A stretch of DNA of 64,000 nt from Polynucleobacter meluiroseus (GTDB lineage Bacteria > Pseudomonadota > Gammaproteobacteria > Burkholderiales > Burkholderiaceae): contig NZ_OANS01000001.1 of assembly GCF_900205755.1 (NCBI RefSeq), positions 310,001 to 374,000 on the forward strand, written 5' to 3'. Under the pieces are notes generated by a model. The model searched no databases, was not told where the DNA came from, and saw only the letters and a list, made by a program, of their open reading frames with translations. The position numbers were made by a program, and so were the translations under genes. This document shows positions 1 through 64,000 of this stretch, piece by piece. Within the stretch, counting starts at the first letter, position 1. Every line of letters starts with the position of its first letter.

Positions 1-2
1 GT

Positions 3-926
3 GAGACTGTAGATGATCCCCATAGCCCTCAAGTGCTGGGTATTCATACCGTCCTCTCACGCGGCGCTGAACTCTATAAAACGGAGTCCCGCAACCTAGA
101 AACTTTATCGAAGTTTGGGCATGGCACACCATCAGATTGGTTAGAGCGCAATCTGTATTCTCGGTTTACTTGGCAAGGCGTGGCTCTGATGCTGATTGTG
201 GATGTCTTTCTGTTTGGTGCCATTGGCTTAACTGTTTGGGCAGTGCAAATGTTGTGGATCCCGATTACCGCCGCTGGCGTGATCAATGGGATTGGACATT
301 TCTGGGGCTACCGAAATTACGATTGTGAAGATGCCTCTAGAAATATTGTTCCTTGGGGAATTTTGATTGGCGGCGAGGAGCTCCATAACAATCATCACAC
401 CTTCGCTACCAGCGCAAAGCTATCTAACAAATGGTACGAATTTGATATTGGCTGGTTTTATATTCAAACCTTGAGCCTGGTCGGATTGGCTAAGGTCAAG
501 AAGACTCAGCCTAAACCAGTTCTAGCTCATTTACGCCCAGCCGATCAAAACACGCTGGAAGCAATCATTGCCAACCGCTACGAAATCATGGCGCGCTACA
601 GCAAGACCTTACGTGATTTCTTTAGCCACGAGGCGCAGCATATGCAAGTCTTGGCTGCCCACTTGAACGATGCGCGTACTTGGCTTTGTAAAGACGAGTC
701 TCGTCTAAGTGAGGAAGAAAAACTCAAGCTTGAAGAGTTGATTGCTACGAATGCCCAACTGCGTAAGATGGTAGAAATGCGCCGCGACTTGCAAGCCATT
801 TGGGGGCGCTCCAACGCGTCTGGTGAGCAATTGCTAGCTCAGTTGCACACTTGGTGCCAACAAGCCGAGGATAGCGGTTTAAATAGTTTGAAAGAGTTTT
901 CGCTCAGATTGCGACGCTACGCATAA
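3..926 (+). CDS. Fatty-acid (acyl-CoA type) desaturase, 5'-truncated by window edge
   Basis: This is the C-terminal 307 residues of a membrane di-iron fatty-acid desaturase, which introduces a double bond into acyl chains. The reading frame stays open back to base 3, so the GTG at 33 is internal and the true start lies upstream of the window. Two hydrophobic stretches follow residue 55 of the visible part (near IVDVFLFGAIGL and the next helix). The third histidine box is visible as HNNHH, and the GHFWGYRNYDCEDASRN stretch is typical of bacterial delta-9 type desaturases. The last 130 residues are a charged, helical, soluble tail longer than in the simplest family members. The first two histidine boxes would be upstream. 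Substrate and regiochemistry cannot be told from this fragment. Confidence 0.85.
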   Translation, partial: ETVDDPHSPQVLGIHTVLSRGAELYKTESRNLETLSKFGHGTPSDWLERNLYSRFTWQGVALMLIVDVFLFGAIGLTVWAVQMLWIPITAAGVINGIGHFWGYRNYDCEDASRNIVPWGILIGGEELHNNHHTFATSAKLSNKWYEFDIGWFYIQTLSLVGLAKVKKTQPKPVLAHLRPADQNTLEAIIANRYEIMARYSKTLRDFFSHEAQHMQVLAAHLNDARTWLCKDESRLSEEEKLKLEELIATNAQLRKMVEMRRDLQAIWGRSNASGEQLLAQLHTWCQQAEDSGLNSLKEFSLRLRRYA

Positions 927-944
927 GTAAGCAAGAACAGGCAA

Positions 945-976
945 TAAAAAACGCGCTGATGTAGCGGGTTTTTTAT
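945..976. terminator. Rho-independent terminator, bidirectional
   Basis: A hairpin built on CGCT/AGCG with one internal mismatch is flanked by an A-run on the left and a T-run on the right. It can end both the desaturase gene (+) and the rpmB-rpmG operon (-). Confidence 0.7.
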
Positions 977-992
977 TAGCAAAGTAAATAAA

Positions 993-1160
993 TTACTTTA
1001 GCTTCGTTTCTTTGTAAGCAACGTGCTTGCGAATAGTGGGATCAAACTTCATGATCTCCATTTTCTCAGGCTTGGTACGCTTGTTTTTGGATGTGGTGTA
1101 AAAGTGACCAGTACCAGCTGATGACTCTAATTTGATTTTCTCTCTACCGCCCTTAGCCAT
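993..1160 (-). CDS. rpmG: 50S ribosomal protein L33
   Basis: This 55-residue basic protein is L33 of the large ribosomal subunit, near the E site. It begins [20 protein letters not shown] and contains the family stretch YTTSKNKRT followed by a KMEIMKFDP segment. There are no cysteines, so this is the zinc-free (C-minus) form of L33. It lies 11 bp downstream of rpmB on the same strand, the usual rpmB-rpmG pair, and the operon ends at the hairpin near 945-976. The length matches the family. Confidence 0.96.
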
Positions 1161-1171
1161 TTCAATGCTCC

Positions 1172-1405
1172 TTAAATTTCGCCGCGTGCACGGAGATCGG
1201 TCAATACGGCATCAATACCGTTTTTGTCGATAACGCGCAAACCAGCATTGGTTAAGCGCAAGCTAATCCAACGGTTTTCAGATTCAACCCAGAAACGGCG
1301 ATTTTGCAAATTAGGCAAAAACCGACGCTTCGTTTTATTGTTTGCATGGGATACATTGTTGCCAACCATCGGCTTCTTCCCAGTGACTTGGCAAACTTTT
1401 GCCAT
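1172..1405 (-). CDS. rpmB: 50S ribosomal protein L28
   Basis: This 77-residue protein is L28 of the large ribosomal subunit. It starts [20 protein letters not shown], followed by the basic [13 protein letters not shown] stretch and the conserved [16 protein letters not shown] segment. It keeps one cysteine but not the paired CxxC motifs, so it is the zinc-independent form, matching the zinc-free L33 next to it. It is the first gene of the rpmB-rpmG operon; the 138 bp before the radC stop should hold its promoter. Length is normal. Confidence 0.97.
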
Positions 1406-1543
1406 GACGTGACTCCATTAATTGCGAAAAAAGAAGATTGTATCAGGCGTAAGCTATTTTGGGCTAGTCCTTATTCACTTACTTCTAGATGATTTTATCT
1501 TTTAGAGCGTCGGAGGGTGAAAAATATTGCATTAAGTAAGTGA

Positions 1544-2245
1544 TTACTCATCCGTATAACTATCATTCATAAGCCCAGCCTCTAAAAAAGAGAAAAAACC
1601 GCTGCCACTAACGATGCAGTGGTCTAGAAGTGGGATATCGACTAATTGAAGCGCAGAACTCAATGTTTTGGTTAATTCCTGATCCGCTCTGCTGGGCAGT
1701 GGGCTGCCACTGGGGTGATTGTGGGCGACGATCAGGGCACTTGCATTCCTAGAGAGTGCTTCTTTTAAGATCTCTCTGGGATAAACCGCGGTTTGGGTAA
1801 TGGATCCCCTAAAGAGCTCCTGACACTCAATTAAGCGAAAGCGGGAATCTAGGTAGAGACAAAGGAAGACCTCGTGCGGTAGCCGCCCAATTTTGGCTTG
1901 CAAGTACTCTTTTACTTTGGCCGGGGAGGAGAAAATCGAATCCTGCGCAAGACCCTCTTCTAAGCTGCGCTTGACCAATTCATAAGCCGCTTGAATTTGT
2001 GCCCATTTCGATAGGCCCATTCCTTGAATGCTCACAAACTCTTCGGGTGTACACGACATCAGCCTGGGAAGGCTGCCAAATTGATGAATGAGGTCCTTTG
2101 CCAATGCCACGGCTGTTTTGCCTTTGATGCCCACCCGCAGGAAGATGGCTAACAACTCGGCATCAGTGAGTGCTTGAGCCCCTAAAGCACGTAATTTTTC
2201 TCTTGGCTGCTCCATTTTTGGCCAGGCTGTTATGGGGGAATGCAC
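1544..2245 (-). CDS. radC: RadC family JAB/MPN-domain protein
   Basis: This 233-residue RadC protein has an N-terminal helix-hairpin-helix part (EKLRALGAQALTDAELLAIFLR) and a C-terminal JAB-type metal-binding domain with the motif AHNHPSG and the downstream D of PSRADQELT. The family was once linked to DNA repair, but its true role is unclear. I chose the GTG at 2245, giving VHSPITAWPKMEQPREK, because the family begins just before the WP..ERPREK motif. A longer open frame to 2404 runs across the divergently read fkpB start and is less likely. The gene is divergent from fkpB with about 30 bp between starts. Confidence 0.9.
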   Translation of the reverse strand: MHSPITAWPKMEQPREKLRALGAQALTDAELLAIFLRVGIKGKTAVALAKDLIHQFGSLPRLMSCTPEEFVSIQGMGLSKWAQIQAAYELVKRSLEEGLAQDSIFSSPAKVKEYLQAKIGRLPHEVFLCLYLDSRFRLIECQELFRGSITQTAVYPREILKEALSRNASALIVAHNHPSGSPLPSRADQELTKTLSSALQLVDIPLLDHCIVSGSGFFSFLEAGLMNDSYTDE

Positions 2246-2275
2246 GCTAGCGTCAGGCCTAGATACAATAAGCTT

Positions 2276-2722
2276 ATGACTACGCTTACGGTTTTGCCCA
2301 ACTCCTTCTTGACCTTGAACTACCGCCTGACTTTGCCCAGCGGGGAGGACTACATCAACACGTTTATTGATCGACCTGCTACGGTCTTGATAGGGTCTGG
2401 ACAATTTGCGCCTTGTTTTGAGAAAGTATTGATTGGTTTAGCGGTAGGTGAAAAAAAGAGCGCATTACTTTCGCCCAAAGAGAGTTTTGGCGAGCGCAAA
2501 GAGGATTTAGTCCAATGGGTCTCCCTGAAAGCGCTCAAAGAAGGGCGCGACGAGGATACGGAATTTCATCCCGGTGATGTCATCGAATTTAATGCGCCTA
2601 GTGGCGCTCAGTACGCTGGCGTGCTGCAGTCGATTGACGATGAGGGTGCGTGGTTTGATTTCAATCACCCTCTGGCTGGAAGGGCTGTTACCTTCGAAGC
2701 TGAAATTGTGGCTATTCTTTAA
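2276..2722 (+). CDS. fkpB: FKBP-type peptidyl-prolyl isomerase (SlpA/FkpB type)
   Basis: This 148-residue protein belongs to the SlpA/FkpB group of FKBP prolyl isomerases with an inserted chaperone flap (IF) domain. Visible marks are SFLTLNYRLTLPSGE at the start, GSGQFAPCFEKVLIGLAVGEKKSALLSPKESFGER before the flap, and NHPLAGRAVTFEAEIVAI at the C-terminus, the last being diagnostic. I chose the ATG at 2276 over an in-frame ATG at 2240, because the former begins directly before the beta strand typical of the family. It is 3 bp upstream of ispH, the same fkpB-ispH pair found in many proteobacteria, so the two are probably cotranscribed. Confidence 0.93.
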   Translation: MTTLTVLPNSFLTLNYRLTLPSGEDYINTFIDRPATVLIGSGQFAPCFEKVLIGLAVGEKKSALLSPKESFGERKEDLVQWVSLKALKEGRDEDTEFHPGDVIEFNAPSGAQYAGVLQSIDDEGAWFDFNHPLAGRAVTFEAEIVAIL

Positions 2723-2725
2723 ATC

Positions 2726-3679
2726 ATGAGCAATCCAAATCCAGTAGCAGATCCAGCTGAAATCTTGATGGCGCAGCCGCGGGGCTTTTGTGCGGGCGTT
2801 GATCGAGCTATCAACATTGTTAATGAGGCCCTCATTCGTTTTGGTGCACCAATTTATGTGCGCCATGAAATTGTTCACAACGCCTACGTAGTGAATGAAT
2901 TGCGTGAAAAGGGCGCAGTGTTTGTTGATGAGCTCGAGCAAGTTCCTAAAGGGGGCATTGTGGTGTTTAGTGCCCACGGGGTGTCTCAAGAGGTGCGCAA
3001 GGATGCCGAAGAACGTGGCCTGCAGGTCTATGACGCGACGTGCCCCTTGGTCACCAAAGTGCATCTGGAAGTGGTAAAGATGTGCAAAGAAGGCTTTACT
3101 GTACTGATGATTGGACATGCTGGACACCCGGAAGTCGAGGGTACGATGGGCCAAGTCCAAGCAGGTATTCACCTGATTGAAAAAATTGCCGACATCAACG
3201 ATTTGCCGTTTGCTGCGCATGAAAAAATTGCCTTTGTTACGCAAACCACCCTCTCAGTAGATGAAACTAAAGAAATCGTTGAGGCACTAACGCAGAAGTT
3301 TCCGAATATTGTTCAGCCCCGCAAACAAGATATTTGTTACGCCACGCAAAATCGCCAAGATGCAGTGAAATTTATGGCGCCTCAGGTTGAGGTAGTTATT
3401 GTGGTGGGAAGTAAGGCGAGCTCGAACTCGAATCGCTTGCGAGAATTGGCTGAAAAGCTTGGTGTACCTGCTTACATGGTCGATGCCCCAGAGCAACTGC
3501 AGGCGGAATGGTTTGTCGGTAAGAAAAGAGTCGGCTTAACTGCGGGCGCTTCAGCCCCCGAAAGTCTTGCGCTTTCGATCGTTGAAAAAATTCAAGAGTT
3601 TGGTCCTCGGCAGATTCGCAATCTTGAAGGCATCGTTGAAGATGTCACCTTTTCTCTCCCAAAGAACTTGGTTAGTTAA
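2726..3679 (+). CDS. ispH: 4-hydroxy-3-methylbut-2-enyl diphosphate reductase
   Basis: This 317-residue IspH (LytB) performs the last step of the MEP pathway, turning HMBPP into IPP and DMAPP with an iron-sulfur cluster. The three conserved cluster cysteines are visible in [22 protein letters not shown] and [11 protein letters not shown]. The substrate-binding histidines sit in [12 protein letters not shown] and [11 protein letters not shown], and the catalytic Glu is in [10 protein letters not shown]. Length is normal. It is translationally close to fkpB (3 bp gap) and is followed by a strong terminator. It feeds the same pathway as dxs and ispA elsewhere in the window. Confidence 0.98.
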
Positions 3680-3682
3680 TAA

Positions 3683-3708
3683 AAAAGGGGCCTCTAAGAG
3701 CCCCTTTT
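3683..3708. terminator. Rho-independent terminator, bidirectional
   Basis: A GGGGC/GCCCC hairpin is flanked by AAAAAA on the left and TTTT on the right, placed between the convergent ispH and argD genes. It can serve both strands. Confidence 0.85.
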
Positions 3709-3709
3709 A

Positions 3710-4903
3710 CTAAACTGCCTGCTTGAGAAGTTCTCTCAACATGCCGCTCATTTGACGAATTTCATCATCCTCAACATTGAGCGCGGGCATAAAGCGCAAT
3801 AAATTTGGTCTTGGCGAGTTCAGCAAGACGCCATCAGGGCTGCGATTTCGGCCTAGCTCGACTAACTTAGCGCCGATATCTTTACCTAGAATGAGGGCGC
3901 GTAGCAAGCCCATACCGCGCTCTCCACCAAGGCCAAACTCTTGGGAAATGGCCAAAAGTTCAGAGCGCAGTAATTCACCTTTGGCTTGTACAGCTTCTAA
4001 AAATCCCGGAGCAATGAGTTGCTCAATCACGCTGGCACCCACCGCAGTCATCAGTGGGTTACCGTTATAAGTACCTCCTTGATCGCCTGGCACAAAGCAG
4101 GCCGCTGCCTCTGTTGCCAATAAAGCAGCTAGGGGAACGCCACCACCGATGCCTTTACCTAAGGACATGATGTCTGGTTCAATACCAAAGTTTTGGTAGG
4201 CAAAGAGTTTGCCAGTGCGACCACAGCCTGCCTGGACTTCATCCACGATGAGAAGAATATTGTTTTCTTTAGTGAACTTGCGTAATGCCTGCATAAATTC
4301 TGTTGTTGCTGGGATCACGCCACCTTCGCCTTGAACGGGCTCCAACATCACGGCCACAGTTCTTTTGGTGACCAGTTTTTGCACCGATTCCAGATCATTC
4401 AAGTCGGCCTTAAGAAATCCAGGCACTTGAGGGGCAAACATCGTGTCCCAACCTTCCTTACCCGAGGCGCTCATGGTGGCTAAGGTGCGACCATGAAAGC
4501 TGTGATCAAAGGTGATGATTTCAAAGGCGCCAGACTTGTTAATTTGACCCCATTTACGGGCTAACTTGATCGCGCCTTCATTCGCTTCAGCGCCGCTATT
4601 GGCAAAGAAGACCTTCTGAAAGCAACTATTGTCTGTCAATAAATTAGATAAACGAATCATCGGTTCGTTGTAAAAAGCCGGACTTGGACTAATCAGCTGA
4701 TGGGCTTGGCTATTAAGCGCTGCAATCATTCCAGGATTGCAGTGGCCTAGACAATTCACAGCCCAACCTTGCAGAAAATCCAAATAGCGCTTGCCGTTAT
4801 TGTCGGTTAACCAAGAGCCTTTGCCCTCGACCATAATGAGTTCTGGCCGTGGGGTGATGTACATGACTGAATGGGAGTCTACGTTGTGGGCTGGCTGGTT
4901 CAT
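3710..4903 (-). CDS. argD: Acetylornithine aminotransferase family protein
   Basis: This 397-residue PLP-dependent class III aminotransferase is most like ArgD, which converts N-acetylglutamate semialdehyde to N-acetylornithine in arginine synthesis. Seen are the N-terminal DNNGKRYLDFLQGWAVNCLGH, the PLP phosphate-binding FFANSGAEANEGAIKLAR, HSFHGRTLATMSASG, VEPVQGEGGV-like motif, the cofactor Asp in LLIVDEVQAGCGRTG, and the catalytic Lys in MSLGKGIGGG. I took the ATG at 4903 rather than the TTG at 4915. Related enzymes act on succinylornithine or GABA, so exact substrate is inferred. It stands alone, convergent with ispH. Confidence 0.85.
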   Translation of the reverse strand: MNQPAHNVDSHSVMYITPRPELIMVEGKGSWLTDNNGKRYLDFLQGWAVNCLGHCNPGMIAALNSQAHQLISPSPAFYNEPMIRLSNLLTDNSCFQKVFFANSGAEANEGAIKLARKWGQINKSGAFEIITFDHSFHGRTLATMSASGKEGWDTMFAPQVPGFLKADLNDLESVQKLVTKRTVAVMLEPVQGEGGVIPATTEFMQALRKFTKENNILLIVDEVQAGCGRTGKLFAYQNFGIEPDIMSLGKGIGGGVPLAALLATEAAACFVPGDQGGTYNGNPLMTAVGASVIEQLIAPGFLEAVQAKGELLRSELLAISQEFGLGGERGMGLLRALILGKDIGAKLVELGRNRSPDGVLLNSPRPNLLRFMPALNVEDDEIRQMSGMLRELLKQAV

Positions 4904-4963
4904 GGCAGTAGGCAAAGTAATGAATGTGGAGGTTTGATTATCGTGCTTTGTGAAGGAATGGGT

Positions 4964-6004
4964 TTAATTGGCAACGAGATCCGCGGCACTGGTAAACGAG
5001 TCCGCAAAAAACTCGTCCTCAGGCAGGCGGCAGATTGACGAGAAATCCTGGCGGGCTGCATTGACCATGATGGGGGCGCCACAGCTATAAACCTGAAAAC
5101 TTGCCATGTCAGGGTGATCCGCCATTGCAGCCAAGTGAACAAACCCACTGCGACCAGACCAGTGATCTTCAGGTAAGGCATCAGATAAGACGGGAATGTA
5201 AGTCAGGTTAGGCATTTCAGCTTCCCACAAGCGGCACAACTCATCCATGTAGAGGTCACTTGAACGTCGGCCACCCCAGTAAAGATGAATGCTGCGATCG
5301 ATTTGCTTAAGGCGCATTTGCTCAATGATTGCCTTGATAGGGGCAAAGCCAGTGCCAGCCGCTACAAAAATGATGGGTTTCTTAGAGTCTTCTCTTAGAA
5401 AAAAACTCCCCATTGGACCTTCAAAACGCAATATGTCTTTTTCCTTGAGTGACGGCTCCACGGCGCCAAAGACAAAATCGGTGAAGATGCCGCCGGGGGT
5501 GTGTCTGACATGCAGTTCTAGTGGACCCTCTTGGTCCGGCGCGGTTGCAATGGAATACGCCCGTCGTTGACCATCTTTTAATAGAAACTCAATATATTGA
5601 CCAGCTAGAAACTGAAAGCGTTCAGAAGCTGGTAGCTGCAACTTGAGAATAGCGACATCGCTACTGGGCTTCAGAATGGTATTTACTCGGCAAGGCACCT
5701 TCCGAATGGCAATATCGCTATTTCCTTGTACCTCTCGTGCCTCAATGAGTAGATCAGATTGAGGATGGGCGCAACAAAAAAGAATTGCGCCAGCAGTCTC
5801 GTCGGCGCGGCTCAAGGCCCCTTCACTATGTTCACCGTGGATTACCTGACCCTCTAGGATTTTCCCCTTACACGAGCCACAAGCACCGTTTTTACAGCCA
5901 TAGGGCAAGTTGACGCCCTGATGAAAGGCTGCCTCAAGGAGAGTCTCATCTGCACCTACGGTAAATTGTTTGCCGCTCGCTTTGAGCGTAACTAGGTAAG
6001 ACAC
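4964..6004 (-). CDS. Ferredoxin-flavin reductase (CDP-6-deoxy-3,4-glucoseen reductase-like)
   Basis: This 346-residue electron-transfer protein has an N-terminal plant-type [2Fe-2S] ferredoxin domain (cysteines in YGCKNGACGSCKG and the later FCCAH), then an FAD-binding domain (RAYSIATAP) and an NAD-binding domain (IFVAAGTGFAPIKAII, ending YSCGAPIMV). This is the arrangement of the CDP-6-deoxy-delta-3,4-glucoseen reductase group, found widely in beta-proteobacteria without a sugar cluster, where its partner is unknown. Start choice: AAAGGA sits 6 nt before a GTG at 6004, giving MSYLVTLKASGKQF; an ATG at 6010 and TTG at 6019 are alternatives. No oxygenase partner is adjacent. Confidence 0.8.
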   Translation of the reverse strand: MSYLVTLKASGKQFTVGADETLLEAAFHQGVNLPYGCKNGACGSCKGKILEGQVIHGEHSEGALSRADETAGAILFCCAHPQSDLLIEAREVQGNSDIAIRKVPCRVNTILKPSSDVAILKLQLPASERFQFLAGQYIEFLLKDGQRRAYSIATAPDQEGPLELHVRHTPGGIFTDFVFGAVEPSLKEKDILRFEGPMGSFFLREDSKKPIIFVAAGTGFAPIKAIIEQMRLKQIDRSIHLYWGGRRSSDLYMDELCRLWEAEMPNLTYIPVLSDALPEDHWSGRSGFVHLAAMADHPDMASFQVYSCGAPIMVNAARQDFSSICRLPEDEFFADSFTSAADLVAN

Positions 6005-6031
6005 TCTCATTCCTTTCAATAAATCGTTACG

Positions 6032-6946
6032 ATGTGGTCTATGCGTTCTTTTGGCAAATCCCGAATTCTGATTATTGGCTGTGGAGACATTGGCTTACGT
6101 GTCGCCAAGCAGCTTTCTCGTAGTCATCATGTATTCGCATTAACTTCCCAAAAAGAACGCTTTCCAGAATTAAGGGATCACAGTGCAACGCCTATTTTGG
6201 GAAATCTAGATCATCTAGATAGCTTATGGCGTTTGCGCGGTCTTGGAGAAACAGTAATTCATTTAGCGCCGCCCCAAAATATGGGTAATCGTGATAGCCG
6301 AACTCGCAACCTTTTGCACATTTTAGCCCAAGCCCCCCATTCTGTTGGGCGACTCATTTATGTGAGTACAACGGGAGTATATGGCGATCATCGTGGCGGC
6401 TATGTATCTGAAGTGACACCTGTCAATCCGCAAAGTGAACGCGCTAAGCGCCGCGTCGATGCCGAGCAGACCTTGCGCTTATGGGCTCCGGCTCATGGAG
6501 TTGCTTTAACTACTTTACGTGTGCCAGGCATCTATGCTGAAAATCGACTTCCGATTGAACGCATTCAGTCGGGCACCCCAGCCTTATTGCCCGCTGAAGA
6601 TGCTTACTCCAATCACATCCATGGTGATGACTTAGCAAGGATAGTGTGTGCGGCGGTCTATCACGGCAAACCTCAGCGGGTGATTAATGTCTGTGATGGT
6701 GGTGAAACAAAGATGGGCGATTACTTTGATGTGGTTGCTGATGCATTTTCCCTCGATCGGCCGCCACGTATGCCCGCCGTTGATTTGCAAAAACTAGTAA
6801 GTCCGATGCTCTGGTCTTTCATGCGCGAATCGCGGCGCGTCACGAATTCGCGTTTAAGTGAACTCAAAACACCCCTGCGCTATCCTAGCGTAGCGGCTTT
6901 TCTGAAAACTATTTCCAAGAATCCTTCAGACCCACAGCGCGATTAA
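6032..6946 (+). CDS. NAD-dependent epimerase/dehydratase (SDR) family protein
   Basis: This 304-residue extended-SDR protein has a Rossmann fold: the nucleotide-binding motif reads ILIIGCGDIGLRVAKQL at about residue 11. The active-site region reads YVSTTGVYGDHRGG, with Tyr in VYGD and Ser/Thr upstream, and is followed by RVDAEQTLR where a canonical YxxxK Lys would be, so the catalytic motif looks atypical. It resembles the YeeZ-type SDR group of uncertain function. It diverges from the flavin reductase (27 bp between starts), and its last 38 bp overlap the end of glnS on the opposite strand. Confidence 0.75.
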   Translation: MWSMRSFGKSRILIIGCGDIGLRVAKQLSRSHHVFALTSQKERFPELRDHSATPILGNLDHLDSLWRLRGLGETVIHLAPPQNMGNRDSRTRNLLHILAQAPHSVGRLIYVSTTGVYGDHRGGYVSEVTPVNPQSERAKRRVDAEQTLRLWAPAHGVALTTLRVPGIYAENRLPIERIQSGTPALLPAEDAYSNHIHGDDLARIVCAAVYHGKPQRVINVCDGGETKMGDYFDVVADAFSLDRPPRMPAVDLQKLVSPMLWSFMRESRRVTNSRLSELKTPLRYPSVAAFLKTISKNPSDPQRD

Positions 6947-8681
6947 ACACAGGCTTCCCAGGTAGGGAGTCAACGCTATCAGCAACAAAGTAGCCATGCC
7001 GCTCAAACTGAAAACGCTCCTCGGGCTGCACATCTTTCATGCAAGGTTCTAAATACGCAGTCCATGTTTGTTTGGAGTCAGGATTGATGACATCCAGAAA
7101 ATTTTTGTCACCGCTGTCGGGGTGTGGCTCATTAAAGAGGTGATCGTAAATGCGTACCTCAGCTGAAATAGCCTCTGCAGCACTGACCCAATGGAGGTTG
7201 CCTTTGACTTTGTAGTTATTTGAGCCAGGGGTGCCGCTTTTACTATCGGGAAAATAATTCGCGTGCACTGCAATGACCTTGCCATCGGCGTCTTTGTCGT
7301 AGCTAGTACATTCAATAACGAAACCATTACGCAAACGCACTCGTCCGCCTAGCTGATCGCCAATAGGGGGATAAAGTCTAAAGAAGCCTTTAACTGGCTC
7401 TGGCATGAAGTCGTCCGCCTCAATCCATAGCTCACGCGTGAAATGAAACTCTCTGGTACCAAGCTCTGGATGCTGAGGGTGGCGCGCCGCCGTGCAAGGC
7501 TCTCTCGCCGCGTCATCAAAGTTGTCAATGATCAGTTTGAGCGGCTTGAGTACCGCAGTAGCACGCGGCGCTTTGGGTTCAAGATCATCGCGGAGCGCTT
7601 GCTCTAGGGTGCTCATGTCGATCCAGCTATCGGCTTTAGAGACCCCAATGCGCTCACAGAAAAGCCGAATACTCTCTGGGGTATAGCCCCTGCGCCGAAT
7701 TCCGACAAGGGTAGGCATGCGCGGATCGTCCCATCCGGAGACACGCCTTTCTTCGACCAACTGCAATAGCTTGCGCTTGCTAGTGATGGTGTAAGTCAGG
7801 TTCAGGCGGGCAAATTCATACTGATGCGGCAGTGGGTCTTTAAAGACCCCCGCATCTTTAAGCGCGCTGACGATCCAGTCATACAGGGGTCGATTATTTT
7901 CAAACTCTAAGGTGCAAATAGAGTGAGAGACATTTTCTAAGGCATCTGAAATGCAGTGCGTGAAATCATATAAAGGATAGATGCACCATTGATTGCCCGT
8001 TCTGTGATGCTCAACATGCCGAATGCGATACACCACAGGGTCGCGCATCACAATATTGGGATGCGCCATATCAATCTTTAAGCGCAGAACATGTTGGCCG
8101 TCTGCATACTGGTTGGCACGCATCGCACGAAACAGATCAAGGTTTTCTGCGACAGTGCGGTTGCGGAAAGGGCTATTTTTGCCAGCCTGTCCAAAATTAC
8201 CCCGATGGGTATGAATATCTTCCGCGCTTTGGCTATCAACGTAGGCCTTGCCGTTTTGAATGAGGATTTCTGCAAATGCATAGATTTGCTCAAAATAATC
8301 ACTGGCGTGATACAGATGCACGCCCCAATCAAAACCGAGCCACTTTACAGCCTCCAAAATACTATCAGCGTATTCAATATCTTCTTTGGCTGGATTGGTG
8401 TCGTCAAGGCGGAGATTGCAGCGTGCGCCGCCCGCTTGTTTGTTGTAGTCAGCAGCTAAGCCAAAATTCAGACAAATACTTTTAGCGTGACCAATGTGAA
8501 GGTAGCCGTTTGGTTCCGGTGGAAAACGTGTAATCACAGCTGGAATTACTTCCCCCTGTAAATTCGTACGCCCTATAAAGGTGCCACCAGCTAAATCATG
8601 ATCAATGATTTGACGCAGGAAGTTAGAGGGCTCGCTAACGGAGGTATTGGAATTTTTTGTAGTTTTGCTATCGTCGGACAT
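6909..8681 (-). CDS. glnS: Glutaminyl-tRNA synthetase
   Basis: This 590-residue class I aminoacyl-tRNA synthetase charges tRNA-Gln. The HIGH motif is in RFPPEPNGYLHIGHAKS and the KMSKS-equivalent in TITSKRKLLQL. The C-terminal anticodon-binding beta-barrels follow, ending with the family signature ERFQFERHGYFVADS. I took the ATG at 8681 (MSDDSKTTK); the open frame upstream crosses the tctA terminator. Having GlnRS means the organism charges Gln-tRNA directly. The 3' end overlaps the convergent SDR gene by 38 bp. Confidence 0.97.
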   Translation of the reverse strand: MSDDSKTTKNSNTSVSEPSNFLRQIIDHDLAGGTFIGRTNLQGEVIPAVITRFPPEPNGYLHIGHAKSICLNFGLAADYNKQAGGARCNLRLDDTNPAKEDIEYADSILEAVKWLGFDWGVHLYHASDYFEQIYAFAEILIQNGKAYVDSQSAEDIHTHRGNFGQAGKNSPFRNRTVAENLDLFRAMRANQYADGQHVLRLKIDMAHPNIVMRDPVVYRIRHVEHHRTGNQWCIYPLYDFTHCISDALENVSHSICTLEFENNRPLYDWIVSALKDAGVFKDPLPHQYEFARLNLTYTITSKRKLLQLVEERRVSGWDDPRMPTLVGIRRRGYTPESIRLFCERIGVSKADSWIDMSTLEQALRDDLEPKAPRATAVLKPLKLIIDNFDDAAREPCTAARHPQHPELGTREFHFTRELWIEADDFMPEPVKGFFRLYPPIGDQLGGRVRLRNGFVIECTSYDKDADGKVIAVHANYFPDSKSGTPGSNNYKVKGNLHWVSAAEAISAEVRIYDHLFNEPHPDSGDKNFLDVINPDSKQTWTAYLEPCMKDVQPEERFQFERHGYFVADSVDSLPGKPVFNRAVGLKDSWK

Positions 8682-8715
8682 ACTCGCATTGTAGAGAAAA
8701 GCCCGATCCACAAAG

Positions 8716-8743
8716 AAAAAAGCCCGCATACTGTCGCGGGCTC
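8716..8743 (-). terminator. Rho-independent terminator of tctBA
   Basis: On the minus strand AGCCCGC/GCGGGCT closes an 8-nt loop and is followed by a T-run (8716-8720). It ends the tctB-tctA transcript just before glnS. Confidence 0.85.
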
Positions 8744-8764
8744 AATTCTTTAGTGGGCAAGGTA

Positions 8765-10267
8765 TTAATCCTCTACAAAGGCCTCTTCGCGGGTCTTCTT
8801 AACCGCTGGCAAGGCGACGATGACTACTAGCAAGAGCGCAGCAATCAGCAATCCCAAAGACAGGGGGCGTGTGATGAAGGTTGTAAAGTCACCGCGGGAC
8901 AGGAGCAGGGCACGCCGGAAGTTCTCTTCCATCATTGGCCCCAAGATAAACCCAAGAAGCAAGGGCGGGGCTTCGCAACCCAATTTGGTAAAAAGATAGC
9001 CCACAATGCCAAAAGCAGCAGTGATGTATACGTCAAATACCGTGTTGTTTACTGTGTAGACACCAATACAACAAAATACCAAGATAGCGGGATACATGTA
9101 ACGGTAAGGAATTTTAAGTAACTTCACCCACATACCAATCAAGGGCAGGTTCAAAATGATCAGCATCATATTACCGATCCACATCGAGGCAATCAGACCC
9201 CAAAAGAGCGCTGGATTACTGGTCATTACCTGTGGACCTGGTTGGATGTTGTGAATGGTCATCGCCCCCACCATTAAAGCCATTACCGCGTTGGGTGGAA
9301 TGCCTAAGGTCAGCAAAGGGATAAACGAAGTTTGTGCTGCAGCATTGTTAGCAGACTCTGGTCCGGCCACACCCTCAATCGCACCCTTACCAAATTCATG
9401 ACTATATTTGGAAGACTTCTTTTCTACAGAGTAAGCGCCAAAAGCAGCTAAAGCAGCTCCCCCACCGGGCAGAATGCCCAAAATGGAGCCGATAGCGGTG
9501 CCGCGCAAGATAGATGGAATCATGCGCTTCACATCTTGCTTGGTTGGAATCATCGAGGTCACTTTATTCAGGAAGCCCTCATCCTCACCCTTTTTCTCGA
9601 GATTACCCATAATCTCCGCAAAACCAAATACCCCCATGGCGACACTTACAAAACCGATACCATCGCTCAGTTCTGGGATATCAAAGGCATAACGAGAAAC
9701 GCCAGAGTTCACATCAGTTCCAATGAGACCTAACAACAACCCGAGCACAATCATGCCAATTGCTTTAATTAAGGAACCCGAGGCCAGCACTACGGCACCA
9801 ATCAAACCCAACACCATCAGCGAAAAATATTCCGCAGGCCCAAATTTAAACGCTAGTTGAGAAAGCGGTGCGGCGAAGGCTGCCAGCACCAGCGTTGCAA
9901 CGCAACCCGCAAAGAAAGAGCCCATGCCCGCGGTAAAGAGGGCGACGCCAGCCCTACCATTTCTGGCCATTTGATAGCCATCAATGGCCGTGACCACCGA
10001 CGACGTTTCCCCCGGAATATTGAGCAAAATTGCCGTAGTCGACCCGCCATATTGGGAGCCATAGTAAATACCGGCCAACATAATTAGCGCTGCCGTTGGA
10101 GGCAAAGCGTAGGTTGCTGGCAGGAGCATGGCAATAGTTGCAATGGGACCCAAACCAGGAAGAACGCCGATTAAAGTGCCTAAGATGCACCCAATAAAGC
10201 AGTACATCAGATTCTGTAGAGTAAAAGCTGTATCGAAACCGAGCGCTAAATTGCTAAATAAGTCCAT
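8765..10267 (-). CDS. tctA: Tripartite tricarboxylate transporter, large permease TctA
   Basis: This 500-residue integral membrane protein is the large permease of a tripartite tricarboxylate transporter, which takes up citrate-like or other carboxylates with a periplasmic binding protein. It has about eleven hydrophobic segments. The family glycine/proline-rich loops [20 protein letters not shown] and [17 protein letters not shown] are seen, as is [16 protein letters not shown]. It lies 18 bp after tctB. The usual third gene, the binding protein tctC (Bug family), is not in this window, so the substrate cannot be guessed. Confidence 0.93.
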
Positions 10268-10285
10268 TTTGAGTGTCTCGATTCG

Positions 10286-10744
10286 TTATTGTAAAAAGAA
10301 AGGGAGCAGTGGAAATTGCAGCTTGAGGCCTAAAACAAAGACAACATAGGTTGAAATTGCCAATACAGTGGCATTAACTAAGGTGCCCCTCCAGCTAAAT
10401 TCATGACTAGCACTAGCTGACATAAACACTAAAACTACGATCGCAACCGCAAATCCCATAATTGGCAATAACACTCCGTAAAGCACTACCGAACCCGTAA
10501 TCAAGCCAATCACTTTCCAATTGAATTGTGGAATCAATTCCACGAAAGCAGTAGCTTGCATAGACTTTACGAGAATGAAAAGGCCAATCACGGTCATGAG
10601 AATCCCCAAATAAAAGGGAAAATATCCAGGACCCATTTTGGCGGGGGTGCCCATGGGATATTGCAATGCGATGATGGTAAAAAATAAGCCAACCACCATA
10701 TACATGATCCCGGCACCAAAGTCTTTCTGATTGCGGATTTTCAA
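10286..10744 (-). CDS. tctB: Tripartite tricarboxylate transporter, small permease TctB
   Basis: This 152-residue small permease has four predicted membrane helices (MYMVVGLFFTIIALQYPMG; YFPFYLGILMTVIGLFILV; a pair after residue 75). The phrase GTPAKMGPGYFPFYLG is a TctB hallmark. The start is TTG at 10744, preceded at 6 nt by AGGAG on the minus strand, which supports this non-ATG start. It is followed by tctA. It divides the operon start from the divergent alaS. Confidence 0.9.
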   Translation of the reverse strand: MKIRNQKDFGAGIMYMVVGLFFTIIALQYPMGTPAKMGPGYFPFYLGILMTVIGLFILVKSMQATAFVELIPQFNWKVIGLITGSVVLYGVLLPIMGFAVAIVVLVFMSASASHEFSWRGTLVNATVLAISTYVVFVLGLKLQFPLLPFFLQ

Positions 10745-10865
10745 GCTATGCTCCTAATGGAATGGCTTTGAGGGCCAATTAATTTATCTATGGAATTGTA
10801 TGACAGTACTGGGTCGGTTTTACTAGGGTTTGCCCTTGACAGGTGCCAATGCGATAATCGTTTCT

Positions 10866-13490
10866 ATGAAAGTTTCTCAAATTCGCCAGGCCTATCTCGA
10901 GTTCTTCGCAGCTAGAGGCCACCAAATTGTTCCCTCCAGCCCAGTGGTACCAGGTGATGACCCTACTCTCCTGTTTACTAATGCGGGTATGAATCAATTT
11001 AAGGATGTCTTTTTGGGGTTCGATAAGCGCCCTTATCAGCGAGCTACTTCAGCACAAAAATGCATCCGTGCTGGCGGTAAACATAATGACTTGGATAATG
11101 TGGGCTACACCGCCCGCCACCACACCTTTTTTGAAATGCTGGGTAATTTCTCTTTTGGGGATTACTTCAAGCAAGACGCCATTCAATTTGCTTGGGACTT
11201 ATTAACGCAAGTTTTTAAACTGCCCCCAGAAAAGTTACTCGTTACTGTGTATGCAGAAGATGATGAAGCTTACGAGATTTGGAATAAGAAAATTGGCGTG
11301 CCTAGCGAACGCATTATTCGTATTGGTGACAATAAAGGCGCACGTTACGCTTCAGATAATTTTTGGATGATGGGCGATACCGGCCCGTGCGGCCCTTGTA
11401 CAGAAATTTTTTACGATCATGGCGAACATATTCCTGGAGGCCCACCCGGTAGTCCGGATGAAGATGGCGACCGCTTCATCGAAATCTGGAATAACGTCTT
11501 CATGCAATTTAATCGTGATGAAGCCGGCACGATGCACCCTTTGCCTAAACCGAGCGTCGATACTGGGATGGGTCTTGAGCGTATTGCGGCCGTCCTACAG
11601 CACGTGCATTCAAATTACGAAATTGATCTTTTTGTCAATCTAATATCAGCGGCAAAGCAGGCGGTTGATGCTGCTGGCGGAGAAAACTGTAATCCTGCCA
11701 GCCCCTCTTTGCGAGTGATTGCGGATCATATTCGCGCGTGTAGTTTTATTGTGGTCGATGGCGTCATCCCTGGAAATGCTGGTCGCGGCTACGTTCTGCG
11801 CCGGATAGCGCGCCGCGCAATACGGCATGGTTACAAACTGGGCGCTCGCAAGCCTTTTTTCTATCAGCTCGTACCCGCCTTAGTTAAAGAGATGGGTGAT
11901 GCTTATCCAGAATTACGCGCAGCACAAGATAAAGTGAGTGAAGTACTCAAGCAAGAAGAAGAGCGCTTCTTTCAAACCATTTCTAACGGTATGGAGATTC
12001 TGGAGAGTGCTCTTGCTGGAGGTGCTCAAACATTGGATGGCGATACCGCCTTCCGTTTACATGACACATTTGGCTTTCCTTTGGATTTAACTGCGGATGT
12101 TTGCCGCGAGCGTGAAGTTGCAGTTGATGCCGCTGGATTTGAAATCGCCATGCAAAAACAACGCAATCAAGCTAGAGCCGCTGGTAAATTCAAGATGGTT
12201 CAAGGCTTGGAATACTCGGGTAAGCCGACCCTTTTTCACGGCTACGACACAGAGAAATTTGAAGGCTCCACAGTACTGGCTTTATATGTTGATGGCACTT
12301 CAATGTCGTCGATCAAAGCCGGAGAGGCGGCAGTAGTGGTGTTAGATAACACCCCTTTTTATGCCGAGTCCGGCGGTCAGGTAGGGGATCGCGGCGAGTT
12401 GTTTAATGAGCTTAGTCATTTTGCTGTGGAAGATACCTTTAAGATTCAGGCAGAGGTGTTTGGTCATCAAGGTGAACTCATTGAGGGGACGCTTGCAGTT
12501 GGCGACACGCTCAACGCGACCGTTGATCATCAACAACGAATCGACATCATGCGTAACCACAGTGCTACCCACTTGTTACACAAGGCATTACGCGAAGTAC
12601 TGGGAGACCATGTGCAGCAAAAAGGATCCTTGGTAGATGCAGGTAAGACACGCTTTGACTTTACCCATCAAGCGCCCGTAAGTGCAGAGCAAATTCGTGC
12701 GATAGAGAATTTGGTCAACGCGGAGATTTTGCTCAATACTGCCACCTCTGGAAAAGTGATGTCATTAGAGGATGCTCAGCAGACCGGCGCCACTATGCTC
12801 TTTGGCGAAAAGTACGGTGATGAAGTGCGCGTCCTAGAAATTGGTAGCTCTAAAGAGCTTTGTGGGGGCACGCACGTTGGTCGCACGGGAGATATTGGCC
12901 ATCTCAAAGTGACTTCAGAGAGTGGTGTAGCTGCAGGTATTCGTAGAGTGGAAGCAGTGACAGGCCGCAATGCATTGCAGTTTGTACAGGGCCTAGAAGA
13001 CAGCTTGAACGCAGCAGCCAGTGTCCTGAAAACACATCCTGCCGACCTAGTGAATCGGGTAACTCAACTACAGGAAAGTTTGCGCTTAGCTGAGCGAGAG
13101 TTAGATAAAGTGAATTCAAAATTAGCAGCTAGCCAAGGTGACGAGTTGGCAACGCAAGCGATTGATATTCATGGCCTGAAAGTGTTAACTGCTCGCTTAG
13201 ATGAGGCTGACGCTCAAGCGCTGCGGGAAACGATGGATGCCCTCAAAGGCAAACTCAAAACCGCCGCCATCGTGCTCGCTTCAGTTCAAGGAGACAAAGT
13301 AAGCTTAATCGCGGGCGTTACCGCAGATTCGATTCAGAAAATCAAGGCTGGTGACCTAGTAAATTTTGTAGCTCAGCAGGTCGGCGGTAAGGGTGGTGGC
13401 AAGCCAGAAATGGCAATGGCTGGTGGCAATGACGCCTCGCAATTGGATACTGCATTAGCAAGCGTCAAAGACTGGATTGCGAATCAATGA
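10866..13490 (+). CDS. alaS: Alanyl-tRNA synthetase
   Basis: This 874-residue class II synthetase charges tRNA-Ala and edits Ser/Gly errors. Seen in order: the N-terminal catalytic core ([20 protein letters not shown], the motif 1-2 area [35 protein letters not shown]), the tRNA-recognition part, the editing domain with HxxxH in [12 protein letters not shown] and [13 protein letters not shown], and the C-Ala domain ending in [15 protein letters not shown] chose the ATG at 10866 ([10 protein letters not shown]). The last 4 bp overlap the start of the next gene (ATGA), so the two are translationally coupled. Confidence 0.98.
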
Positions 13491-13726
13491 ACAACACTAT
13501 CGCTTTTAATCTAGAAGTGGATGCCATCGGTATGACTTGCCCATTGCCAATCTTGCGTACAAAGAAGGCATTGTCCACAATGCAGTCAGGTGAAATATTG
13601 AAGATCAAAGCGACAGACGCTGGCGCTGCTCATGACTTTCCTGCATTTGCAAAACAGACTGGCAACGAACTGCTCTCGAGCAGTACTGAGGGTAACGTTT
13701 TAATCTTCTTTATGAAAAGAAGATAA
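13487..13726 (+). CDS. TusA-family sulfurtransferase
   Basis: This 79-residue protein has the SirA/TusA fold. The sulfur-carrying cysteine lies in the family motif [12 protein letters not shown] (CPxP) near residue 19, followed by [22 protein letters not shown]. TusA-type proteins relay persulfide sulfur for tRNA thiolation or other sulfur transfers. The C-terminus ends with the usual FFMKRR strand. It overlaps alaS by 4 bp. Whether it is TusA proper or a paralog in general sulfur trafficking is not resolved by sequence alone. Confidence 0.88.
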
Positions 13727-13737
13727 GCCTCAGTAAA

Positions 13738-14625
13738 TTACTTAAGGAAGACTCGGCTCTTAAGGTACTCTGCAAAATCGGCGCTGAGCTCGGGGTGACG
13801 CAGTGCAAATTCAATCGAGGCTTTGAGGTATCCGAGCTTGCTGCCGCAGTCATAGCGTACGCCATCATATTCATAGGCAAAAACAGGCTGCTCTTTTAAC
13901 AGTGAGGCAATCGCATCCGTGAGCTGAATTTCTCCACCAGCACCAGGTTTGAGATTGCGAATATGTTTAAAAATATCTGAAGAAAGAACATAGCGTCCAA
14001 CGACGGCTAAGTTAGAGGGCGCGTCTTGAGGCTGTGGTTTTTCAACAATGCCGTCAAGGCGATAAATGCCTTTGCTGACCTCAGGGCCAGACACAATGCC
14101 GTAAGAGCTGCTTTTGGAGGGATCAATTTTCTCAACCGCAACAACAGATCCGTTCTGCTTTTTAAAGACATCCACCATTTGCTGGATTACGGCTGGTTTC
14201 CCATCCAATAAGTCATCCGCCAAAATAATAGCGAAAGGCTCATCGCGCACGAGTTTTTCAGCGCAAAGTACTGCGTGACCCAAGCCTAAAGCCTCTGGTT
14301 GTCTGACATAAACGCAGTCAACGTGACTTGGTTTCACGCTGCGGACGATTTCAAGCAAGGCAGTTTTATTCTTCGCTTCGAGCTCGGCTTCTAATTCATA
14401 AGACTTATCAAAGTGATCCTCAATAGCGCGCTTGCTACGACCAGTCACAAAAATCATTTCCGTAATACCAGCGGCAATCGCTTCTTCCACTGCGTACTGA
14501 ATGAGCGGCTTATCCACGACATTCAACATTTCTTTTGGACTCGCCTTCGTGGCAGGCAAAAAGCGTGTGCCTAAACCGGCAACAGGAAAAACTGCTTTGG
14601 TAACCACATTGGTATTCAGGGACAT
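13738..14625 (-). CDS. galU: UTP--glucose-1-phosphate uridylyltransferase
   Basis: This 295-residue nucleotidyltransferase makes UDP-glucose for envelope and exopolysaccharide synthesis. The nucleotide-binding signature reads VFPVAGLGTRFLPATKASPKEML. Other family stretches are IQYAVEEAIAAGI, FVTGRSKRAIEDHFD, FAIILADDLLDGKPAVI and GRYVLSSDIF. I took the ATG at 14625 (MSLNTN); an upstream GTG at 14637 is also possible. It lies just downstream of valS on the same strand (19 bp gap). Confidence 0.95.
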   Translation of the reverse strand: MSLNTNVVTKAVFPVAGLGTRFLPATKASPKEMLNVVDKPLIQYAVEEAIAAGITEMIFVTGRSKRAIEDHFDKSYELEAELEAKNKTALLEIVRSVKPSHVDCVYVRQPEALGLGHAVLCAEKLVRDEPFAIILADDLLDGKPAVIQQMVDVFKKQNGSVVAVEKIDPSKSSSYGIVSGPEVSKGIYRLDGIVEKPQPQDAPSNLAVVGRYVLSSDIFKHIRNLKPGAGGEIQLTDAIASLLKEQPVFAYEYDGVRYDCGSKLGYLKASIEFALRHPELSADFAEYLKSRVFLK

Positions 14626-14644
14626 TTTGAAGTTCACTTTCTTG

Positions 14645-17554
14645 TTATTTCAATCGCTCTAATTGCGCAATCAACTTTGCATGACTCTGCTCAAATCCGG
14701 CGAGCCGTTGCTTTTCTTGGACAACTACTTCCTCGGGCGCCCGAGCTACAAAACTTTCGTTACTTAGTTTACTGTGTGCTTTGGTAATCTCACAAGAAAG
14801 TCGCTCAATTTCTTTGCTTAAGCGTGTCTTTTCTGCCGCTACATCCACCTCAATCTTGAGTAGTAGTTTTATACTGCCAACCAAAGCGATTGGGGCATCA
14901 GGTGCCTCTTTTTCAAGACTCGCTTCGTCTTGGTAAATTTTCACTTCAGATAATTTTGCAAGGGCAGTTAAATACGGGCTGACTTCCTTTAAGAAGGCTT
15001 CGGAACCACTGATCCATAAGGGAACTTTGAGGGCGGGGGAGACTTGCATTTCACCACGTAGATTTCGGCAGGCATCCACAATGGCTTTTACTTCAGCAAC
15101 CCATGCCTCACTAGCTTCATCGATCTTATCTGTTTGCGCAACTGGATAAGGTTGCATCGCAATGGACTGTTTAGGCTGATCCAATAGCGCTTTGCCAGTC
15201 ATTGGCCCGACGGTTTGCCACAACGTTTCTGTAATAAAAGGAATCAGTGGGTGCGCCATACGCAGGATAGTTTCCAAGACACGTAAGAGGGTGCGGCGGG
15301 TTGCGCGCTGTTGCGCGGGAGTGCCTGTTTGGAGTTGGACTTTGGCTAGCTCTAAATACCAATCGCAGTATTCATCCCAAATGAACTGATAGATGCTGGT
15401 GGCGATGTTGTCGAAACGATAGTTCTCAAAGCCCTTCGCAACATCGGCTTCTGTCTTTTGCAAAATAGATACGATCCATTTGTCAGCAGGGGAGAAGTCA
15501 AGCTCACCTTCCGGACCGCATTGCGCATCGCAGGGAGCGAAACCATTCTCCGCTGGGGTACCAGGGCAATTCATCAACACAAAGCGTGTGGCATTCCAAA
15601 GCTTATTGCAGAAATTGCGATACCCTTCACAACGCTTTTGGTCGAAGTTGATATTGCGACCTAAAGAGGCGAGCGAAGCAAAGGTAAAGCGGAGAGCATC
15701 GGTACCGAATGCAGGAATTCCTTCAGGAAACTCTTTCTTGGTTTTCTTGCCGATGCTCTCGGCTTGCCTGGGATTCATAAGGCCAGAGGTTCTCTTGGCA
15801 AGCAGTTCCTCGAGCGTGATGCCATCGATTAAATCAATCGGATCCAAAGTATTGCCTTTGGATTTACTCATCTTTTGCCCTTCGGAGTCGCGCACTAAAC
15901 CATGCACATATACCGTATGAAAGGGTACCTTCCCAGTGAAATGACAGGTCATCATGACCATGCGCGCCACCCAGAAGAAAATGATGTCAAAACCCGTCAC
16001 CAATACTGAAGAGGGTAAGAAATGCTCAAGCGCGGGCGTTTTTTCAGGCCAGCCCAAGGAGCTAAAAGGAACTAGCGCCGAGCTAAACCACGTATCTAAG
16101 ACATCTGGGTCGCGCATGAGCTTGCCTGAATAGCCAGCCTGCGTTGCCTTAGCTTGAGCCTCTGTTTCAGAGCGCGCGACAAAAATCTGGCCCTCTTCGC
16201 CATACCAAGCCGGAATTTGGTGGCCCCACCAAAGTTGGCGTGAGATACACCAATCCTGAATATTCTCTAGCCATTGGGTATAGGTGCTGATCCAGTTTTC
16301 CGGAATGAGTTTGATATCCCCTTTGACCACCGCATCTAGCGCTGCACCCGCAATGGATGAGCCTGGCTGATATTGATTATCCGGACTGGGTTTAGACATC
16401 GCTACAAACCATTGATCTGTGAGCATAGGCTCAATGATGGTTTGGGTGCGATCTCCCCTAGGAACCATTAACTGGTGAGGCAATACTTTTTCTAGCAGTC
16501 CAGCGCTCTCTAAATCTGCAACGACTTGTTTGCGAGCAACAAAACGATCCATACCTTGATATGCAATTGGAGCGCTCTCATTAATCTTCGCATCTAGAGT
16601 GAGAATATTGATGAGAGGTAATTGATGCCGCTGACCAACTGCATAGTCGTTAAAGTCATGGGCTGGGGTTACCTTCACTACACCAGTACCAAAGGCGACA
16701 TCGACGTAATCATCTGCAATGATCGGAATCTGGCGATCACACAATGGCAGGTTAACGAATTGACCAATGAGGTGTTGATAGCGCTCATCAGTAGGATTGA
16801 CCATGACCGCAACGTCGCCTAGAAGGGTTTCCGGGCGGGTAGTAGCAACAGTTAAATGACCTGAGCCATCCGCAAGTGGATAGCGGATATGCCACATAAA
16901 GCCAGATTCTTCTTCACTTACTACCTCTAGATCGGAAACAGCAGTACCTAACACGGGATCCCAATTAACCAAGCGTTTGCCACGATAAATTAAGCCTTGT
17001 TCATGCAGCGTGACGAAGACTTCCACCACCGCTTTGGACATCTTGCTATCCATCGTGAAATATTCTTTCGCCCAATCAATCGAGGCGCCCAAGCGTCTAA
17101 TCTGACGTGTGATCGTAGATCCAGAGGTTTCTTTCCATTCCCACACTTTTTCTAAGAACTTTTCACGACCCAAGTCATGGCGAGAGATTTTTTGGGCATC
17201 GAGTTGGCGCTCGACCACAATTTGGGTGGCAATGCCAGCGTGGTCAGTACCCGGTACCCACAAGGTATTTTTGCCAGACATGCGGGCATGACGGATCAGG
17301 CCATCCATGATGGTTTGGTTAAAAGCATGTCCCATATGTAAGGTGCCGGTGACATTGGGAGGGGGTAGCTGAATCGAAAACCCTTCTTTGCCCTCGTCCA
17401 TAGAGGCGTCAGCGATACCGCGGTGCTCCCATTCTGGGCCCCAATAAGCTTCTATTGGTGCAGGTTCGTAGGATTTAGCGAGGTGATCTGCAGGGCTAGC
17501 ATTTCCGGCAGGGCTGGTCACTGGTGTTTTAGGGGTATTAGAAGCATTTAGCAT
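14645..17554 (-). CDS. valS: Valyl-tRNA synthetase
   Basis: This 969-residue class I synthetase charges tRNA-Val. HIGH-type motif: [22 protein letters not shown] motif: [14 protein letters not shown]. The CP1 editing domain contains [15 protein letters not shown]. The anticodon-binding domain and a C-terminal coiled coil ([16 protein letters not shown]...) follow. I chose the ATG at 17554 ([10 protein letters not shown]), with a poorly conserved 35-residue lead; an open frame reaches 17665 but would run into the divergent uvrD gene. The 24-bp divergent gap with uvrD is very short for two promoters. Confidence 0.97.
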
Positions 17555-17578
17555 AAGAGGCAAATTATAATTGGGACG

Positions 17579-19960
17579 ATGTATACAGACTTGCTCGCAA
17601 ACCTCAATCCAGAACAGGGTGAGGCAGTAACCCTTCCTCCCGTCAACGAACATGGTCAAGCCCAATCCGCTTTGATCTTAGCAGGGGCGGGTAGCGGTAA
17701 GACACGTGTACTGACTACCCGGATCGCCTGGTTGATTCAAACCGGTCAAGTATCCCCTATTGGCGTCCTAGCCGTCACCTTTACCAATAAGGCTGCTAAA
17801 GAGATGATGGTGCGTTTAAGTGCCATGCTTCCAATTAATACGCGTGGCATGTGGATTGGCACCTTCCACGGCTTATGCAATCGTTTATTGCGGGCTCATC
17901 ACAAAGAAGCGGGTTTGCCGTCTACCTTTCAGATTTTGGACACGCAGGATCAACTTTCCGCTATTAAGCGCCTCCTCAAGGGCCTAAAGGTGGACGATGA
18001 GAAATATCCCCCCAAGCAATTGCAATACTTTATTGCGCATGCCAAAGAGCGTGGGCAGCGAGCCCGTGAGCTAGCTGTGGGAGATGATTTCCAAGCCAAG
18101 ATGGCGCAGTTATATGAGGCCTATGATGCGCAGTGCCAGCGCGAGGGAGTGGTGGATTTTGCCGAGCTCTTGCTCCGCAGCTATGAATTACTCAAACATA
18201 ATGAGGCGATTCGCACTCATTACCAAGAGCGTTTCCGTCATATCTTAATTGATGAGTTTCAAGACACTAACGCCTTGCAATACGCCTGGTTGAAATTACT
18301 CTCTGGGCATGACGGCAGCCCTGTGAACGTCAGCGGCGCTGGCACTAGTGCCGTTTTTGCGGTTGGAGACGATGACCAAAGTATTTACGCCTTCCGCGGC
18401 GCCGATGTTGAAAACATGCGTCTTTATGAGAAACAGTTTCATCCTCTAATGGTGAAGTTGGAGCAGAACTATCGCTCGCATGGACATATCTTAGATACCG
18501 CCAATCATCTCATTGCAAACAATTCTGAGCGCTTAGGAAAAAACTTGCGCACGGATGCCGGACATGGTGAATTAGTCCGCATTTACGATGCTCCAAGTGA
18601 TCATGCCGAAGCGGCTTGGCTCATCGAAGAAATTAAAGCATTGGTTAGCAGCGGTATTAAGCGTACCGAGATTGCCTTGCTCTATAGAAGTAACGCGCAA
18701 TCACGCATTATTGAGCACGCCTTGTTCTCCGCGGCTATTCCATATCGGGTCTACGGCGGCTTGCGCTTTTTCGAGCGCGCTGAAATTAAGCATGCCCTAG
18801 CCTACCTGCGTCTCTTAGAAAATCCTAACGATGACACCTCTTTTTCGCGCGTGGTGAACTTTCCAACCCGCGGCATTGGTGCGCGCTCAATTGAAGCTGT
18901 ACAAGATGCTGCACGAGCACAGCAATGCTCTTTATATTTAGCCTGTTCCACATTGGATGGAAAAGCTGGCTCGGCGCTTGGAGGCTTCGTACGCCTAGTG
19001 GATCATATGCGTGAAGCCACACGTCACAACACCTTGCCTGAAACCGTTGAATTCGTAATTCAACATAGCGGCTTGATCCAACACTACCTTTCGGAGCGCG
19101 AAGGACAAGACCGCGTAGAAAACTTACAAGAACTCATTAACGCTGCTACTGCCTTCATCGCTGAAGAAGGTTACGGGCAGGATGCTGCCGCTGCTATGTT
19201 GCCTGGAGAAAATAGTCCAGGCGCAGTAGAGGTCTCACCACTGGCCGCCTTTTTATCTCATGCCTCATTAGAAGCAGGTGACAACCAAGCGCAAGCGGGG
19301 CAAGATGCAGTGCAATTGATGACGGTCCATTCTGCTAAGGGGCTTGAGTTCACCTCGGTATTTATTACTGGGCTTGAGGAAGGCTTATTTCCGCACGAGA
19401 ACAGTATTAATGAACTCAATGGCCTAGAAGAAGAGCGCCGTCTAATGTATGTTGCCATTACACGCGCTAAGGAGCGCTTGTATCTCTCCCATACCCAATC
19501 CCGCATGCTGCATGGCCAAGTGCGCTACAACATGCCATCACGTTTCTTAGAGGAGTTGCCAACCGATTCCTTGAAATGGCTCACTCCAAAAGCGAAGGAT
19601 GCGCGTTGGGGTGGCGGTAATTCAGGGCGAAGTTCTGGTTCTACTTGGCAGGATGTTTACACCCGCCAACGCGAATCAGAATCCAATGATTTCTTTGACT
19701 CAGGCAGTGAGCGTGAGAGACCGGCTAAACAGTTGGGTCGCGTTGGTTCGGCTGCTACATCGGTTCGCAGGATGGCGTCACCGCCAAGAGGAAACTATCC
19801 CTTCACCATTGGGCAAAATGTCTTTCACACCAAGTTTGGCGAGGGGCGTGTAACCAGCTTAGAGGGTAATGATGCTGATGCACGTGCGCAGGTGAATTTC
19901 AAGCGACACGGTGTGAAGTGGTTACAACTCAGTATTGCCAAACTGGCGGCTGTAGACTAA
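17579..19960 (+). CDS. uvrD: ATP-dependent DNA helicase UvrD/PcrA type
   Basis: This 793-residue superfamily 1A 3'-5' helicase acts in nucleotide-excision and mismatch repair. Seen are the Q motif (LNPEQGEAV), Walker A ([14 protein letters not shown]), motif Ia ([11 protein letters not shown]), Walker B ([14 protein letters not shown]), motif III ([14 protein letters not shown]), motif IV (LEQNYRS), motif V ([11 protein letters not shown]) and motif VI ([14 protein letters not shown]). After a low-complexity linker ([11 protein letters not shown]...) comes a C-terminal Tudor-like domain ([22 protein letters not shown]). Its last 4 bp overlap the convergent membrane-protein gene. Confidence 0.94.
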
Positions 19961-20739
19961 ACCAAGAGCGTGCTGGTTTCGTTCTCGGCAAGGCAGGCCT
20001 TCCAGGCGGCAAAGAAGGAGCAATGCATGACAGTTAAGCTCAGCAAAGTGATGGGGGTGTTTAGGTAGGAGGCAACTTGAACCAAGTCCAGTGCCTCAAA
20101 AAATGCGCCGATCGAGAAGGGTATGGCAACTAAAGCCACACCTAAGATCAGTAAGTACACCAAAAAGGCACCACGGTTTGCCCAGCAAGCCAGCCAGCTT
20201 GAAAATAGGGCTTGAGGTACAGACATGTCAGACCAGGCCACTAGCACTGGTGAGAACCACATCAGCATGCCAATCGGCACGTACAACAAGCTGCCCATAC
20301 AAAAGATCAAATACAACTGATTCATTGCTTCAGGACTAATCGGTTTATCGCTTGTTACGAGCGGTATGAGAAGTTCCACGTCTACTAGAAAACTTAAAAT
20401 GAAACTGAGTACCAGTATGAGGGCGGTGTACACCAACCCCAGTTGCAAGATGCGCCTACGAATTAACGGCGAGGCTTGTAGTGCCGCTAAGTAAACGGAT
20501 GGACGTATCCGCTCTTTTTGGATCGCTTGACGACAGGCCGTCATAAAACCCACTGATAAGGTGGGCGTAAAAAGTAATACGATAAAGACCCCGATGATAG
20601 GGACAAGTACCGCGAGTTGCGCAGCCAAAACATACATGAATACCAGCATTAAAAAGCCAAGGGGATTTTGCTTAAACAGCCAAATTCCTTGACGTATCCA
20701 GATATAACCTTCTTTGGCTGCAACGACGTGTAGTTTCAT
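19957..20739 (-). CDS. BPSS1780 family multi-pass membrane protein
   Basis: This 260-residue inner-membrane protein has about six hydrophobic segments (for example PLGFLMLVFMYVLAAQLAVL, LVYTALILVLSFILSFLV, GAFLVYLLILGVALVAI). The start, with WIRQGIWLFKQNPLGFL, is typical of the BPSS1780 family of Burkholderiales, whose function is unknown. It overlaps the upstream thrB by 4 bp on the same strand, a conserved pairing that implies cotranscription. The 3' end overlaps uvrD by 4 bp. Confidence 0.75.
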   Translation of the reverse strand: MKLHVVAAKEGYIWIRQGIWLFKQNPLGFLMLVFMYVLAAQLAVLVPIIGVFIVLLFTPTLSVGFMTACRQAIQKERIRPSVYLAALQASPLIRRRILQLGLVYTALILVLSFILSFLVDVELLIPLVTSDKPISPEAMNQLYLIFCMGSLLYVPIGMLMWFSPVLVAWSDMSVPQALFSSWLACWANRGAFLVYLLILGVALVAIPFSIGAFFEALDLVQVASYLNTPITLLSLTVMHCSFFAAWKACLAENETSTLLV

Positions 20740-21713
20740 AGTGCTTTGCGACTTAAAAGAATCTGTTCGAAATGAGTAGGGTCATGCGGAGTCAGCATCT
20801 GCGCGTTGCGTGGCAAATAAAAATCCCATAACCGAGAGATCCAAAAACGCAGCGCAGCTGCACGCAACATCAATGCCCAACTAGCTTGTTCGTCATTTGT
20901 CAGTGGGCGTACCGCTTGATAGGCATGCATGAGTGCTGTGAGGCGCTCTTCATCTAAATCTCGGCGATTTTCTGCCAAGCACCAATCATTGGCAGTCACT
21001 GCTAAATCAAATAAGAACTTATCGGTTCCAGCAAAATAAAAATCAAAGAAGCCGCCTAGGCGTTCTTCACTTGAATGGTCGCCGCTTGGATGATCGAATA
21101 GGACATTATCTCTAAAGAGATCACAATGACTTGCCCCTTGGGGAAGTAAGGCATAGCTGGCCGATTGAAAAAAACCGGCTTGTGTTGCCAGCTCGCTACT
21201 CAATAAAGTTTTTTGTTCTGCATCTAAATGCGGCAGGATTTGAGGCACGGTCTCTTGCCACCAAGGCAGGCTGCGAAGATTGGCTTGCTCTTGAGGAAAA
21301 TCAGCACCAGCCAAATGCATTTTTGCCAACATCTCTCCCACCAAAGCACAATGCCGTGGGCTTGGTTTTAATTGAGATGCGCCGGGTAACTTCGTCACAA
21401 TTGCCGCCGGCTTGTTCTTCAGGGAAAACAAGATTTCCCCGTTTTTATTCTCGATTGGCCTAGGAACGGGGATGCTTTTATTGGCTAGGTGGCGCATCAG
21501 CTCCAAATAGTAAGGAAGCTGCTCTGCAGAGAGTCGCTCAAAGATGGTTAAAACGTATTCCTGATTTTTGCCATCTTGAATCGTATCGAGGAAGAAATTG
21601 GAATTTTCAATCCCTCCATGAATTCCCCTGAGATCACTTGCTCGGCCAATATTGAAGTCGCGCGTGATCCAGTCAGAGATCTCTCCAAGCTCGACGGGTG
21701 TAAATACGGCCAT
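20736..21713 (-). CDS. thrB: Homoserine kinase (aminoglycoside-phosphotransferase fold)
   Basis: This 325-residue kinase phosphorylates homoserine in threonine synthesis. It is the APH-fold type, not the GHMP type. Family marks are MAVFTPVELGEISDWI at the start, HGGIENSNFFLDT, the catalytic loop SHCDLFRDNVLFD (HxDxxxxN) and the metal-binding Asp in GGFFDFYFAGTDKFLFDLA. It lies 3 bp after the small DUF2782-like gene and overlaps the membrane-protein gene by 4 bp, so three genes form one minus-strand operon divergent from polA. Confidence 0.93.
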   Translation of the reverse strand: MAVFTPVELGEISDWITRDFNIGRASDLRGIHGGIENSNFFLDTIQDGKNQEYVLTIFERLSAEQLPYYLELMRHLANKSIPVPRPIENKNGEILFSLKNKPAAIVTKLPGASQLKPSPRHCALVGEMLAKMHLAGADFPQEQANLRSLPWWQETVPQILPHLDAEQKTLLSSELATQAGFFQSASYALLPQGASHCDLFRDNVLFDHPSGDHSSEERLGGFFDFYFAGTDKFLFDLAVTANDWCLAENRRDLDEERLTALMHAYQAVRPLTNDEQASWALMLRAAALRFWISRLWDFYLPRNAQMLTPHDPTHFEQILLSRKAL

Positions 21714-21716
21714 TAA

Positions 21717-22124
21717 TTAAAAGGGAATGCTGACGCTGGGAACGCTGAGAAGGCTACCTTCCCCTGATTGAGCGCCTGGCTTGACTGAATCAGGTGGGGA
21801 CATCTCATAGGTGGTGTATTTGGTTTTTACTTCCACCTGAGTCGGGGAGTTTGCATCTTTATATTCAGTGATTTGCGTCCCAGTGGATGCTTTATGTTGA
21901 AAGGTTGGAGTTCTGCCTTGTGGAGAGTTTGTCACTTGGGATGCATTCACTGCAGGCGCCAGTGGCTGATTATTGATCTGTTGCAGCTCTGCGGGACTGA
22001 GAGCCTGACTATTTTGTTGAGCGTGCGAAAATTGCACCGAGTTTAATCCAAGAATAGCTAAAAACCCAACAAGAACAAGGGTTTGGCTTCGATAGAGGCG
22101 GGATACACGAGTTAAATAATTCAT
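21717..22124 (-). CDS. Small exported protein, DUF2782-like
   Basis: This 135-residue protein has an N-terminal signal sequence (LVLVGFLAILGLNSVQFSHA, cleavage likely after SHA). A Gln/Asn/Pro-rich spacer follows, then a short conserved stretch (TGTQITEYKDANSPTQVEVKTKYTTYEMSPP) similar to the DUF2782 domain, which sits in the same place beside polA and thrB in many beta-proteobacteria. Function is unknown; periplasmic location is inferred. It is the first gene of the operon with thrB. The DUF2782 assignment is partly by context. Confidence 0.65.
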   Translation of the reverse strand: MNYLTRVSRLYRSQTLVLVGFLAILGLNSVQFSHAQQNSQALSPAELQQINNQPLAPAVNASQVTNSPQGRTPTFQHKASTGTQITEYKDANSPTQVEVKTKYTTYEMSPPDSVKPGAQSGEGSLLSVPSVSIPF

Positions 22125-22207
22125 ATTTTTACCTTTTTAAGGGAATCTTAGACTGGATGTCGATCCATTCTAGCGAGCAGTAAGCAACTAGATTGTACGA
22201 TTGCGGT

Positions 22208-25039
22208 ATGACTAAACATAGACTCTTGTTGGTAGACGGTTCTAGCTACCTGTATCGCGCCTTTCATGCCATGCCCGATCTGCGCAATGGCGCTGGCGAA
22301 CCCACTGGGGCCATTTATGGCATGGTCAATATGATGCGGCGCGCGCGGACAGAGATTAAGGCCGACCATATCGCCTGTATTTTTGATGCCAAAGGTAAGA
22401 CCTTCCGGGATGAAATGTACTCTGAATACAAGGCGAATCGATCCGCCATGCCCGAGGATCTAGTTAAGCAGATCGAGCCCATTCATGCCCTAGTTAAAGC
22501 CTTAGGGTGGCCTGTGCTGATGGTTTCTGGGGTAGAAGCGGATGATGTGATCGGCACTTTGGCCAGCCAGGCTACTGAGGCAGGTTGGGAAACGATTATT
22601 TCTACCGGGGATAAAGATCTAGCCCAGTTGGTTAATCCCTCTGTGACCTTAATTAACACGATGACCAATGAAACCTTGGATATCGAGGGCGTCATCACTA
22701 AATTTGGGGTGCCCCCCGAGCGCATAGTGGATTATTTATCCATCATTGGCGATACGGTGGATAACGTTCCAGGGGTGCCAAAAGCAGGTCCCAAGACTGC
22801 CAATAAATGGCTGGCGGAGTTTGGTGACTTAGATAATCTGATGGCGCATGCGGATGAGGTAAAGGGGGTTGTTGGTGAAAACTTGCGCAATAGCTTGGAG
22901 TGGTTGCCGCAAGCGCGCCAACTCATCACCGTAAAAACAGATTGTGACTTGGCTGCACACCTTCCTGGATTAGATGACTTGCATGAAAAACCTGAAGACT
23001 CTACTTTATTAAGAGATTTATTTGAGCGTTATGCATTCAAAACGTGGTTACGTGATGTAGAAAGGCAGCTTGTGGCCGATGGCGCTCCATCCTCGGGTAG
23101 TGCTAATCAAATCGACGGCGGCTTTGACTTAGCTGGTAGCCCACTTAGCACTCAGGCCAATGACAAGCCCTTGCGCAGCATTGCTTCAGCACCGACGAAA
23201 GCCTTGTCCATTGCTACATCCGAGTTGCATGATGCGATGGCAAAAAATTATGAGTGCGTTGTAGATGAAGCTGCTTTGGAAAAATGGCTACAAAAGATTC
23301 AAGCGTCTGAACTCACTGCAGTTGATACTGAAACAACGGGACTAGACGCTCTCAAAGCGGAGTTAGTGGGAATTTCTTTATCGGTAGCCCCTGGAGAAGC
23401 TTGTTATATCCCCGTAGCCCATCGCAACGGTGAAACGCAATTGAGTCGTGAGTTCGTTCTAGCAAGCATGCAAGCTTGGCTTGAGAGCGCGGCACATTCT
23501 AAGGTGGGGCAAAACCTCAAATATGACGCTCATATTTTTGCAAATTACGGCATTACCTTAGGTGGCATCCAATTTGATACCCTGCTCGAATCTTATGTGC
23601 TGGAATCACATCTTCCTCACAATATGGATAGCCTAGCCGAGCGCCATCTTGGCATGAAAACCATTCGTTACGAAGAGGTCTGTGGCAAAGGCGTTCACCA
23701 GATTGGTTTCGATCAAGTTGATTTACAGATTGCCACCGATTACGCCGCAGAAGATGCAGATATTACTTTGCGTCTGCACCTCGAGTTGTGGCCCCAAATT
23801 GAAGCGAACCCAGGATTACTTTACGTTTATCAGCAGATAGAAATGCCCGCTATGCGCGTCCTAGGAATTATGGAGCGCAATGGTATTCGCATTGACTCCG
23901 CTTTGTTGGCGAAGCAGGGCCAACAAGTCGGCAAAAGATTGCTTGAACTAGAGGGCGAGATTCACAAACTGGCTGGCCAGCCTTTTAATATTCAGTCACC
24001 TAAGCAGATTGCAGAAATTCTGTTTGGGCAGCTTGAGTTACCCGTAGTGAAAAAGACCCCCTCTGGAGCTCCCTCAACGGACGAAGAGGTTCTACAAAAG
24101 CTGGCTGAGGACTACCCCCTACCGGCAAGGATCTTGGACTACCGGAGCCTGGCGAAGCTGATGTCAACCTATATTGAGAAGCTGCCCAGAATGGCAGATC
24201 CTAAAACAGGGCGCGTGCACACTAATTTTTCTCAGGCAACTGCGGTAACAGGGCGCTTAGCTTCAAGCGATCCCAATTTGCAAAATATTCCAGTGAGAAC
24301 GGAAGAGGGGCGCCGTATTCGCGAGGCCTTTATTCCGGCTGAGGGTTGCAAGCTTTTATCAGCTGACTATTCGCAGATTGAGTTGCGCATCATGGCGCAT
24401 ATTGCTGAAGATGAAAATCTACTCGCCGCATTTGCCGAAGGCAGAGATGTCCACCAGGCAACTGCGGCAGAAATTTTTGGCACCCCATTAGAAGAAGTCA
24501 ATTCTGAGCAACGGCGCTATGCCAAAGTCATTAATTTTGGTTTAATTTATGGGATGAGCGCGTTTGGTTTGGCTAGCAATTTAGGGATTGAACGCTCGGC
24601 AGCGCAAAGCTATATTGCCAAGTACTTTGATCGTTACCCGGGAGTTGCGCAATATATGGAGCGCACCCGTCAAGAGGCCAGAGAGAATGGCTATGTGGAA
24701 ACGGTCTTTGGTCGGCGCCTTTGGTTACCCGAGATTAAAGGCGCCAATGGTCCGCGTCGTCAAGGTGCAGAGCGGGCGGCGATTAATGCCCCTATGCAAG
24801 GGACGGCTGCTGACCTCATTAAGTTGGCGATGGTTGCTGTGGAGAATTGGCTTGAAAAAGAGCAATTAAAGACACGCATGATTTTGCAGGTTCATGATGA
24901 GTTGGTATTTGATGTGCCATTCGATGAGCTTGAACTTCTGCAAGCACGCCTACCTGATTTGATGTGCCATGTCGCCCAACTAAAGGTTCCACTCCTAGTC
25001 AGCATTGGGATTGGCGATAATTGGGAAGAGGCACACTAA
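22208..25039 (+). CDS. polA: DNA polymerase I
   Basis: This 943-residue polymerase acts in Okazaki-fragment maturation and repair. Three domains are visible: the 5'-3' exonuclease (LLLVDGSSYLYRAFHAM; GDKDLAQLV), the 3'-5' proofreading exonuclease with an intact first motif (AVDTETTGLDAL) and later DADITLRLHLEL-type region, and the polymerase domain (motif A DYSQIELRIMAHI; O helix RRYAKVINFGLIYGMSAFGL; motif C QVHDELVFDV). I chose the ATG at 22208 (MTKHRLLLVDG). It is divergent from the thrB operon. Confidence 0.98.
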   Translation: MTKHRLLLVDGSSYLYRAFHAMPDLRNGAGEPTGAIYGMVNMMRRARTEIKADHIACIFDAKGKTFRDEMYSEYKANRSAMPEDLVKQIEPIHALVKALGWPVLMVSGVEADDVIGTLASQATEAGWETIISTGDKDLAQLVNPSVTLINTMTNETLDIEGVITKFGVPPERIVDYLSIIGDTVDNVPGVPKAGPKTANKWLAEFGDLDNLMAHADEVKGVVGENLRNSLEWLPQARQLITVKTDCDLAAHLPGLDDLHEKPEDSTLLRDLFERYAFKTWLRDVERQLVADGAPSSGSANQIDGGFDLAGSPLSTQANDKPLRSIASAPTKALSIATSELHDAMAKNYECVVDEAALEKWLQKIQASELTAVDTETTGLDALKAELVGISLSVAPGEACYIPVAHRNGETQLSREFVLASMQAWLESAAHSKVGQNLKYDAHIFANYGITLGGIQFDTLLESYVLESHLPHNMDSLAERHLGMKTIRYEEVCGKGVHQIGFDQVDLQIATDYAAEDADITLRLHLELWPQIEANPGLLYVYQQIEMPAMRVLGIMERNGIRIDSALLAKQGQQVGKRLLELEGEIHKLAGQPFNIQSPKQIAEILFGQLELPVVKKTPSGAPSTDEEVLQKLAEDYPLPARILDYRSLAKLMSTYIEKLPRMADPKTGRVHTNFSQATAVTGRLASSDPNLQNIPVRTEEGRRIREAFIPAEGCKLLSADYSQIELRIMAHIAEDENLLAAFAEGRDVHQATAAEIFGTPLEEVNSEQRRYAKVINFGLIYGMSAFGLASNLGIERSAAQSYIAKYFDRYPGVAQYMERTRQEARENGYVETVFGRRLWLPEIKGANGPRRQGAERAAINAPMQGTAADLIKLAMVAVENWLEKEQLKTRMILQVHDELVFDVPFDELELLQARLPDLMCHVAQLKVPLLVSIGIGDNWEEAH

Positions 25040-25067
25040 AAGTGGTGATCACGCTAGAGGAAAAACA

Positions 25068-25967
25068 ATGACAGCTAAGAATTCAAAACCCGCTACAGCG
25101 GCTTGTGCAGACGACAGAAGAAGTTTTATGAAAACCTCGGCTTTTGCCGCTGCAGGCCTCGGCATCGGCTTAGCGCCAGCTTCTCAGCCTGTATTTGCTG
25201 CAGCGATTAAAACGGACTTTCAGGGTCTGCAAGCTGGTGAGCAGATGATTCCAGTAGGTGACTTTCAGATGCCAGCGTATGTTTCGCGTCCCGCAAAAGC
25301 ACAGGGTGCATTGCCCGTCGTCATTGTGGTGAGTGAAATCTTTGGTGTCCATGAACATATCGCAGACATTACGAGACGTTTTGCAAAGTTGGGTTATCTA
25401 GCAATTGCCCCAGAATTTTTTACGCGCGCTGGGGACCCTAGTGCCTATGGAACGATTGCTGAAATATTTACCCACATCATTTCCAAGACGCCAGATGCAG
25501 AGATACTCAATGATTTGCAAGCCGCTGTGGTGTGGGCTGGCAAGAATGGCGGTGATCTGAAAAAAATTGGTGTGACTGGATTTTGCTGGGGTGGCCGCAT
25601 TACTTGGTTGGCTGCGACTTTGCCACAAGTGCGAGCTGGCGTGGCCTGGTATGGCCGCGTTGTGGGCAACAAGACGGAAGGCAACCCCCTCCATCCAATT
25701 GATATTGCCGCTGCTTTAAAGGCGCCTGTACTGGGTTTGTATGGTGCAGCAGATGAGGGGATTCCAGTGGCTAGTCTCGAGCAGATGCGGGCGGCCCTAC
25801 TAGCCGCCGCACCCACCAATCCCGCTGCCAAGGCATCTGAAATCGTGATTTATCCTGATGCCCCGCATGCTTTTCATGCGGACTACCGAGCCAGTTATCG
25901 AGAGGGTCCTGCTCAGGATGGTTGGAAGAAGTGCCTTGCTTGGTTTAAGAAAAATGGGGTAGCGTAA
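25068..25967 (+). CDS. Dienelactone hydrolase family protein, Tat-exported
   Basis: This 299-residue alpha/beta hydrolase has a twin-arginine signal: DRRSFMKTSAFAAAGLGIGL followed by a cleavage site near VFAAA. The mature part holds the dienelactone-hydrolase core: PVVIVVSEIFGVHEHIADITRR, the nucleophile motif GFCWGGR (Cys as in dienelactone hydrolases), the Asp in GLYGAADEGIP and the His in DAPHAFHADYR. The substrate is unknown. I chose the ATG at 25068, with AGAGGA upstream, 28 bp after the polA stop; a longer frame overlaps polA. The ZIP gene follows after 5 bp. Confidence 0.88.
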   Translation: MTAKNSKPATAACADDRRSFMKTSAFAAAGLGIGLAPASQPVFAAAIKTDFQGLQAGEQMIPVGDFQMPAYVSRPAKAQGALPVVIVVSEIFGVHEHIADITRRFAKLGYLAIAPEFFTRAGDPSAYGTIAEIFTHIISKTPDAEILNDLQAAVVWAGKNGGDLKKIGVTGFCWGGRITWLAATLPQVRAGVAWYGRVVGNKTEGNPLHPIDIAAALKAPVLGLYGAADEGIPVASLEQMRAALLAAAPTNPAAKASEIVIYPDAPHAFHADYRASYREGPAQDGWKKCLAWFKKNGVA

Positions 25968-25972
25968 GCCGT

Positions 25973-26746
25973 ATGTCAGTTCTACAAAGTATTGTATTGG
26001 TCACTGCATCAGCAGGCGTACTTAGCGTATTAGTGGCAGCCAGTTTTTCCTTGGCGCTGCTTGCCAAGATGGTGAATAACATGGTCAGCGTGTCGGTCGG
26101 CATCTTACTGGCCACGGCATTTCTCCACTCTTTGCCTGAAGCGTTTTCGATGGAAGGGGCTACGCCTCAACTATTGTTTGCAACCTTGTTAGCAGGATTG
26201 CTTGGTTTTTTCTTGCTCGAAAAAATTTCCTTGCTAAGACATAGTCATCATCACGAAGGTGACGGACACCATCACCATCACGGTCACGATGCCGAAGTAG
26301 CTGGCCGCAGTGGCTGGATGATTTTGGTGGGCGACGGACTGCATAATTTTGTTGATGGCGTGTTGATTGCCGCAGCGTTTATGGCCGACTACAACGTAGG
26401 TATATTTACTGCACTAGCCATTATTGCCCACGAGATTCCTCAAGAAATCGGCGACTTCATTGTGTTGCTCAATGCTGGGTTTAGTCGTTTGCGCGCCCTA
26501 GTCTATAGCAGTATTTGCGGCTTATCCGCTGTTCTAGGGGGTGTGTTGGCGTATTTCTTTTTAGAAAAAGCCCACGCTGCCATGCCCTATTTATTGGTAG
26601 TGGCATCCAGTAGCTTTATTTACATTGCAGTGAGTGACCTTATTCCGCAAATGCATCGACGCCCTCATTGGGCTGAGTCGCTGCGTCAAATAGCGTTAAT
26701 TGCCTGCGGTGTGGGGTTTGTCATCCTGCTGTCATTCGCCCACTAA
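25973..26746 (+). CDS. ZIP family divalent metal transporter
   Basis: This 257-residue protein has about eight membrane helices and the ZIP signature motifs HNFVDGVLIAAAF (helix 4) and HEIPQEIGDFIVLL (helix 5), which form the metal site. A His-rich cytoplasmic loop (HSHHHEGDGHHHHHGHD) lies between helices 3 and 4. It most likely brings zinc or a similar divalent cation into the cytoplasm. It starts 5 bp after the dienelactone-hydrolase gene, so probably sits in the same transcript. A small AAAGCC/GGCTTT hairpin overlaps its stop codon. Confidence 0.92.
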   Translation: MSVLQSIVLVTASAGVLSVLVAASFSLALLAKMVNNMVSVSVGILLATAFLHSLPEAFSMEGATPQLLFATLLAGLLGFFLLEKISLLRHSHHHEGDGHHHHHGHDAEVAGRSGWMILVGDGLHNFVDGVLIAAAFMADYNVGIFTALAIIAHEIPQEIGDFIVLLNAGFSRLRALVYSSICGLSAVLGGVLAYFFLEKAHAAMPYLLVVASSSFIYIAVSDLIPQMHRRPHWAESLRQIALIACGVGFVILLSFAH

Positions 26747-26758
26747 AGCCAATGGCTT

Positions 26759-27589
26759 TTAGCGTTCGATTGGCCTAGCAGGATCAGCGCACCATTCACT
26801 CCAACTGCCGGCGTATAGCTTAGACCCCTTTAGGCCAGCGATTTCCATAGCCAGTAAGTTATGGCAAGCCGTTACTCCGGAGCCGCATTGGTGAATTACT
26901 TCAGATGCCTTAATAGGCCCTAAGAGTTCAACAAACCCCTTCAAGAGTTGCTCGGGTGTTTTGAACGAGTGAGCGGATAAATTATTCTTAAAACAGTGAT
27001 TGAGTGCTCCGGGAATATGACCACCTACGGGATCCAGCGTTTCATTTTGACCTTGAAAGCGATCATTCGCACGCGCATCCAAGAGTATATTTTTTGGATG
27101 ATGCAAGTTCTCAAGCACTTGGTCTAGCGTGACCAAACCAGCGTACGGCATCGCTTGAATGGCTTGTGAAGTTTTGGTTGGCGCGAGCGGCACGGTACCG
27201 ATAGGGCCATTCCAAACATCCAAGCCCCCATTGAGAACTTGCACATTGGCATGACCAGTGGCTTTAAGCATCCACCATAAGCGACTGGCATAAATAGAAC
27301 CCTGTTGATCGTAAGCAACCACTAAGGAGTTGTTCTCGATACCGAGGCGGGATTTAGTCTCAGCCCAAGCTTCAGGGCTCGGCAGGGGGTGGCGACCGTT
27401 GAATCCAGACTTCTCTCCGGATAAATCTTTATCCAGATCAACATATATAGCGCCTGGAATATGCCCTTCCTCGTATGCTTTTTTTCCAGCATGGGGATCA
27501 GTTAAATCAAAACGGCAATCGCATAGCACTACATCTACGCCACTATTGAGAATTTCTTCTAACTGATTGGCGGTGATGAGCGGTGTCAT
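26759..27589 (-). CDS. sseA: Thiosulfate/3-mercaptopyruvate sulfurtransferase
   Basis: This 276-residue protein has two rhodanese domains. The first lacks a catalytic Cys; the second holds it in HQCGSGVTACHNL. The loop CGSGVTA is that of 3-mercaptopyruvate sulfurtransferases (classic rhodaneses carry CRKGVTA), so the MST group is favoured. Conserved N-terminal parts are DCRFDLTDP and AYEEGHIPGAIYVDLD. It would move sulfur from mercaptopyruvate or thiosulfate to cyanide or thiols. It is convergent with the ZIP gene and leaves only 12 bp between stops. Confidence 0.88.
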   Translation of the reverse strand: MTPLITANQLEEILNSGVDVVLCDCRFDLTDPHAGKKAYEEGHIPGAIYVDLDKDLSGEKSGFNGRHPLPSPEAWAETKSRLGIENNSLVVAYDQQGSIYASRLWWMLKATGHANVQVLNGGLDVWNGPIGTVPLAPTKTSQAIQAMPYAGLVTLDQVLENLHHPKNILLDARANDRFQGQNETLDPVGGHIPGALNHCFKNNLSAHSFKTPEQLLKGFVELLGPIKASEVIHQCGSGVTACHNLLAMEIAGLKGSKLYAGSWSEWCADPARPIER

Positions 27590-27617
27590 GGCGATTTAGA
27601 TTTAAGCGAGTGGGGAT

Positions 27618-28727
27618 TCATGATGCATCTTGAAACTGCATCACTCGGCGATACCATTCATGAAAATGCTGCATCCCATCTTCCATCGGGCTTTGATAGG
27701 GCCCAACTTCATTAATGCCACGCGCCAAAAGTGCGGCACGCCCAGCATCCATGCGTTCAGCGATTTCATCATCCTCAATACAGGTTTCCATATAGGCAGC
27801 CCGCTCGGCCTGAACAAATTCACGTTCGAATAAGGCGATCTCTTCTGGATAGTAGAACTCCACAATATTGCGAGTCTTGTTAGGTCCCAATGGATGCAAG
27901 GTAGACACGCACAGCACGCCGGGGTACCACTCCACCATCACATTCGGATAGTAAGTTAACCAGATGGCACCGTGACGCGGTGTTTTACCTTTGAATTGGC
28001 GCAGAACGGCTTCATGCCATTGGCTGTAGACGGTCGAACCAGGCTTCTCGAGGTTCTTATGAATGCCCACAGTTTGGACGCTATGCCAGTCGCCGAATTC
28101 CCAATGCAAATCTTCGCAAGAAACAAACTTACCAAGACCGGGATGAAAGGGCACAACGTGGTAATCCTCGAGGTAGACCTCAATGAAGGTTTTCCAGTTG
28201 TAATTGCACTCGTGCACTTCGACATGATCTAAAACATAACCATCGAATTGAAGATCTTCTGTAACGCCCAGCTTGGCTAGGTCGGCACTCACATCACGCG
28301 GACCTTCAAACAAAAGGCCTTGCCAGTTTTGGAGCGGTGATTTGCCTAAATTAAGACAAGGCTTGTTTTCAAAATGGGGGGCACCCAACAGGTTGCCACC
28401 AAGATCATAGGTCCAGCGATGCAGTGGGCAAACGATATTTTCAGCTTGGCCAGAGCCATTGAGCATTAAGGCTTGACGGTGACGACATACATTGGAAAGC
28501 AGTTCCACGCCGTGGGGATTGCGGACTAAGAGACGACCTTGGTTTTCTGCAGCCAAAGTCTGGTAGGAACCAATTTCTGGCACCATAAGCTCGTGACCGA
28601 CGTAGCCAGGCCCCTGCTTAAATAACAGTTCGATTTCACGCTGATAAAGTTCAACGTCAAAATATGCCGAAACTGGCAGTTGTAGATTGGACGGCGCAAG
28701 CATCTGCGCGGTAGCCAGATTAGTCAT
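27618..28727 (-). CDS. Rieske [2Fe-2S] aromatic-ring-hydroxylating oxygenase, alpha subunit
   Basis: This 369-residue protein has an N-terminal Rieske domain (CRH...CPLH: VCRHRQALMLNG and VCPLHRWTYDLGG) and a C-terminal START/SRPBCC catalytic domain. The mononuclear-iron site is visible in EVYLEDYHVVPFHPG, with the two histidines; the acidic ligand would be near the C-terminal EDDEIAERMDAGR. No beta subunit, ferredoxin or reductase gene is adjacent, so partners must come from elsewhere (the flavin reductase at 4964-6004 is one candidate, by inference only). I took the ATG at 28727; a GTG at 28736 is an alternative. Substrate is unknown. Confidence 0.85.
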   Translation of the reverse strand: MTNLATAQMLAPSNLQLPVSAYFDVELYQREIELLFKQGPGYVGHELMVPEIGSYQTLAAENQGRLLVRNPHGVELLSNVCRHRQALMLNGSGQAENIVCPLHRWTYDLGGNLLGAPHFENKPCLNLGKSPLQNWQGLLFEGPRDVSADLAKLGVTEDLQFDGYVLDHVEVHECNYNWKTFIEVYLEDYHVVPFHPGLGKFVSCEDLHWEFGDWHSVQTVGIHKNLEKPGSTVYSQWHEAVLRQFKGKTPRHGAIWLTYYPNVMVEWYPGVLCVSTLHPLGPNKTRNIVEFYYPEEIALFEREFVQAERAAYMETCIEDDEIAERMDAGRAALLARGINEVGPYQSPMEDGMQHFHEWYRRVMQFQDAS

Positions 28728-28887
28728 TCTCCCCACCCCCGAAAACGTCAGCCGAAGCTAAGCGGAATAACCAATCCAACCATCGACGGATCGATATTGG
28801 AAAGGAAGGGGCCAATTATACCCAGTTTAGGCCATCTCGCTTTAGTATGTAGGGCTATACCTGCAAAAATAGTGAGAAAGCGCAGCC

Positions 28888-29121
28888 ATGCCAGCAAAAA
28901 AATCGGACAACCAAACGCCAGGTCTTGAGATCACCATTGACCCTCAGTTGCGTTACGAGCAAGCTGTCAAAGAGTTGGAGAAGCTGATTTCAGACATGGA
29001 ATCAGGAAAATTCTCTTTAGAAGAGACCTTGTTGGCCTACCAGCGTGGCGCAGCCTTGCTGAAGCATTGCCAAGGGATGCTAGCGCAGGTTGAACAACAA
29101 GTACGCGTCTTTGAGGCGTAA
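28888..29121 (+). CDS. xseB: Exodeoxyribonuclease VII small subunit
   Basis: This 77-residue protein is the small subunit of exonuclease VII. The conserved region LRYEQAVKELEKLISDMESGKFSLEETLLAYQRG is a helical hairpin that binds XseA. It sits 21 bp upstream of ispA, the xseB-ispA-dxs order common in proteobacteria. The large subunit xseA is not in the window. Confidence 0.95.
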   Translation: MPAKKSDNQTPGLEITIDPQLRYEQAVKELEKLISDMESGKFSLEETLLAYQRGAALLKHCQGMLAQVEQQVRVFEA

Positions 29122-29142
29122 GACAACTTCTATTTTGTCAGC

Positions 29143-30039
29143 ATGAGTACTCCTTTTTTATTCCCGCAGTGGATGAAGGCGCAATCCGAGAGAACGGAGT
29201 CTGCTTTAGATAGGCTGCTTGATCCGAATAAGCTCCCGCCAATCCGATTGCATCAAGCCATGCGCTATGCAGCACAGGGTGGCGGCAAACGGATTCGTCC
29301 ACTCTTGTTGTATGCCACCGGTGAGCTTGCTGAATGTGAGTTGAGCAGGGATGCCTTAGATGCCGCTGCTGTCGCTATCGAATGTATTCATGCGTATTCC
29401 TTAGTGCACGATGACTTACCGTCGATGGATAACGACGATCTGCGACGCGGCAGGCCCACAGTGCATAAAGCATTTGATGAGGCGACTGCATTGCTAGTCG
29501 GCGATGCGTTGCAATCCAAAGCCTTCGAGATTTTGGCCGCCATTGAATGCGACCCCTTGGTACGATTAGATCTCATTCACTCTCTAGCTGTTGCCAGTGG
29601 CTCACGCGGTATGGCTGGCGGTCAGGCGATTGATTTAGAGAGTGTTGGCAAGACAATTGAGTTGCAGGATCTGCAGCAAATGCACGCCATGAAAACTGGC
29701 GCTTTACTGTCCTGTGCAGTACGCATGGGCGGAGTCATTGCCCATCTCAACGCTGCCCAATTAGAGCAACTTACGATTTACTCCCAGGCTCTTGGCTTAG
29801 CGTTTCAGGTTGTCGATGATATTTTGGATGCCACGGCTGACAGTCAGACTCTAGGTAAAACCGCCGGTAAAGACGCGGCTCAGGATAAGCCGACTTATGT
29901 GACCTTGATGGGTTTAGACTATGCTCAGCAGAAAGCCTTGGAATTAGAGAAAATAGCCACTGCGAGCTTAGAGTGCTTTGGAAGCAAAGCGCAAGCCTTA
30001 AGAGAGTTGGCACTTTTAGTTGTCAACAGAGGCAAATAA
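29143..30039 (+). CDS. ispA: (2E,6E)-farnesyl diphosphate synthase / polyprenyl synthetase
   Basis: This 298-residue prenyltransferase condenses DMAPP/GPP with IPP to give farnesyl diphosphate. The first Asp-rich motif is HDDLPSMDNDDLRRGRPT and the second is VVDDILDAT. The GGGKRIRPLL stretch binds the diphosphate. Two residues inserted in the first Asp motif (DDxxxxD) are the type I bacterial FPP synthase pattern. It sits between xseB and dxs, so precursor entry (Dxs) and chain building (IspA) share one operon. Confidence 0.95.
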   Translation: MSTPFLFPQWMKAQSERTESALDRLLDPNKLPPIRLHQAMRYAAQGGGKRIRPLLLYATGELAECELSRDALDAAAVAIECIHAYSLVHDDLPSMDNDDLRRGRPTVHKAFDEATALLVGDALQSKAFEILAAIECDPLVRLDLIHSLAVASGSRGMAGGQAIDLESVGKTIELQDLQQMHAMKTGALLSCAVRMGGVIAHLNAAQLEQLTIYSQALGLAFQVVDDILDATADSQTLGKTAGKDAAQDKPTYVTLMGLDYAQQKALELEKIATASLECFGSKAQALRELALLVVNRGK

Positions 30040-30060
30040 GTAAGGATTACTTGAGATTCA

Positions 30061-31935
30061 ATGAGCTTAAATTCAATTAACACGCCAGCCGATTTAAAAA
30101 AGAAACCGCGCGAAGCACTTTCTGCCTTGGCGGGTGAGTTACGCCAATTTATCTTAGATTCCGTTTCTAAAACGGGTGGGCATCTCTCCTCTAATTTAGG
30201 TACCGTGGAATTGGCTGTGGCGATTCATTATGTTTTCGATACACCGCATGATCGCGTGGTTTGGGATGTGGGCCATCAAAGTTATCCGCACAAGATTTTG
30301 ACTGGACGCCGTGAGCAGATGAGTAGCTTACGTCAGCTTGATGGTTTGTCTGGCTTTCCGCGCCGCGCTGAAAGTGAATACGATGCCTTTGGTACTGGGC
30401 ATTCTTCAACCAGTATTTCAGCGGCAATGGGCATGGCGCGCGCCTTCCAAACCAAGGGTGAGAAACACGTTGCGGTTGCAGTAATTGGGGATAGCGCAAT
30501 GACGGGAGGCATGGCCTTTGAGGCGATGAACAATGCAGGCGTCTATGAAGATCTTCCTTTGGTAGTGATCTTAAATGACAACGATATGTCGATTTCATCG
30601 GCAGTAGGCGCCTTAAATCGCCATCTTGCGCGATTGCTAAGCGGCAGTATTTATTCTGCGACAAAAAAGGGGATCGATAGTGTGTTGTCGATAGCGCCTC
30701 CCTTACGCGAGTTTGCTAAGCGCTTAGAAGATCATGCCAAGGGCATGGTGTCACCTTCCACTATTTTTCAAGAATTTGGTTTCAATTACTTCGGACCGAT
30801 TGATGGTCATGATTTAGACGCTTTAATTCCGATGCTACAAAATGTACGGCGTTTAGCGATTGAGGGTCGTGGGCCTCAGTTTTTACATGTCGTGACCCGT
30901 AAAGGTCAAGGTTATGAAATGGCCGAAGCCGATCCCATTTTGTATCACGGCCCAAGTAAATTTAACCCCGAAGAGGGCGTCAAAAAAGCCACGACGCCTT
31001 CTAAGCAAACCTTTACTCAAGTATTTGGTGAGTGGCTATGCGATATGGCTCAAGCAGATCCTTTGTTAGTGGGAATTACGCCCGCCATGAGCGAGGGTTC
31101 TGGTTTGGTGGAATTTCAAAAGCGCTTTCCTCAGCGGTACTACGACGTGGGGATCGCTGAGCAGCATGCCGTTACGTTTGCCGCTGGCTTAGCCTGCGAA
31201 GGTATGAAGCCTGTTGTTGCTATCTACTCCACTTTCTTGCAACGCGCTTACGATCAATTAATTCATGATGTAGCTATACAGGACCTCCCCGTTTTATTTG
31301 CCTTAGATCGTGCTGGTTTGGTCGGGGCAGATGGCGCCACTCACGCTGGCGCCTACGATATCGCCTTTTTACGTTGCATTCCTAATATGCTGGTGATGAC
31401 CCCTGCAGATGAGGCAGAGTGCCGTGATTTGTTAACCACGGCTTTTGAACAGCCTCATCCGACGGCTGTGCGCTATCCCCGCGGTTCGGGTGTGGGTGCA
31501 ACACCATCCAAAGAGCTACAGTCTTTGCCCTTAGGTAAAGGGGAAATTAGACGGCACTCAACAGCCACGGCCGGAAAGCGCTTGGCCATTTTGGCTTTTG
31601 GAACCTTGCTGTATCCAGCGCTCGAAGTGGGGGAGAGTACCAATTCCACGGTCGTGAATATGCGTTTTGTAAAGCCCTTGGATATCGAGTTATTAAAAAC
31701 TTTAGCACTCGATCACGATGCATTTGTGAGTGTTGAGGATGGCGTCATTGCAGGTGGTGCAGGCAGCGCCTGCCTTGAGGCTTTAAATGCGTTAGGCATC
31801 AATAAACCCTTTTTGCAACTGGGGTTACCTGACAAGTTTATTGAGCATGGCGACTACAAATTACTCATGAGCGCATGCGGTCTTGATGTTGCCGGCATTA
31901 GCCAATCGATTAGGCAACGCTTTCCACAGTTGTAA
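30061..31935 (+). CDS. dxs: 1-deoxy-D-xylulose-5-phosphate synthase
   Basis: This 624-residue thiamine-diphosphate enzyme starts the MEP isoprenoid pathway from pyruvate and glyceraldehyde-3-phosphate. Seen are the conserved [31 protein letters not shown], the ThDP motif [18 protein letters not shown], and in the pyrimidine domain [12 protein letters not shown] and [16 protein letters not shown]. The transketolase C-terminal domain closes the protein. It is 21 bp after ispA and 53 bp before folE2. Confidence 0.97.
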
Positions 31936-31988
31936 GATGCTGCCAGTAACGGCAGGCAAATAAGTTAGTTTTGACCGAAAATAGCAAT

Positions 31989-32825
31989 ATGAACGATATA
32001 AATCCCTCCTTCCTCCAATCTCAGGCTATGCCAGATGTGCAGTCTGCTCACGACGAGCGGGCTTTGCCTATCGAGCAAGTGGGTATTCGGGGTTTGCGCC
32101 ACCCTTTAACTATTCGCACCCGCTCAGGCATTCTTCCTGCAGTGGGTAACTTTGAGATGGATGTGGCATTGCCAGCCCATGTCAAAGGCACGCATATGTC
32201 GCGCTTTATTGCACTTTTGCAAAAGCAGGAAGAGGCCATCGATAGCGCAAGTGTGGTGAGCATGGTGCGCGAGATGCTGCCTTTGCTCAATGCCAAGGAA
32301 GGCCGCATTCAATTTACTTATACGCACTTTGTTAAAAAAGCAGCACCCGTGTCTGGCGTGGAAAGTTTGATGGATTACGAGGTCACCTGGACGGCGAAGG
32401 CTAAGCAGGGAGTTCAGGATGCACAGGATGCAATCGACGTGGAATTGAACCTGCGCGCAGTTGTGCCCGTGATGAGTTTGTGCCCGTGCTCGAAAGAAAT
32501 TTCTGAATATGGCGCTCACAATCAGCGCTCCCACATCACCATGTCAGTGTCATTAGATCCCCGCACCAAGATGACGGTAGAGGACTTAGTAGCCGCTGCT
32601 GAAAGTCAGGCCTCAAGCGAATTGTGGGGTTTACTTAAGCGTCCTGACGAGAAGTGGGTCACTGAGCACGCCTACGACAATCCGAAATTCGTGGAAGATT
32701 TGGTGCGTGATGTAGCAGGGCAACTGCAACAGGATCAGCGTGTTTTATCTTTAGAGGTAGAAGCGGAAAACTTTGAATCTATTCACAATCACAGTGCGTT
32801 TGCCAGAATCTCTTTGACGAAATAA
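31989..32825 (+). CDS. folE2: GTP cyclohydrolase FolE2 (type IB)
   Basis: This 278-residue enzyme is of the FolE2 family (GTP cyclohydrolase IB), which makes 7,8-dihydroneopterin triphosphate for folate and queuosine-type pathways. Unlike FolE it does not strictly need zinc. Family marks are GVRG-like VGIRGLRHPLTIR, KGTHMSRFIALL, the metal-binding/catalytic Cys in VVPVMSLCPCSKEISEYGAHNQRSH, and the C-terminal ESIHNHSAFARI. The start is uncertain: ATG at 31989 or TTG at 31971. Neither has a strong ribosome-binding site. It is the last gene of the xseB-ispA-dxs run. Confidence 0.93.
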   Translation: MNDINPSFLQSQAMPDVQSAHDERALPIEQVGIRGLRHPLTIRTRSGILPAVGNFEMDVALPAHVKGTHMSRFIALLQKQEEAIDSASVVSMVREMLPLLNAKEGRIQFTYTHFVKKAAPVSGVESLMDYEVTWTAKAKQGVQDAQDAIDVELNLRAVVPVMSLCPCSKEISEYGAHNQRSHITMSVSLDPRTKMTVEDLVAAAESQASSELWGLLKRPDEKWVTEHAYDNPKFVEDLVRDVAGQLQQDQRVLSLEVEAENFESIHNHSAFARISLTK

Positions 32826-32855
32826 GTCAAAGAGAAGCAACAAACCCAATAGAAG

Positions 32856-33947
32856 TTAACCCACACTCTCCTCTTGCGTCATATTATTACTGGATAAGTC
32901 CCAGCGAGGTTTAATGTCAAATGCGCCTGAATGGGTTGACCCATTACGAGCACTTAGCAGGCGCAATGCACCCGCAAAGGCAATCATGACTCCGTTATCG
33001 GTACAAAGTTCTAACGGAGGATAGTGGACTGCAAAGTGGTTCTGCTGAGCCGATAACGTGAGCGCTGAGCGTAATTGCGCATTGGCACCCACCCCTCCAG
33101 CCAGCACCAAATGTTTGCAACCAGTTTGCTTGATCGCCTTTTGAGACTTACTCACCAGCACGGCCACTAGCGCCTCAACAAACGCCCGAGCCAAGTCAGC
33201 ATGAAACTGGGCGGTAACGTTTTCCTCGGCAGTTCCTAGGGCTTCAAACTTTTTCACTTGATTTAGCACGGCAGTTTTTAGTCCGGAGAAAGAAAAGTCC
33301 AAATCTCCTGAATGCATCATGGGTTTGGGTAATTCAAAGCGACCTGCCTGCCCCTTTTCTGCCAACTTGGAAAGGGCGGCTCCGCCGGGGTAATCCAAGC
33401 CCAGCAACTTGGCGGTTTTATCAAAAGCCTCACCTGCCGCATCGTCGAGCGTTTCCCCCAGTAATTGGTATTGGCCGATGCCGCTAACCAGCATTAATTG
33501 GGTATGTCCACCAGAAACCAGTAAAGCAATAAAGGGGAACTGGGGAGCCGAGGGCCCCAATAAGGCTGAAAGAAGGTGGCCCTCCAAATGGTGAACCCCA
33601 ATGGAGGGTAAGTTAAGGCCTTGCGCAAGGGCTTTGGCAAACGCACTGCCCACCAATAGGGCGCCAGCTAAACCAGGCCCCTGAGTAAAAGCAATGGCCT
33701 GAATGTCCTTGAGTTTTAGCTGCGCTTCGTGAAGGGCTTCATCCAGTAACGGCAACACCCGCCGAATATGGTCCCTTGAGGCTAATTCGGGGACTACACC
33801 GCCGTAATCCCGATGCATGGCTATCTGGGAGTGCAGGGCCTGACCTAAAACCCCAGCAGAGGCTGGACGGCCATTTTCCCAAGGGGAGGTGTCGTATAAG
33901 GCCACACCGGTCTCATCACAAGAGGTTTCTATTCCTAAAACAATCAT
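32856..33947 (-). CDS. tsaD: tRNA N6-threonylcarbamoyladenosine transferase subunit TsaD
   Basis: This 363-residue ASKHA-fold protein is the catalytic subunit of the t6A37 tRNA modification complex. It starts [19 protein letters not shown] and carries the metal-binding [10 protein letters not shown] (HxExH) plus [16 protein letters not shown] and [14 protein letters not shown]. Length is normal with a short charged C-terminal tail ([10 protein letters not shown]). It is divergent from rpsU, a conserved neighbour pair in proteobacteria, with 78 bp between starts. Confidence 0.97.
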
Positions 33948-33963
33948 TTTTTTACTTAGCCGT

Positions 33964-33971
33964 GCTAGAAT
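33964..33971 (+). promoter_or_regulatory. Probable extended -10 promoter of rpsU
   Basis: TGCTAGAAT is an extended -10 element (TGn plus TAGAAT) 55 bp before the rpsU start. No good -35 hexamer is seen, as is usual for extended -10 promoters. Confidence 0.4.
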
Positions 33972-34025
33972 CCGTGATTCAGTTAATTTTTCAATATTTT
34001 TCGAGCATATACGAGTTAAACAAGT

Positions 34026-34238
34026 ATGACTACAGTCCGCCTCCGCGAAAACGAACCATTTGAAGTGGCATTGCGCCGTTTCAAGCGCACCATTGAGAAA
34101 AATGGCCTTTTAACCGACCTGCGTGCCCGCGAGTTTTACGAGAAGCCTACGGCTGAACGTAAGCGCAAAAAGGCCGCTGCTGCTAAACGCCATTACAAGC
34201 GTATTCGCAGCCAGATGTTGCCTAAGAAGCTTTACTAA
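34026..34238 (+). CDS. rpsU: 30S ribosomal protein S21
   Basis: This 70-residue basic protein is S21 of the small ribosomal subunit, involved in initiation. It begins [27 protein letters not shown] and ends in the family basic tail ([20 protein letters not shown]). It is the first gene of the rpsU-(yqeY)-dnaG-rpoD macromolecular-synthesis group. A strong terminator directly follows (34274-34310), so downstream genes are partly shielded from its transcription. Confidence 0.97.
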
Positions 34239-34273
34239 TACAATTTAAAAGCTCTCTTCACCGAGAAGCTTTG

Positions 34274-34310
34274 AAACCCGCTGACGGTGATACGCAGCGG
34301 GTTTTTGCTT
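34274..34310 (+). terminator. Rho-independent terminator after rpsU
   Basis: AAACCCGCTG/CAGCGGGTTT forms a 10-bp stem with an 11-nt loop, followed by TTTTT. It separates rpsU from the yqeY-dnaG part of the operon. Confidence 0.9.
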
Positions 34311-34341
34311 TTTATTCTGCCTACCAACTGAGGAAATCATC

Positions 34342-34788
34342 ATGACGTTGAAAGATCAAATTAGCGAAGATATGAAAAGTGCCATGCGCGCAAAAGAAGT
34401 TCTGCGTCTGGGTACGATTCGCCTGTTAATGGCAGCTATTAAACAGCGTGAAGTCGATGAACGTATTGTTGTGGACGATGCTGGAGTGCTTGCGATTGTT
34501 GAAAAACTCATTAAACAACGCAAGGACTCGATTTCTCAGTTTGAAAAAGCGGGCCGTGATGATTTAGTCGCCATTGAGGCTGGAGAAATGGCAATCCTAG
34601 TAACTTATTTGCCAGAACAACTGGCGGATGCAGAGGTTGAGGCAGCGGTTGCCGCAGCCGTTGCGGCAACGAATGCTACTGGTCCTCAAGATATGGGCAA
34701 GGTCATTGGGGTGCTCAAAGCACAGCTAGCGGGTAAAGCAGATATGGGCAAGGTATCAGGTCTAGTCAAGGCGGCGTTGTCTAAGTAA
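34342..34788 (+). CDS. yqeY: GatB/YqeY domain protein
   Basis: This 148-residue protein is the YqeY type, related to the tail domain of GatB, and found between rpsU and dnaG in many bacteria. Conserved parts are LKDQISEDMKSAMRAKE, LGTIRLLMAAIKQREVDER, SISQFEKAGRDDLVA and MGKVIGVLKAQLAGKADMGKVS. It may bind tRNA or act on misacylated tRNA, but its role is not established. A good AGGAAA ribosome-binding site precedes it. Confidence 0.92.
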   Translation: MTLKDQISEDMKSAMRAKEVLRLGTIRLLMAAIKQREVDERIVVDDAGVLAIVEKLIKQRKDSISQFEKAGRDDLVAIEAGEMAILVTYLPEQLADAEVEAAVAAAVAATNATGPQDMGKVIGVLKAQLAGKADMGKVSGLVKAALSK

Positions 34789-34844
34789 TCAGTGCCTGTG
34801 CGCTGTCATGCCCTTGTCCGCATCCTAGCTCATACTCATTATCT

Positions 34845-36791
34845 ATGGCACTCATCCCCCAATCCTTTATTGCCGATCTTTTAAATCGGGTCGATATCGT
34901 CGATGTAGTGGGGCAGCATGTGAAGTTAAAAAAAGCGGGCGCAAACTACCAAGGTTTGTGCCCCTTTCATGCGGAGAAGTCCCCCTCTTTTTCAGTTTCA
35001 CCGACTAAGCAGTTTTATCACTGCTTTGGATGCGGTGCGCATGGCTCTGCCATTAGCTTTGTTATGGAGTACTCCGGGCTAGGCTACGTTGACACGATCG
35101 AGGAGCTCGCCCGCTCAGCTGGCTTGGATGTTCCTCGTGAAGAACGCACAGCGAACGATGTAGCGCGTCAACAACAAGCGATGGCACTGAGTGAGGTGAT
35201 GAGTGCAGCAGCCGATTGGTATCGCCTGCAACTTAAGGGTGCGGCACGTCCAGTGGAGTATTTGAAGAGTCGCGGCCTTACTGGAGAAATTGCGAAACGT
35301 TATGGTTTGGGCTATGCCCCTGATGGTTGGCAGGGCCTAGAGGCAGTCTTTGGTAGCTATGCGAATGATGAAGTCGCCAACACCTTAATTGAAGGGGGCT
35401 TATTGATTCAAAGTGAGCAAACCGAGCAGCAATCTACGGCAAGGCGCTATGACCGTTTTCGGGATCGGATTATGTTTCCGATTCGCAACCCTAAAGGGCA
35501 AGTGATTGGATTTGGCGGGCGTATTTTGGATCAAGGCGAACCGAAATATTTAAATTCACCAGAGACACCCTTATTTTCCAAAGGCAACACCTTATACGGA
35601 TTATTCGAAGCTAGACAAGCGATTCGCTCACAAGAATATGTTTTGGTATGTGAGGGATACATGGATGTCGTGGCGTTAGCGCAATTGGGGTTCCCGAATG
35701 CAGTTGCCACTTTGGGTACTGCCTGTACCGCCAATCACGTTCGCATGCTGCTGCGACAAACTGATCGGATTGTGTTTTCCTTTGATGGAGATGCAGCAGG
35801 TCAACGCGCTGCTCAGCGCGCTCTAGAGGCTTGTTTGCCTCTCATGTCGGACGATAAAGAAATCCGCTTCTTATTTTTACCCACAGAGCACGACCCCGAT
35901 AGTTATGTGCGCGCTTATGGCGCACCAGCGTTTGAAAAAGTCATTAAAGAGGCCATGTCACTCTCAAGCTTCTTTTTTAAGATTGTCAGCCAAGATCATG
36001 ATCTGACAACCCCCGAGGGTAGAGCACAGACTCACCATGTAGCCAAACCCTTGCTACTGTCAATGCCACCAATTGCTTTGCGTACCCAAATTTTGCGTGA
36101 ATTGGCGATTCGTACTAACTCCACACCCGCTGAGCTTGAGGCTTTTTGTGGTCTTACAATCGTGCCTGCGCCAGTGCGTCAAAATACCTATGCTGCTGGT
36201 GTTCAGCAGCCCAACTTCAAGCAAGCCAGCAGCACCAATAGAGCCCAAGGAGCCCCTTGGCAAGGCGCCAAGGGCTCGGTCAAAAGAGTGCCCACGCAAG
36301 TGATTTCTCCACCGCAGCCTCCAACCGATTTAGCGGAGCAGATGTTGCGTGTGCTGATTCAGTTTCCGCACTTGGGCAAAGCGCTGGATGCAAATAAGCG
36401 CAGTCTCGCTATGAAAGTTTCTGAGTTACGTTCAGCCAAAGCTGCTGAATTAATGGGAGACTTGTTAAGCCAGTGTGACCTGGTGGAACTCATTCCAGGG
36501 GAAAACGACAAGCCGCCCACAATTGGCGGTGGTGCGTTCGCCCTTTTTCAGGAACAGCTAGCTCGCAGTGAGTACGCCCCTCTATACGAAGTTTTGCGTA
36601 AGAGAATTATGGGATCTGATTTAGATTTGAAGGGGGCTATTGCAGACTTAGAGGGGTCCTTCAAAAAACTGGAAATCATTTACCTTAAGCAAGAAATGAC
36701 AGAGATCACCCAGCGAATCGCGGGCGATCAGGCTACTGAGCAAGACCGGGCGCGTTATCGGGAGCTTGGTGAAAGGTTGAAGTTCTCTTAG
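34845..36791 (+). CDS. dnaG: DNA primase
   Basis: This 648-residue primase makes RNA primers at the replication fork. The N-terminal CHC2 zinc-binding domain is clear: C39 and H42 in LCPFHAEKSPSFSV and the CxxC in YHCFGCGAHG. The catalytic TOPRIM core follows, with EGYMDVVALAQLG and FDGDAAGQRAAQRAL. A Gln/Pro-rich linker (about residues 450-490) leads to the C-terminal DnaB-binding helical domain. Length is a little above the typical 580-630. It is 56 bp after yqeY. Confidence 0.97.
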   Translation: MALIPQSFIADLLNRVDIVDVVGQHVKLKKAGANYQGLCPFHAEKSPSFSVSPTKQFYHCFGCGAHGSAISFVMEYSGLGYVDTIEELARSAGLDVPREERTANDVARQQQAMALSEVMSAAADWYRLQLKGAARPVEYLKSRGLTGEIAKRYGLGYAPDGWQGLEAVFGSYANDEVANTLIEGGLLIQSEQTEQQSTARRYDRFRDRIMFPIRNPKGQVIGFGGRILDQGEPKYLNSPETPLFSKGNTLYGLFEARQAIRSQEYVLVCEGYMDVVALAQLGFPNAVATLGTACTANHVRMLLRQTDRIVFSFDGDAAGQRAAQRALEACLPLMSDDKEIRFLFLPTEHDPDSYVRAYGAPAFEKVIKEAMSLSSFFFKIVSQDHDLTTPEGRAQTHHVAKPLLLSMPPIALRTQILRELAIRTNSTPAELEAFCGLTIVPAPVRQNTYAAGVQQPNFKQASSTNRAQGAPWQGAKGSVKRVPTQVISPPQPPTDLAEQMLRVLIQFPHLGKALDANKRSLAMKVSELRSAKAAELMGDLLSQCDLVELIPGENDKPPTIGGGAFALFQEQLARSEYAPLYEVLRKRIMGSDLDLKGAIADLEGSFKKLEIIYLKQEMTEITQRIAGDQATEQDRARYRELGERLKFS

Positions 36792-36851
36792 GCATTGCCT
36801 GGAACCTGAATAGTTTCTTGGGATGGCCGTTCCCTAGAAGTGGAGAAGTTT

Positions 36852-37589
36852 TTACTTAATCTCTTTACAGGCCAGCATATGCTTAACCTTGCGCTCAGAG
36901 TCCAATTGAAAGCCGCACTCCACAACGCGCGAAGAATTTTCATAAGTACCGAACAACATATCCCAGATTGGTAAGCCGTAATTATTCGCGTGACGCTCGC
37001 GCTCATGATGTATGCGGTGCATCTCTGGACGAACGATGATGTATCCCAGCCAACGTGGCGTGGAAATATTGGTATGTTCCCAGAATTCAAAAATGCCTAC
37101 CCATAAAGTAGCCCAGGCGGCAGAGTCCGTATCAAATCCTAATACCCAATAGGTTGCTAGATTAATGATCACGGAATTAGCCAAGAAATCACTTGGGTGG
37201 GCATAGAGTGCGGTAAGCGCTTGCAACCGATGGGTGCTGTGATGTACCTGATGAAAGATCCGCCAAGCAAAATTACTGTTGTGGCGTAAGCGATGCCACC
37301 AATAGACAAAGAAGCTGATGCAGAAATAACCCAATAAGCCGTTTAACCAAGCTGGGCAGGTCGAAAATTGGTGTGCCAGCTGCGGAAATAGTGCAATATT
37401 TCCTAAAAGGGGCACGATATAGATGCCAATCAGGGTCGTCAAGAAAATGCCCAGGCCACCAAACAAACATAGACGCCACAGCCACCCACGGTCTTCACTG
37501 TATTGATGTAGAGGGCTCATTCTCTCCCAGCAAAATAGCAGGCTCAGAACAGCAAGTGTAATTAGGATGGATATCCCGGGGGTAAGCAT
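36852..37589 (-). CDS. Sterol desaturase / fatty-acid hydroxylase superfamily protein
   Basis: This 245-residue membrane protein has four or five hydrophobic segments and the histidine clusters of di-iron hydroxylases: WWHRLRH (HxxxH), FHQVHHS (HxxHH) and RIHHERERHANNYG. Such enzymes hydroxylate or desaturate lipids such as fatty acids, sterols or carotenoids; the substrate here is unknown. The ATG at 37589 is chosen; a TTG at 37631 is possible. It is inserted on the opposite strand between dnaG and rpoD, which are normally adjacent. Confidence 0.85.
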   Translation of the reverse strand: MLTPGISILITLAVLSLLFCWERMSPLHQYSEDRGWLWRLCLFGGLGIFLTTLIGIYIVPLLGNIALFPQLAHQFSTCPAWLNGLLGYFCISFFVYWWHRLRHNSNFAWRIFHQVHHSTHRLQALTALYAHPSDFLANSVIINLATYWVLGFDTDSAAWATLWVGIFEFWEHTNISTPRWLGYIIVRPEMHRIHHERERHANNYGLPIWDMLFGTYENSSRVVECGFQLDSERKVKHMLACKEIK

Positions 37590-37867
37590 GAACTGGAGAC
37601 CTTTAATGGAAATTTGCAGGATCAAGGGCAAATTGATTTTACTTTTTTTCTAATGAACTTTCTGACAGGGATGAATTTTGGATGACTGGGCATGTCGCAA
37701 ATGGTTTGTATCTAAAAAGTAGCGCAGATTTGCTGGAAACTTTTAAATACGCCTCCATCGATGCTGTGATTTAAATTCTCGTAAGATTTGTTTGAATTTG
37801 CTCTAGAAAAATCAGCATTTACCCCCTTATGCTTACTGAAGGTGAGGGGAAAAAAGTCGCAATCGAC

Positions 37868-37873
37868 TATAAT
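37868..37873 (+). promoter_or_regulatory. Probable -10 box of the rpoD promoter
   Basis: A perfect TATAAT lies 134 bp upstream of the rpoD ATG. There is no recognisable -35 hexamer at 16-18 bp, so the site is a candidate only. Confidence 0.4.
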
Positions 37874-37950
37874 CCTCTATTCCAATAAAAAAACCGATTT
37901 AATTCAGTCACTTGCGCTAGATTTCATGAAATCAAGAGTAAGGGAACAAC

Positions 37951-38004
37951 GTGGCTGTTAACAATCAGTCAATACCAATAAACAGTAATGTGAATAAGCG
38001 CTAA
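37951..38004 (+). CDS. Possible 17-residue upstream peptide before rpoD
   Basis: A GTG at 37951, preceded at 7 nt by AAGGGA, opens a frame coding MAVNNQSIPINSNVNKR and ends at a TAA three bases before the rpoD ATG. It is in the same frame as rpoD, separated by a single stop codon. rpoD itself has only a weak ribosome-binding site, so translation could be coupled. It may equally be a chance frame. No homolog is recognised. Confidence 0.3.
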   Translation: MAVNNQSIPINSNVNKR

Positions 38005-38007
38005 TAC

Positions 38008-40548
38008 ATGCCAACTACTAAGAAAAAACCTGCCAAGCCCGCTGCTAAATCAACGGCCAAACCTGCGGCAAAAAAAGCTACAAAGCCTGTAGCCAAAGCT
38101 AAGGCTCCCGTGAAGTCAGTAAAGCCTGTAGCGAAGAAGCCTAGCAAGGCGCCAGTGAAGAAGCCGGTGGCTAAGGCGGCCGTCAAGCCAGTAGTCAAAG
38201 CAAAGGCCCCAGTCAAGCCCGCCGCGAAGAAGCCAGTAGCTAAAGCAGCTGCCAAGCCAGCTGTTAAAGCGAAGACCCCAGTGAAGGCGGTAATTAAGGC
38301 GCCTGTTAAAGCGGCAGCCAAGCCTGTTCCAAAGGCACCCGTTAAGGTAGCCGCTAAAGCCACCACCAAATCCACCGTTGCCCCGAAAGCATCGGCGAAG
38401 CCAGCACCTAAGGTTGCGGCTAAGGTGGTAGTTAAGGTGGCAGCAAAGCCAGTAAGCAAGCCAGCCATCAAGGCAGCTTCTGCTGAGGAGGCTACAAAGC
38501 CTGAGGCAGTTGAATTAGAGACCAATGAAGTTGGTGAAGATAAAAAAGTTCGCAAAACCAAGGTAAAGGCCGATGCGCCTGCTGAGGGAGTTGAGCCAGT
38601 GTTGACTGATCGTCAAAAGGCTCGTGAACGCAAAGCAAAAGAGAAGGCACTGTTGAAAGAATTTGAAGCACAAAAGCTAGGCTCTGAAGAGCAGCAAGAG
38701 TTGCGCCGTACGCGCTTGAAGACGTTGATCAAGATGGGTAAGTCTGCAGGTTATTTAACGCATGGCGAAATTAATGACGTCATGTCAGATGAGCTGTCTG
38801 ATGCAGAATCATTGGAAACCTTAATCGGTTTATTGAGCGACATCAACATTACCGTCTATGAGCAGGCGCCAGATGCTGAAACATTGCTTCTGAATGAAAA
38901 TGCGTCTGCTGGAACTACTGAAGAAGAAGCTGAAGAGGAGGCTGAAGCTGCTCTTTCTACGGTTGATTCTGAGTTTGGTCGTACAACGGATCCCGTGCGT
39001 ATGTATATGCGCGAAATGGGTACTGTCGATTTGCTTACTCGCGAAGGCGAGATTGTCATTGCCAAGAAGATTGAAGCTGGCCTCAAAGATATGGTGATGG
39101 CTCTAGCCGCATGTCCAGTCACGATCAGTGAAATTCTGACCAACGTAGACAAAATCACGACTGGTGAGATGGAAATCGATCAATTTGTAGATGGTTTAGT
39201 TGATCCCAATGCAGAAGACATTAAGCTGGGACCAGAAGAGCCAGCAGTTGATCCTGATGCAGAAGAATCAGAAGAAGAAGGCGACGATGAGGGTGGCGGT
39301 GGTGGTGCGGCAACTGCCAATGCCAAGCAACTCGAAGAGTTGAAGCAGATTTCTTTAGAGAAGTTCGCCATCATTCGCACTCAAGCTGACAAGATGCGTC
39401 GTGCTTTTGATAAAGAGGGTTACAACTGCCCGGCCTATATCAAGGCACAAGAAGCGATTCGTAACGAATTACTTGGATTCCGCCTCACAGCGAAGAGTGT
39501 TGAGAAGCTTTGTGACACCATGCGCTCACAAGTAGACCAAGTTTGGAAGCTCGAGCGCGGTATTGTGAGTCTCTTAGTTGATAAGGTTGGCGTGAATCGT
39601 GGTGAAGTAATCAAAGACTTCCCTAAGATGGCCATGAATCTTGAGTGGACTGCTAAGTTACTCAAAGAGAACAAGCCATACATCGCCCTGTTGCAACGTA
39701 ACGTACCTGCTGTGCAAGAGTTGCAGCAAAAGTTAATCGACATTCAAACTCGTGTAGTTCTGCCTATCCCTGAATTAAAAGAAGTAAACAAGCAGATGGC
39801 AGCTGGCGAGAAGCGTGCCCGTGAAGCTAAACGAGAAATGACCGTAGCGAACTTACGTTTGGTGATTTCGATTGCTAAGAAGTACACCAACCGTGGCTTG
39901 CAGTTCTTGGACCTGATTCAAGAAGGCAATATTGGCTTGATGAAAGCGGTTGATAAGTTTGAATATCGCCGCGGTTATAAATTCTCCACTTATGCAACTT
40001 GGTGGATTCGCCAGGCGATTACCCGTTCGATTGCTGACCAAGCCCGTACCATTCGTATTCCTGTTCACATGATTGAGACGATCAATAAGATGAACCGGAT
40101 CAGCCGCCAGATTTTGCAAGAAACTGGACATGAACCAGACGCCGCTACTTTGGCTCTGAAGATGGAGATTCCAGAAGACAAGATTCGCAAGATCATGAAG
40201 ATCGCTAAAGAGCCTATCTCAATGGAAACACCAATTGGTGACGATGAAGATTCACATTTAGGTGACTTTATTGAGGATGGCAATACTTTAGCTCCAGCTG
40301 AAGCCGCTTTGCATGAGTCGATGCGTGATGTCGTAAAAGACGTCTTGGATTCATTAACACCTAGAGAGGCAAAAGTATTGCGTATGCGCTTTGGTGTCGA
40401 GATGAGTACTGATCACACCCTCGAGGAAGTAGGCAAGCAGTTTGACGTGACACGTGAGCGTATCCGTCAGATTGAAGCTAAAGCCTTGAGAAAAATGCGT
40501 CACCCAAGCCGTAGCGACAAACTCAAGACCTTCCTCGAAGAGGATTGA
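38008..40548 (+). CDS. rpoD: RNA polymerase sigma-70 factor RpoD with Lys/Ala/Pro-rich N-terminal tail
   Basis: This 846-residue protein is the housekeeping sigma factor. Residues 1 to about 165 form a low-complexity, histone-H1-like tail of AKKPVAK / KAPVK repeats with hardly any acidic residues. Region 1.1 follows ([21 protein letters not shown]), then region 1.2 ([21 protein letters not shown]), an acidic non-conserved insert (about 405-435, with a Gly run), regions 2.1-2.4 ([32 protein letters not shown]), region 3 and region 4.2 ([20 protein letters not shown]). The lysine tail is longer than in gamma-proteobacterial RpoD (613 residues). tRNA-Ile follows after 13 bp. Confidence 0.97.
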
Positions 40549-40561
40549 GCCAAAGACTAAC

Positions 40562-40638
40562 GGGCCCATAGCTCAGTTGGTTAGAGCAGAGGACTCATAA
40601 TCCTTTGGTCCCAGGTTCAAGTCCTGGTGGGCCCACCA
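40562..40638 (+). tRNA. tRNA-Ile (CAU), intact copy
   Basis: A 77-nt cloverleaf: acceptor GGGCCCA/TGGGCCC, D-arm GCTCAGTTGGTTAGAGC, anticodon loop CTCATAA (CAT at 40596-40598), T-arm CCAGG/CCTGG with GTTCAAGTC, discriminator A and encoded CCA. A CAU anticodon can mean Met or lysidine-modified Ile. The anticodon arm and variable loop (GACTCATAATC, TTGGTC) resemble the E. coli minor tRNA-Ile2, and its split twin carries an intron of the tRNA-Ile type, so Ile2 is favoured. It begins 13 bp after the rpoD stop and may be cotranscribed. Confidence 0.9.
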
Positions 40639-40647
40639 ATAAAATCA

Positions 40648-40680
40648 ATGACTTAGCGTGAGAACGCTAGGTCATTTTTT
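40648..40680 (+). terminator. Rho-independent terminator after intact tRNA-Ile
   Basis: A 12-bp stem (5' arm 40648-40659, 3' arm 40664-40675) closes a GAGA loop and is followed by a T-run. It ends the rpoD-tRNA transcript. Confidence 0.9.
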
Positions 40681-40693
40681 ATTAATGTGTAGT

Positions 40694-40707
40694 TGGTGTG
40701 TAGCAAA
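40694..40707 (+). repeat. GGTGTGTAGCAAAT motif (left copy)
   Basis: One copy of a short motif whose relatives recur on the right side of the island: inverted at 43022-43037 and 43174-43188, direct at 43202-43215 and 43258-43271. Such repeated arms are typical of attachment regions, but function is inferred. Confidence 0.5.
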
Positions 40708-40872
40708 TATCCCCGCTAGACCCCAATAGATATATGGTTCTAGCTTGGAGCAATCAACTATTTGTTGCCCGTGGTTTGTAAGTGCTCACGGACTGCTTAC
40801 GGCCAGTTGCAGTCATTCGTGGGATGCACCAAATAAAGGAATCAGTAGCAAACCTAGAGGTGGTTTTTTATT

Positions 40873-40963
40873 GCTCAATCTAGTGCTATACCTACTCCAA
40901 ACCTTCAAATACTTATGCTAGGATTCGATGGTGGATAGTCCACAACCTATAGGAGAAATAAAA
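40873..40963 (+). promoter_or_regulatory. Conserved upstream block of peptide cassette 1
   Basis: This block is nearly repeated at 41193-41283. It holds CTACTCCAAACCTTCAAATA, then TATGCTAGGATT (a -10-like element), the palindrome GTGGATAGTCCAC at 40931-40943, and AGGAGA before the GTG start. It probably carries the promoter and operator of the small gene. Confidence 0.5.
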
Positions 40964-41116
40964 GTGCCAGTACAGACGATTGAATTAGAAGAAGTGCAAA
41001 TGATTGAAGTGAGTGATGATTTATTAGAGGCAAGTTGTAGACTAGTGGGGCTGTTTACCTCTACTATTTGTCAAGATCAATGTGGTGGTGCCTTCACAAT
41101 ACCTTACTGCAGATGA
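40964..41116 (+). CDS. Small peptide 1 with bacteriocin/RiPP-like leader
   Basis: A 50-residue peptide that starts at GTG 40964, with AGGAGA 8 nt upstream. Residues 1-21 (MPVQTIELEEVQMIEVSDDLL) match the leader of the second peptide 320 bp away, and acidic leaders ending in VSDxxLE resemble those of ribosomally made, modified peptides. The C-terminal half has four cysteines (SCRLVG, TICQDQCGG, PYCR) and would be the variable core. No modification or export genes are seen nearby. An in-frame ATG at 40928 would give 62 residues, but it lies in the conserved non-coding block and is less likely. Function is unknown. Confidence 0.6.
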   Translation: MPVQTIELEEVQMIEVSDDLLEASCRLVGLFTSTICQDQCGGAFTIPYCR

Positions 41117-41163
41117 AGTTAATACTGCTCTGTGTTATAGAGCATTGATATACCCTGTATCGC

Positions 41164-41190
41164 AAGCCACTCTACGGAGTGGTTTTTTAT
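41164..41190 (+). terminator. Terminator of peptide cassette 1
   Basis: CCACTC/GAGTGG (41167-41172 and 41177-41182) closes a TACG loop and is followed by TTTTTT. An almost identical hairpin lies after cassette 2. Confidence 0.85.
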
Positions 41191-41192
41191 TG

Positions 41193-41283
41193 TCCAATCG
41201 AGTGCAATTCCTACTCCAAACCTTCAAATACCTATGCTAGGATTTAACTGTGGATAGTCCACATAACTTAATGGATAACAAGC
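41193..41283 (+). promoter_or_regulatory. Conserved upstream block of peptide cassette 2
   Basis: Near-repeat of 40873-40963, with the same CTACTCCAAACCTTCAAATA string, TATGCTAGGATT and the palindrome GTGGATAGTCCAC at 41250-41262. The start-proximal ribosome-binding site is weaker (ATGGATAAC) than in cassette 1. Confidence 0.5.
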
Positions 41284-41421
41284 ATGCCAGTACAAATGAT
41301 TGAAATAGAGGAAGTACAAATAATGCAGGTGAGTGATGAGGATTTGGAATCTGTTCTAGTTGGGGGGACTGTGGACATTCCGTATTGGACTGTCACAACT
41401 AGCGGCTGTTTATTTGGGTGA
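41284..41421 (+). CDS. Small peptide 2 with double-glycine-type leader
   Basis: A 45-residue peptide, too short for most gene callers. Its leader (MPVQMIEIEEVQIMQVSDED, then LESVLVGG) is a paralog of peptide 1 and ends in a Gly-Gly, the classic cleavage point of bacteriocin-type leaders handled by C39-peptidase transporters. The remaining 17 residues (TVDIPYWTVTTSGCLFG) hold four Thr, one Ser and one Cys, which could suit lanthionine-type chemistry, though this is speculation. Conservation of the leader with divergence of the core between the two paralogs is the main evidence that both are real. Confidence 0.55.
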   Translation: MPVQMIEIEEVQIMQVSDEDLESVLVGGTVDIPYWTVTTSGCLFG

Positions 41422-41497
41422 TTCGGGTCCTAGCAGGTTCTGCTCCTGTTAGTTATCAGTTTGCCCAAATTTGAATTACTAGATGCTGGGTTTTACT

Positions 41498-41522
41498 AGC
41501 CACTCTACGGAGTGGTTTTTTA
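41498..41522 (+). terminator. Terminator of peptide cassette 2
   Basis: CCACTC/GAGTGG (41500-41505 and 41510-41515) with a TACG loop and T-run, a near-copy of the hairpin at 41164-41190. Confidence 0.85.
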
Positions 41523-41707
41523 TGGTCCTTAATGTCCGCTTTGGGTCGTTAGCTCCCTGATTCTAGAGCGGGCTGAGTGTGTTCAAAATCGGCCTACATC
41601 AGACGTCCGTAGGATATTCCAACTAGTGGAATCTGTAGGTATATTCCCCTTATTTCCTTCCGTTATTATTCAAACACTACTTCGAGAAATTGTTAAGGCG
41701 CAACAAG

Positions 41708-42790
41708 ATGAAGCATCTAAAAAAATTACTACTTGCTTTACTTATCTCAATTTCTTCAATGTGCTTAATTGCCTGTGTTGGTAGCAATACTAGTAGCAAT
41801 GGTGTTAGTGGGGGTAGCGTTTCACAAGCCTGTCAAAATCCAATTAACCCCTCAATGACTCCCATTAGGTTAAAAACAGAATCATTTGACAGAGATATTT
41901 GGATTGTTGGTTGTGCCGACCAAATTCCGGAAAACGGTCTTCCGATTCTGTTCGGGTTTCATGGGGGAGGAGGAACCCCTGTCAGCCGTGAGGGTAGAGG
42001 TTTTTTGAACTATACAAGTCTTGACAATTTGGGCGCGATTGTCATAGCGCCTGTGGGCAATCGTAGTAATAATGGGCACAGTTGGATCAATGCTTTTCCT
42101 TGGATGAAAACCAATCCAGAAAATGACCTTTTACTGCCTCAAGCAATCATACAATTATTAAAAAATACTCCAGGTCTTCCTCGGATCGATTATCAAAGTG
42201 TCCATGCAACTGGAAAATCTGACGGATCAGGTATGACCATGTACTGGGCTTGTAATATGGCTAGTAGTGGAGTTGACTTAAAGAGTATTGTGATGGTCTC
42301 AGGCGCTTATTTTGGGTTAAATAGCGCAACAAATGTTGGGCTTAACGAGTCTTCAATTTGCGTACCTAAAGCCCCAATTCCCATGTTGATGATGCACGGC
42401 ACTGCAGATCAAGTAATGTCATACAACGGGCAACATTTTCTCAATTCAAAGGCAATTGAATTTGCAAATGATTACTGGATTACAAAAGATCCGACTGTCT
42501 CTCCGGGAAGAAGTAATACTTACACAGTAAAGATAGAGGCTTACAGAGAGTATTTAGCTAAAGAGGTCAATAAATGCTCTGTTTCAACACTTTCCAGCCT
42601 CGGAACTTATTCCAATGTAGAAACCTGGTCTGGATGTTTAGCTGACTTCACGTCCATCACCATCGCTGGAGGTAATCACGTTTGGACAGGTCACATTAAG
42701 AGTGGTCCAGATTCTGGTCAAACCCCAAACATGGACTTTAATGCCACCGAAGAGCTTGCGAAATTTTTAAAGTTTCCTTTGTACAAATAA
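41708..42790 (+). CDS. Lipoprotein esterase of the PHB-depolymerase/LpqC alpha-beta hydrolase type
   Basis: This 360-residue protein has a lipoprotein signal (MKHLKKLLLALLISISSMCL, then the lipobox LIAC), a Ser/Asn/Gly-rich spacer and an alpha/beta-hydrolase domain. The oxyanion region is GFHGGGGTP; the nucleophile motif GKSDGSG fits GxSxG near residue 182; the Asp is in MMHGTADQV and the His in GGNHVWTGH. This layout matches the secreted esterase/PHB-depolymerase/LpqC group. I chose the ATG at 41708 over a TTG at 41690. It is alone within the tRNA island; substrate unknown. Confidence 0.75.
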   Translation: MKHLKKLLLALLISISSMCLIACVGSNTSSNGVSGGSVSQACQNPINPSMTPIRLKTESFDRDIWIVGCADQIPENGLPILFGFHGGGGTPVSREGRGFLNYTSLDNLGAIVIAPVGNRSNNGHSWINAFPWMKTNPENDLLLPQAIIQLLKNTPGLPRIDYQSVHATGKSDGSGMTMYWACNMASSGVDLKSIVMVSGAYFGLNSATNVGLNESSICVPKAPIPMLMMHGTADQVMSYNGQHFLNSKAIEFANDYWITKDPTVSPGRSNTYTVKIEAYREYLAKEVNKCSVSTLSSLGTYSNVETWSGCLADFTSITIAGGNHVWTGHIKSGPDSGQTPNMDFNATEELAKFLKFPLYK

Positions 42791-42921
42791 AAGCAAAATA
42801 GTCCACATTCATTGCTCACTTCAACAGTTACTCTTCAGAGCGGTTCTTTGATTGCCTTCAATGGCTGCTATGGGTCGGAAGCGGTCTATCGCTATCGAAC
42901 TTTTTAGACCCAAACATTACT

Positions 42922-42954
42922 TTGGAGCAACGAAGTGTTAGACGGTTGCTCCAA
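42922..42954. repeat. Long inverted repeat TTGGAGCAAC/GTTGCTCCAA
   Basis: A perfect 10-bp stem with a 13-nt loop. There is no T-run after it, so it is more likely an attachment-site or protein-binding structure than a terminator. Confidence 0.5.
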
Positions 42955-43010
42955 AATTCCTGTGGTTTCGAAAACCAAAGAGTGACTCCACACTTCCTTT
43001 AAATCCATGA

Positions 43011-43271
43011 ATTTGCTTACACATTTGCTTACACACCGACGCTGACCACCCGCAGAGCCCCTGTTTATAATGGTCTATCTTGGGTGTCTGCTCTCATAAG
43101 AAAGAAGCCCTAGGGGTCTTGTAACAAAGACCTCAATAGATTCAAGAGCTTAGTGGTCGATTAGGTAGTCAAAATTGCTTACACACCGGAGCAAAAACCG
43201 AGGTGTGTAGTAAATGCGGTTTTAGTGTGGTTTTGAAGTGGTAAACACCAGTAGTAAGGTGTGTAGTGAAT
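43011..43271. repeat. Cluster of GTGTGTAG/CTTACACA repeats
   Basis: ATTTGCTTACAC occurs twice in tandem at 43011-43034, the second running on into ACC. ATTGCTTACACACC recurs at 43174-43188. Direct-orientation forms GGTGTGTAGTAAAT (43202-43215) and GGTGTGTAGTGAAT (43258-43271) follow, the last 12 bp before the tRNA. The motif also occurs left of the island at 40694. Confidence 0.6.
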
Positions 43272-43282
43272 GTAACGATTTA

Positions 43283-43571
43283 GGGCCCATAGCTCAGTTG
43301 GTTAGAGCAGAGGACTCATAGCGAAAGTTGTGCCTTATGCGTGGAAACTGCATAAGGGATGGTGTCAAATTCGGAGAAAGCTAAAGGTAGCCAAAAGCTG
43401 CACAAGCTAACGCCGAGCCAAGCTTAGTAGAAATACTTTGAAGGTGTAGAGACTAGACGGCACCCATCTAAGTCGAGCAATCGATATGATGAAGGCATAG
43501 TCCAGGGAGTAGTGAAAGCTACACAAACCGGAATCCTTTGGTCCCAGGTTCAAGTCCTGGTGGGCCCACCA
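43283..43571 (+). tRNA. tRNA-Ile (CAU) gene interrupted by a group I intron
   Basis: The exons are 43283-43319 and 43532-43571. Joined they equal the intact tRNA at 40562-40638 at every one of 77 positions. The break falls directly after the anticodon CAU (43317-43319). With the intron removed, the acceptor, D, anticodon and T arms and the encoded CCA are complete, so the gene should be functional if splicing works. The insertion point (after the anticodon U of tRNA-Ile CAU) is the one used by the Azoarcus pre-tRNA-Ile intron. Confidence 0.93.
43320..43531 (+). ncRNA. Group I self-splicing intron (Azoarcus-like, subgroup IC3)
   Basis: A 212-nt intron with no reading frame. P1: exon CAU plus AGC (43317-43322) pairs with the guide GUUGUG (43327-43332), with the expected U-G wobble at the splice site and a GAAA loop. 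P2: 43333-43340 with 43350-43357, with GGAAAC in its loop. P3: GGTGTC near 43361 with GGCACC near 43459. P7: GACTA (43451-43455) with TAGTC (43498-43502). P9: GTAGT/GCTAC (43509-43522) with a GAAA loop. The last base is the conserved omega-G (43531). Stretches such as GGGATGGTGTCAAATTCGG, GTAGAGACTAGACGGCACCC and ACACAAACCGG are the same as, or very close to, my recollection of the Azoarcus ribozyme. Confidence 0.93.
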
Positions 43572-43578
43572 GAAATGA

Positions 43579-43608
43579 AAATACCAACCTTAGGGTTGGT
43601 ATTTTTTT
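43579..43608 (+). terminator. Rho-independent terminator after split tRNA-Ile
   Basis: AATACCAACC/GGTTGGTATT (43580-43589, 43594-43603) with a TTAG loop and T-run. Similar TACCAACC hairpins end katG and the cupin gene. Confidence 0.9.
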
Positions 43609-43834
43609 GAGCGTTACTTAAAGTAACGCTGCAGTAGCAATTTGGAGCTTTTAATAGTTGATTTTGGTTTAGTTTGCTCTATCCTCGCCGGTTTATATGA
43701 TTTCATCGATGCTAGGAGTGAGTGTGAATTAAATCATCGCACATAGAGAGAAATGCAGAAATTCCATTAAAAAGTGTCAAAATGATGCTTATTAAAGTAA
43801 TCACTAAAAAACTCTCTTTGGTAGTGGACCTAAA

Positions 43835-45097
43835 TTGACAGCAGTTCACACTGCCATATATTGGTTTAGAAGCGATCTTCGCTTACGCGACAATCCAACA
43901 TTTATAAAGGCCTGTAAGGAAGCTGAATTTCTGTTGCCTGTTTATATTCATTCAAACCACTTGGAGGAAGAAGCTGCTTGGGGTTTTCCAAGAGTGGGTG
44001 GGCAGCGCAAAGCTTTTTTACAGGAGTCTTTAGAAGATTTACGAACGCAACTCAGGGCGATGGGGTCAGACTTAGTTGAGTTAAGCGGTGACATTCTTGA
44101 AGTATTTGAGGAATTACGTACTAAGCTAGATGCCAATCAGATTTACTGTGAACAAATTAAGGCTCCAGAAGAATTGGAGCAAGTTGCAATACTGAGTCAC
44201 GCGGGTTTTGAGCTTAAGTCTATTTGGCAGTCATCCATGTTGGATCCTCAGGACCTGCCCTTTAAAGCAGAAGACATGCCCGATGTCTTCACGCAATTTC
44301 GCCAGCAAGTTGAAAAACATAAAATAAGATTTGCGAAGCCTGTTGATGCCCCTGTTAGCATTCCTCCCCTACCAAGCAGTCATAGAGTTCAGGATCAAGC
44401 AACTACTTTTGATGCATCCTCTAGCAAGAAATCATTTCTGGGTGGAGAAACCAGTGCGCTTGCTCATATTAATCAGTACTTTGAACGACGTCTTCCAGAT
44501 ACCTATAAGCAAACCCGCAATGGCTTAGTTGGTATGGATTATTCAAGTAAGTTCTCGCTATGGCTTGCAGGGGGCTGTTGCTCAGCTAGATTGATCGCAA
44601 AACAACTGGCAGAGTATGAGCTTCTCTATGGCGCAAATGATGGCACGTATTGGCTTTGGTTTGAGCTGCTTTGGCGAGACTATTTCCGCTTTTTACACTT
44701 TAAGTTTGGCAACAAGCTATATCGCTCAAGAGGTTTGGGTGCCGCACCTAGCAACCAGTTTAATGAAGCAAAGTTTCAGCAATGGGCTTCTGGCAATACT
44801 GGTGAGTCATTAATAGATGCTGGTATGCGTGAGCTATCGACAACCGGATATCTATCTAATCGAATGCGCCAAGTAGTTGCGAGTTACTGGATTTACAACA
44901 TGAAGGGCGACTGGCGGGCTGGCGCCGCTTGGTTTGAGTCGCAACTGATTGACTATGACGTGTATAGCAACCAAGGAAACTGGTTATATATAGCTGGTAA
45001 GGGCACGGATCCTAGAGGGGGAAGGCCCTTTAATGTGGCCAAGCAAACCCAAGATCATGACCCTGATGCCATATACCGAAACATGTGGCTGAAATAA
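43835..45097 (+). CDS. Cryptochrome/photolyase, DASH type
   Basis: This 420-residue flavoprotein has the N-terminal antenna-binding alpha/beta domain (IYWFRSDLRLRDNPTF) and the C-terminal FAD-binding helical domain (YWLWFELLWRDYFRFL; GYLSNRMRQVVASYWIYNMKGDWRAGAAWFE; QGNWLYIAGKGTDPRGGRPFNVAKQ). The DMPDVFTQFRQQVE segment and the C-terminal signature fit cryptochrome-DASH, which repairs cyclobutane dimers in single-stranded DNA and may sense blue light. Length is at the short end for the group. The start is TTG 43835; no good ATG lies near. The ChrR-like cupin gene follows 82 bp later. Confidence 0.87.
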   Translation: MTAVHTAIYWFRSDLRLRDNPTFIKACKEAEFLLPVYIHSNHLEEEAAWGFPRVGGQRKAFLQESLEDLRTQLRAMGSDLVELSGDILEVFEELRTKLDANQIYCEQIKAPEELEQVAILSHAGFELKSIWQSSMLDPQDLPFKAEDMPDVFTQFRQQVEKHKIRFAKPVDAPVSIPPLPSSHRVQDQATTFDASSSKKSFLGGETSALAHINQYFERRLPDTYKQTRNGLVGMDYSSKFSLWLAGGCCSARLIAKQLAEYELLYGANDGTYWLWFELLWRDYFRFLHFKFGNKLYRSRGLGAAPSNQFNEAKFQQWASGNTGESLIDAGMRELSTTGYLSNRMRQVVASYWIYNMKGDWRAGAAWFESQLIDYDVYSNQGNWLYIAGKGTDPRGGRPFNVAKQTQDHDPDAIYRNMWLK

Positions 45098-45178
45098 GCG
45101 CAACGATATTGAGAAAAGTACGCTAAGCAGATTTGCTTGTTATGCTTATCGTTATCACTGAAAATCAAAAATAAACAA

Positions 45179-45832
45179 ATGAATATCAATGCGGATTACA
45201 GCCAGAAAGTCGTTATCAATCATCACGATTTGCCGTGGATTGAAAGTCCAGAGTCTGGGGTGGAAAGGCGGATGCTTGAGCGCTCAGGCGATGAGGTAGC
45301 AAAAGCCACTTCTTTAGTGCGCTATCAACCCGGATCTAGATTTCCTATTCATACCCATGAATTTGGGGAAGAGATATTCGTCTTAGAGGGAATCTTGAGT
45401 GATGAAACTGGCAGTTATCCTGCTGGCACTTACATCATGAATCCCCCAGGTTCCGCCCATGCTCCTTTTAGTGAGGCTGGGTGCACTCTCTTCGTGAAGT
45501 TGCGGCATCTTGGTCCAGAGCAAGTGGAGCGAGAAGTCGTTGATACGAGAACAGCGCCGTGGCTGCAAGGGATGGTGCCAGGTTTGCATGTTATGCCTCT
45601 CATGCAGCAGGGCAGTGGATCGACTTTAGTTCGATGGGCACCGCAAACGTATTTCAATCCACACAAACATTTCGGCGGAGAAGAGATCTTTGTGGTGGAT
45701 GGAGTGTTCGAAGATGAGCACGGGCGCTACCCCGCTGGGTCATGGATTAGAAGCCCACACATGAGTCTGCATCAACCCTTTAGTAAAGAAGGCTGCACCA
45801 TCTTTGTTAAAACGGGACATCTACTAAGTTAG
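45179..45832 (+). CDS. Double-cupin protein, ChrR-like
   Basis: This 217-residue protein is two tandem cupin domains of the ChrR type. Metal ligands are visible in each: HTHEFGEEIFVLEG (about residue 60) and HKHFGGEEIFVVDG (about residue 165). ChrR proteins of photosynthetic bacteria are anti-sigma factors that release sigma-E under singlet oxygen, but they carry an N-terminal zinc/sigma-binding domain that is absent here; the protein has just the cupin parts. No ECF sigma gene is near. Being beside a photolyase fits a light/oxidative-stress setting. I chose the ATG at 45179. Confidence 0.75.
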   Translation: MNINADYSQKVVINHHDLPWIESPESGVERRMLERSGDEVAKATSLVRYQPGSRFPIHTHEFGEEIFVLEGILSDETGSYPAGTYIMNPPGSAHAPFSEAGCTLFVKLRHLGPEQVEREVVDTRTAPWLQGMVPGLHVMPLMQQGSGSTLVRWAPQTYFNPHKHFGGEEIFVVDGVFEDEHGRYPAGSWIRSPHMSLHQPFSKEGCTIFVKTGHLLS

Positions 45833-45861
45833 GTGAGCAGCGTTAGATCAGCGGCATCTCA

Positions 45862-45891
45862 AAATACCATCCAGCAGGGTGGTATTTTTTT
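45862..45891 (+). terminator. Rho-independent terminator after the cupin gene
   Basis: AATACCATCC/GGGTGGTATT hairpin with an AGCA loop and a following T-run. Confidence 0.85.
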
Positions 45892-46000
45892 ATCACCAAT
45901 TCAATATGTTGGCTAACGCACAGTCTTTTACCAGCGCTTCTTTAAGGTGGTGAGTGGATCAATACTTTCCTACTAAATGAAGACTAAGGAGTCGCCAGCA

Positions 46001-46489
46001 ATGAAAAAAAACAAGGATGTGCATAATTTGCACGAAGTAGTAAATGAATTTGAAGCGGCCATGTTGGTGACTCATGATGCGAGCAAAATTCATGCGCGGC
46101 CGATGGTGATCGCGCGCTTAGACGAAAAGATGGGCGTCTATCTGATAACTGATATTCACTCTGTCAAGGTGGATGAAATGAAGGTGAATCCCCATGCCTT
46201 ACTTACTTTTCAAAGTTCTAGCCAATTCGCCACAGTGAGCGGCGACTTGCTCATGGTGCAGGACCGAACCTTAATAGAGTCGATGTGGAAAGAAGTCTGG
46301 CAGGTATGGTTTCCTTTGGGCAAGACCGATCCAAACATTACCTTGCTGCAATTCACGGCTCACGAGGGTGATTTTTGGGATAACGCTGGCATGAAGGGAC
46401 TCAAGTATGTCTATAGCGCTGCTAAAGCCTATGTGTCTGGAGAAACACCTGTACCAAACAAAGAGCTACACGCCAAAGTAAATCTATAG
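46001..46489 (+). CDS. Pyridoxamine 5'-phosphate oxidase-like FMN-binding stress protein
   Basis: This 162-residue protein has the split-barrel FMN-binding fold of the general-stress-protein 26 group. Visible marks are HDASKIHARPMVIARLD, VYLITDIHSVKVDEM, LTFQSSSQFATVSGDL and the C-terminal WFPLGKTDPNITLLQF. It likely binds flavin (FMN/F420-type reductase or oxidase); the substrate is unknown. I took the ATG at 46001, with AGGAG 10 nt upstream; an in-frame ATG at 45977 precedes that ribosome site. It is monocistronic, with a terminator after it. Confidence 0.85.
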   Translation: MKKNKDVHNLHEVVNEFEAAMLVTHDASKIHARPMVIARLDEKMGVYLITDIHSVKVDEMKVNPHALLTFQSSSQFATVSGDLLMVQDRTLIESMWKEVWQVWFPLGKTDPNITLLQFTAHEGDFWDNAGMKGLKYVYSAAKAYVSGETPVPNKELHAKVNL

Positions 46490-46516
46490 CTTAAGACTTT
46501 TAGTTTTTAGCCTAAG

Positions 46517-46550
46517 AAAAACCTCATCAGCGTTGGTGAGGTTTTGTTTT
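46517..46550 (+). terminator. Rho-independent terminator
   Basis: AAAACCTCA/TGAGGTTTT forms a stem with a loop of about 10 nt, followed by a T-rich tract. Confidence 0.85.
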
Positions 46551-46646
46551 TAAGGATAGGGCTCGATTGCCTCCGTATAATCGCCCCCATCATGCATTAA
46601 TAACCTTGGTTTTACTGCAAATCCAACAAAAACATCAGGGAGATAT

Positions 46647-48068
46647 ATGAACAATTCCATTGAAAACAGCTTCTTTGCGCGCTTCGCAATTAAGTGCGCC
46701 AATTGGGCGGAACGCTGGTTTCCAGATTCTTGGGTGTTTGCAGTTGTGGCGGTGGTTGTGGTGGCGGTCGCTACTTTAGGTATTGGAGCCGCCCCAAAAG
46801 AAACGGCGATGGCCTTCGGTAATGGCTTTTGGAGCCTCATTCCTTTTACGATGCAAATGGCTTTCGTTGTGATTGGCGGTTACGTTGTAGCTAGCTCGCC
46901 ACCAGCAACAAAATTGATTGAGAAATTAGCCAAAATTCCTAAGAATGGCCGTTCAGCTGTGTGTTGGGTTGCAGCTATTTCGATGGCAGCCTCTTTGCTG
47001 AACTGGGGCTTATCTCTCGTGTTTGGCGGGCTCTTAGTAAGAGCGTTGGCGCGCCGCGTAGATTTAAAGATGGATTATCGTGCAGCTGGCGCTGCGGCAT
47101 ACCTCGGTCTTGGCGCTGTGTGGGCCCTAGGCCTCTCCTCCTCAGCAGCTCAGTTGCAAGCCAATCCTGCAAGTCTGCCTCCTGCGGTTCTGGCGATCAC
47201 TGGTGTCATTCCTTTTACAGAGACGATTTTTTTATGGCAGTCAGGCGTGTTGCTTGCTGCATTGATTGCCGCCTCTTTAGTTGTGGCGTATTTTTCTGCC
47301 CCAGGACCTGAGGCAGCGCGAAGTGCTAAAGAGTGTGGTGTGGATGTTGCTTTGCCAGAAGTAAAGCCTTTGGAGCGCACACGCCCTGGCGAGTGGTTGG
47401 AATACAGTCCTATCCTAATTATTTTGTTGGCTGCCTTAGCCGCAGGCTGGCTGTTTAATGAGTTTTCTACCAAACCCTTTATTAATGCGATCTCTGGTTT
47501 AAATACCTACAACTTCTTATTCTTAATGGTGGGCGCTTTACTCCATTGGCGTCCAAGAAGTTTCTTGGATTCAGTAAGCAAAGCGGTACCGGCCACTACT
47601 GGCGTATTAATTCAGTTTCCACTCTATGGATCTATTGCAGCACTACTGACGCAGGTCAAGGGGATGGACGCGCATACTTTATCGCACCATATTTCAGTAT
47701 TCTTTGTGCAAATTGCATCGCATGATAGCTTCGCGGTTCTCATGAGTATCTACTCTGCAGTACTAGGGTTCTTTATTCCCTCAGGTGGCGGCAAGTGGAT
47801 TATTGAGGCGCCTTACGTGATGCAGGTAGCCAATGATCTGCATTACCACTTAGGTTGGGCGGTGCAAATCTACAACGCCGCTGAGGCCTTGCCTAACTTA
47901 ATTAATCCGTTCTATATGTTGCCGCTATTAGGTATTTTGGGTATTAAGGCACGTGAGTTGATTGGTTTTTCTTTTGTTCAACTATTGGTGCATACCCCTT
48001 TAGTGCTATTTTTGCTCTGGTTCTTGGGAACTACTTTGACCTACGTTCCGCCTATCCTCGCTTCCTAA
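46647..48068 (+). CDS. atoE: Short-chain fatty acid transporter, AtoE family
   Basis: This 473-residue membrane protein has about twelve hydrophobic segments. The start FARFAIKCANWAERWFPDSWVF, then MAASLLNWGLSLVFGGLLVRALARR and FIPSGGGKWIIEAPYVM, match the AtoE family of short-chain fatty-acid (acetoacetate, butyrate) uptake proteins. No ato catabolic genes are adjacent, so the role in this genome is general organic-acid uptake by inference. An AGGGA ribosome site precedes the ATG. Confidence 0.88.
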   Translation: MNNSIENSFFARFAIKCANWAERWFPDSWVFAVVAVVVVAVATLGIGAAPKETAMAFGNGFWSLIPFTMQMAFVVIGGYVVASSPPATKLIEKLAKIPKNGRSAVCWVAAISMAASLLNWGLSLVFGGLLVRALARRVDLKMDYRAAGAAAYLGLGAVWALGLSSSAAQLQANPASLPPAVLAITGVIPFTETIFLWQSGVLLAALIAASLVVAYFSAPGPEAARSAKECGVDVALPEVKPLERTRPGEWLEYSPILIILLAALAAGWLFNEFSTKPFINAISGLNTYNFLFLMVGALLHWRPRSFLDSVSKAVPATTGVLIQFPLYGSIAALLTQVKGMDAHTLSHHISVFFVQIASHDSFAVLMSIYSAVLGFFIPSGGGKWIIEAPYVMQVANDLHYHLGWAVQIYNAAEALPNLINPFYMLPLLGILGIKARELIGFSFVQLLVHTPLVLFLLWFLGTTLTYVPPILAS

Positions 48069-48200
48069 GATAGTGATGAAGTAGATGGCGTGGCTCAGTT
48101 TCTTGGGCATGCTCTGACGAATAGCCGTTCGTAGCTTTTAGTGACAAGTACTGTCAGCGGCTAGTATGATTGCGTATCTTGACCCGACTCCTTTTGAGAT

Positions 48201-49646
48201 ATGGCAAACACAGTAGAACTAGAGCGTGGTTTAGGGCAACGCCACATCGAGATGATCGCCATTGGCGGTTGTATAGGTACTGGTCTATTCATGGGCTCAG
48301 GTAGAACTATCTCTTTGGCAGGGCCCGGCATCATTGTTATTTACGGAATTACAGGGTTGATTCTGTATTTTGTCATGCGGGCAATGGGCGAGTTACTGCT
48401 CTACAACCTAAATTACAAATCACTCGTTGACTTCTGTGAAGATATCTTAGGGCCTGCAGCAGGCTTCTTTGTTGGCTGGTCTTATTGGTTTGCGTGGATT
48501 GTGGCCGCCATCGCAGAAATTGTGGCAATTACGGGGTACATGTCTTTTTGGTTTCCTAACCTACCCCATTGGATATCTGCGCTCACAATTGTTATTTTAT
48601 TGCTCGCCTTGAATTTATTAAGCGTAAAAGCATTCGGTGAGCTTGAATTTTGGATGGCCATTATTAAGGTTGTGGCTATCGTCGGTTTGATTCTATTGGG
48701 CCTCTATTTATGCTTCACTGGATTTGTCTCCCCCAGTGGCATTAAAGCCCAAGTCAGTAATCTGTGGTCGTACGGAGGCCTGATGCCTAACGGGGTCTCC
48801 GGCTTGCTTGCGGGTCTGCAAACAACGATTTTTGCATTTGCCGGCATGGAAGTCATTGGCACCATGATGGCAGAGGCAAAGGATCCAAAAATAATGCTTC
48901 CAAAAGCTATACGCAGTATTCCAGTTCGCATCATGCTCTTCTATATCGGCACTGTAACTGTGTTGATGATGATTACACCTTGGATTGATATTCCTCCCGA
49001 TCAAAGTCCTTTTGTTGGTATGTTTTCCATGGTGGGCATGTTGAGTGCAGCCTCGGTTATCAACCTCGTCGTGGTCAGCTCGGCTACTTCATCTAGTAAT
49101 AGCGGCATTTATGCTACCTCACGCATGTTGTATGGGCTAGCGCAGCAACACCATGCGCCAGCGATCTTTGGCAAGCTATCTTCCTTTCAAATTCCGGCGG
49201 GCGGCATCTTTGTGGCAACCGGATTAATTCTATCGGCGTCCCTAGTGCTCACCACCACTGAATCCATCATGGGTGCTTTTGAGTTAGTCGGCACTGTAGC
49301 AGCTTTAATCTTTATTTTTATCTGGACAATGATCCTGTTGGCTTATCTGAGCTATCGCAAGCGCCTGCCTCAAGCCCATCAGGAGTCTCAGTTCAAGATG
49401 CCGCTAAGTAAAATCACGCCTTACGTTGCCCTTGGCTTTTTTGCTGTTGTGCTTTACGCACTGATGCTCAATGAAGCAACTCGACTGGCGCTTTTTGCCT
49501 TACCAATTTGGTTTATTGGCCTAGGAATCATGTATTGGCTTAAAACACACCGTAGCGCTGATCAGCAAAAACTGATCGCTAGTTTTCAAGAAAAAGTAAT
49601 TGCTCAAAACGCGGCAGCTAAGGCCTATCGCGCGCGATCGCACTAA
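48201..49646 (+). CDS. cycA: Amino-acid permease, CycA-like (D-Ser/D-Ala/Gly type)
   Basis: This 481-residue APC-superfamily permease has twelve predicted helices. It carries GLGQRHIEMIAIGGCIGTGL, FMGSGRTISLAGPGIIVIYG, and VIGTMMAEAKDPKIMLPKAI, all close to the CycA transporter of E. coli for D-serine, D-alanine, glycine and cycloserine. The ProY/AroP/GabP branch is the alternative. It is not in an operon; the C-terminal tail of about 30 residues is hydrophilic. Confidence 0.8.
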   Translation: MANTVELERGLGQRHIEMIAIGGCIGTGLFMGSGRTISLAGPGIIVIYGITGLILYFVMRAMGELLLYNLNYKSLVDFCEDILGPAAGFFVGWSYWFAWIVAAIAEIVAITGYMSFWFPNLPHWISALTIVILLLALNLLSVKAFGELEFWMAIIKVVAIVGLILLGLYLCFTGFVSPSGIKAQVSNLWSYGGLMPNGVSGLLAGLQTTIFAFAGMEVIGTMMAEAKDPKIMLPKAIRSIPVRIMLFYIGTVTVLMMITPWIDIPPDQSPFVGMFSMVGMLSAASVINLVVVSSATSSSNSGIYATSRMLYGLAQQHHAPAIFGKLSSFQIPAGGIFVATGLILSASLVLTTTESIMGAFELVGTVAALIFIFIWTMILLAYLSYRKRLPQAHQESQFKMPLSKITPYVALGFFAVVLYALMLNEATRLALFALPIWFIGLGIMYWLKTHRSADQQKLIASFQEKVIAQNAAAKAYRARSH

Positions 49647-49670
49647 CTGGGTTGGCGAAAATTTGCAGCG

Positions 49671-50339
49671 CTACAAGTCAGTTGTATGCGCCTGTAATAA
49701 TTGATCAAAGGCGTTCATAAAAGACTCAGGAGGTTGGGCGCCTTGCAAGAGATGGCGCTCATTGAGAATGATTGAGGGCACTGCATGAATACCTGAATCA
49801 ACATAGGCCGCCTCCTCTTCCCGAACCGCTTGAGTAAACTCATCACCTTGAAGAATTTGCTGTGCTCTAACTTGATCTAAGCCCGCACGGCCAACAGCAT
49901 CCAATAAATTCTGCTCATCATCCAAATCGACTGCAAGACAAAAGTAACTGTTGAGCAACTCTTTTTTAAGCGCAGCCTGCATTAATAGGTCATATTCTTT
50001 TGCGGCCCAGAAGAGCAGGCGATGACCGGCAAAGGTGTTGTAAACCCGCTTGCGTCCTTCAGGATGAAATTCAAAACCTGCCTCTAAGGCTTTAATACGA
50101 ATTTGGTGCTGATTGGCTTTGACTTGCTCAGCGCTCAAGCCGTATTTTTCAGTTAGATGCTCTATTGCATCTTGGCCGCCTTTTGGCATTTTTGGGTTGA
50201 GTTCAAAGGCCCTAAAATGTACTTCAAAGTTGGCTATGTCCCGAAATTTGGCCATTGCCTGATATAAGTTGCCCAAACCCACCGCGCACCACGGACAGGC
50301 AATATCCGAGACAAAGTCGATTTTGATGGTGGGTTTCAT
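49671..50339 (-). CDS. DsbA-family oxidoreductase, FrnE-like
   Basis: This 222-residue protein is a thioredoxin-fold DsbA/HCCA-isomerase family member. The redox motif CPWC is at residues 15-18 (DIACPWCAVGLGN), there is no signal peptide, and it ends with the cis-Pro loop GIHAVPSIILNERHLLQGAQP. This is the FrnE type, cytoplasmic disulfide isomerases linked to oxidative stress (as in Deinococcus). It is divergent from the cytochrome b561 gene. Confidence 0.85.
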   Translation of the reverse strand: MKPTIKIDFVSDIACPWCAVGLGNLYQAMAKFRDIANFEVHFRAFELNPKMPKGGQDAIEHLTEKYGLSAEQVKANQHQIRIKALEAGFEFHPEGRKRVYNTFAGHRLLFWAAKEYDLLMQAALKKELLNSYFCLAVDLDDEQNLLDAVGRAGLDQVRAQQILQGDEFTQAVREEEAAYVDSGIHAVPSIILNERHLLQGAQPPESFMNAFDQLLQAHTTDL

Positions 50340-50508
50340 GTTTTGATTCTACTGAAATTCTTCAGCAAGTTCTACGGGACGCTTACGGTACAGACCTTAT
50401 CATCTTTATGAACTAGAATTTAGAAAGGCTATTGTGAAAGCACCTCCATCCCCTTAACGGAGGTCGAGCACCTTGATTAATTTAACCTTTTTAGTAAAGT
50501 CTGATCGT

Positions 50509-51084
50509 ATGAACGAAACTGTTTCCTCACCCGTCATAAACAAAACGGGATATTCCCACGTTGCTATCGCCTTTCATTGGATCATGGCGATCCTCATTGT
50601 GGTCAATTGGACATTGGCTATTGTCATTGATGACATGCCTTTGGGCCCTGATCGCATCACTGGCTATAGCTGGCATAAGTGGTTGGGAATCACGGTACTT
50701 TTCTTGGTGAGTTTGCGCTTAATGTGGCGCGCTACACATCCTGCACCGAAGCTCGAGATAGCGATGCCCCTGTGGCAAGAACGTGCTATGCAGCTAACCC
50801 ATATTGCCCTTTATTTCTTGATGTTCGCAGTCCCCTTAATGGGCTGGATGATGAGCTCAGCTGAGGGCTACACCGTCAATTACTTTGGCTTATTCGAGTT
50901 ACCCAATTTAGTAGATAAAAACAAAGAACTAGGTGATCAACTGGGAGATCTGCATGGATTCCTGGCTTATGCGCTGTCAGGTTTTGTCGGCATACATGTC
51001 TTAGCAGCACTCAAGCACCAATTTATTGATAAAGATAATTTACTCGGTCGTATGTCTTTTTCTTCACGCTTAAAGAAAGATTAA
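50509..51084 (+). CDS. Cytochrome b561 family protein
   Basis: This 191-residue four-helix membrane protein has the heme-ligand histidines of bacterial b561: GYSHVAIAFHWIMAILIVV (helix 1), GYSWHKWLGITVLFL (helix 2) and LGDLHGFLAYALSGFVGIHVLAALKHQFID (helix 4). It would pass electrons between quinol or a soluble donor and a periplasmic acceptor. The next gene starts 4 bp later and codes for a YceI protein, a quinone/isoprenoid-binding partner often found with b561. ATG 50509 is chosen; TTG 50473 is possible. Confidence 0.88.
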   Translation: MNETVSSPVINKTGYSHVAIAFHWIMAILIVVNWTLAIVIDDMPLGPDRITGYSWHKWLGITVLFLVSLRLMWRATHPAPKLEIAMPLWQERAMQLTHIALYFLMFAVPLMGWMMSSAEGYTVNYFGLFELPNLVDKNKELGDQLGDLHGFLAYALSGFVGIHVLAALKHQFIDKDNLLGRMSFSSRLKKD

Positions 51085-51088
51085 CTTC

Positions 51089-51664
51089 ATGCAGATTCCC
51101 TTTTTAGCTGTAGCAAGAGCTTTGACCGCATTTGTTATTAGCTTTGCGGCTACACAGGCTTTAGCGACTGAGTATTCTGTGATTGATATGTCTAAAAGTA
51201 AGATCACTTTCACCAGTAAGTTGATGGGATCCAATCTGCAGGGTGGTTTTAATAAGTTTTCAGGTAAGGTCAAATTTAATCCAGACGAGCCCGAAAAAGC
51301 CAAAGCGAATTTAGTCATTGATATCACTAGCTTTAATGCCGGCGGTGAAGAGCTGCAAGAAGAGGCTGCGCGTAAGGATTGGTTCTTCACCAAGAGCTTT
51401 CCTACCGCCAGTTTTGTCAGTGACTCAGTTAAAAATCTTGGAAACGGTAAGCTAGAAATCCACGGGGCTTTGATGATTAAAGGCAAAATTCTACCCTTAG
51501 TAATTAGCTCTACGTATCAACTGCAAGGCAAGCAATTAATCTTTGATGCTAATTTTCAATTACTTAGATTGCAGTACGCTTTAGGAGCGGGAAACTGGGC
51601 AGACACTTCGGCCGTAGCAAATGAAGTGCCAGTCAAAGTACACTTAGTTTTAGATCCTAAATAG
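51089..51664 (+). CDS. YceI family periplasmic protein (1)
   Basis: This 191-residue lipocalin-like protein has a signal peptide (ALTAFVISFAATQALA) and the YceI pattern: KSKITFTSKLMGSNLQGGFNKFSG, then PDEPEKAKANLVIDITSFNAGG, FPTASFVSDSVKNLGNGKLEIHGAL. The YceI fold binds long isoprenoids such as ubiquinone-8. It directly follows cytochrome b561 with 4 bp between, suggesting the two act together in electron transfer. A paralog follows 42 bp later. Confidence 0.9.
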   Translation: MQIPFLAVARALTAFVISFAATQALATEYSVIDMSKSKITFTSKLMGSNLQGGFNKFSGKVKFNPDEPEKAKANLVIDITSFNAGGEELQEEAARKDWFFTKSFPTASFVSDSVKNLGNGKLEIHGALMIKGKILPLVISSTYQLQGKQLIFDANFQLLRLQYALGAGNWADTSAVANEVPVKVHLVLDPK

Positions 51665-51706
51665 TATTTTTAGTTCAGTAGTCCTTTTTTAATTCTGGAG
51701 AAATAA

Positions 51707-52288
51707 ATGAAATCAAAATTACTAATTACATTGTTAGCAGCGCTCGGGTTGACGGTTGGCTTCTCAGCAGTCGCTGCGCCAACAACTTTTGCAACCGATG
51801 CTAATCATACTTTTGCGCAGTTTGAGTACAGTCACTTAGGTTTTTCCACGCAAACGAGCCGCTTCAATACGGTTAGCGGAACGGTAACCATTGATCAAGC
51901 AGCCAAAAAAGGCAGCGCGGATATTACGATTGACACGAAGTCTGTCGATACTGGTTCAACCTTCTTCAATAAGCATATTCAGGATGAAGACTTCTTGGCT
52001 ACTACACAGTTTCCAACAGCTACATTTCAGTCCGACGATATGATTTTCAAGGGCGATAAGCCTGTTGCCTTAAAGGGTACCCTGACTTTAAAGGGTGTTA
52101 GCAAGCCAGTCACCCTAAAAATTACCCATTTCGAGTGCAAGAAGCATCCAATGACAGGTGCCGATTACTGTGGCGCGAATGCTGAAACACAAGTTAAGCG
52201 TACTGAGTTCAATATGGGCAAATACGCTCCCAATGTCGGCGACCAAGTCACGATTCTGATTGCGATTGAAGCAGCCAAGAAAGAGTAA
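51707..52288 (+). CDS. YceI family periplasmic protein (2)
   Basis: This 193-residue YceI protein has a signal peptide (LLAALGLTVGFSAVAA) and the canonical family stretches DANHTFAQFEYSHLGFSTQTSRF, DFLATTQFPTATFQSDDM and LTLKGVSKPVTLKITHF. It keeps the typical motif for the YceI/polyisoprenoid-binding group more closely than the neighbouring copy. A clear terminator follows at 52335-52377, separating it from the DedA gene. Confidence 0.92.
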   Translation: MKSKLLITLLAALGLTVGFSAVAAPTTFATDANHTFAQFEYSHLGFSTQTSRFNTVSGTVTIDQAAKKGSADITIDTKSVDTGSTFFNKHIQDEDFLATTQFPTATFQSDDMIFKGDKPVALKGTLTLKGVSKPVTLKITHFECKKHPMTGADYCGANAETQVKRTEFNMGKYAPNVGDQVTILIAIEAAKKE

Positions 52289-52334
52289 CTTTCTTGGACG
52301 AGTGTGATGCCTTCACTCGGGCCGAAATTTAATT

Positions 52335-52377
52335 AACCCCAAAGCTAGACCACATACTAGCCTTGGGGTTTTTTTAA
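52335..52377 (+). terminator. Rho-independent terminator after yceI
   Basis: AACCCCAA with inner GCTAG pairs with CTAG and TTGGGGTT; a run of seven Ts follows. Confidence 0.85.
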
Positions 52378-52403
52378 TCCTTAATGGATAGCCGCAAATA
52401 TTA

Positions 52404-53009
52404 ATGAATTTATATCAGTTCCTAGAAAATGCATACTCGATGTTTTTAGCTATGCCTCGCCACCCTCTGTATTTAATGGGAGGTCTGATCTTGCTTAGTT
52501 TTGTATTCGAAGATGTGGCGGTGGCAGCTGGGGTTGCGTTTTCAACTGCGGGCTCTCTATTATGGAGCGAGTCTTTTATTGCGATTTGGTTGGGTATTGC
52601 CGCAGGGGATTTACTTCTCTATGCTACGGGATTCTTTTCAAGAAAAATTCCTTTTCTGAAACGGCGTTTTGTTGATAAGCCTCAAGTGCAAGAAAAAGTC
52701 TTAAATAAACATAATCTGATCGCAACTATTTTTATTGCGCGAATTACACCGGGCTTGCGCTTAGTGACTTATGTTTACGTAGGCTTTAGGCACATCAATT
52801 TTTACCGTTTTACTGCAATAGTTATGCTAGCGGTATTAATTTGGACGGCTAGCTTATATTTGACCAGCTTTTACTTGGGAGCTTGGATTGCTCAAACCCT
52901 GCCGATTCCTAAGCCGATTGCGGTAGCACTGCCCCTCCTGCTGTTAGCAATCATGACATTAATTTTTCCTTGGGCGAGATCAAAATGGCAGGGCAATAAG
53001 CATGCCTGA
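52404..53009 (+). CDS. DedA-family/SNARE-associated membrane protein
   Basis: This 201-residue protein has four to five hydrophobic helices and the DedA/VTT core: FEDVAVAAGVAF, the GIAAGDLLLYATGF glycine motif (EDxxxxxGxxxGD type), and the FIARITPGLRLVTYVYVG motif with the conserved Arg residues. DedA proteins move undecaprenyl phosphate or other lipids across the membrane. It overlaps the following ATP-grasp gene by 8 bp, so translation is coupled. It is the first gene of a five-gene unit. Confidence 0.87.
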   Translation: MNLYQFLENAYSMFLAMPRHPLYLMGGLILLSFVFEDVAVAAGVAFSTAGSLLWSESFIAIWLGIAAGDLLLYATGFFSRKIPFLKRRFVDKPQVQEKVLNKHNLIATIFIARITPGLRLVTYVYVGFRHINFYRFTAIVMLAVLIWTASLYLTSFYLGAWIAQTLPIPKPIAVALPLLLLAIMTLIFPWARSKWQGNKHA

Positions 53010-54105
53010 TCAAGCTCCTAATCCCTTTTTAGCATCTAAACAGGGTAGCAAAGTACTGAGCTTCTTTGAGTTTTGGCCAGCTTGGCTATTTTATTTGCCG
53101 GTATATATCTTCATTGGCTTGCTGATGATGCGGTATCGCAGTTTTATGTTGCCTACCGCAGTAAATCCAAGATTGGATGGAGGTAAATTCTGCGGTGAAT
53201 CTAAGCATGCCATTCTACAAACGGTAGAACACTATCTCCCTGAATACGCTGCGGTGCATTGTGCGATTGAGAAGAGGCATGATGCACCGCTCGAGGACGT
53301 CTTTGCAGAGTTGCAAGACCAATTAGAAAAGCGCAAAATTTCTTATCCTTTGGTGGCCAAACCCGATCTAGGCTGTCGTGGTGCTGGAGTCAACCTGATT
53401 CATAGTCCAGATCAACTGTATGCATATCTGCAAGCATTTCCAAATGGTGAATCCCTGATTTGCCAAGAATTGATTTCTTATGAAGCAGAGGCTGGAATAT
53501 TTTATTGCAGACTACCTCATGAAGAAACAGGGCGAATTATTTCTTTAACCCTCAAGTATTTTCCAGTTGTGATTGGGGATAGTAAGCACACTTTGCATGA
53601 TTTGATCATGAAGAATCCACGTGCTAGTGCGTTATCGCATCTTTACCTTCCCCGCCTTCAAGCTCGTTTAGGTGAGGTGCCTGTTGCGGGCGAAAAAGTC
53701 AGCTTAGTTTTTGCGGGAAATCACAGCAAGGGTGCTATTTTTAAAGATGGAGCACTCAAGATTAGTCAAACTCTAACGGAGACATTTGATGGGATCTCCA
53801 AAAGACTGCCCAGTTTTTATTTTGGACGCTTTGATGTGCGTTACGCCAGCTTTGAGCAATTGGAGAGGGGCAATGCGTTCCAGATTGTCGAGATTAACGG
53901 CGCTAGCTCTGAATCTACCCATATTTGGGATGCGAATTGCAGTCTAATGAAAGCCTACCGAGACTTATTTACGCAATTTCACTTGCTGTTCATGATTGGA
54001 GAGTACAACGTAAGACATGGGGCAAAGAAACAGGCTTTTAAGGAATTCGTAAAAGCCCATTTGCATGATAAAAAATTAAGTACCTTGTATCCTGGAACCC
54101 ATTAG
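53002..54105 (+). CDS. Membrane-anchored ATP-grasp family protein
   Basis: This 367-residue protein has one or two N-terminal hydrophobic segments (FFEFWPAWLFYLPVYIFIGLL) and an ATP-grasp domain: the nucleotide Lys in YPLVAKPDLGCRGAGVNLI (with the glycine-rich loop), LICQELISYEAEAGIFYCR, and the metal-ligand strand FQIVEINGASSES. These enzymes join a carboxylate to an amine or thiol. The substrate is unknown; being next to a DedA lipid transporter suggests work at the membrane face. It overlaps dedA by 8 bp and lies 2 bp before the DinB gene. Confidence 0.75.
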   Translation: MPDQAPNPFLASKQGSKVLSFFEFWPAWLFYLPVYIFIGLLMMRYRSFMLPTAVNPRLDGGKFCGESKHAILQTVEHYLPEYAAVHCAIEKRHDAPLEDVFAELQDQLEKRKISYPLVAKPDLGCRGAGVNLIHSPDQLYAYLQAFPNGESLICQELISYEAEAGIFYCRLPHEETGRIISLTLKYFPVVIGDSKHTLHDLIMKNPRASALSHLYLPRLQARLGEVPVAGEKVSLVFAGNHSKGAIFKDGALKISQTLTETFDGISKRLPSFYFGRFDVRYASFEQLERGNAFQIVEINGASSESTHIWDANCSLMKAYRDLFTQFHLLFMIGEYNVRHGAKKQAFKEFVKAHLHDKKLSTLYPGTH

Positions 54106-54107
54106 CA

Positions 54108-54632
54108 ATGACTGTTAAAAAAAATGCGCAACAATTAATTGACTACACGATCGCAAATTTGGGGATGATGGGGCAACTTGCAGCCCATTTCCACCTGGAA
54201 ATTCAAGAGCGCTATCGCGATCCTATCGGCGCTCACATTAGGCACATCATTGAACATTATGAAACTTTGATATTTAAGCGTTCATCTCAAATTAATTACG
54301 ACACAAGACAGCGCGATATTTCTTTAGAGGAGAATCCTGTTGAGGCAGAAAATAGGCTCGCAGCTTTGTCAGAATATTTGCATAACGTTACCCTCTATGA
54401 GTTGGATGACCTTGTTAGCGTTAGTTCTGCAGGTGGATTATTTGGAGAGGTGGCTTTTATTAATCAATCGAGTGTGGGTCGCGAGTTATGCTTTCTTAAT
54501 AGTCATGCAATCCACCACTTAGCTATCATTAAGCCTGCGTGCAAGCAGTTGGGTATTCCGCTCGATGAGTATTTCGGCTTTGCGTCTTCAACAGTGGCTC
54601 ATCTTGAATCTCAAAAAATGGAGGTTTTATGA
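54108..54632 (+). CDS. DinB-like metal-binding four-helix protein
   Basis: This 174-residue helical protein has the DinB/YfiT-type metal site: conserved GAHIRHIIEHYETL near residue 41 and NSHAIHHLAII near residue 126, which supply the histidine ligands. DinB-fold proteins often use thiol cofactors or act as metal-dependent transferases, but no specific role is known. It begins 2 bp after the ATP-grasp gene and overlaps the YHS gene by 4 bp (ATGA). Confidence 0.75.
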   Translation: MTVKKNAQQLIDYTIANLGMMGQLAAHFHLEIQERYRDPIGAHIRHIIEHYETLIFKRSSQINYDTRQRDISLEENPVEAENRLAALSEYLHNVTLYELDDLVSVSSAGGLFGEVAFINQSSVGRELCFLNSHAIHHLAIIKPACKQLGIPLDEYFGFASSTVAHLESQKMEVL

Positions 54633-55102
54633 AAAAATTATTGACTCACATCATACTGGCTGTGGCCGCGCTTCTTATCTCGGCGACGAGCATTTGCGCT
54701 GCACCTGCAATCAATACCCTCAGTAGCGGATTATTCGAGCGTCAAACAGGCACTGCGATTCGTGGCTATGATCCGGTTGCTTATTTTGTGAGTAATAAAC
54801 CCGTAAAGGGAAAAGAGGATTTTTCTTTTGACTGGAATGGGGCTAAATGGCTTTTTTCGTCGCAGGATAACTTGAATCTCTTCAAAGCAAATCCCGAAAA
54901 ATATGCGCCCCAATATGGCGGTTATTGCGCTTATGGGGTTGCCGTGGATAATCTAGTCAGCATTGAGCCGGACAAATTTACTATCATTGGTGGCAAGCTC
55001 TACCTCAATTATGATGCTGATGTGCAAAGTACCTGGCGCAAAACCTCGGAAAAATACATCTCCGATGCAGATAAAAAGTTCAACGTATTATTGAAAAAAT
55101 AA
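54629..55102 (+). CDS. YHS-domain exported protein
   Basis: This 157-residue protein has a signal peptide (ILAVAALLISATSICA) and a YHS-type domain (GYDPVAYFVSNKPVKGKEDFSFDWNGAKWLFSSQDNLNLFKANPEKYAPQYGGYCAYGV). Here one Cys is kept in GGYCAYG. YHS domains bind metal ions and occur in periplasmic copper/heavy-metal and redox proteins. It overlaps the DinB gene by 4 bp and is 26 bp from the DoxX-like gene. Confidence 0.87.
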   Translation: MKKLLTHIILAVAALLISATSICAAPAINTLSSGLFERQTGTAIRGYDPVAYFVSNKPVKGKEDFSFDWNGAKWLFSSQDNLNLFKANPEKYAPQYGGYCAYGVAVDNLVSIEPDKFTIIGGKLYLNYDADVQSTWRKTSEKYISDADKKFNVLLKK

Positions 55103-55128
55103 GCCATTAAATAATTAAGGAGGCATGT

Positions 55129-55611
55129 GTGAATTTTATTAAAAGAAACTGGGCTTGGATTTTGACAATCTATGTTGCTTTTGTTTTTATTCAATCCCTA
55201 TTTTTTAAATTTACAGGCTCACCTGAAACCGTTTATATATTTCAAGGGAAATTGGATCCATGGGCAGCGAGTTTAGGCTTTCCAGGCGTTTTTGCCCCTG
55301 GCGGCATTTTTTCTGCCAAAGTCGTGGGAATATTTGAACTTATCGCCTCAGCCCTTTTGATTGTCGGGGCATTCATGCGCAAGCAGAATCCATGGATTCA
55401 AATTGTGGGTGCAGCCGTGGGATTGGGCGTGATTAGTGGCGCCATCTTCTTTCACCTCTTTACTCCATTGGGAATAGCGGTTGTGAATACCGATGGCAGT
55501 AGCGATAGTGGCCAATTATTCTCCCTTGCTTGTGGCGTATGGATTGCCTGTGCTTGGTTATTATTTCTGAATAAAGTGGTACTGCAAGGTGCGCTTAAGA
55601 AGTTCACCTAA
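55129..55611 (+). CDS. DoxX-like four-helix membrane protein
   Basis: This 160-residue protein has four hydrophobic helices (ILTIYVAFVFIQSLFFKFTG; GIFELIASALLIVGAF; IVGAAVGLGVISGAIFFHLF; ACGVWIACAWLLFL) and resembles the DoxX/DoxD-like family of small quinone-linked or redox membrane proteins. Start GTG at 55129, with a strong AAGGAGG site upstream. It closes the DedA-ATPgrasp-DinB-YHS unit, followed by a terminator at 55649-55675. The family assignment is by hydrophobic pattern and length, not by a decisive motif. Confidence 0.6.
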   Translation: MNFIKRNWAWILTIYVAFVFIQSLFFKFTGSPETVYIFQGKLDPWAASLGFPGVFAPGGIFSAKVVGIFELIASALLIVGAFMRKQNPWIQIVGAAVGLGVISGAIFFHLFTPLGIAVVNTDGSSDSGQLFSLACGVWIACAWLLFLNKVVLQGALKKFT

Positions 55612-55648
55612 ATCGTTGTTCGCTTAGCTGTCCATCTAAAGATTGAAT

Positions 55649-55675
55649 AAACCACCTACGGGTGGTTTTCTTTTG
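55649..55675 (+). terminator. Rho-independent terminator
   Basis: AACCACC/GGTGGTT closes a TACG loop, followed by a T-rich tract. It lies between the five-gene unit and katG. Confidence 0.8.
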
Positions 55676-55805
55676 AACAAGCTTAAAAAGACAATGGCGG
55701 CTTAAAGCGCACAGAATTAGTCAAGCATCCAGCCCACATAAGCGTTATTTAGACCCTTATTAATTCAGTGCAGTTTTAAAGGCTGAATATGACTAGCCCC
55801 AGTAA

Positions 55806-58043
<2,238 letters not shown>

Positions 58044-58085
58044 TGTTTGGGTGGAGATCAGATGCTAATGCAATGATAGAAAGAA

Positions 58086-58115
58086 AAATACCAACCCCAG
58101 GGTTGGTATTTTTTG
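58086..58115. terminator. Terminator after katG, possibly bidirectional
   Basis: AATACCAACCC/GGGTTGGTATT hairpin with flanking A-run on the left and T-run on the right, between katG and the convergent ABC permease gene. Confidence 0.85.
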
Positions 58116-58141
58116 TCTAGTCGTTTTGCTTATCGACTGAT

Positions 58142-58909
58142 TTATTTCTTGAGTCGGTACCCTGTTTTAAAGATCCAAAAAACAGTCGCAATCGAGATGC
58201 CAAGGAAGGCTAAGGTCATGCCTAAGCTCACCCATAAGCTTACATCCTCAACGCTGTAAAAACTCCAACGGAAACCGCTGATCAAATAGACCACTGGATT
58301 AAGTAAGGCAACTTTTTGCCAAAAGGGTGGCAAGACCGAGATGGAGTAAAAGCTTCCACCCAAGAATGTAAGCGGGGTAATAATCAGTAAGGGCACAACT
58401 TGCAACTTTTCGAAGCCATCAGCCCAAATGCCGATGATGAAGCCGATCAAGCTAAATGTGACCGAGGTAAGCAACAAGTACACCAACATCCAGACTGGGT
58501 GATCGATTTTGACGGGCACAAATAAGGCGGAGGTCGCCAAAATAATGACCCCAAGAATGATGGATTTAGTGGCAGCCGCACCCACGTAACTGAGGATGAT
58601 TTCAAAAGGAGAAAGCGGGGCAGACAGCAGCTCATAAATAGTGCCGCTAAATTTAGGGAAGTAAATTCCAAAGGAGGCATTGGAAATACTTTGCGTGAGG
58701 AGTGAAAGCATGATGAGACCGGGCACAATAAATGCACCGTAACTAATTCCCTCCATTTCAGTAATACGAGAGCCGATAGCGGAACCAAAGACAACAAAGT
58801 ACAGCGAAGTTGAGATAACCGGTGCGATGATGCTTTGCATCAAGGTGCGCTTAGTGCGCGCCATTTCAAACTGATAGATTGCGCGGATACCAAAATAATT
58901 AAACGTCAT
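58142..58909 (-). CDS. ABC-2 type transporter permease (YadH-like)
   Basis: This 255-residue permease has six predicted helices with the ABC-2 pattern: [66 protein letters not shown], then [34 protein letters not shown]. It resembles E. coli YadH, whose substrate is unknown. It follows and overlaps the ATPase gene (ATG at 58909; another at 58927), giving one transporter operon. Confidence 0.88.
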
Positions 58910-59840
58910 GATTGTGTGCTCCAGCATTCACTAGGTTGACGAAGATTTCTTCTAAGGAGCTTTGGGTAGTATGTAGATCTTTAAATACAAGCCCGTGCTC
59001 CGCAAGGGCTCTCAGTAGTTCAGCAATACCAATTTGTTCGCTATTGGAGTCATAGGTATAAACCAGCTCACTCTTATCTCCTGAGAGAGTTAAGCCGGGG
59101 AGCTGGAGTTCAATAGGTAAACTATCAACAGGATGTTGTAGCTGCAGGGTTAATTCTTTCTTGCCTAGCTTCTTCATCAAGGTACGCTTGTCTTCTACGA
59201 GAATCAGTTCTCCCTTGCGAATAATGCCAATACGATCTGCCATCTCTTCAGCTTCTTCGATGTAGTGCGTTGTCAGAATGATGGTGGTTCCAGCATTTTG
59301 TAGTTCCTTTACCAGCTTCCACATATCTCTGCGTAAGCTCACATCAACGCCAGCGGTGGGCTCATCCAAGAAGAGAACTTTAGGTTCATGCGACAAAGCT
59401 TTGGCAATCATTACGCGGCGTTTCATGCCTCCTGAAAGCGTCATGATCTTACTGTTCCGTTTATCCCAAAGAGATAGTTCTCTTAGCACTTTCTCAATGA
59501 AGACTGGGTTTGGAGGCTTTCCATAAAGCCCTCGGCTAAAGGTCACGGTATTCCAAACGGTTTCAAAGGAGTCGGTAGATAACTCTTGCGGAACCAAGCC
59601 GATCAATGAGCGCGCTTCCCGATAATGCCCAATGATGTCTTGACCGTCGACCAACACTTGCCCTGAGCTGGGATTGACGATGCCGCAAATAATACTGATC
59701 AGCGTTGTTTTACCTGCGCCATTTTGCCCTAGTAAAGCAAAGATTTCGCCCTTAGCAATATCAAGATTAATATTTTTGAGGGCCTGAAAGCCAGATTGGT
59801 ATGTTTTCGAAAGCTCGGAGATACTAATAATGTTATTCAT
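58899..59840 (-). CDS. ABC transporter ATP-binding protein (YadG-like)
   Basis: This 313-residue ATPase has Walker A ([13 protein letters not shown]), the Q-loop region (GLVPQELS), the ABC signature (LSGGMKRRV), Walker B ([12 protein letters not shown]) and the switch His ([10 protein letters not shown]). A C-terminal extension of about 90 residues follows. It pairs with the overlapping permease downstream. The pair resembles YadGH-type exporters, whose cargo is not known. It is divergent from the NRAMP-like gene by about 140 bp. Confidence 0.92.
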
Positions 59841-59982
59841 TAGCTAGGATCTTACCTGAATAGCAGGAGATTCCTTGGTCTGATAGCCATCTAAAAATAG
59901 AAAAATACTGTAGACCTCAAGTAGTTTTGGCGTATCCCTTGAGAATCAAATACACTCAATCCATGGACACAATAGATCTCAC

Positions 59983-61260
59983 GTGAATATGAAAATCAGT
60001 GCACTGTGGGCTCGTTTACGAAATCATCCTTTGGCTAGAGTTGGCCCTGGTTTTGTCACTGGTGTTGCTGATGATGACCCTAGTGGCATCGTCACGTACT
60101 CTCAAGCTGGCGCACAATTTGGCCTCAACATGTTGTGGACTATGCCCTTGAGTTACCCCCTCATGGCAGCGATTCAGGTTTTATGCGCTCAGATTGGCAG
60201 AGTAACAGGGCGCGGACTTGCGGCGAATATGAAAGCAAGCTTTTCACCTGCGATTTTATTTATGCTGGTCCTACTCCTGCTGATAGCAAACATGATTAAC
60301 ATTGCGGCAGATATCGCCGCTATGGGAGAGGTTGCCCAGCTTGTAACGGGAATCAGCTGGCACATCATGACGGCTGTATTTGTTTTTAGTACGCTTGCTT
60401 TACAAATCTTCGTGCCCTATCACCGCTATGTTTATTTTTTGAAGTGGTTAACACTCTCTTTATTGGCCTATGTAGCAGTGCTTTTTACGATTCATGTCCC
60501 TTGGGCCGAAGTGATCTGGAGTACTTTTTTACCGAAGCTGAAATTAAATGCAGATACTGCGGCCGTGGTAGTAGGTGTATTTGGCACCACGATCAGTCCC
60601 TATTTATTCTTTTGGCAGGCCTCACAAGAAGTAGAGGATATGAAAGTAGGCGGTGGTTCGGGCTTGCTCTATGAGGATGCCGCTGTTGGCAGGGCTGAGA
60701 TAAGGCGTATTCAGTGGGATACCTGGAGCGGCATGTTCTATTCCAATGCCGCTGCTTATTTTATTATTTTGACCACTGCACTTACTCTGAATGCTGCGGG
60801 AATCAAAGATATTACTAGTGCTGCACAAGCGGCGGAAGCGTTAAGGCCACTCGCAGGAGACTTTGCCTATCTTCTTTTTGCTTTAGGTATTTTAGCGGTT
60901 GGTTTAATCGGAGTGCCGGTGTTAGCTGGTTCAGCTGCTTACGCCTTATCGGAAGTGTTCGGATGGCGGGCCAGCCTAGAAGATAAGGTTACTCAAGATA
61001 AAAAGTTTTATTTCATTATTGCGGTGAGTGTTTTGGGCGCCCTTGTGATTCAATATTCACCGATTAACCCTATGAAAGCTTTATTCTGGAGCGCAGTCAT
61101 TAATGGAGTCGTTGCAGTGCCCTTGATGGTCGCCATTCTCGTATTGGCTTCGCGTACTTCGGTAATGGGCTCATTTGTAGCTCCCAAAGGTATTTTGATG
61201 CTTGGTTGGTTGGCTACGGCGGTGATGTCTATAGCCGCAGTACTGATGTTGTTCGCTTAA
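59983..61260 (+). CDS. NRAMP-related divalent metal transporter
   Basis: This 425-residue protein has eleven predicted helices in the NRAMP/LeuT-like arrangement. The helix 1 motif reads GVADDDPSGIVTYSQAG, in place of the canonical DPGN, and the helix 6 region reads GTTISPYLFFWQASQE, in place of MPHN. It thus belongs to an NRAMP-related branch rather than MntH proper, and the ion carried cannot be inferred from the metal site. It starts at GTG 59983 or ATG 59989. It stands between the ABC operon and the efflux operon. Confidence 0.8.
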   Translation: MNMKISALWARLRNHPLARVGPGFVTGVADDDPSGIVTYSQAGAQFGLNMLWTMPLSYPLMAAIQVLCAQIGRVTGRGLAANMKASFSPAILFMLVLLLLIANMINIAADIAAMGEVAQLVTGISWHIMTAVFVFSTLALQIFVPYHRYVYFLKWLTLSLLAYVAVLFTIHVPWAEVIWSTFLPKLKLNADTAAVVVGVFGTTISPYLFFWQASQEVEDMKVGGGSGLLYEDAAVGRAEIRRIQWDTWSGMFYSNAAAYFIILTTALTLNAAGIKDITSAAQAAEALRPLAGDFAYLLFALGILAVGLIGVPVLAGSAAYALSEVFGWRASLEDKVTQDKKFYFIIAVSVLGALVIQYSPINPMKALFWSAVINGVVAVPLMVAILVLASRTSVMGSFVAPKGILMLGWLATAVMSIAAVLMLFA

Positions 61261-61323
61261 GCTCTTATTCAAGCTTTTTTCAGTTCAAAATCCGCTAAAC
61301 AGGAAAAGATAGAAGCGCTTAAA

Positions 61324-62775
61324 ATGGCACATCTTTTTAAGAACTCTATGAAAACCCTTTCGTCTGCTCCACTTGTTCTGTTATGCACGGCTTTAAGTTT
61401 GCTGCTGTCATCATGTGCTTTTTATCCAAGAGACAGCCTTCCAGAACAGGCGGTCACACCTATGGAGTTAGTAGAGCCCAAAGTAGATCAGCAAGCTAAG
61501 CTCGTTCAAGATCTTTGGTGGACAGTATTTGAGGATCCACAATTAAATCAGTTAGTTACTCTGAGCCTACGCTCGTCACCGAGTTTAGAGATTTCAGGGG
61601 CGCGGATTGTGGCGGCACAAGCAATGCTTGATACGGAGACTGCCGCATTTCTGCCGCAGATCGGGGTAGGGGGTCAAGTAGATCGCCAGCAGCTTTCCCA
61701 GAACTATATTTTCTTGCCAAGCTTTCCGGTCTATACCGGCTATGGTCTAGTGAATGCCTCATTAAATTGGTCGCTCGATATTTGGGGAAAGCAAAAGAAA
61801 TACTTTGATGCTGCAAAAAATCAAGTCAAGGCCGTTCGCGCAAATTATCAAGCTTCGGCATTATTGCTTTCGACAACAGTAGTGCGGGTCTATTTTGATT
61901 ACGATCGCGCGGTACAAATGCAAACTTTGTATGCCAAGGATGTAGAACTTAAAAAGAACTTGTATCAAATTGCCTTGGACAGGCAAAAGGTCGGTATCGC
62001 AGATGCCACTTTAGTGAATCAACGTAAGGTAGACTTTGAGGGCGCCCAGGCGAATGTCAGTCAGGCAAAGCTTACCGTCAAGATCATGCAACATCAATTA
62101 GCGGCATTAGCAAAAGAGGGCCCTTCTTGGGGTGAGGCGCTTAAACCTCCAATTCTCCAGGCTAATGCCCTCAACTTACCAGAAACTATTCCAGCAAACT
62201 TACTCGAGCGCAGACCGGATCTGCAGGCTTTACTCAGTCAAATTGATGTAGCTAAACTGCAACTAGAAGGTGCAAAATTAGAGTACTTACCTGACGTCAA
62301 CTTAGCCGGCTTCTTTGGATTTCAGTCCTTTGGTTTAAGTCAGTTGTTTGCCAGTAAAAGCCAGCAATTTAGTATTGGCCCGGCAATTAATTTGCCTATT
62401 TTTGATGGTGGCTTAATTGCTGCCAATATCACCAGTAAGGAAGCCGGAAGAAATCAAGCGATTGCTACTTATCAAGAGCAGCTAGTACAGGCGCTGCGTG
62501 AGGTAGCAGATGGAATTAGCTCGATGAAGAGCTCGCAAGCCAATTATGAGAGCTATACCAAAGCCTTTCAGAGCGCCAAAACTAATTACGACATTACTCA
62601 GCGCCGAAGTGATGTCGGTATTAATTCCAAAGAATCCGTGCTAAACGCAGAGCAAGCCTACATTGTCCAAGGTCAAAATTATGCAGATGCTAAAGCCAAA
62701 ATGCTTACAGCCAACGTCGTCTTAGTCCAAGCTCTAGGCGGCTCCTATCTCCGCACTACCGCTCAATCTCATTAA
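61324..62775 (+). CDS. Outer-membrane efflux lipoprotein (NodT/OprM family)
   Basis: This 483-residue protein is a TolC-like outer membrane factor with a lipoprotein signal (LVLLCTALSLLLSSC, lipobox LSSC). It has the twin OEP repeats: WWTVFEDPQLNQLVTLSLRSSPSLEISGARI, and the second half with LLERRPDLQALLSQIDVA, FSIGPAINLPIFDGG and the C-terminal coiled-coil pair. It forms the exit channel of the tripartite efflux pump with the two downstream genes, 2 bp away. Confidence 0.93.
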   Translation: MAHLFKNSMKTLSSAPLVLLCTALSLLLSSCAFYPRDSLPEQAVTPMELVEPKVDQQAKLVQDLWWTVFEDPQLNQLVTLSLRSSPSLEISGARIVAAQAMLDTETAAFLPQIGVGGQVDRQQLSQNYIFLPSFPVYTGYGLVNASLNWSLDIWGKQKKYFDAAKNQVKAVRANYQASALLLSTTVVRVYFDYDRAVQMQTLYAKDVELKKNLYQIALDRQKVGIADATLVNQRKVDFEGAQANVSQAKLTVKIMQHQLAALAKEGPSWGEALKPPILQANALNLPETIPANLLERRPDLQALLSQIDVAKLQLEGAKLEYLPDVNLAGFFGFQSFGLSQLFASKSQQFSIGPAINLPIFDGGLIAANITSKEAGRNQAIATYQEQLVQALREVADGISSMKSSQANYESYTKAFQSAKTNYDITQRRSDVGINSKESVLNAEQAYIVQGQNYADAKAKMLTANVVLVQALGGSYLRTTAQSH

Positions 62776-62777
62776 AT

Positions 62778-63764
62778 ATGAATGAAAAGAATTTAAATAT
62801 GGAAGCTATTCCTGAAAAGAAAAAATTCGATCGACCTAAGGCATTCAAAATCTTTTTGATAGCCCTCGTTTGCGCCTTTGCGCTGGCTCTGATTCTTTGG
62901 TTCATCTTTGGTCATAATTCAGAGTCTACGGACGATGCCTATGTCGGTGGTTCTCAGATTCAAATCGTGGCACAGGTTGAAGGTGCTGTCGCTTCCGTTG
63001 AGGTATCTGAAACGCAAGTGGTTAAAGAAGGTCAAACCCTATTTAAAATTGATCCAACGGAAGTAAAAATCGCTTCTGAAAAAGCGGATATTGAGTTGCT
63101 TAACGCCGCCGCCGATTATCAAAAGCGCACTGCCTTGCAGGGTGACGCAGCGGTTTCTAAGGAAGAGCTAGAGCATATGCGATTGGTGTTTAAGAAGGCT
63201 GTTGAAAATGCCCGTCAAGCCTACATTAACGTGTTACGCGCAAATGTTCAAAGCCCCGCTAAAGCTATCCTAGCTAAACGCTATGCTCAAGTAGGCCAAA
63301 GAGTCGCACCAGGCACGGCACTTGCTTTAATAGTGGCTGATGATGATATTTGGGTTGATGCGAACTTTAAAGAAGGTCAGCTAAAGAATATTCGTATTGG
63401 TCAGCCAGTTACATTAGAGTCCGATATCTACGGCGGGAAGATGGAATATCACGGCAAGGTAGTTGGCTTTGCCCCAGGTACTGGTTCTACACTCGCGCTT
63501 TTACCTCCGCAAAACGCCACAGGTAATTGGGTCAAAGTAGTGCAGCGCTTATCTGTGCGCATCGCCTTAGATCCAAAAGAACTACATGACTTTCCTCTGC
63601 ATGTTGGGCTCTCGATGGATGTCAAGGTCAATACCAAAGATACTCAGGGCGCCCCCTTGCAGGGAATGGAGGCGGGCCCAATTAGTAGCACCTCCATTTA
63701 TCAGAAGCAATTTGATGCAGCTGAAAATCATATTCGGTCTCTTGTGCAGCTGCAAAAGCATTAA
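62778..63764 (+). CDS. Membrane fusion protein, HlyD/EmrA family
   Basis: This 328-residue adaptor has an N-terminal membrane anchor (KIFLIALVCAFALALILWFIFGH) and the EmrA pattern STDDAYVGGSQIQIVAQVEGAVASVEVSETQVVKEGQTLFKIDP (biotinyl-lipoyl half), an abbreviated helical hairpin (the central coiled coil is shorter than in E. coli EmrA, 390 residues), and the beta-barrel with WVDANFKEGQLKNIRIGQPV. It joins the MFS pump to the outer-membrane factor. Tightly spaced with both. Confidence 0.92.
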   Translation: MNEKNLNMEAIPEKKKFDRPKAFKIFLIALVCAFALALILWFIFGHNSESTDDAYVGGSQIQIVAQVEGAVASVEVSETQVVKEGQTLFKIDPTEVKIASEKADIELLNAAADYQKRTALQGDAAVSKEELEHMRLVFKKAVENARQAYINVLRANVQSPAKAILAKRYAQVGQRVAPGTALALIVADDDIWVDANFKEGQLKNIRIGQPVTLESDIYGGKMEYHGKVVGFAPGTGSTLALLPPQNATGNWVKVVQRLSVRIALDPKELHDFPLHVGLSMDVKVNTKDTQGAPLQGMEAGPISSTSIYQKQFDAAENHIRSLVQLQKH

Positions 63765-63779
63765 TCCTTAGCAAACGCA

Positions 63780-64000
63780 ATGGCAACAACTCAGAATCCC
63801 CCGCAGTTAGTAGGGCTCAAGTTAGTTCTTGCTACAGTGGCATTGGGTCTTGGATCTTTTATGAACATCCTAGATATTTCCATTGCAAACGTGTCTTTGC
63901 CAGCGATTGCCGGGGACTTTGCTGTTAGTCCGGCACAGGGCACCTGGGTAATTACCTCTTATGCAGTGAGTGAGGCGATCATGCTACCTCTCACAGGATG
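63780..64000 (+). CDS. EmrB-type DHA2 family MFS efflux transporter, 3'-truncated by window end
   Basis: The first 73 residues of an EmrB/QacA-type drug:proton antiporter with 14 helices are visible. VALGLGSFMNILDISIANVSLPAIAGDFAVSPAQGTWVITSYAVSEAIMLPLTG shows the family helix 1 with the LDxTIVNVALP-type motif C-like region and the TWVxTSYxVxEAIxxP helix 2. It follows the EmrA-like gene by 15 bp and completes the tripartite pump. The remainder is outside the window. Confidence 0.9.
   Translation, partial: MATTQNPPQLVGLKLVLATVALGLGSFMNILDISIANVSLPAIAGDFAVSPAQGTWVITSYAVSEAIMLPLTG

Follow-up and report, generated by a model that had tools for sequence, protein, structure and literature searches.

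A group I intron in a tRNA-Ile(CAU) gene of Polynucleobacter meluiroseus and its association with integrative-element ends in related genomes

Organization of the locus

The window, the whole stretch of 64,000 nucleotides analysed here (contig NZ_OANS01000001.1 of P. meluiroseus, positions 310,001 to 374,000), carries two tRNA-Ile(CAU) genes downstream of rpoD. One is uninterrupted and starts 13 bases after the rpoD stop codon. The other lies 2.7 kb further downstream and is split by a 212-nt insert. The features around the two genes are as follows.

38008..40548, + strand: rpoD (ORF); the native tRNA-Ile(CAU) gene comes next in the genus
40562..40638, + strand: native tRNA-Ile(CAU) without an intron; the putative attB is its anticodon stem-loop GGACTCATAATCC, as suggested by attL- and attR-type junctions in relatives
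41690..42790, + strand: putative cargo ORF lying between the tRNA genes; hydrolase-like, as judged by reading only
42921..43092, + strand: right-end module R; matched part 42921-42985; ends ...TCTGCT before the core
43030..43265: TACACACC sites, four in all (+ strand at 43030 and 43180, - strand at 43202 and 43258), which flank the core and are putative arm sites of an integrase
43093..43099, + strand: recombination core CTCATAA, which here joins R to U; attP-like junction
43098..43282, + strand: left-end module U, immediately before the intron-bearing tRNA gene
43283..43319, + strand: 5' exon of tRNA-Ile(CAU); its last three bases are the anticodon CAT
43320..43531, + strand: class-1 group I intron, 212 nt, last base G; helices P1 43317-43319/43330-43332, P3 43361-43366/43459-43464, P7 43451-43455/43498-43502
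43532..43571, + strand: 3' exon, encodes CCA
43580..43608, + strand: terminator-like hairpin and T-run, by reading; a terminator scan scored the hairpin on the - strand only
43835..45097, + strand: photolyase gene, start of the probable chromosomal right flank
45137-45832: cupin-like ORF (reading only), part of the probable chromosomal right flank

A first-pass annotation had described the interrupted gene as a tRNA-Ile(CAU) gene split directly after the anticodon by a small group I intron. ARAGORN with intron search places the gene at 43283-43571 with an intron (38,212), in agreement with that description. The search with the Rfam model RF00028 that the annotation had proposed returned a match above the gathering threshold at 43307-43524 (52.6 bits against a gathering score of 50, E 1.7e-10); no other group I match reaches the gathering score in the window or E <= 0.001 in the window genome. 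The details of the fold are also as claimed: in the window RNA the exon CAU pairs with the intron GUG to form P1, with a U-G pair at the 5' splice site, the intron ends in G, and the GAAA loops are present. The expectation that tRNA finders miss the gene is correct for default ARAGORN, which reports 40562-40638 only, and incorrect for ARAGORN with intron search. Thus, the interpretation of the intron stands, while the uninterrupted gene, the attachment-site-like junction CTCATAA (43093-43099) located 190 nt upstream of the split gene, and the position of this gene at a mobile-element end had been missed. Within the window's ORF list, no ORF of at least 80 aa was found that overlaps the intron.

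The exons of the split gene are identical to the uninterrupted gene at 40562-40638. The gene almost certainly encodes tRNA-Ile2; the isotype, Ile and not Met, is presumed from the known features of tRNA-Ile2. TilS is present in 8/8 genomes checked. The insertion point, directly after the anticodon of tRNA-Ile(CAU), is that of the Azoarcus-type intron, which we take to be similar in sequence as well.

The ORF at 41690..42790 matched no Pfam family and gave no significant PHROG match (E 0.27). Module R aligns with R of locus L042 over 65 bp at 88% identity (blastn). At the core, R is joined directly to U, and orphan tRNA halves are absent from the window locus. The 64-kb window has five TACACACC copies; four fall around the core and are candidate integrase arm sites. 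The interval 40860-41263, between the two tRNA genes, contains a pair of direct repeats of 85 bp (88% alike) together with shorter repeats that resemble terminators.

Fold and conservation of the intron

The window RNA folds better than 200/200 shuffled sequences (z -4.1). The genus loci used here provide 50 distinct full copies of the split gene with 49 distinct introns between them; the introns are 203-255 nt long and invariably end in CAAACCGG. The exons of these copies are nearly invariant, and such exons around widely varying introns fit selection on the spliced tRNA.

An alignment of 37 introns, comprising 36 distinct rows, was used to assess covariation. On the 36 rows 96.3% of the cells assigned to helices are paired, as compared with 88.3% in shuffled alignments and 25-41% in slid controls, a comparison in which the structure has an advantage because it was drawn on the window sequence itself. 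Changes on both sides of a pair occupy 126 cells in 18 pairs, against 35 in 12 for shuffles and 4-6 in 2-4 for slid partners. A further measure, the number of additional pair types, was equalled by 29/500 shuffles. P3, P4 and P7 are invariant and 100% paired on the 36 distinct introns, while P2, P5a, P6, P8 and P9 vary on both strands of the helix. The weak spots are P6a (71.4% paired) and the tip of P8 (82.5%), where the alignment is gapped. The peripheral helices P2, P6, P8 and P9 occur as few alleles in many combinations, as if shuffled by recombination between copies.

Element ends and junctions in the genus

The genus search covered 186 genomes, many of which have one to four full intron copies among the matches listed. 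In the relatives, the core CTCATAA stands directly before module U, and U directly before the intron-bearing tRNA. Many of them have an orphan 5' half of tRNA-Ile(CAU) preceding the core, often right behind rpoD (e.g. L032). Kilobases downstream, module R ends in CTCAT and is followed by an orphan tRNA 3' half (attR type). The orphan 5' half and the orphan 3' half are the two products expected of recombination between R-CTCATAA-U (attP) and GGACTCATAATCC (attB). These attL- and attR-type junctions at CTCATAA place a short core in the anticodon loop of a host tRNA that is not rebuilt, and the element carries a complete cognate tRNA. As judged from this arrangement, the intron-bearing tRNA is the left end of integrative elements in the relatives. 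R-CTCAT/3'-half sites are present also in genomes with an intact gene, e.g. G014, so some elements seem to rebuild the tRNA.

The possibility that the intron-bearing tRNA serves as a classical 3'-end attachment site of islands was rejected, as the orphan halves break at the anticodon and not at the tRNA 3' end.

In L044 (10262-11014) two successive units, each of a 5' half plus U, precede one intron-bearing tRNA. A second element seems to have broken a replacement tRNA there, one with or without an intron, the two being indistinguishable. By eye, cargo genes that resemble each other but belong to different genomes run into a 3' fragment of the intron, after which come the tRNA 3' exon and a terminator-like hairpin, as in cassettes with a tail derived from the intron. 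Three sets of such ends were noticed: L039 13298, L050 10586, L055 8924 and L067 14492; L041 16922, L051 8377, L062 11292 and L067 6909; and L056 10275 and L059 2563.

Distribution of intron-bearing and uninterrupted copies

Complete copies were counted after deduplication in genus loci chosen by the analyst from the matches listed; a class-1 copy truncated at a contig end and another that fell in no class were excluded. Of the 70 class-1 copies, 42 are preceded within 330 nt by an orphan 5' half and 24 by the core only (mostly behind an R end); two are native after rpoD and have no junction (G031, G033), and two have too little upstream sequence. The eight class-2 copies, in which the intron occupies a different position (see below), comprise four with an orphan half, three with the core only and one with neither, so that 7/8 are core-linked. 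The 56 uninterrupted copies are distributed differently: 33 are native and begin 10-19 nt past the last aligned rpoD codon, 15 have neither feature, six have an orphan half, and two have the core and a degenerate half. With the two short-upstream copies excluded, 73/76 assessable intron copies are core-linked vs 8/56 uninterrupted copies (Fisher p 8e-24, calculated on copies that are not independent). CTCATAA is expected by chance in about 2% of such stretches.

Sole-copy status was determined for 84 genomes with completeness >=99% and <=11 contigs, using assignment by best E-value (uninterrupted <=1e-24, class 1 <=1e-70). Uninterrupted genes only are present in 45, class-1 genes only in 30 and class-2 genes only in three (G001, G041, G060). 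Both kinds occur in five (the window genome G000, G073, G082, G083 and G086), and one (G052) has a divergent uninterrupted replacement. The intron-split gene is the sole intact tRNA-Ile(CAU) found in 33/84 genomes, or 32 if a degenerate copy in G070 counts. All 33 were re-searched with every candidate scored (20 + 11 + G070 and G183), and no full-length uninterrupted tRNA-Ile(CAU) was found in them except in G070, where the copy is 94% identical, two bases short and still called a tRNA by ARAGORN. G183 has a fragment only (14-77). At least one exact 33-77 site (attR type) is carried by 15/20 genomes of one re-searched set. The candidates for overlooked copies that were retrieved proved to be other tRNAs: an 82% match in G110 is tRNA-Lys(CTT), and 80% matches in G001, G013, G031, G126 and G127 are tRNA-Arg(TCT). 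The sole-copy pattern, which presupposes complete assemblies, argues for splicing in vivo.

Putative integrase, cargo and signs of lateral spread

A 450-aa protein encoded 1.1 kb downstream of the intron-bearing tRNA of G067 matches PHROG integrases (E 1.3e-31). It matches NCBIfam XerA weakly and no Pfam family, and a comparison with solved structures gave chance-level hits only. Relatives of this protein (37-100% identical) are encoded within 5 kb downstream of 12 complete copies. No such relative was found within 5 kb in 29/38 core-linked class-1 copies with >=4 kb of downstream sequence. The G067 element spans 32,587 bp from core to attR, and DNA like window positions 45132-45832 is found after its attR as well. 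Nine chosen proteins of this element and one of L042 were included in a defence-library scan; the G067 cargo includes ZorA-D proteins (Zorya), a cytosine methyltransferase and a methyl-directed nuclease, and that of L042 includes AbiEi and AbiEii proteins. Searches of plasmid and phage records gave partial matches only. The one integrase match of the window genome at E <= 1e-40 is 38% identical and contains a stop. The window element is taken as a remnant because the one integrase found in its genome is distant and interrupted.

The similarity of introns is weakly correlated with that of rpoD across 30 loci (Mantel r 0.29, 46/2000 permutations as high). Nine of 435 genome pairs combine rpoD identity <88% with introns >=97% identical, and for G108 and G112 rpoD is 96% identical and the introns 71%. 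G184 and G094 each contain at least four diverged full copies.

Occurrence outside the genus

Bacterial tRNA introns had been expected to be rare, an expectation that does not hold here, as the intron model matches 194/398 genomes of the window's family. A reading of these matches as a tRNA-Ile intron present throughout the family was discarded, since ARAGORN on 20 of the loci showed introns in tRNA-Leu and tRNA-Thr. These loci (L132-L151, other genera) contain 15 tRNA-Leu(UAA), four tRNA-Leu(CAA) and one tRNA-Thr(UGU) gene with introns, and the 19 tRNA-Leu calls have 85-87 nt outside the intron, as expected for tRNA-Leu.

When named genomes were scanned for one exact 27-nt core pattern, 33 stretches were obtained, among them Polynucleobacter, and an order-wide model search of 399 genomes gave eight high-scoring loci outside the genus. 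Duplicates (L192-L194), L198 (called tRNA-Pro) and the Polynucleobacter-like uncultured beta MAGs L152, L171 and L173 were left out, and 25 chromosomal loci outside the genus were examined. An orphan 5' half is present upstream in 9/25, a fraction that applies to loci chosen by one pattern and is not to be extrapolated, with scores of 25-40 vs a largest shuffle score of 17. The nine loci are from Gulbenkiania, Sterolibacterium, Methylophilaceae, a betaproteobacterial MAG (L162), Massilia, Dechloromonas, Duganella, a gammaproteobacterium-labelled MAG and G705. Each orphan half contains CTCATAA and departs from the tRNA sequence within a few bases. No orphan half was found upstream in the other 16/25 loci or in three viral contigs. 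The sequence of the orphan half is not the same as that of the replacement tRNA in several loci, e.g. Methylophilaceae L159, where a foreign tRNA gene thus seems to have taken over. The Sterolibacterium integrase is about 51% identical, and L182 has a partial integrase match.

Proposed origin of the split gene

The combined observations make it highly probable that the split gene contains a self-removing Azoarcus-type tRNA-Ile(CAU) intron that arrived as the left end of elements which integrate into the anticodon loop and carry a replacement tRNA. A tyrosine-type integrase encoded by the element would act on the host tRNA-Ile(CAU) gene behind rpoD and recombine its anticodon loop with the CTCATAA core. 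As the two sequences share just about 7 bp, integration would split the host gene, leaving an orphan 5' half at attL and an orphan 3' half at attR. The element would supply a complete replacement tRNA, located 155-224 bp from the core and usually intron-bearing, and the intron, which most likely removes itself from the pre-tRNA, would spread by riding on such elements. The intron-bearing gene would often be the sole copy in a genome because mobile DNA has broken the host copy. The window retains what appears to be a remnant only (R, core, U and the intron-bearing tRNA, no integrase) next to an intact host-type tRNA. Its history may have been the integration of a reconstituting element at the native gene, then of a second element at the attR of the first, followed by loss of the cargo of the second. 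Several observations count against this account: the window genome lacks a close integrase, 29/38 core-linked class-1 copies have no integrase relative nearby, the introns of G031 and G033 occupy the native gene, 16/25 loci outside the genus show no orphan half, and G070 retains a degenerate uninterrupted copy.

The intron might instead be an old one, inherited vertically in the native gene, with elements that merely favour the same tRNA gene. Introns at the native position directly behind rpoD in G031 and G033 and the 16/25 loci outside the genus that have no orphan half are compatible with such a history, which is nevertheless very improbable. It would have to accommodate the 33 uninterrupted native copies directly behind rpoD, an intron similarity weakly tied to that of rpoD (Mantel r 0.29) and the diverged full copies in G184 and G094; for this genus vertical inheritance is already disfavoured. 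A narrower question is whether the split gene of the window is a pseudogene, a dead remnant made dispensable by the intact copy 2.7 kb upstream. G000 does contain both copies, and no clear promoter was detected upstream of the split gene (one promoter-like site vs 0.7 expected). Yet its exons are identical to those of the intact copy, and the core helices that are invariant across homologues are paired in the window intron, so that we regard a dead gene as unlikely. Arrival on integrative elements remains the preferred explanation for the intron-bearing gene.

The loci bear on how tRNA introns spread without a homing endonuclease: the introns apparently travel at the ends of integrating elements, and these elements replace an essential tRNA gene. 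Provided that splicing occurs, much of one genus relies on a ribozyme for tRNA-Ile2.

A second intron class and possible protection of the replacement tRNA

The tRNA gene of G001 (L088) reads GGACT / intron / CATAATCC and is thus split just before the anticodon. This class-2 copy sits behind the native 5' half and a U-like module. The class-2 intron matches RF00028 below the gathering score (35.6 bits, E 1.6e-7), and class-2 tRNA-Ile copies are wrongly assigned to tRNA-Leu when ARAGORN is run with intron search.

Besides riding along, the intron, or divergence of the anticodon stem, could conceal the replacement tRNA from the integrase of the element itself, an idea that we put forward tentatively and consider rather unlikely. 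A replacement left unmasked about 200 bp from attL would present the core a second time, and recombination of attL with it would remove U, restore the host tRNA and leave the element trapped. In keeping with such a function, the anticodon loop of replacement tRNAs is split by introns of two classes that differ in position, an altered anticodon stem is found instead in the unsplit replacement of G052, and uninterrupted genes account for just 8/81 core-linked copies. In addition, more than 40 listed matches are exact from CTCAT through an unsplit 3' half vs at least seven from CTCAT through the intron, as raw counts unadjusted for the number of available targets. Against it, uninterrupted replacements with an intact core exist in G062, G071, G073, G076, G085, G099, G123 and G131, the intron starts with A in 46/50 copies and thereby preserves CTCATA, and R-CTCAT is followed by the intron in L057 and L058, so intron copies can be hit. 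Hitchhiking accounts equally well for the association. The double unit in L044, where the broken replacement may or may not have had an intron, lends the idea no support. Two stricter versions were dropped: that the intron is obligatory for a replacement tRNA, in view of the eight uninterrupted core-linked copies and the divergent uninterrupted G052 gene, and that intron copies are never targets, in view of the R-CTCAT/intron junctions in L057 and L058.

The general proposition that mobile elements shield the anticodon loop of a replacement tRNA with a self-splicing intron, splicing of which would still yield an unbroken tRNA, is rather doubtful. If true, the two insertion points and the one stem divergence would be three solutions to one problem, and the position of the introns in the anticodon loop and their persistence without a homing endonuclease would be explained. 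The loci include natural pairs, replacement tRNAs with and without an intron beside the same integrase family, which makes the shielding idea directly testable.

Relation to known systems

The pre-tRNA-Ile intron of Azoarcus sp. BH72 is small and located in the same tRNA directly after the anticodon, as in the window. Polynucleobacter differs from Azoarcus sp. BH72 in having many diverged copies at the left end of integrative elements. A 2014 review assigns bacterial group I introns mostly to tRNA and rRNA genes and names the Azoarcus pre-tRNA-Ile intron (PMC3984707), and group I introns of bacterial tRNAs are described elsewhere as usually located at position 37/38 (PMC4033280).

A close parallel to the element is tRNA-dependent lysogeny, as described for phages of Actinobacteria, with tRNA-Ile2-CAT among the targets (Guerrero-Bustamante and Hatfull 2024, PMC10865867). 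Shared features are an attB over a host tRNA gene (putative in Polynucleobacter), a short core (about 10 bp in those phages and about 7 bp in the Polynucleobacter elements), the absence of tRNA reconstruction and a cognate tRNA on the element; the tyrosine integrase of the phages has a putative counterpart in the Polynucleobacter elements. The text of that paper does not mention the word "intron" outside its references, whereas the betaproteobacterial elements described here have group I introns in most replacement tRNAs, and one of them carries defence cargo.

The tRNA-Thr locus of Caldiarchaeum (Sugahara et al. 2012, PMC3293823) has a tRNA 5' fragment, a recombinase-bearing insertion and an adjoining intron-containing tRNA. 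It resembles the present loci in that intron gain is tied to a mobile element, and differs in having archaeal introns at one tRNA locus as opposed to ribozyme introns at dozens of loci. Split tRNA genes have been proposed to deny integrating elements their target in archaeal hosts (Randau and Soll 2008, as cited in PMC4033280). Shielding of a replacement tRNA would instead serve the element. Among the titles and abstract openings of the papers listed, no description of an intron in a replacement tRNA was found, and a 2017 paper on Polynucleobacter islands may cover the islands; a text search of the literature collection used found no paper joining "Polynucleobacter" and "group I intron".

Phage introns known at the time of the 2014 review were all in protein genes, according to that review (PMC3984707). 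The IMG/VR contigs L185 (11300-11585), L186, L187, L188, L189 and L191 contain CAT-called tRNA genes (ARAGORN) with the same intron core. Some of these genes adjoin other tRNA genes, and L185 also has a terminase-like ORF, as judged by reading only.
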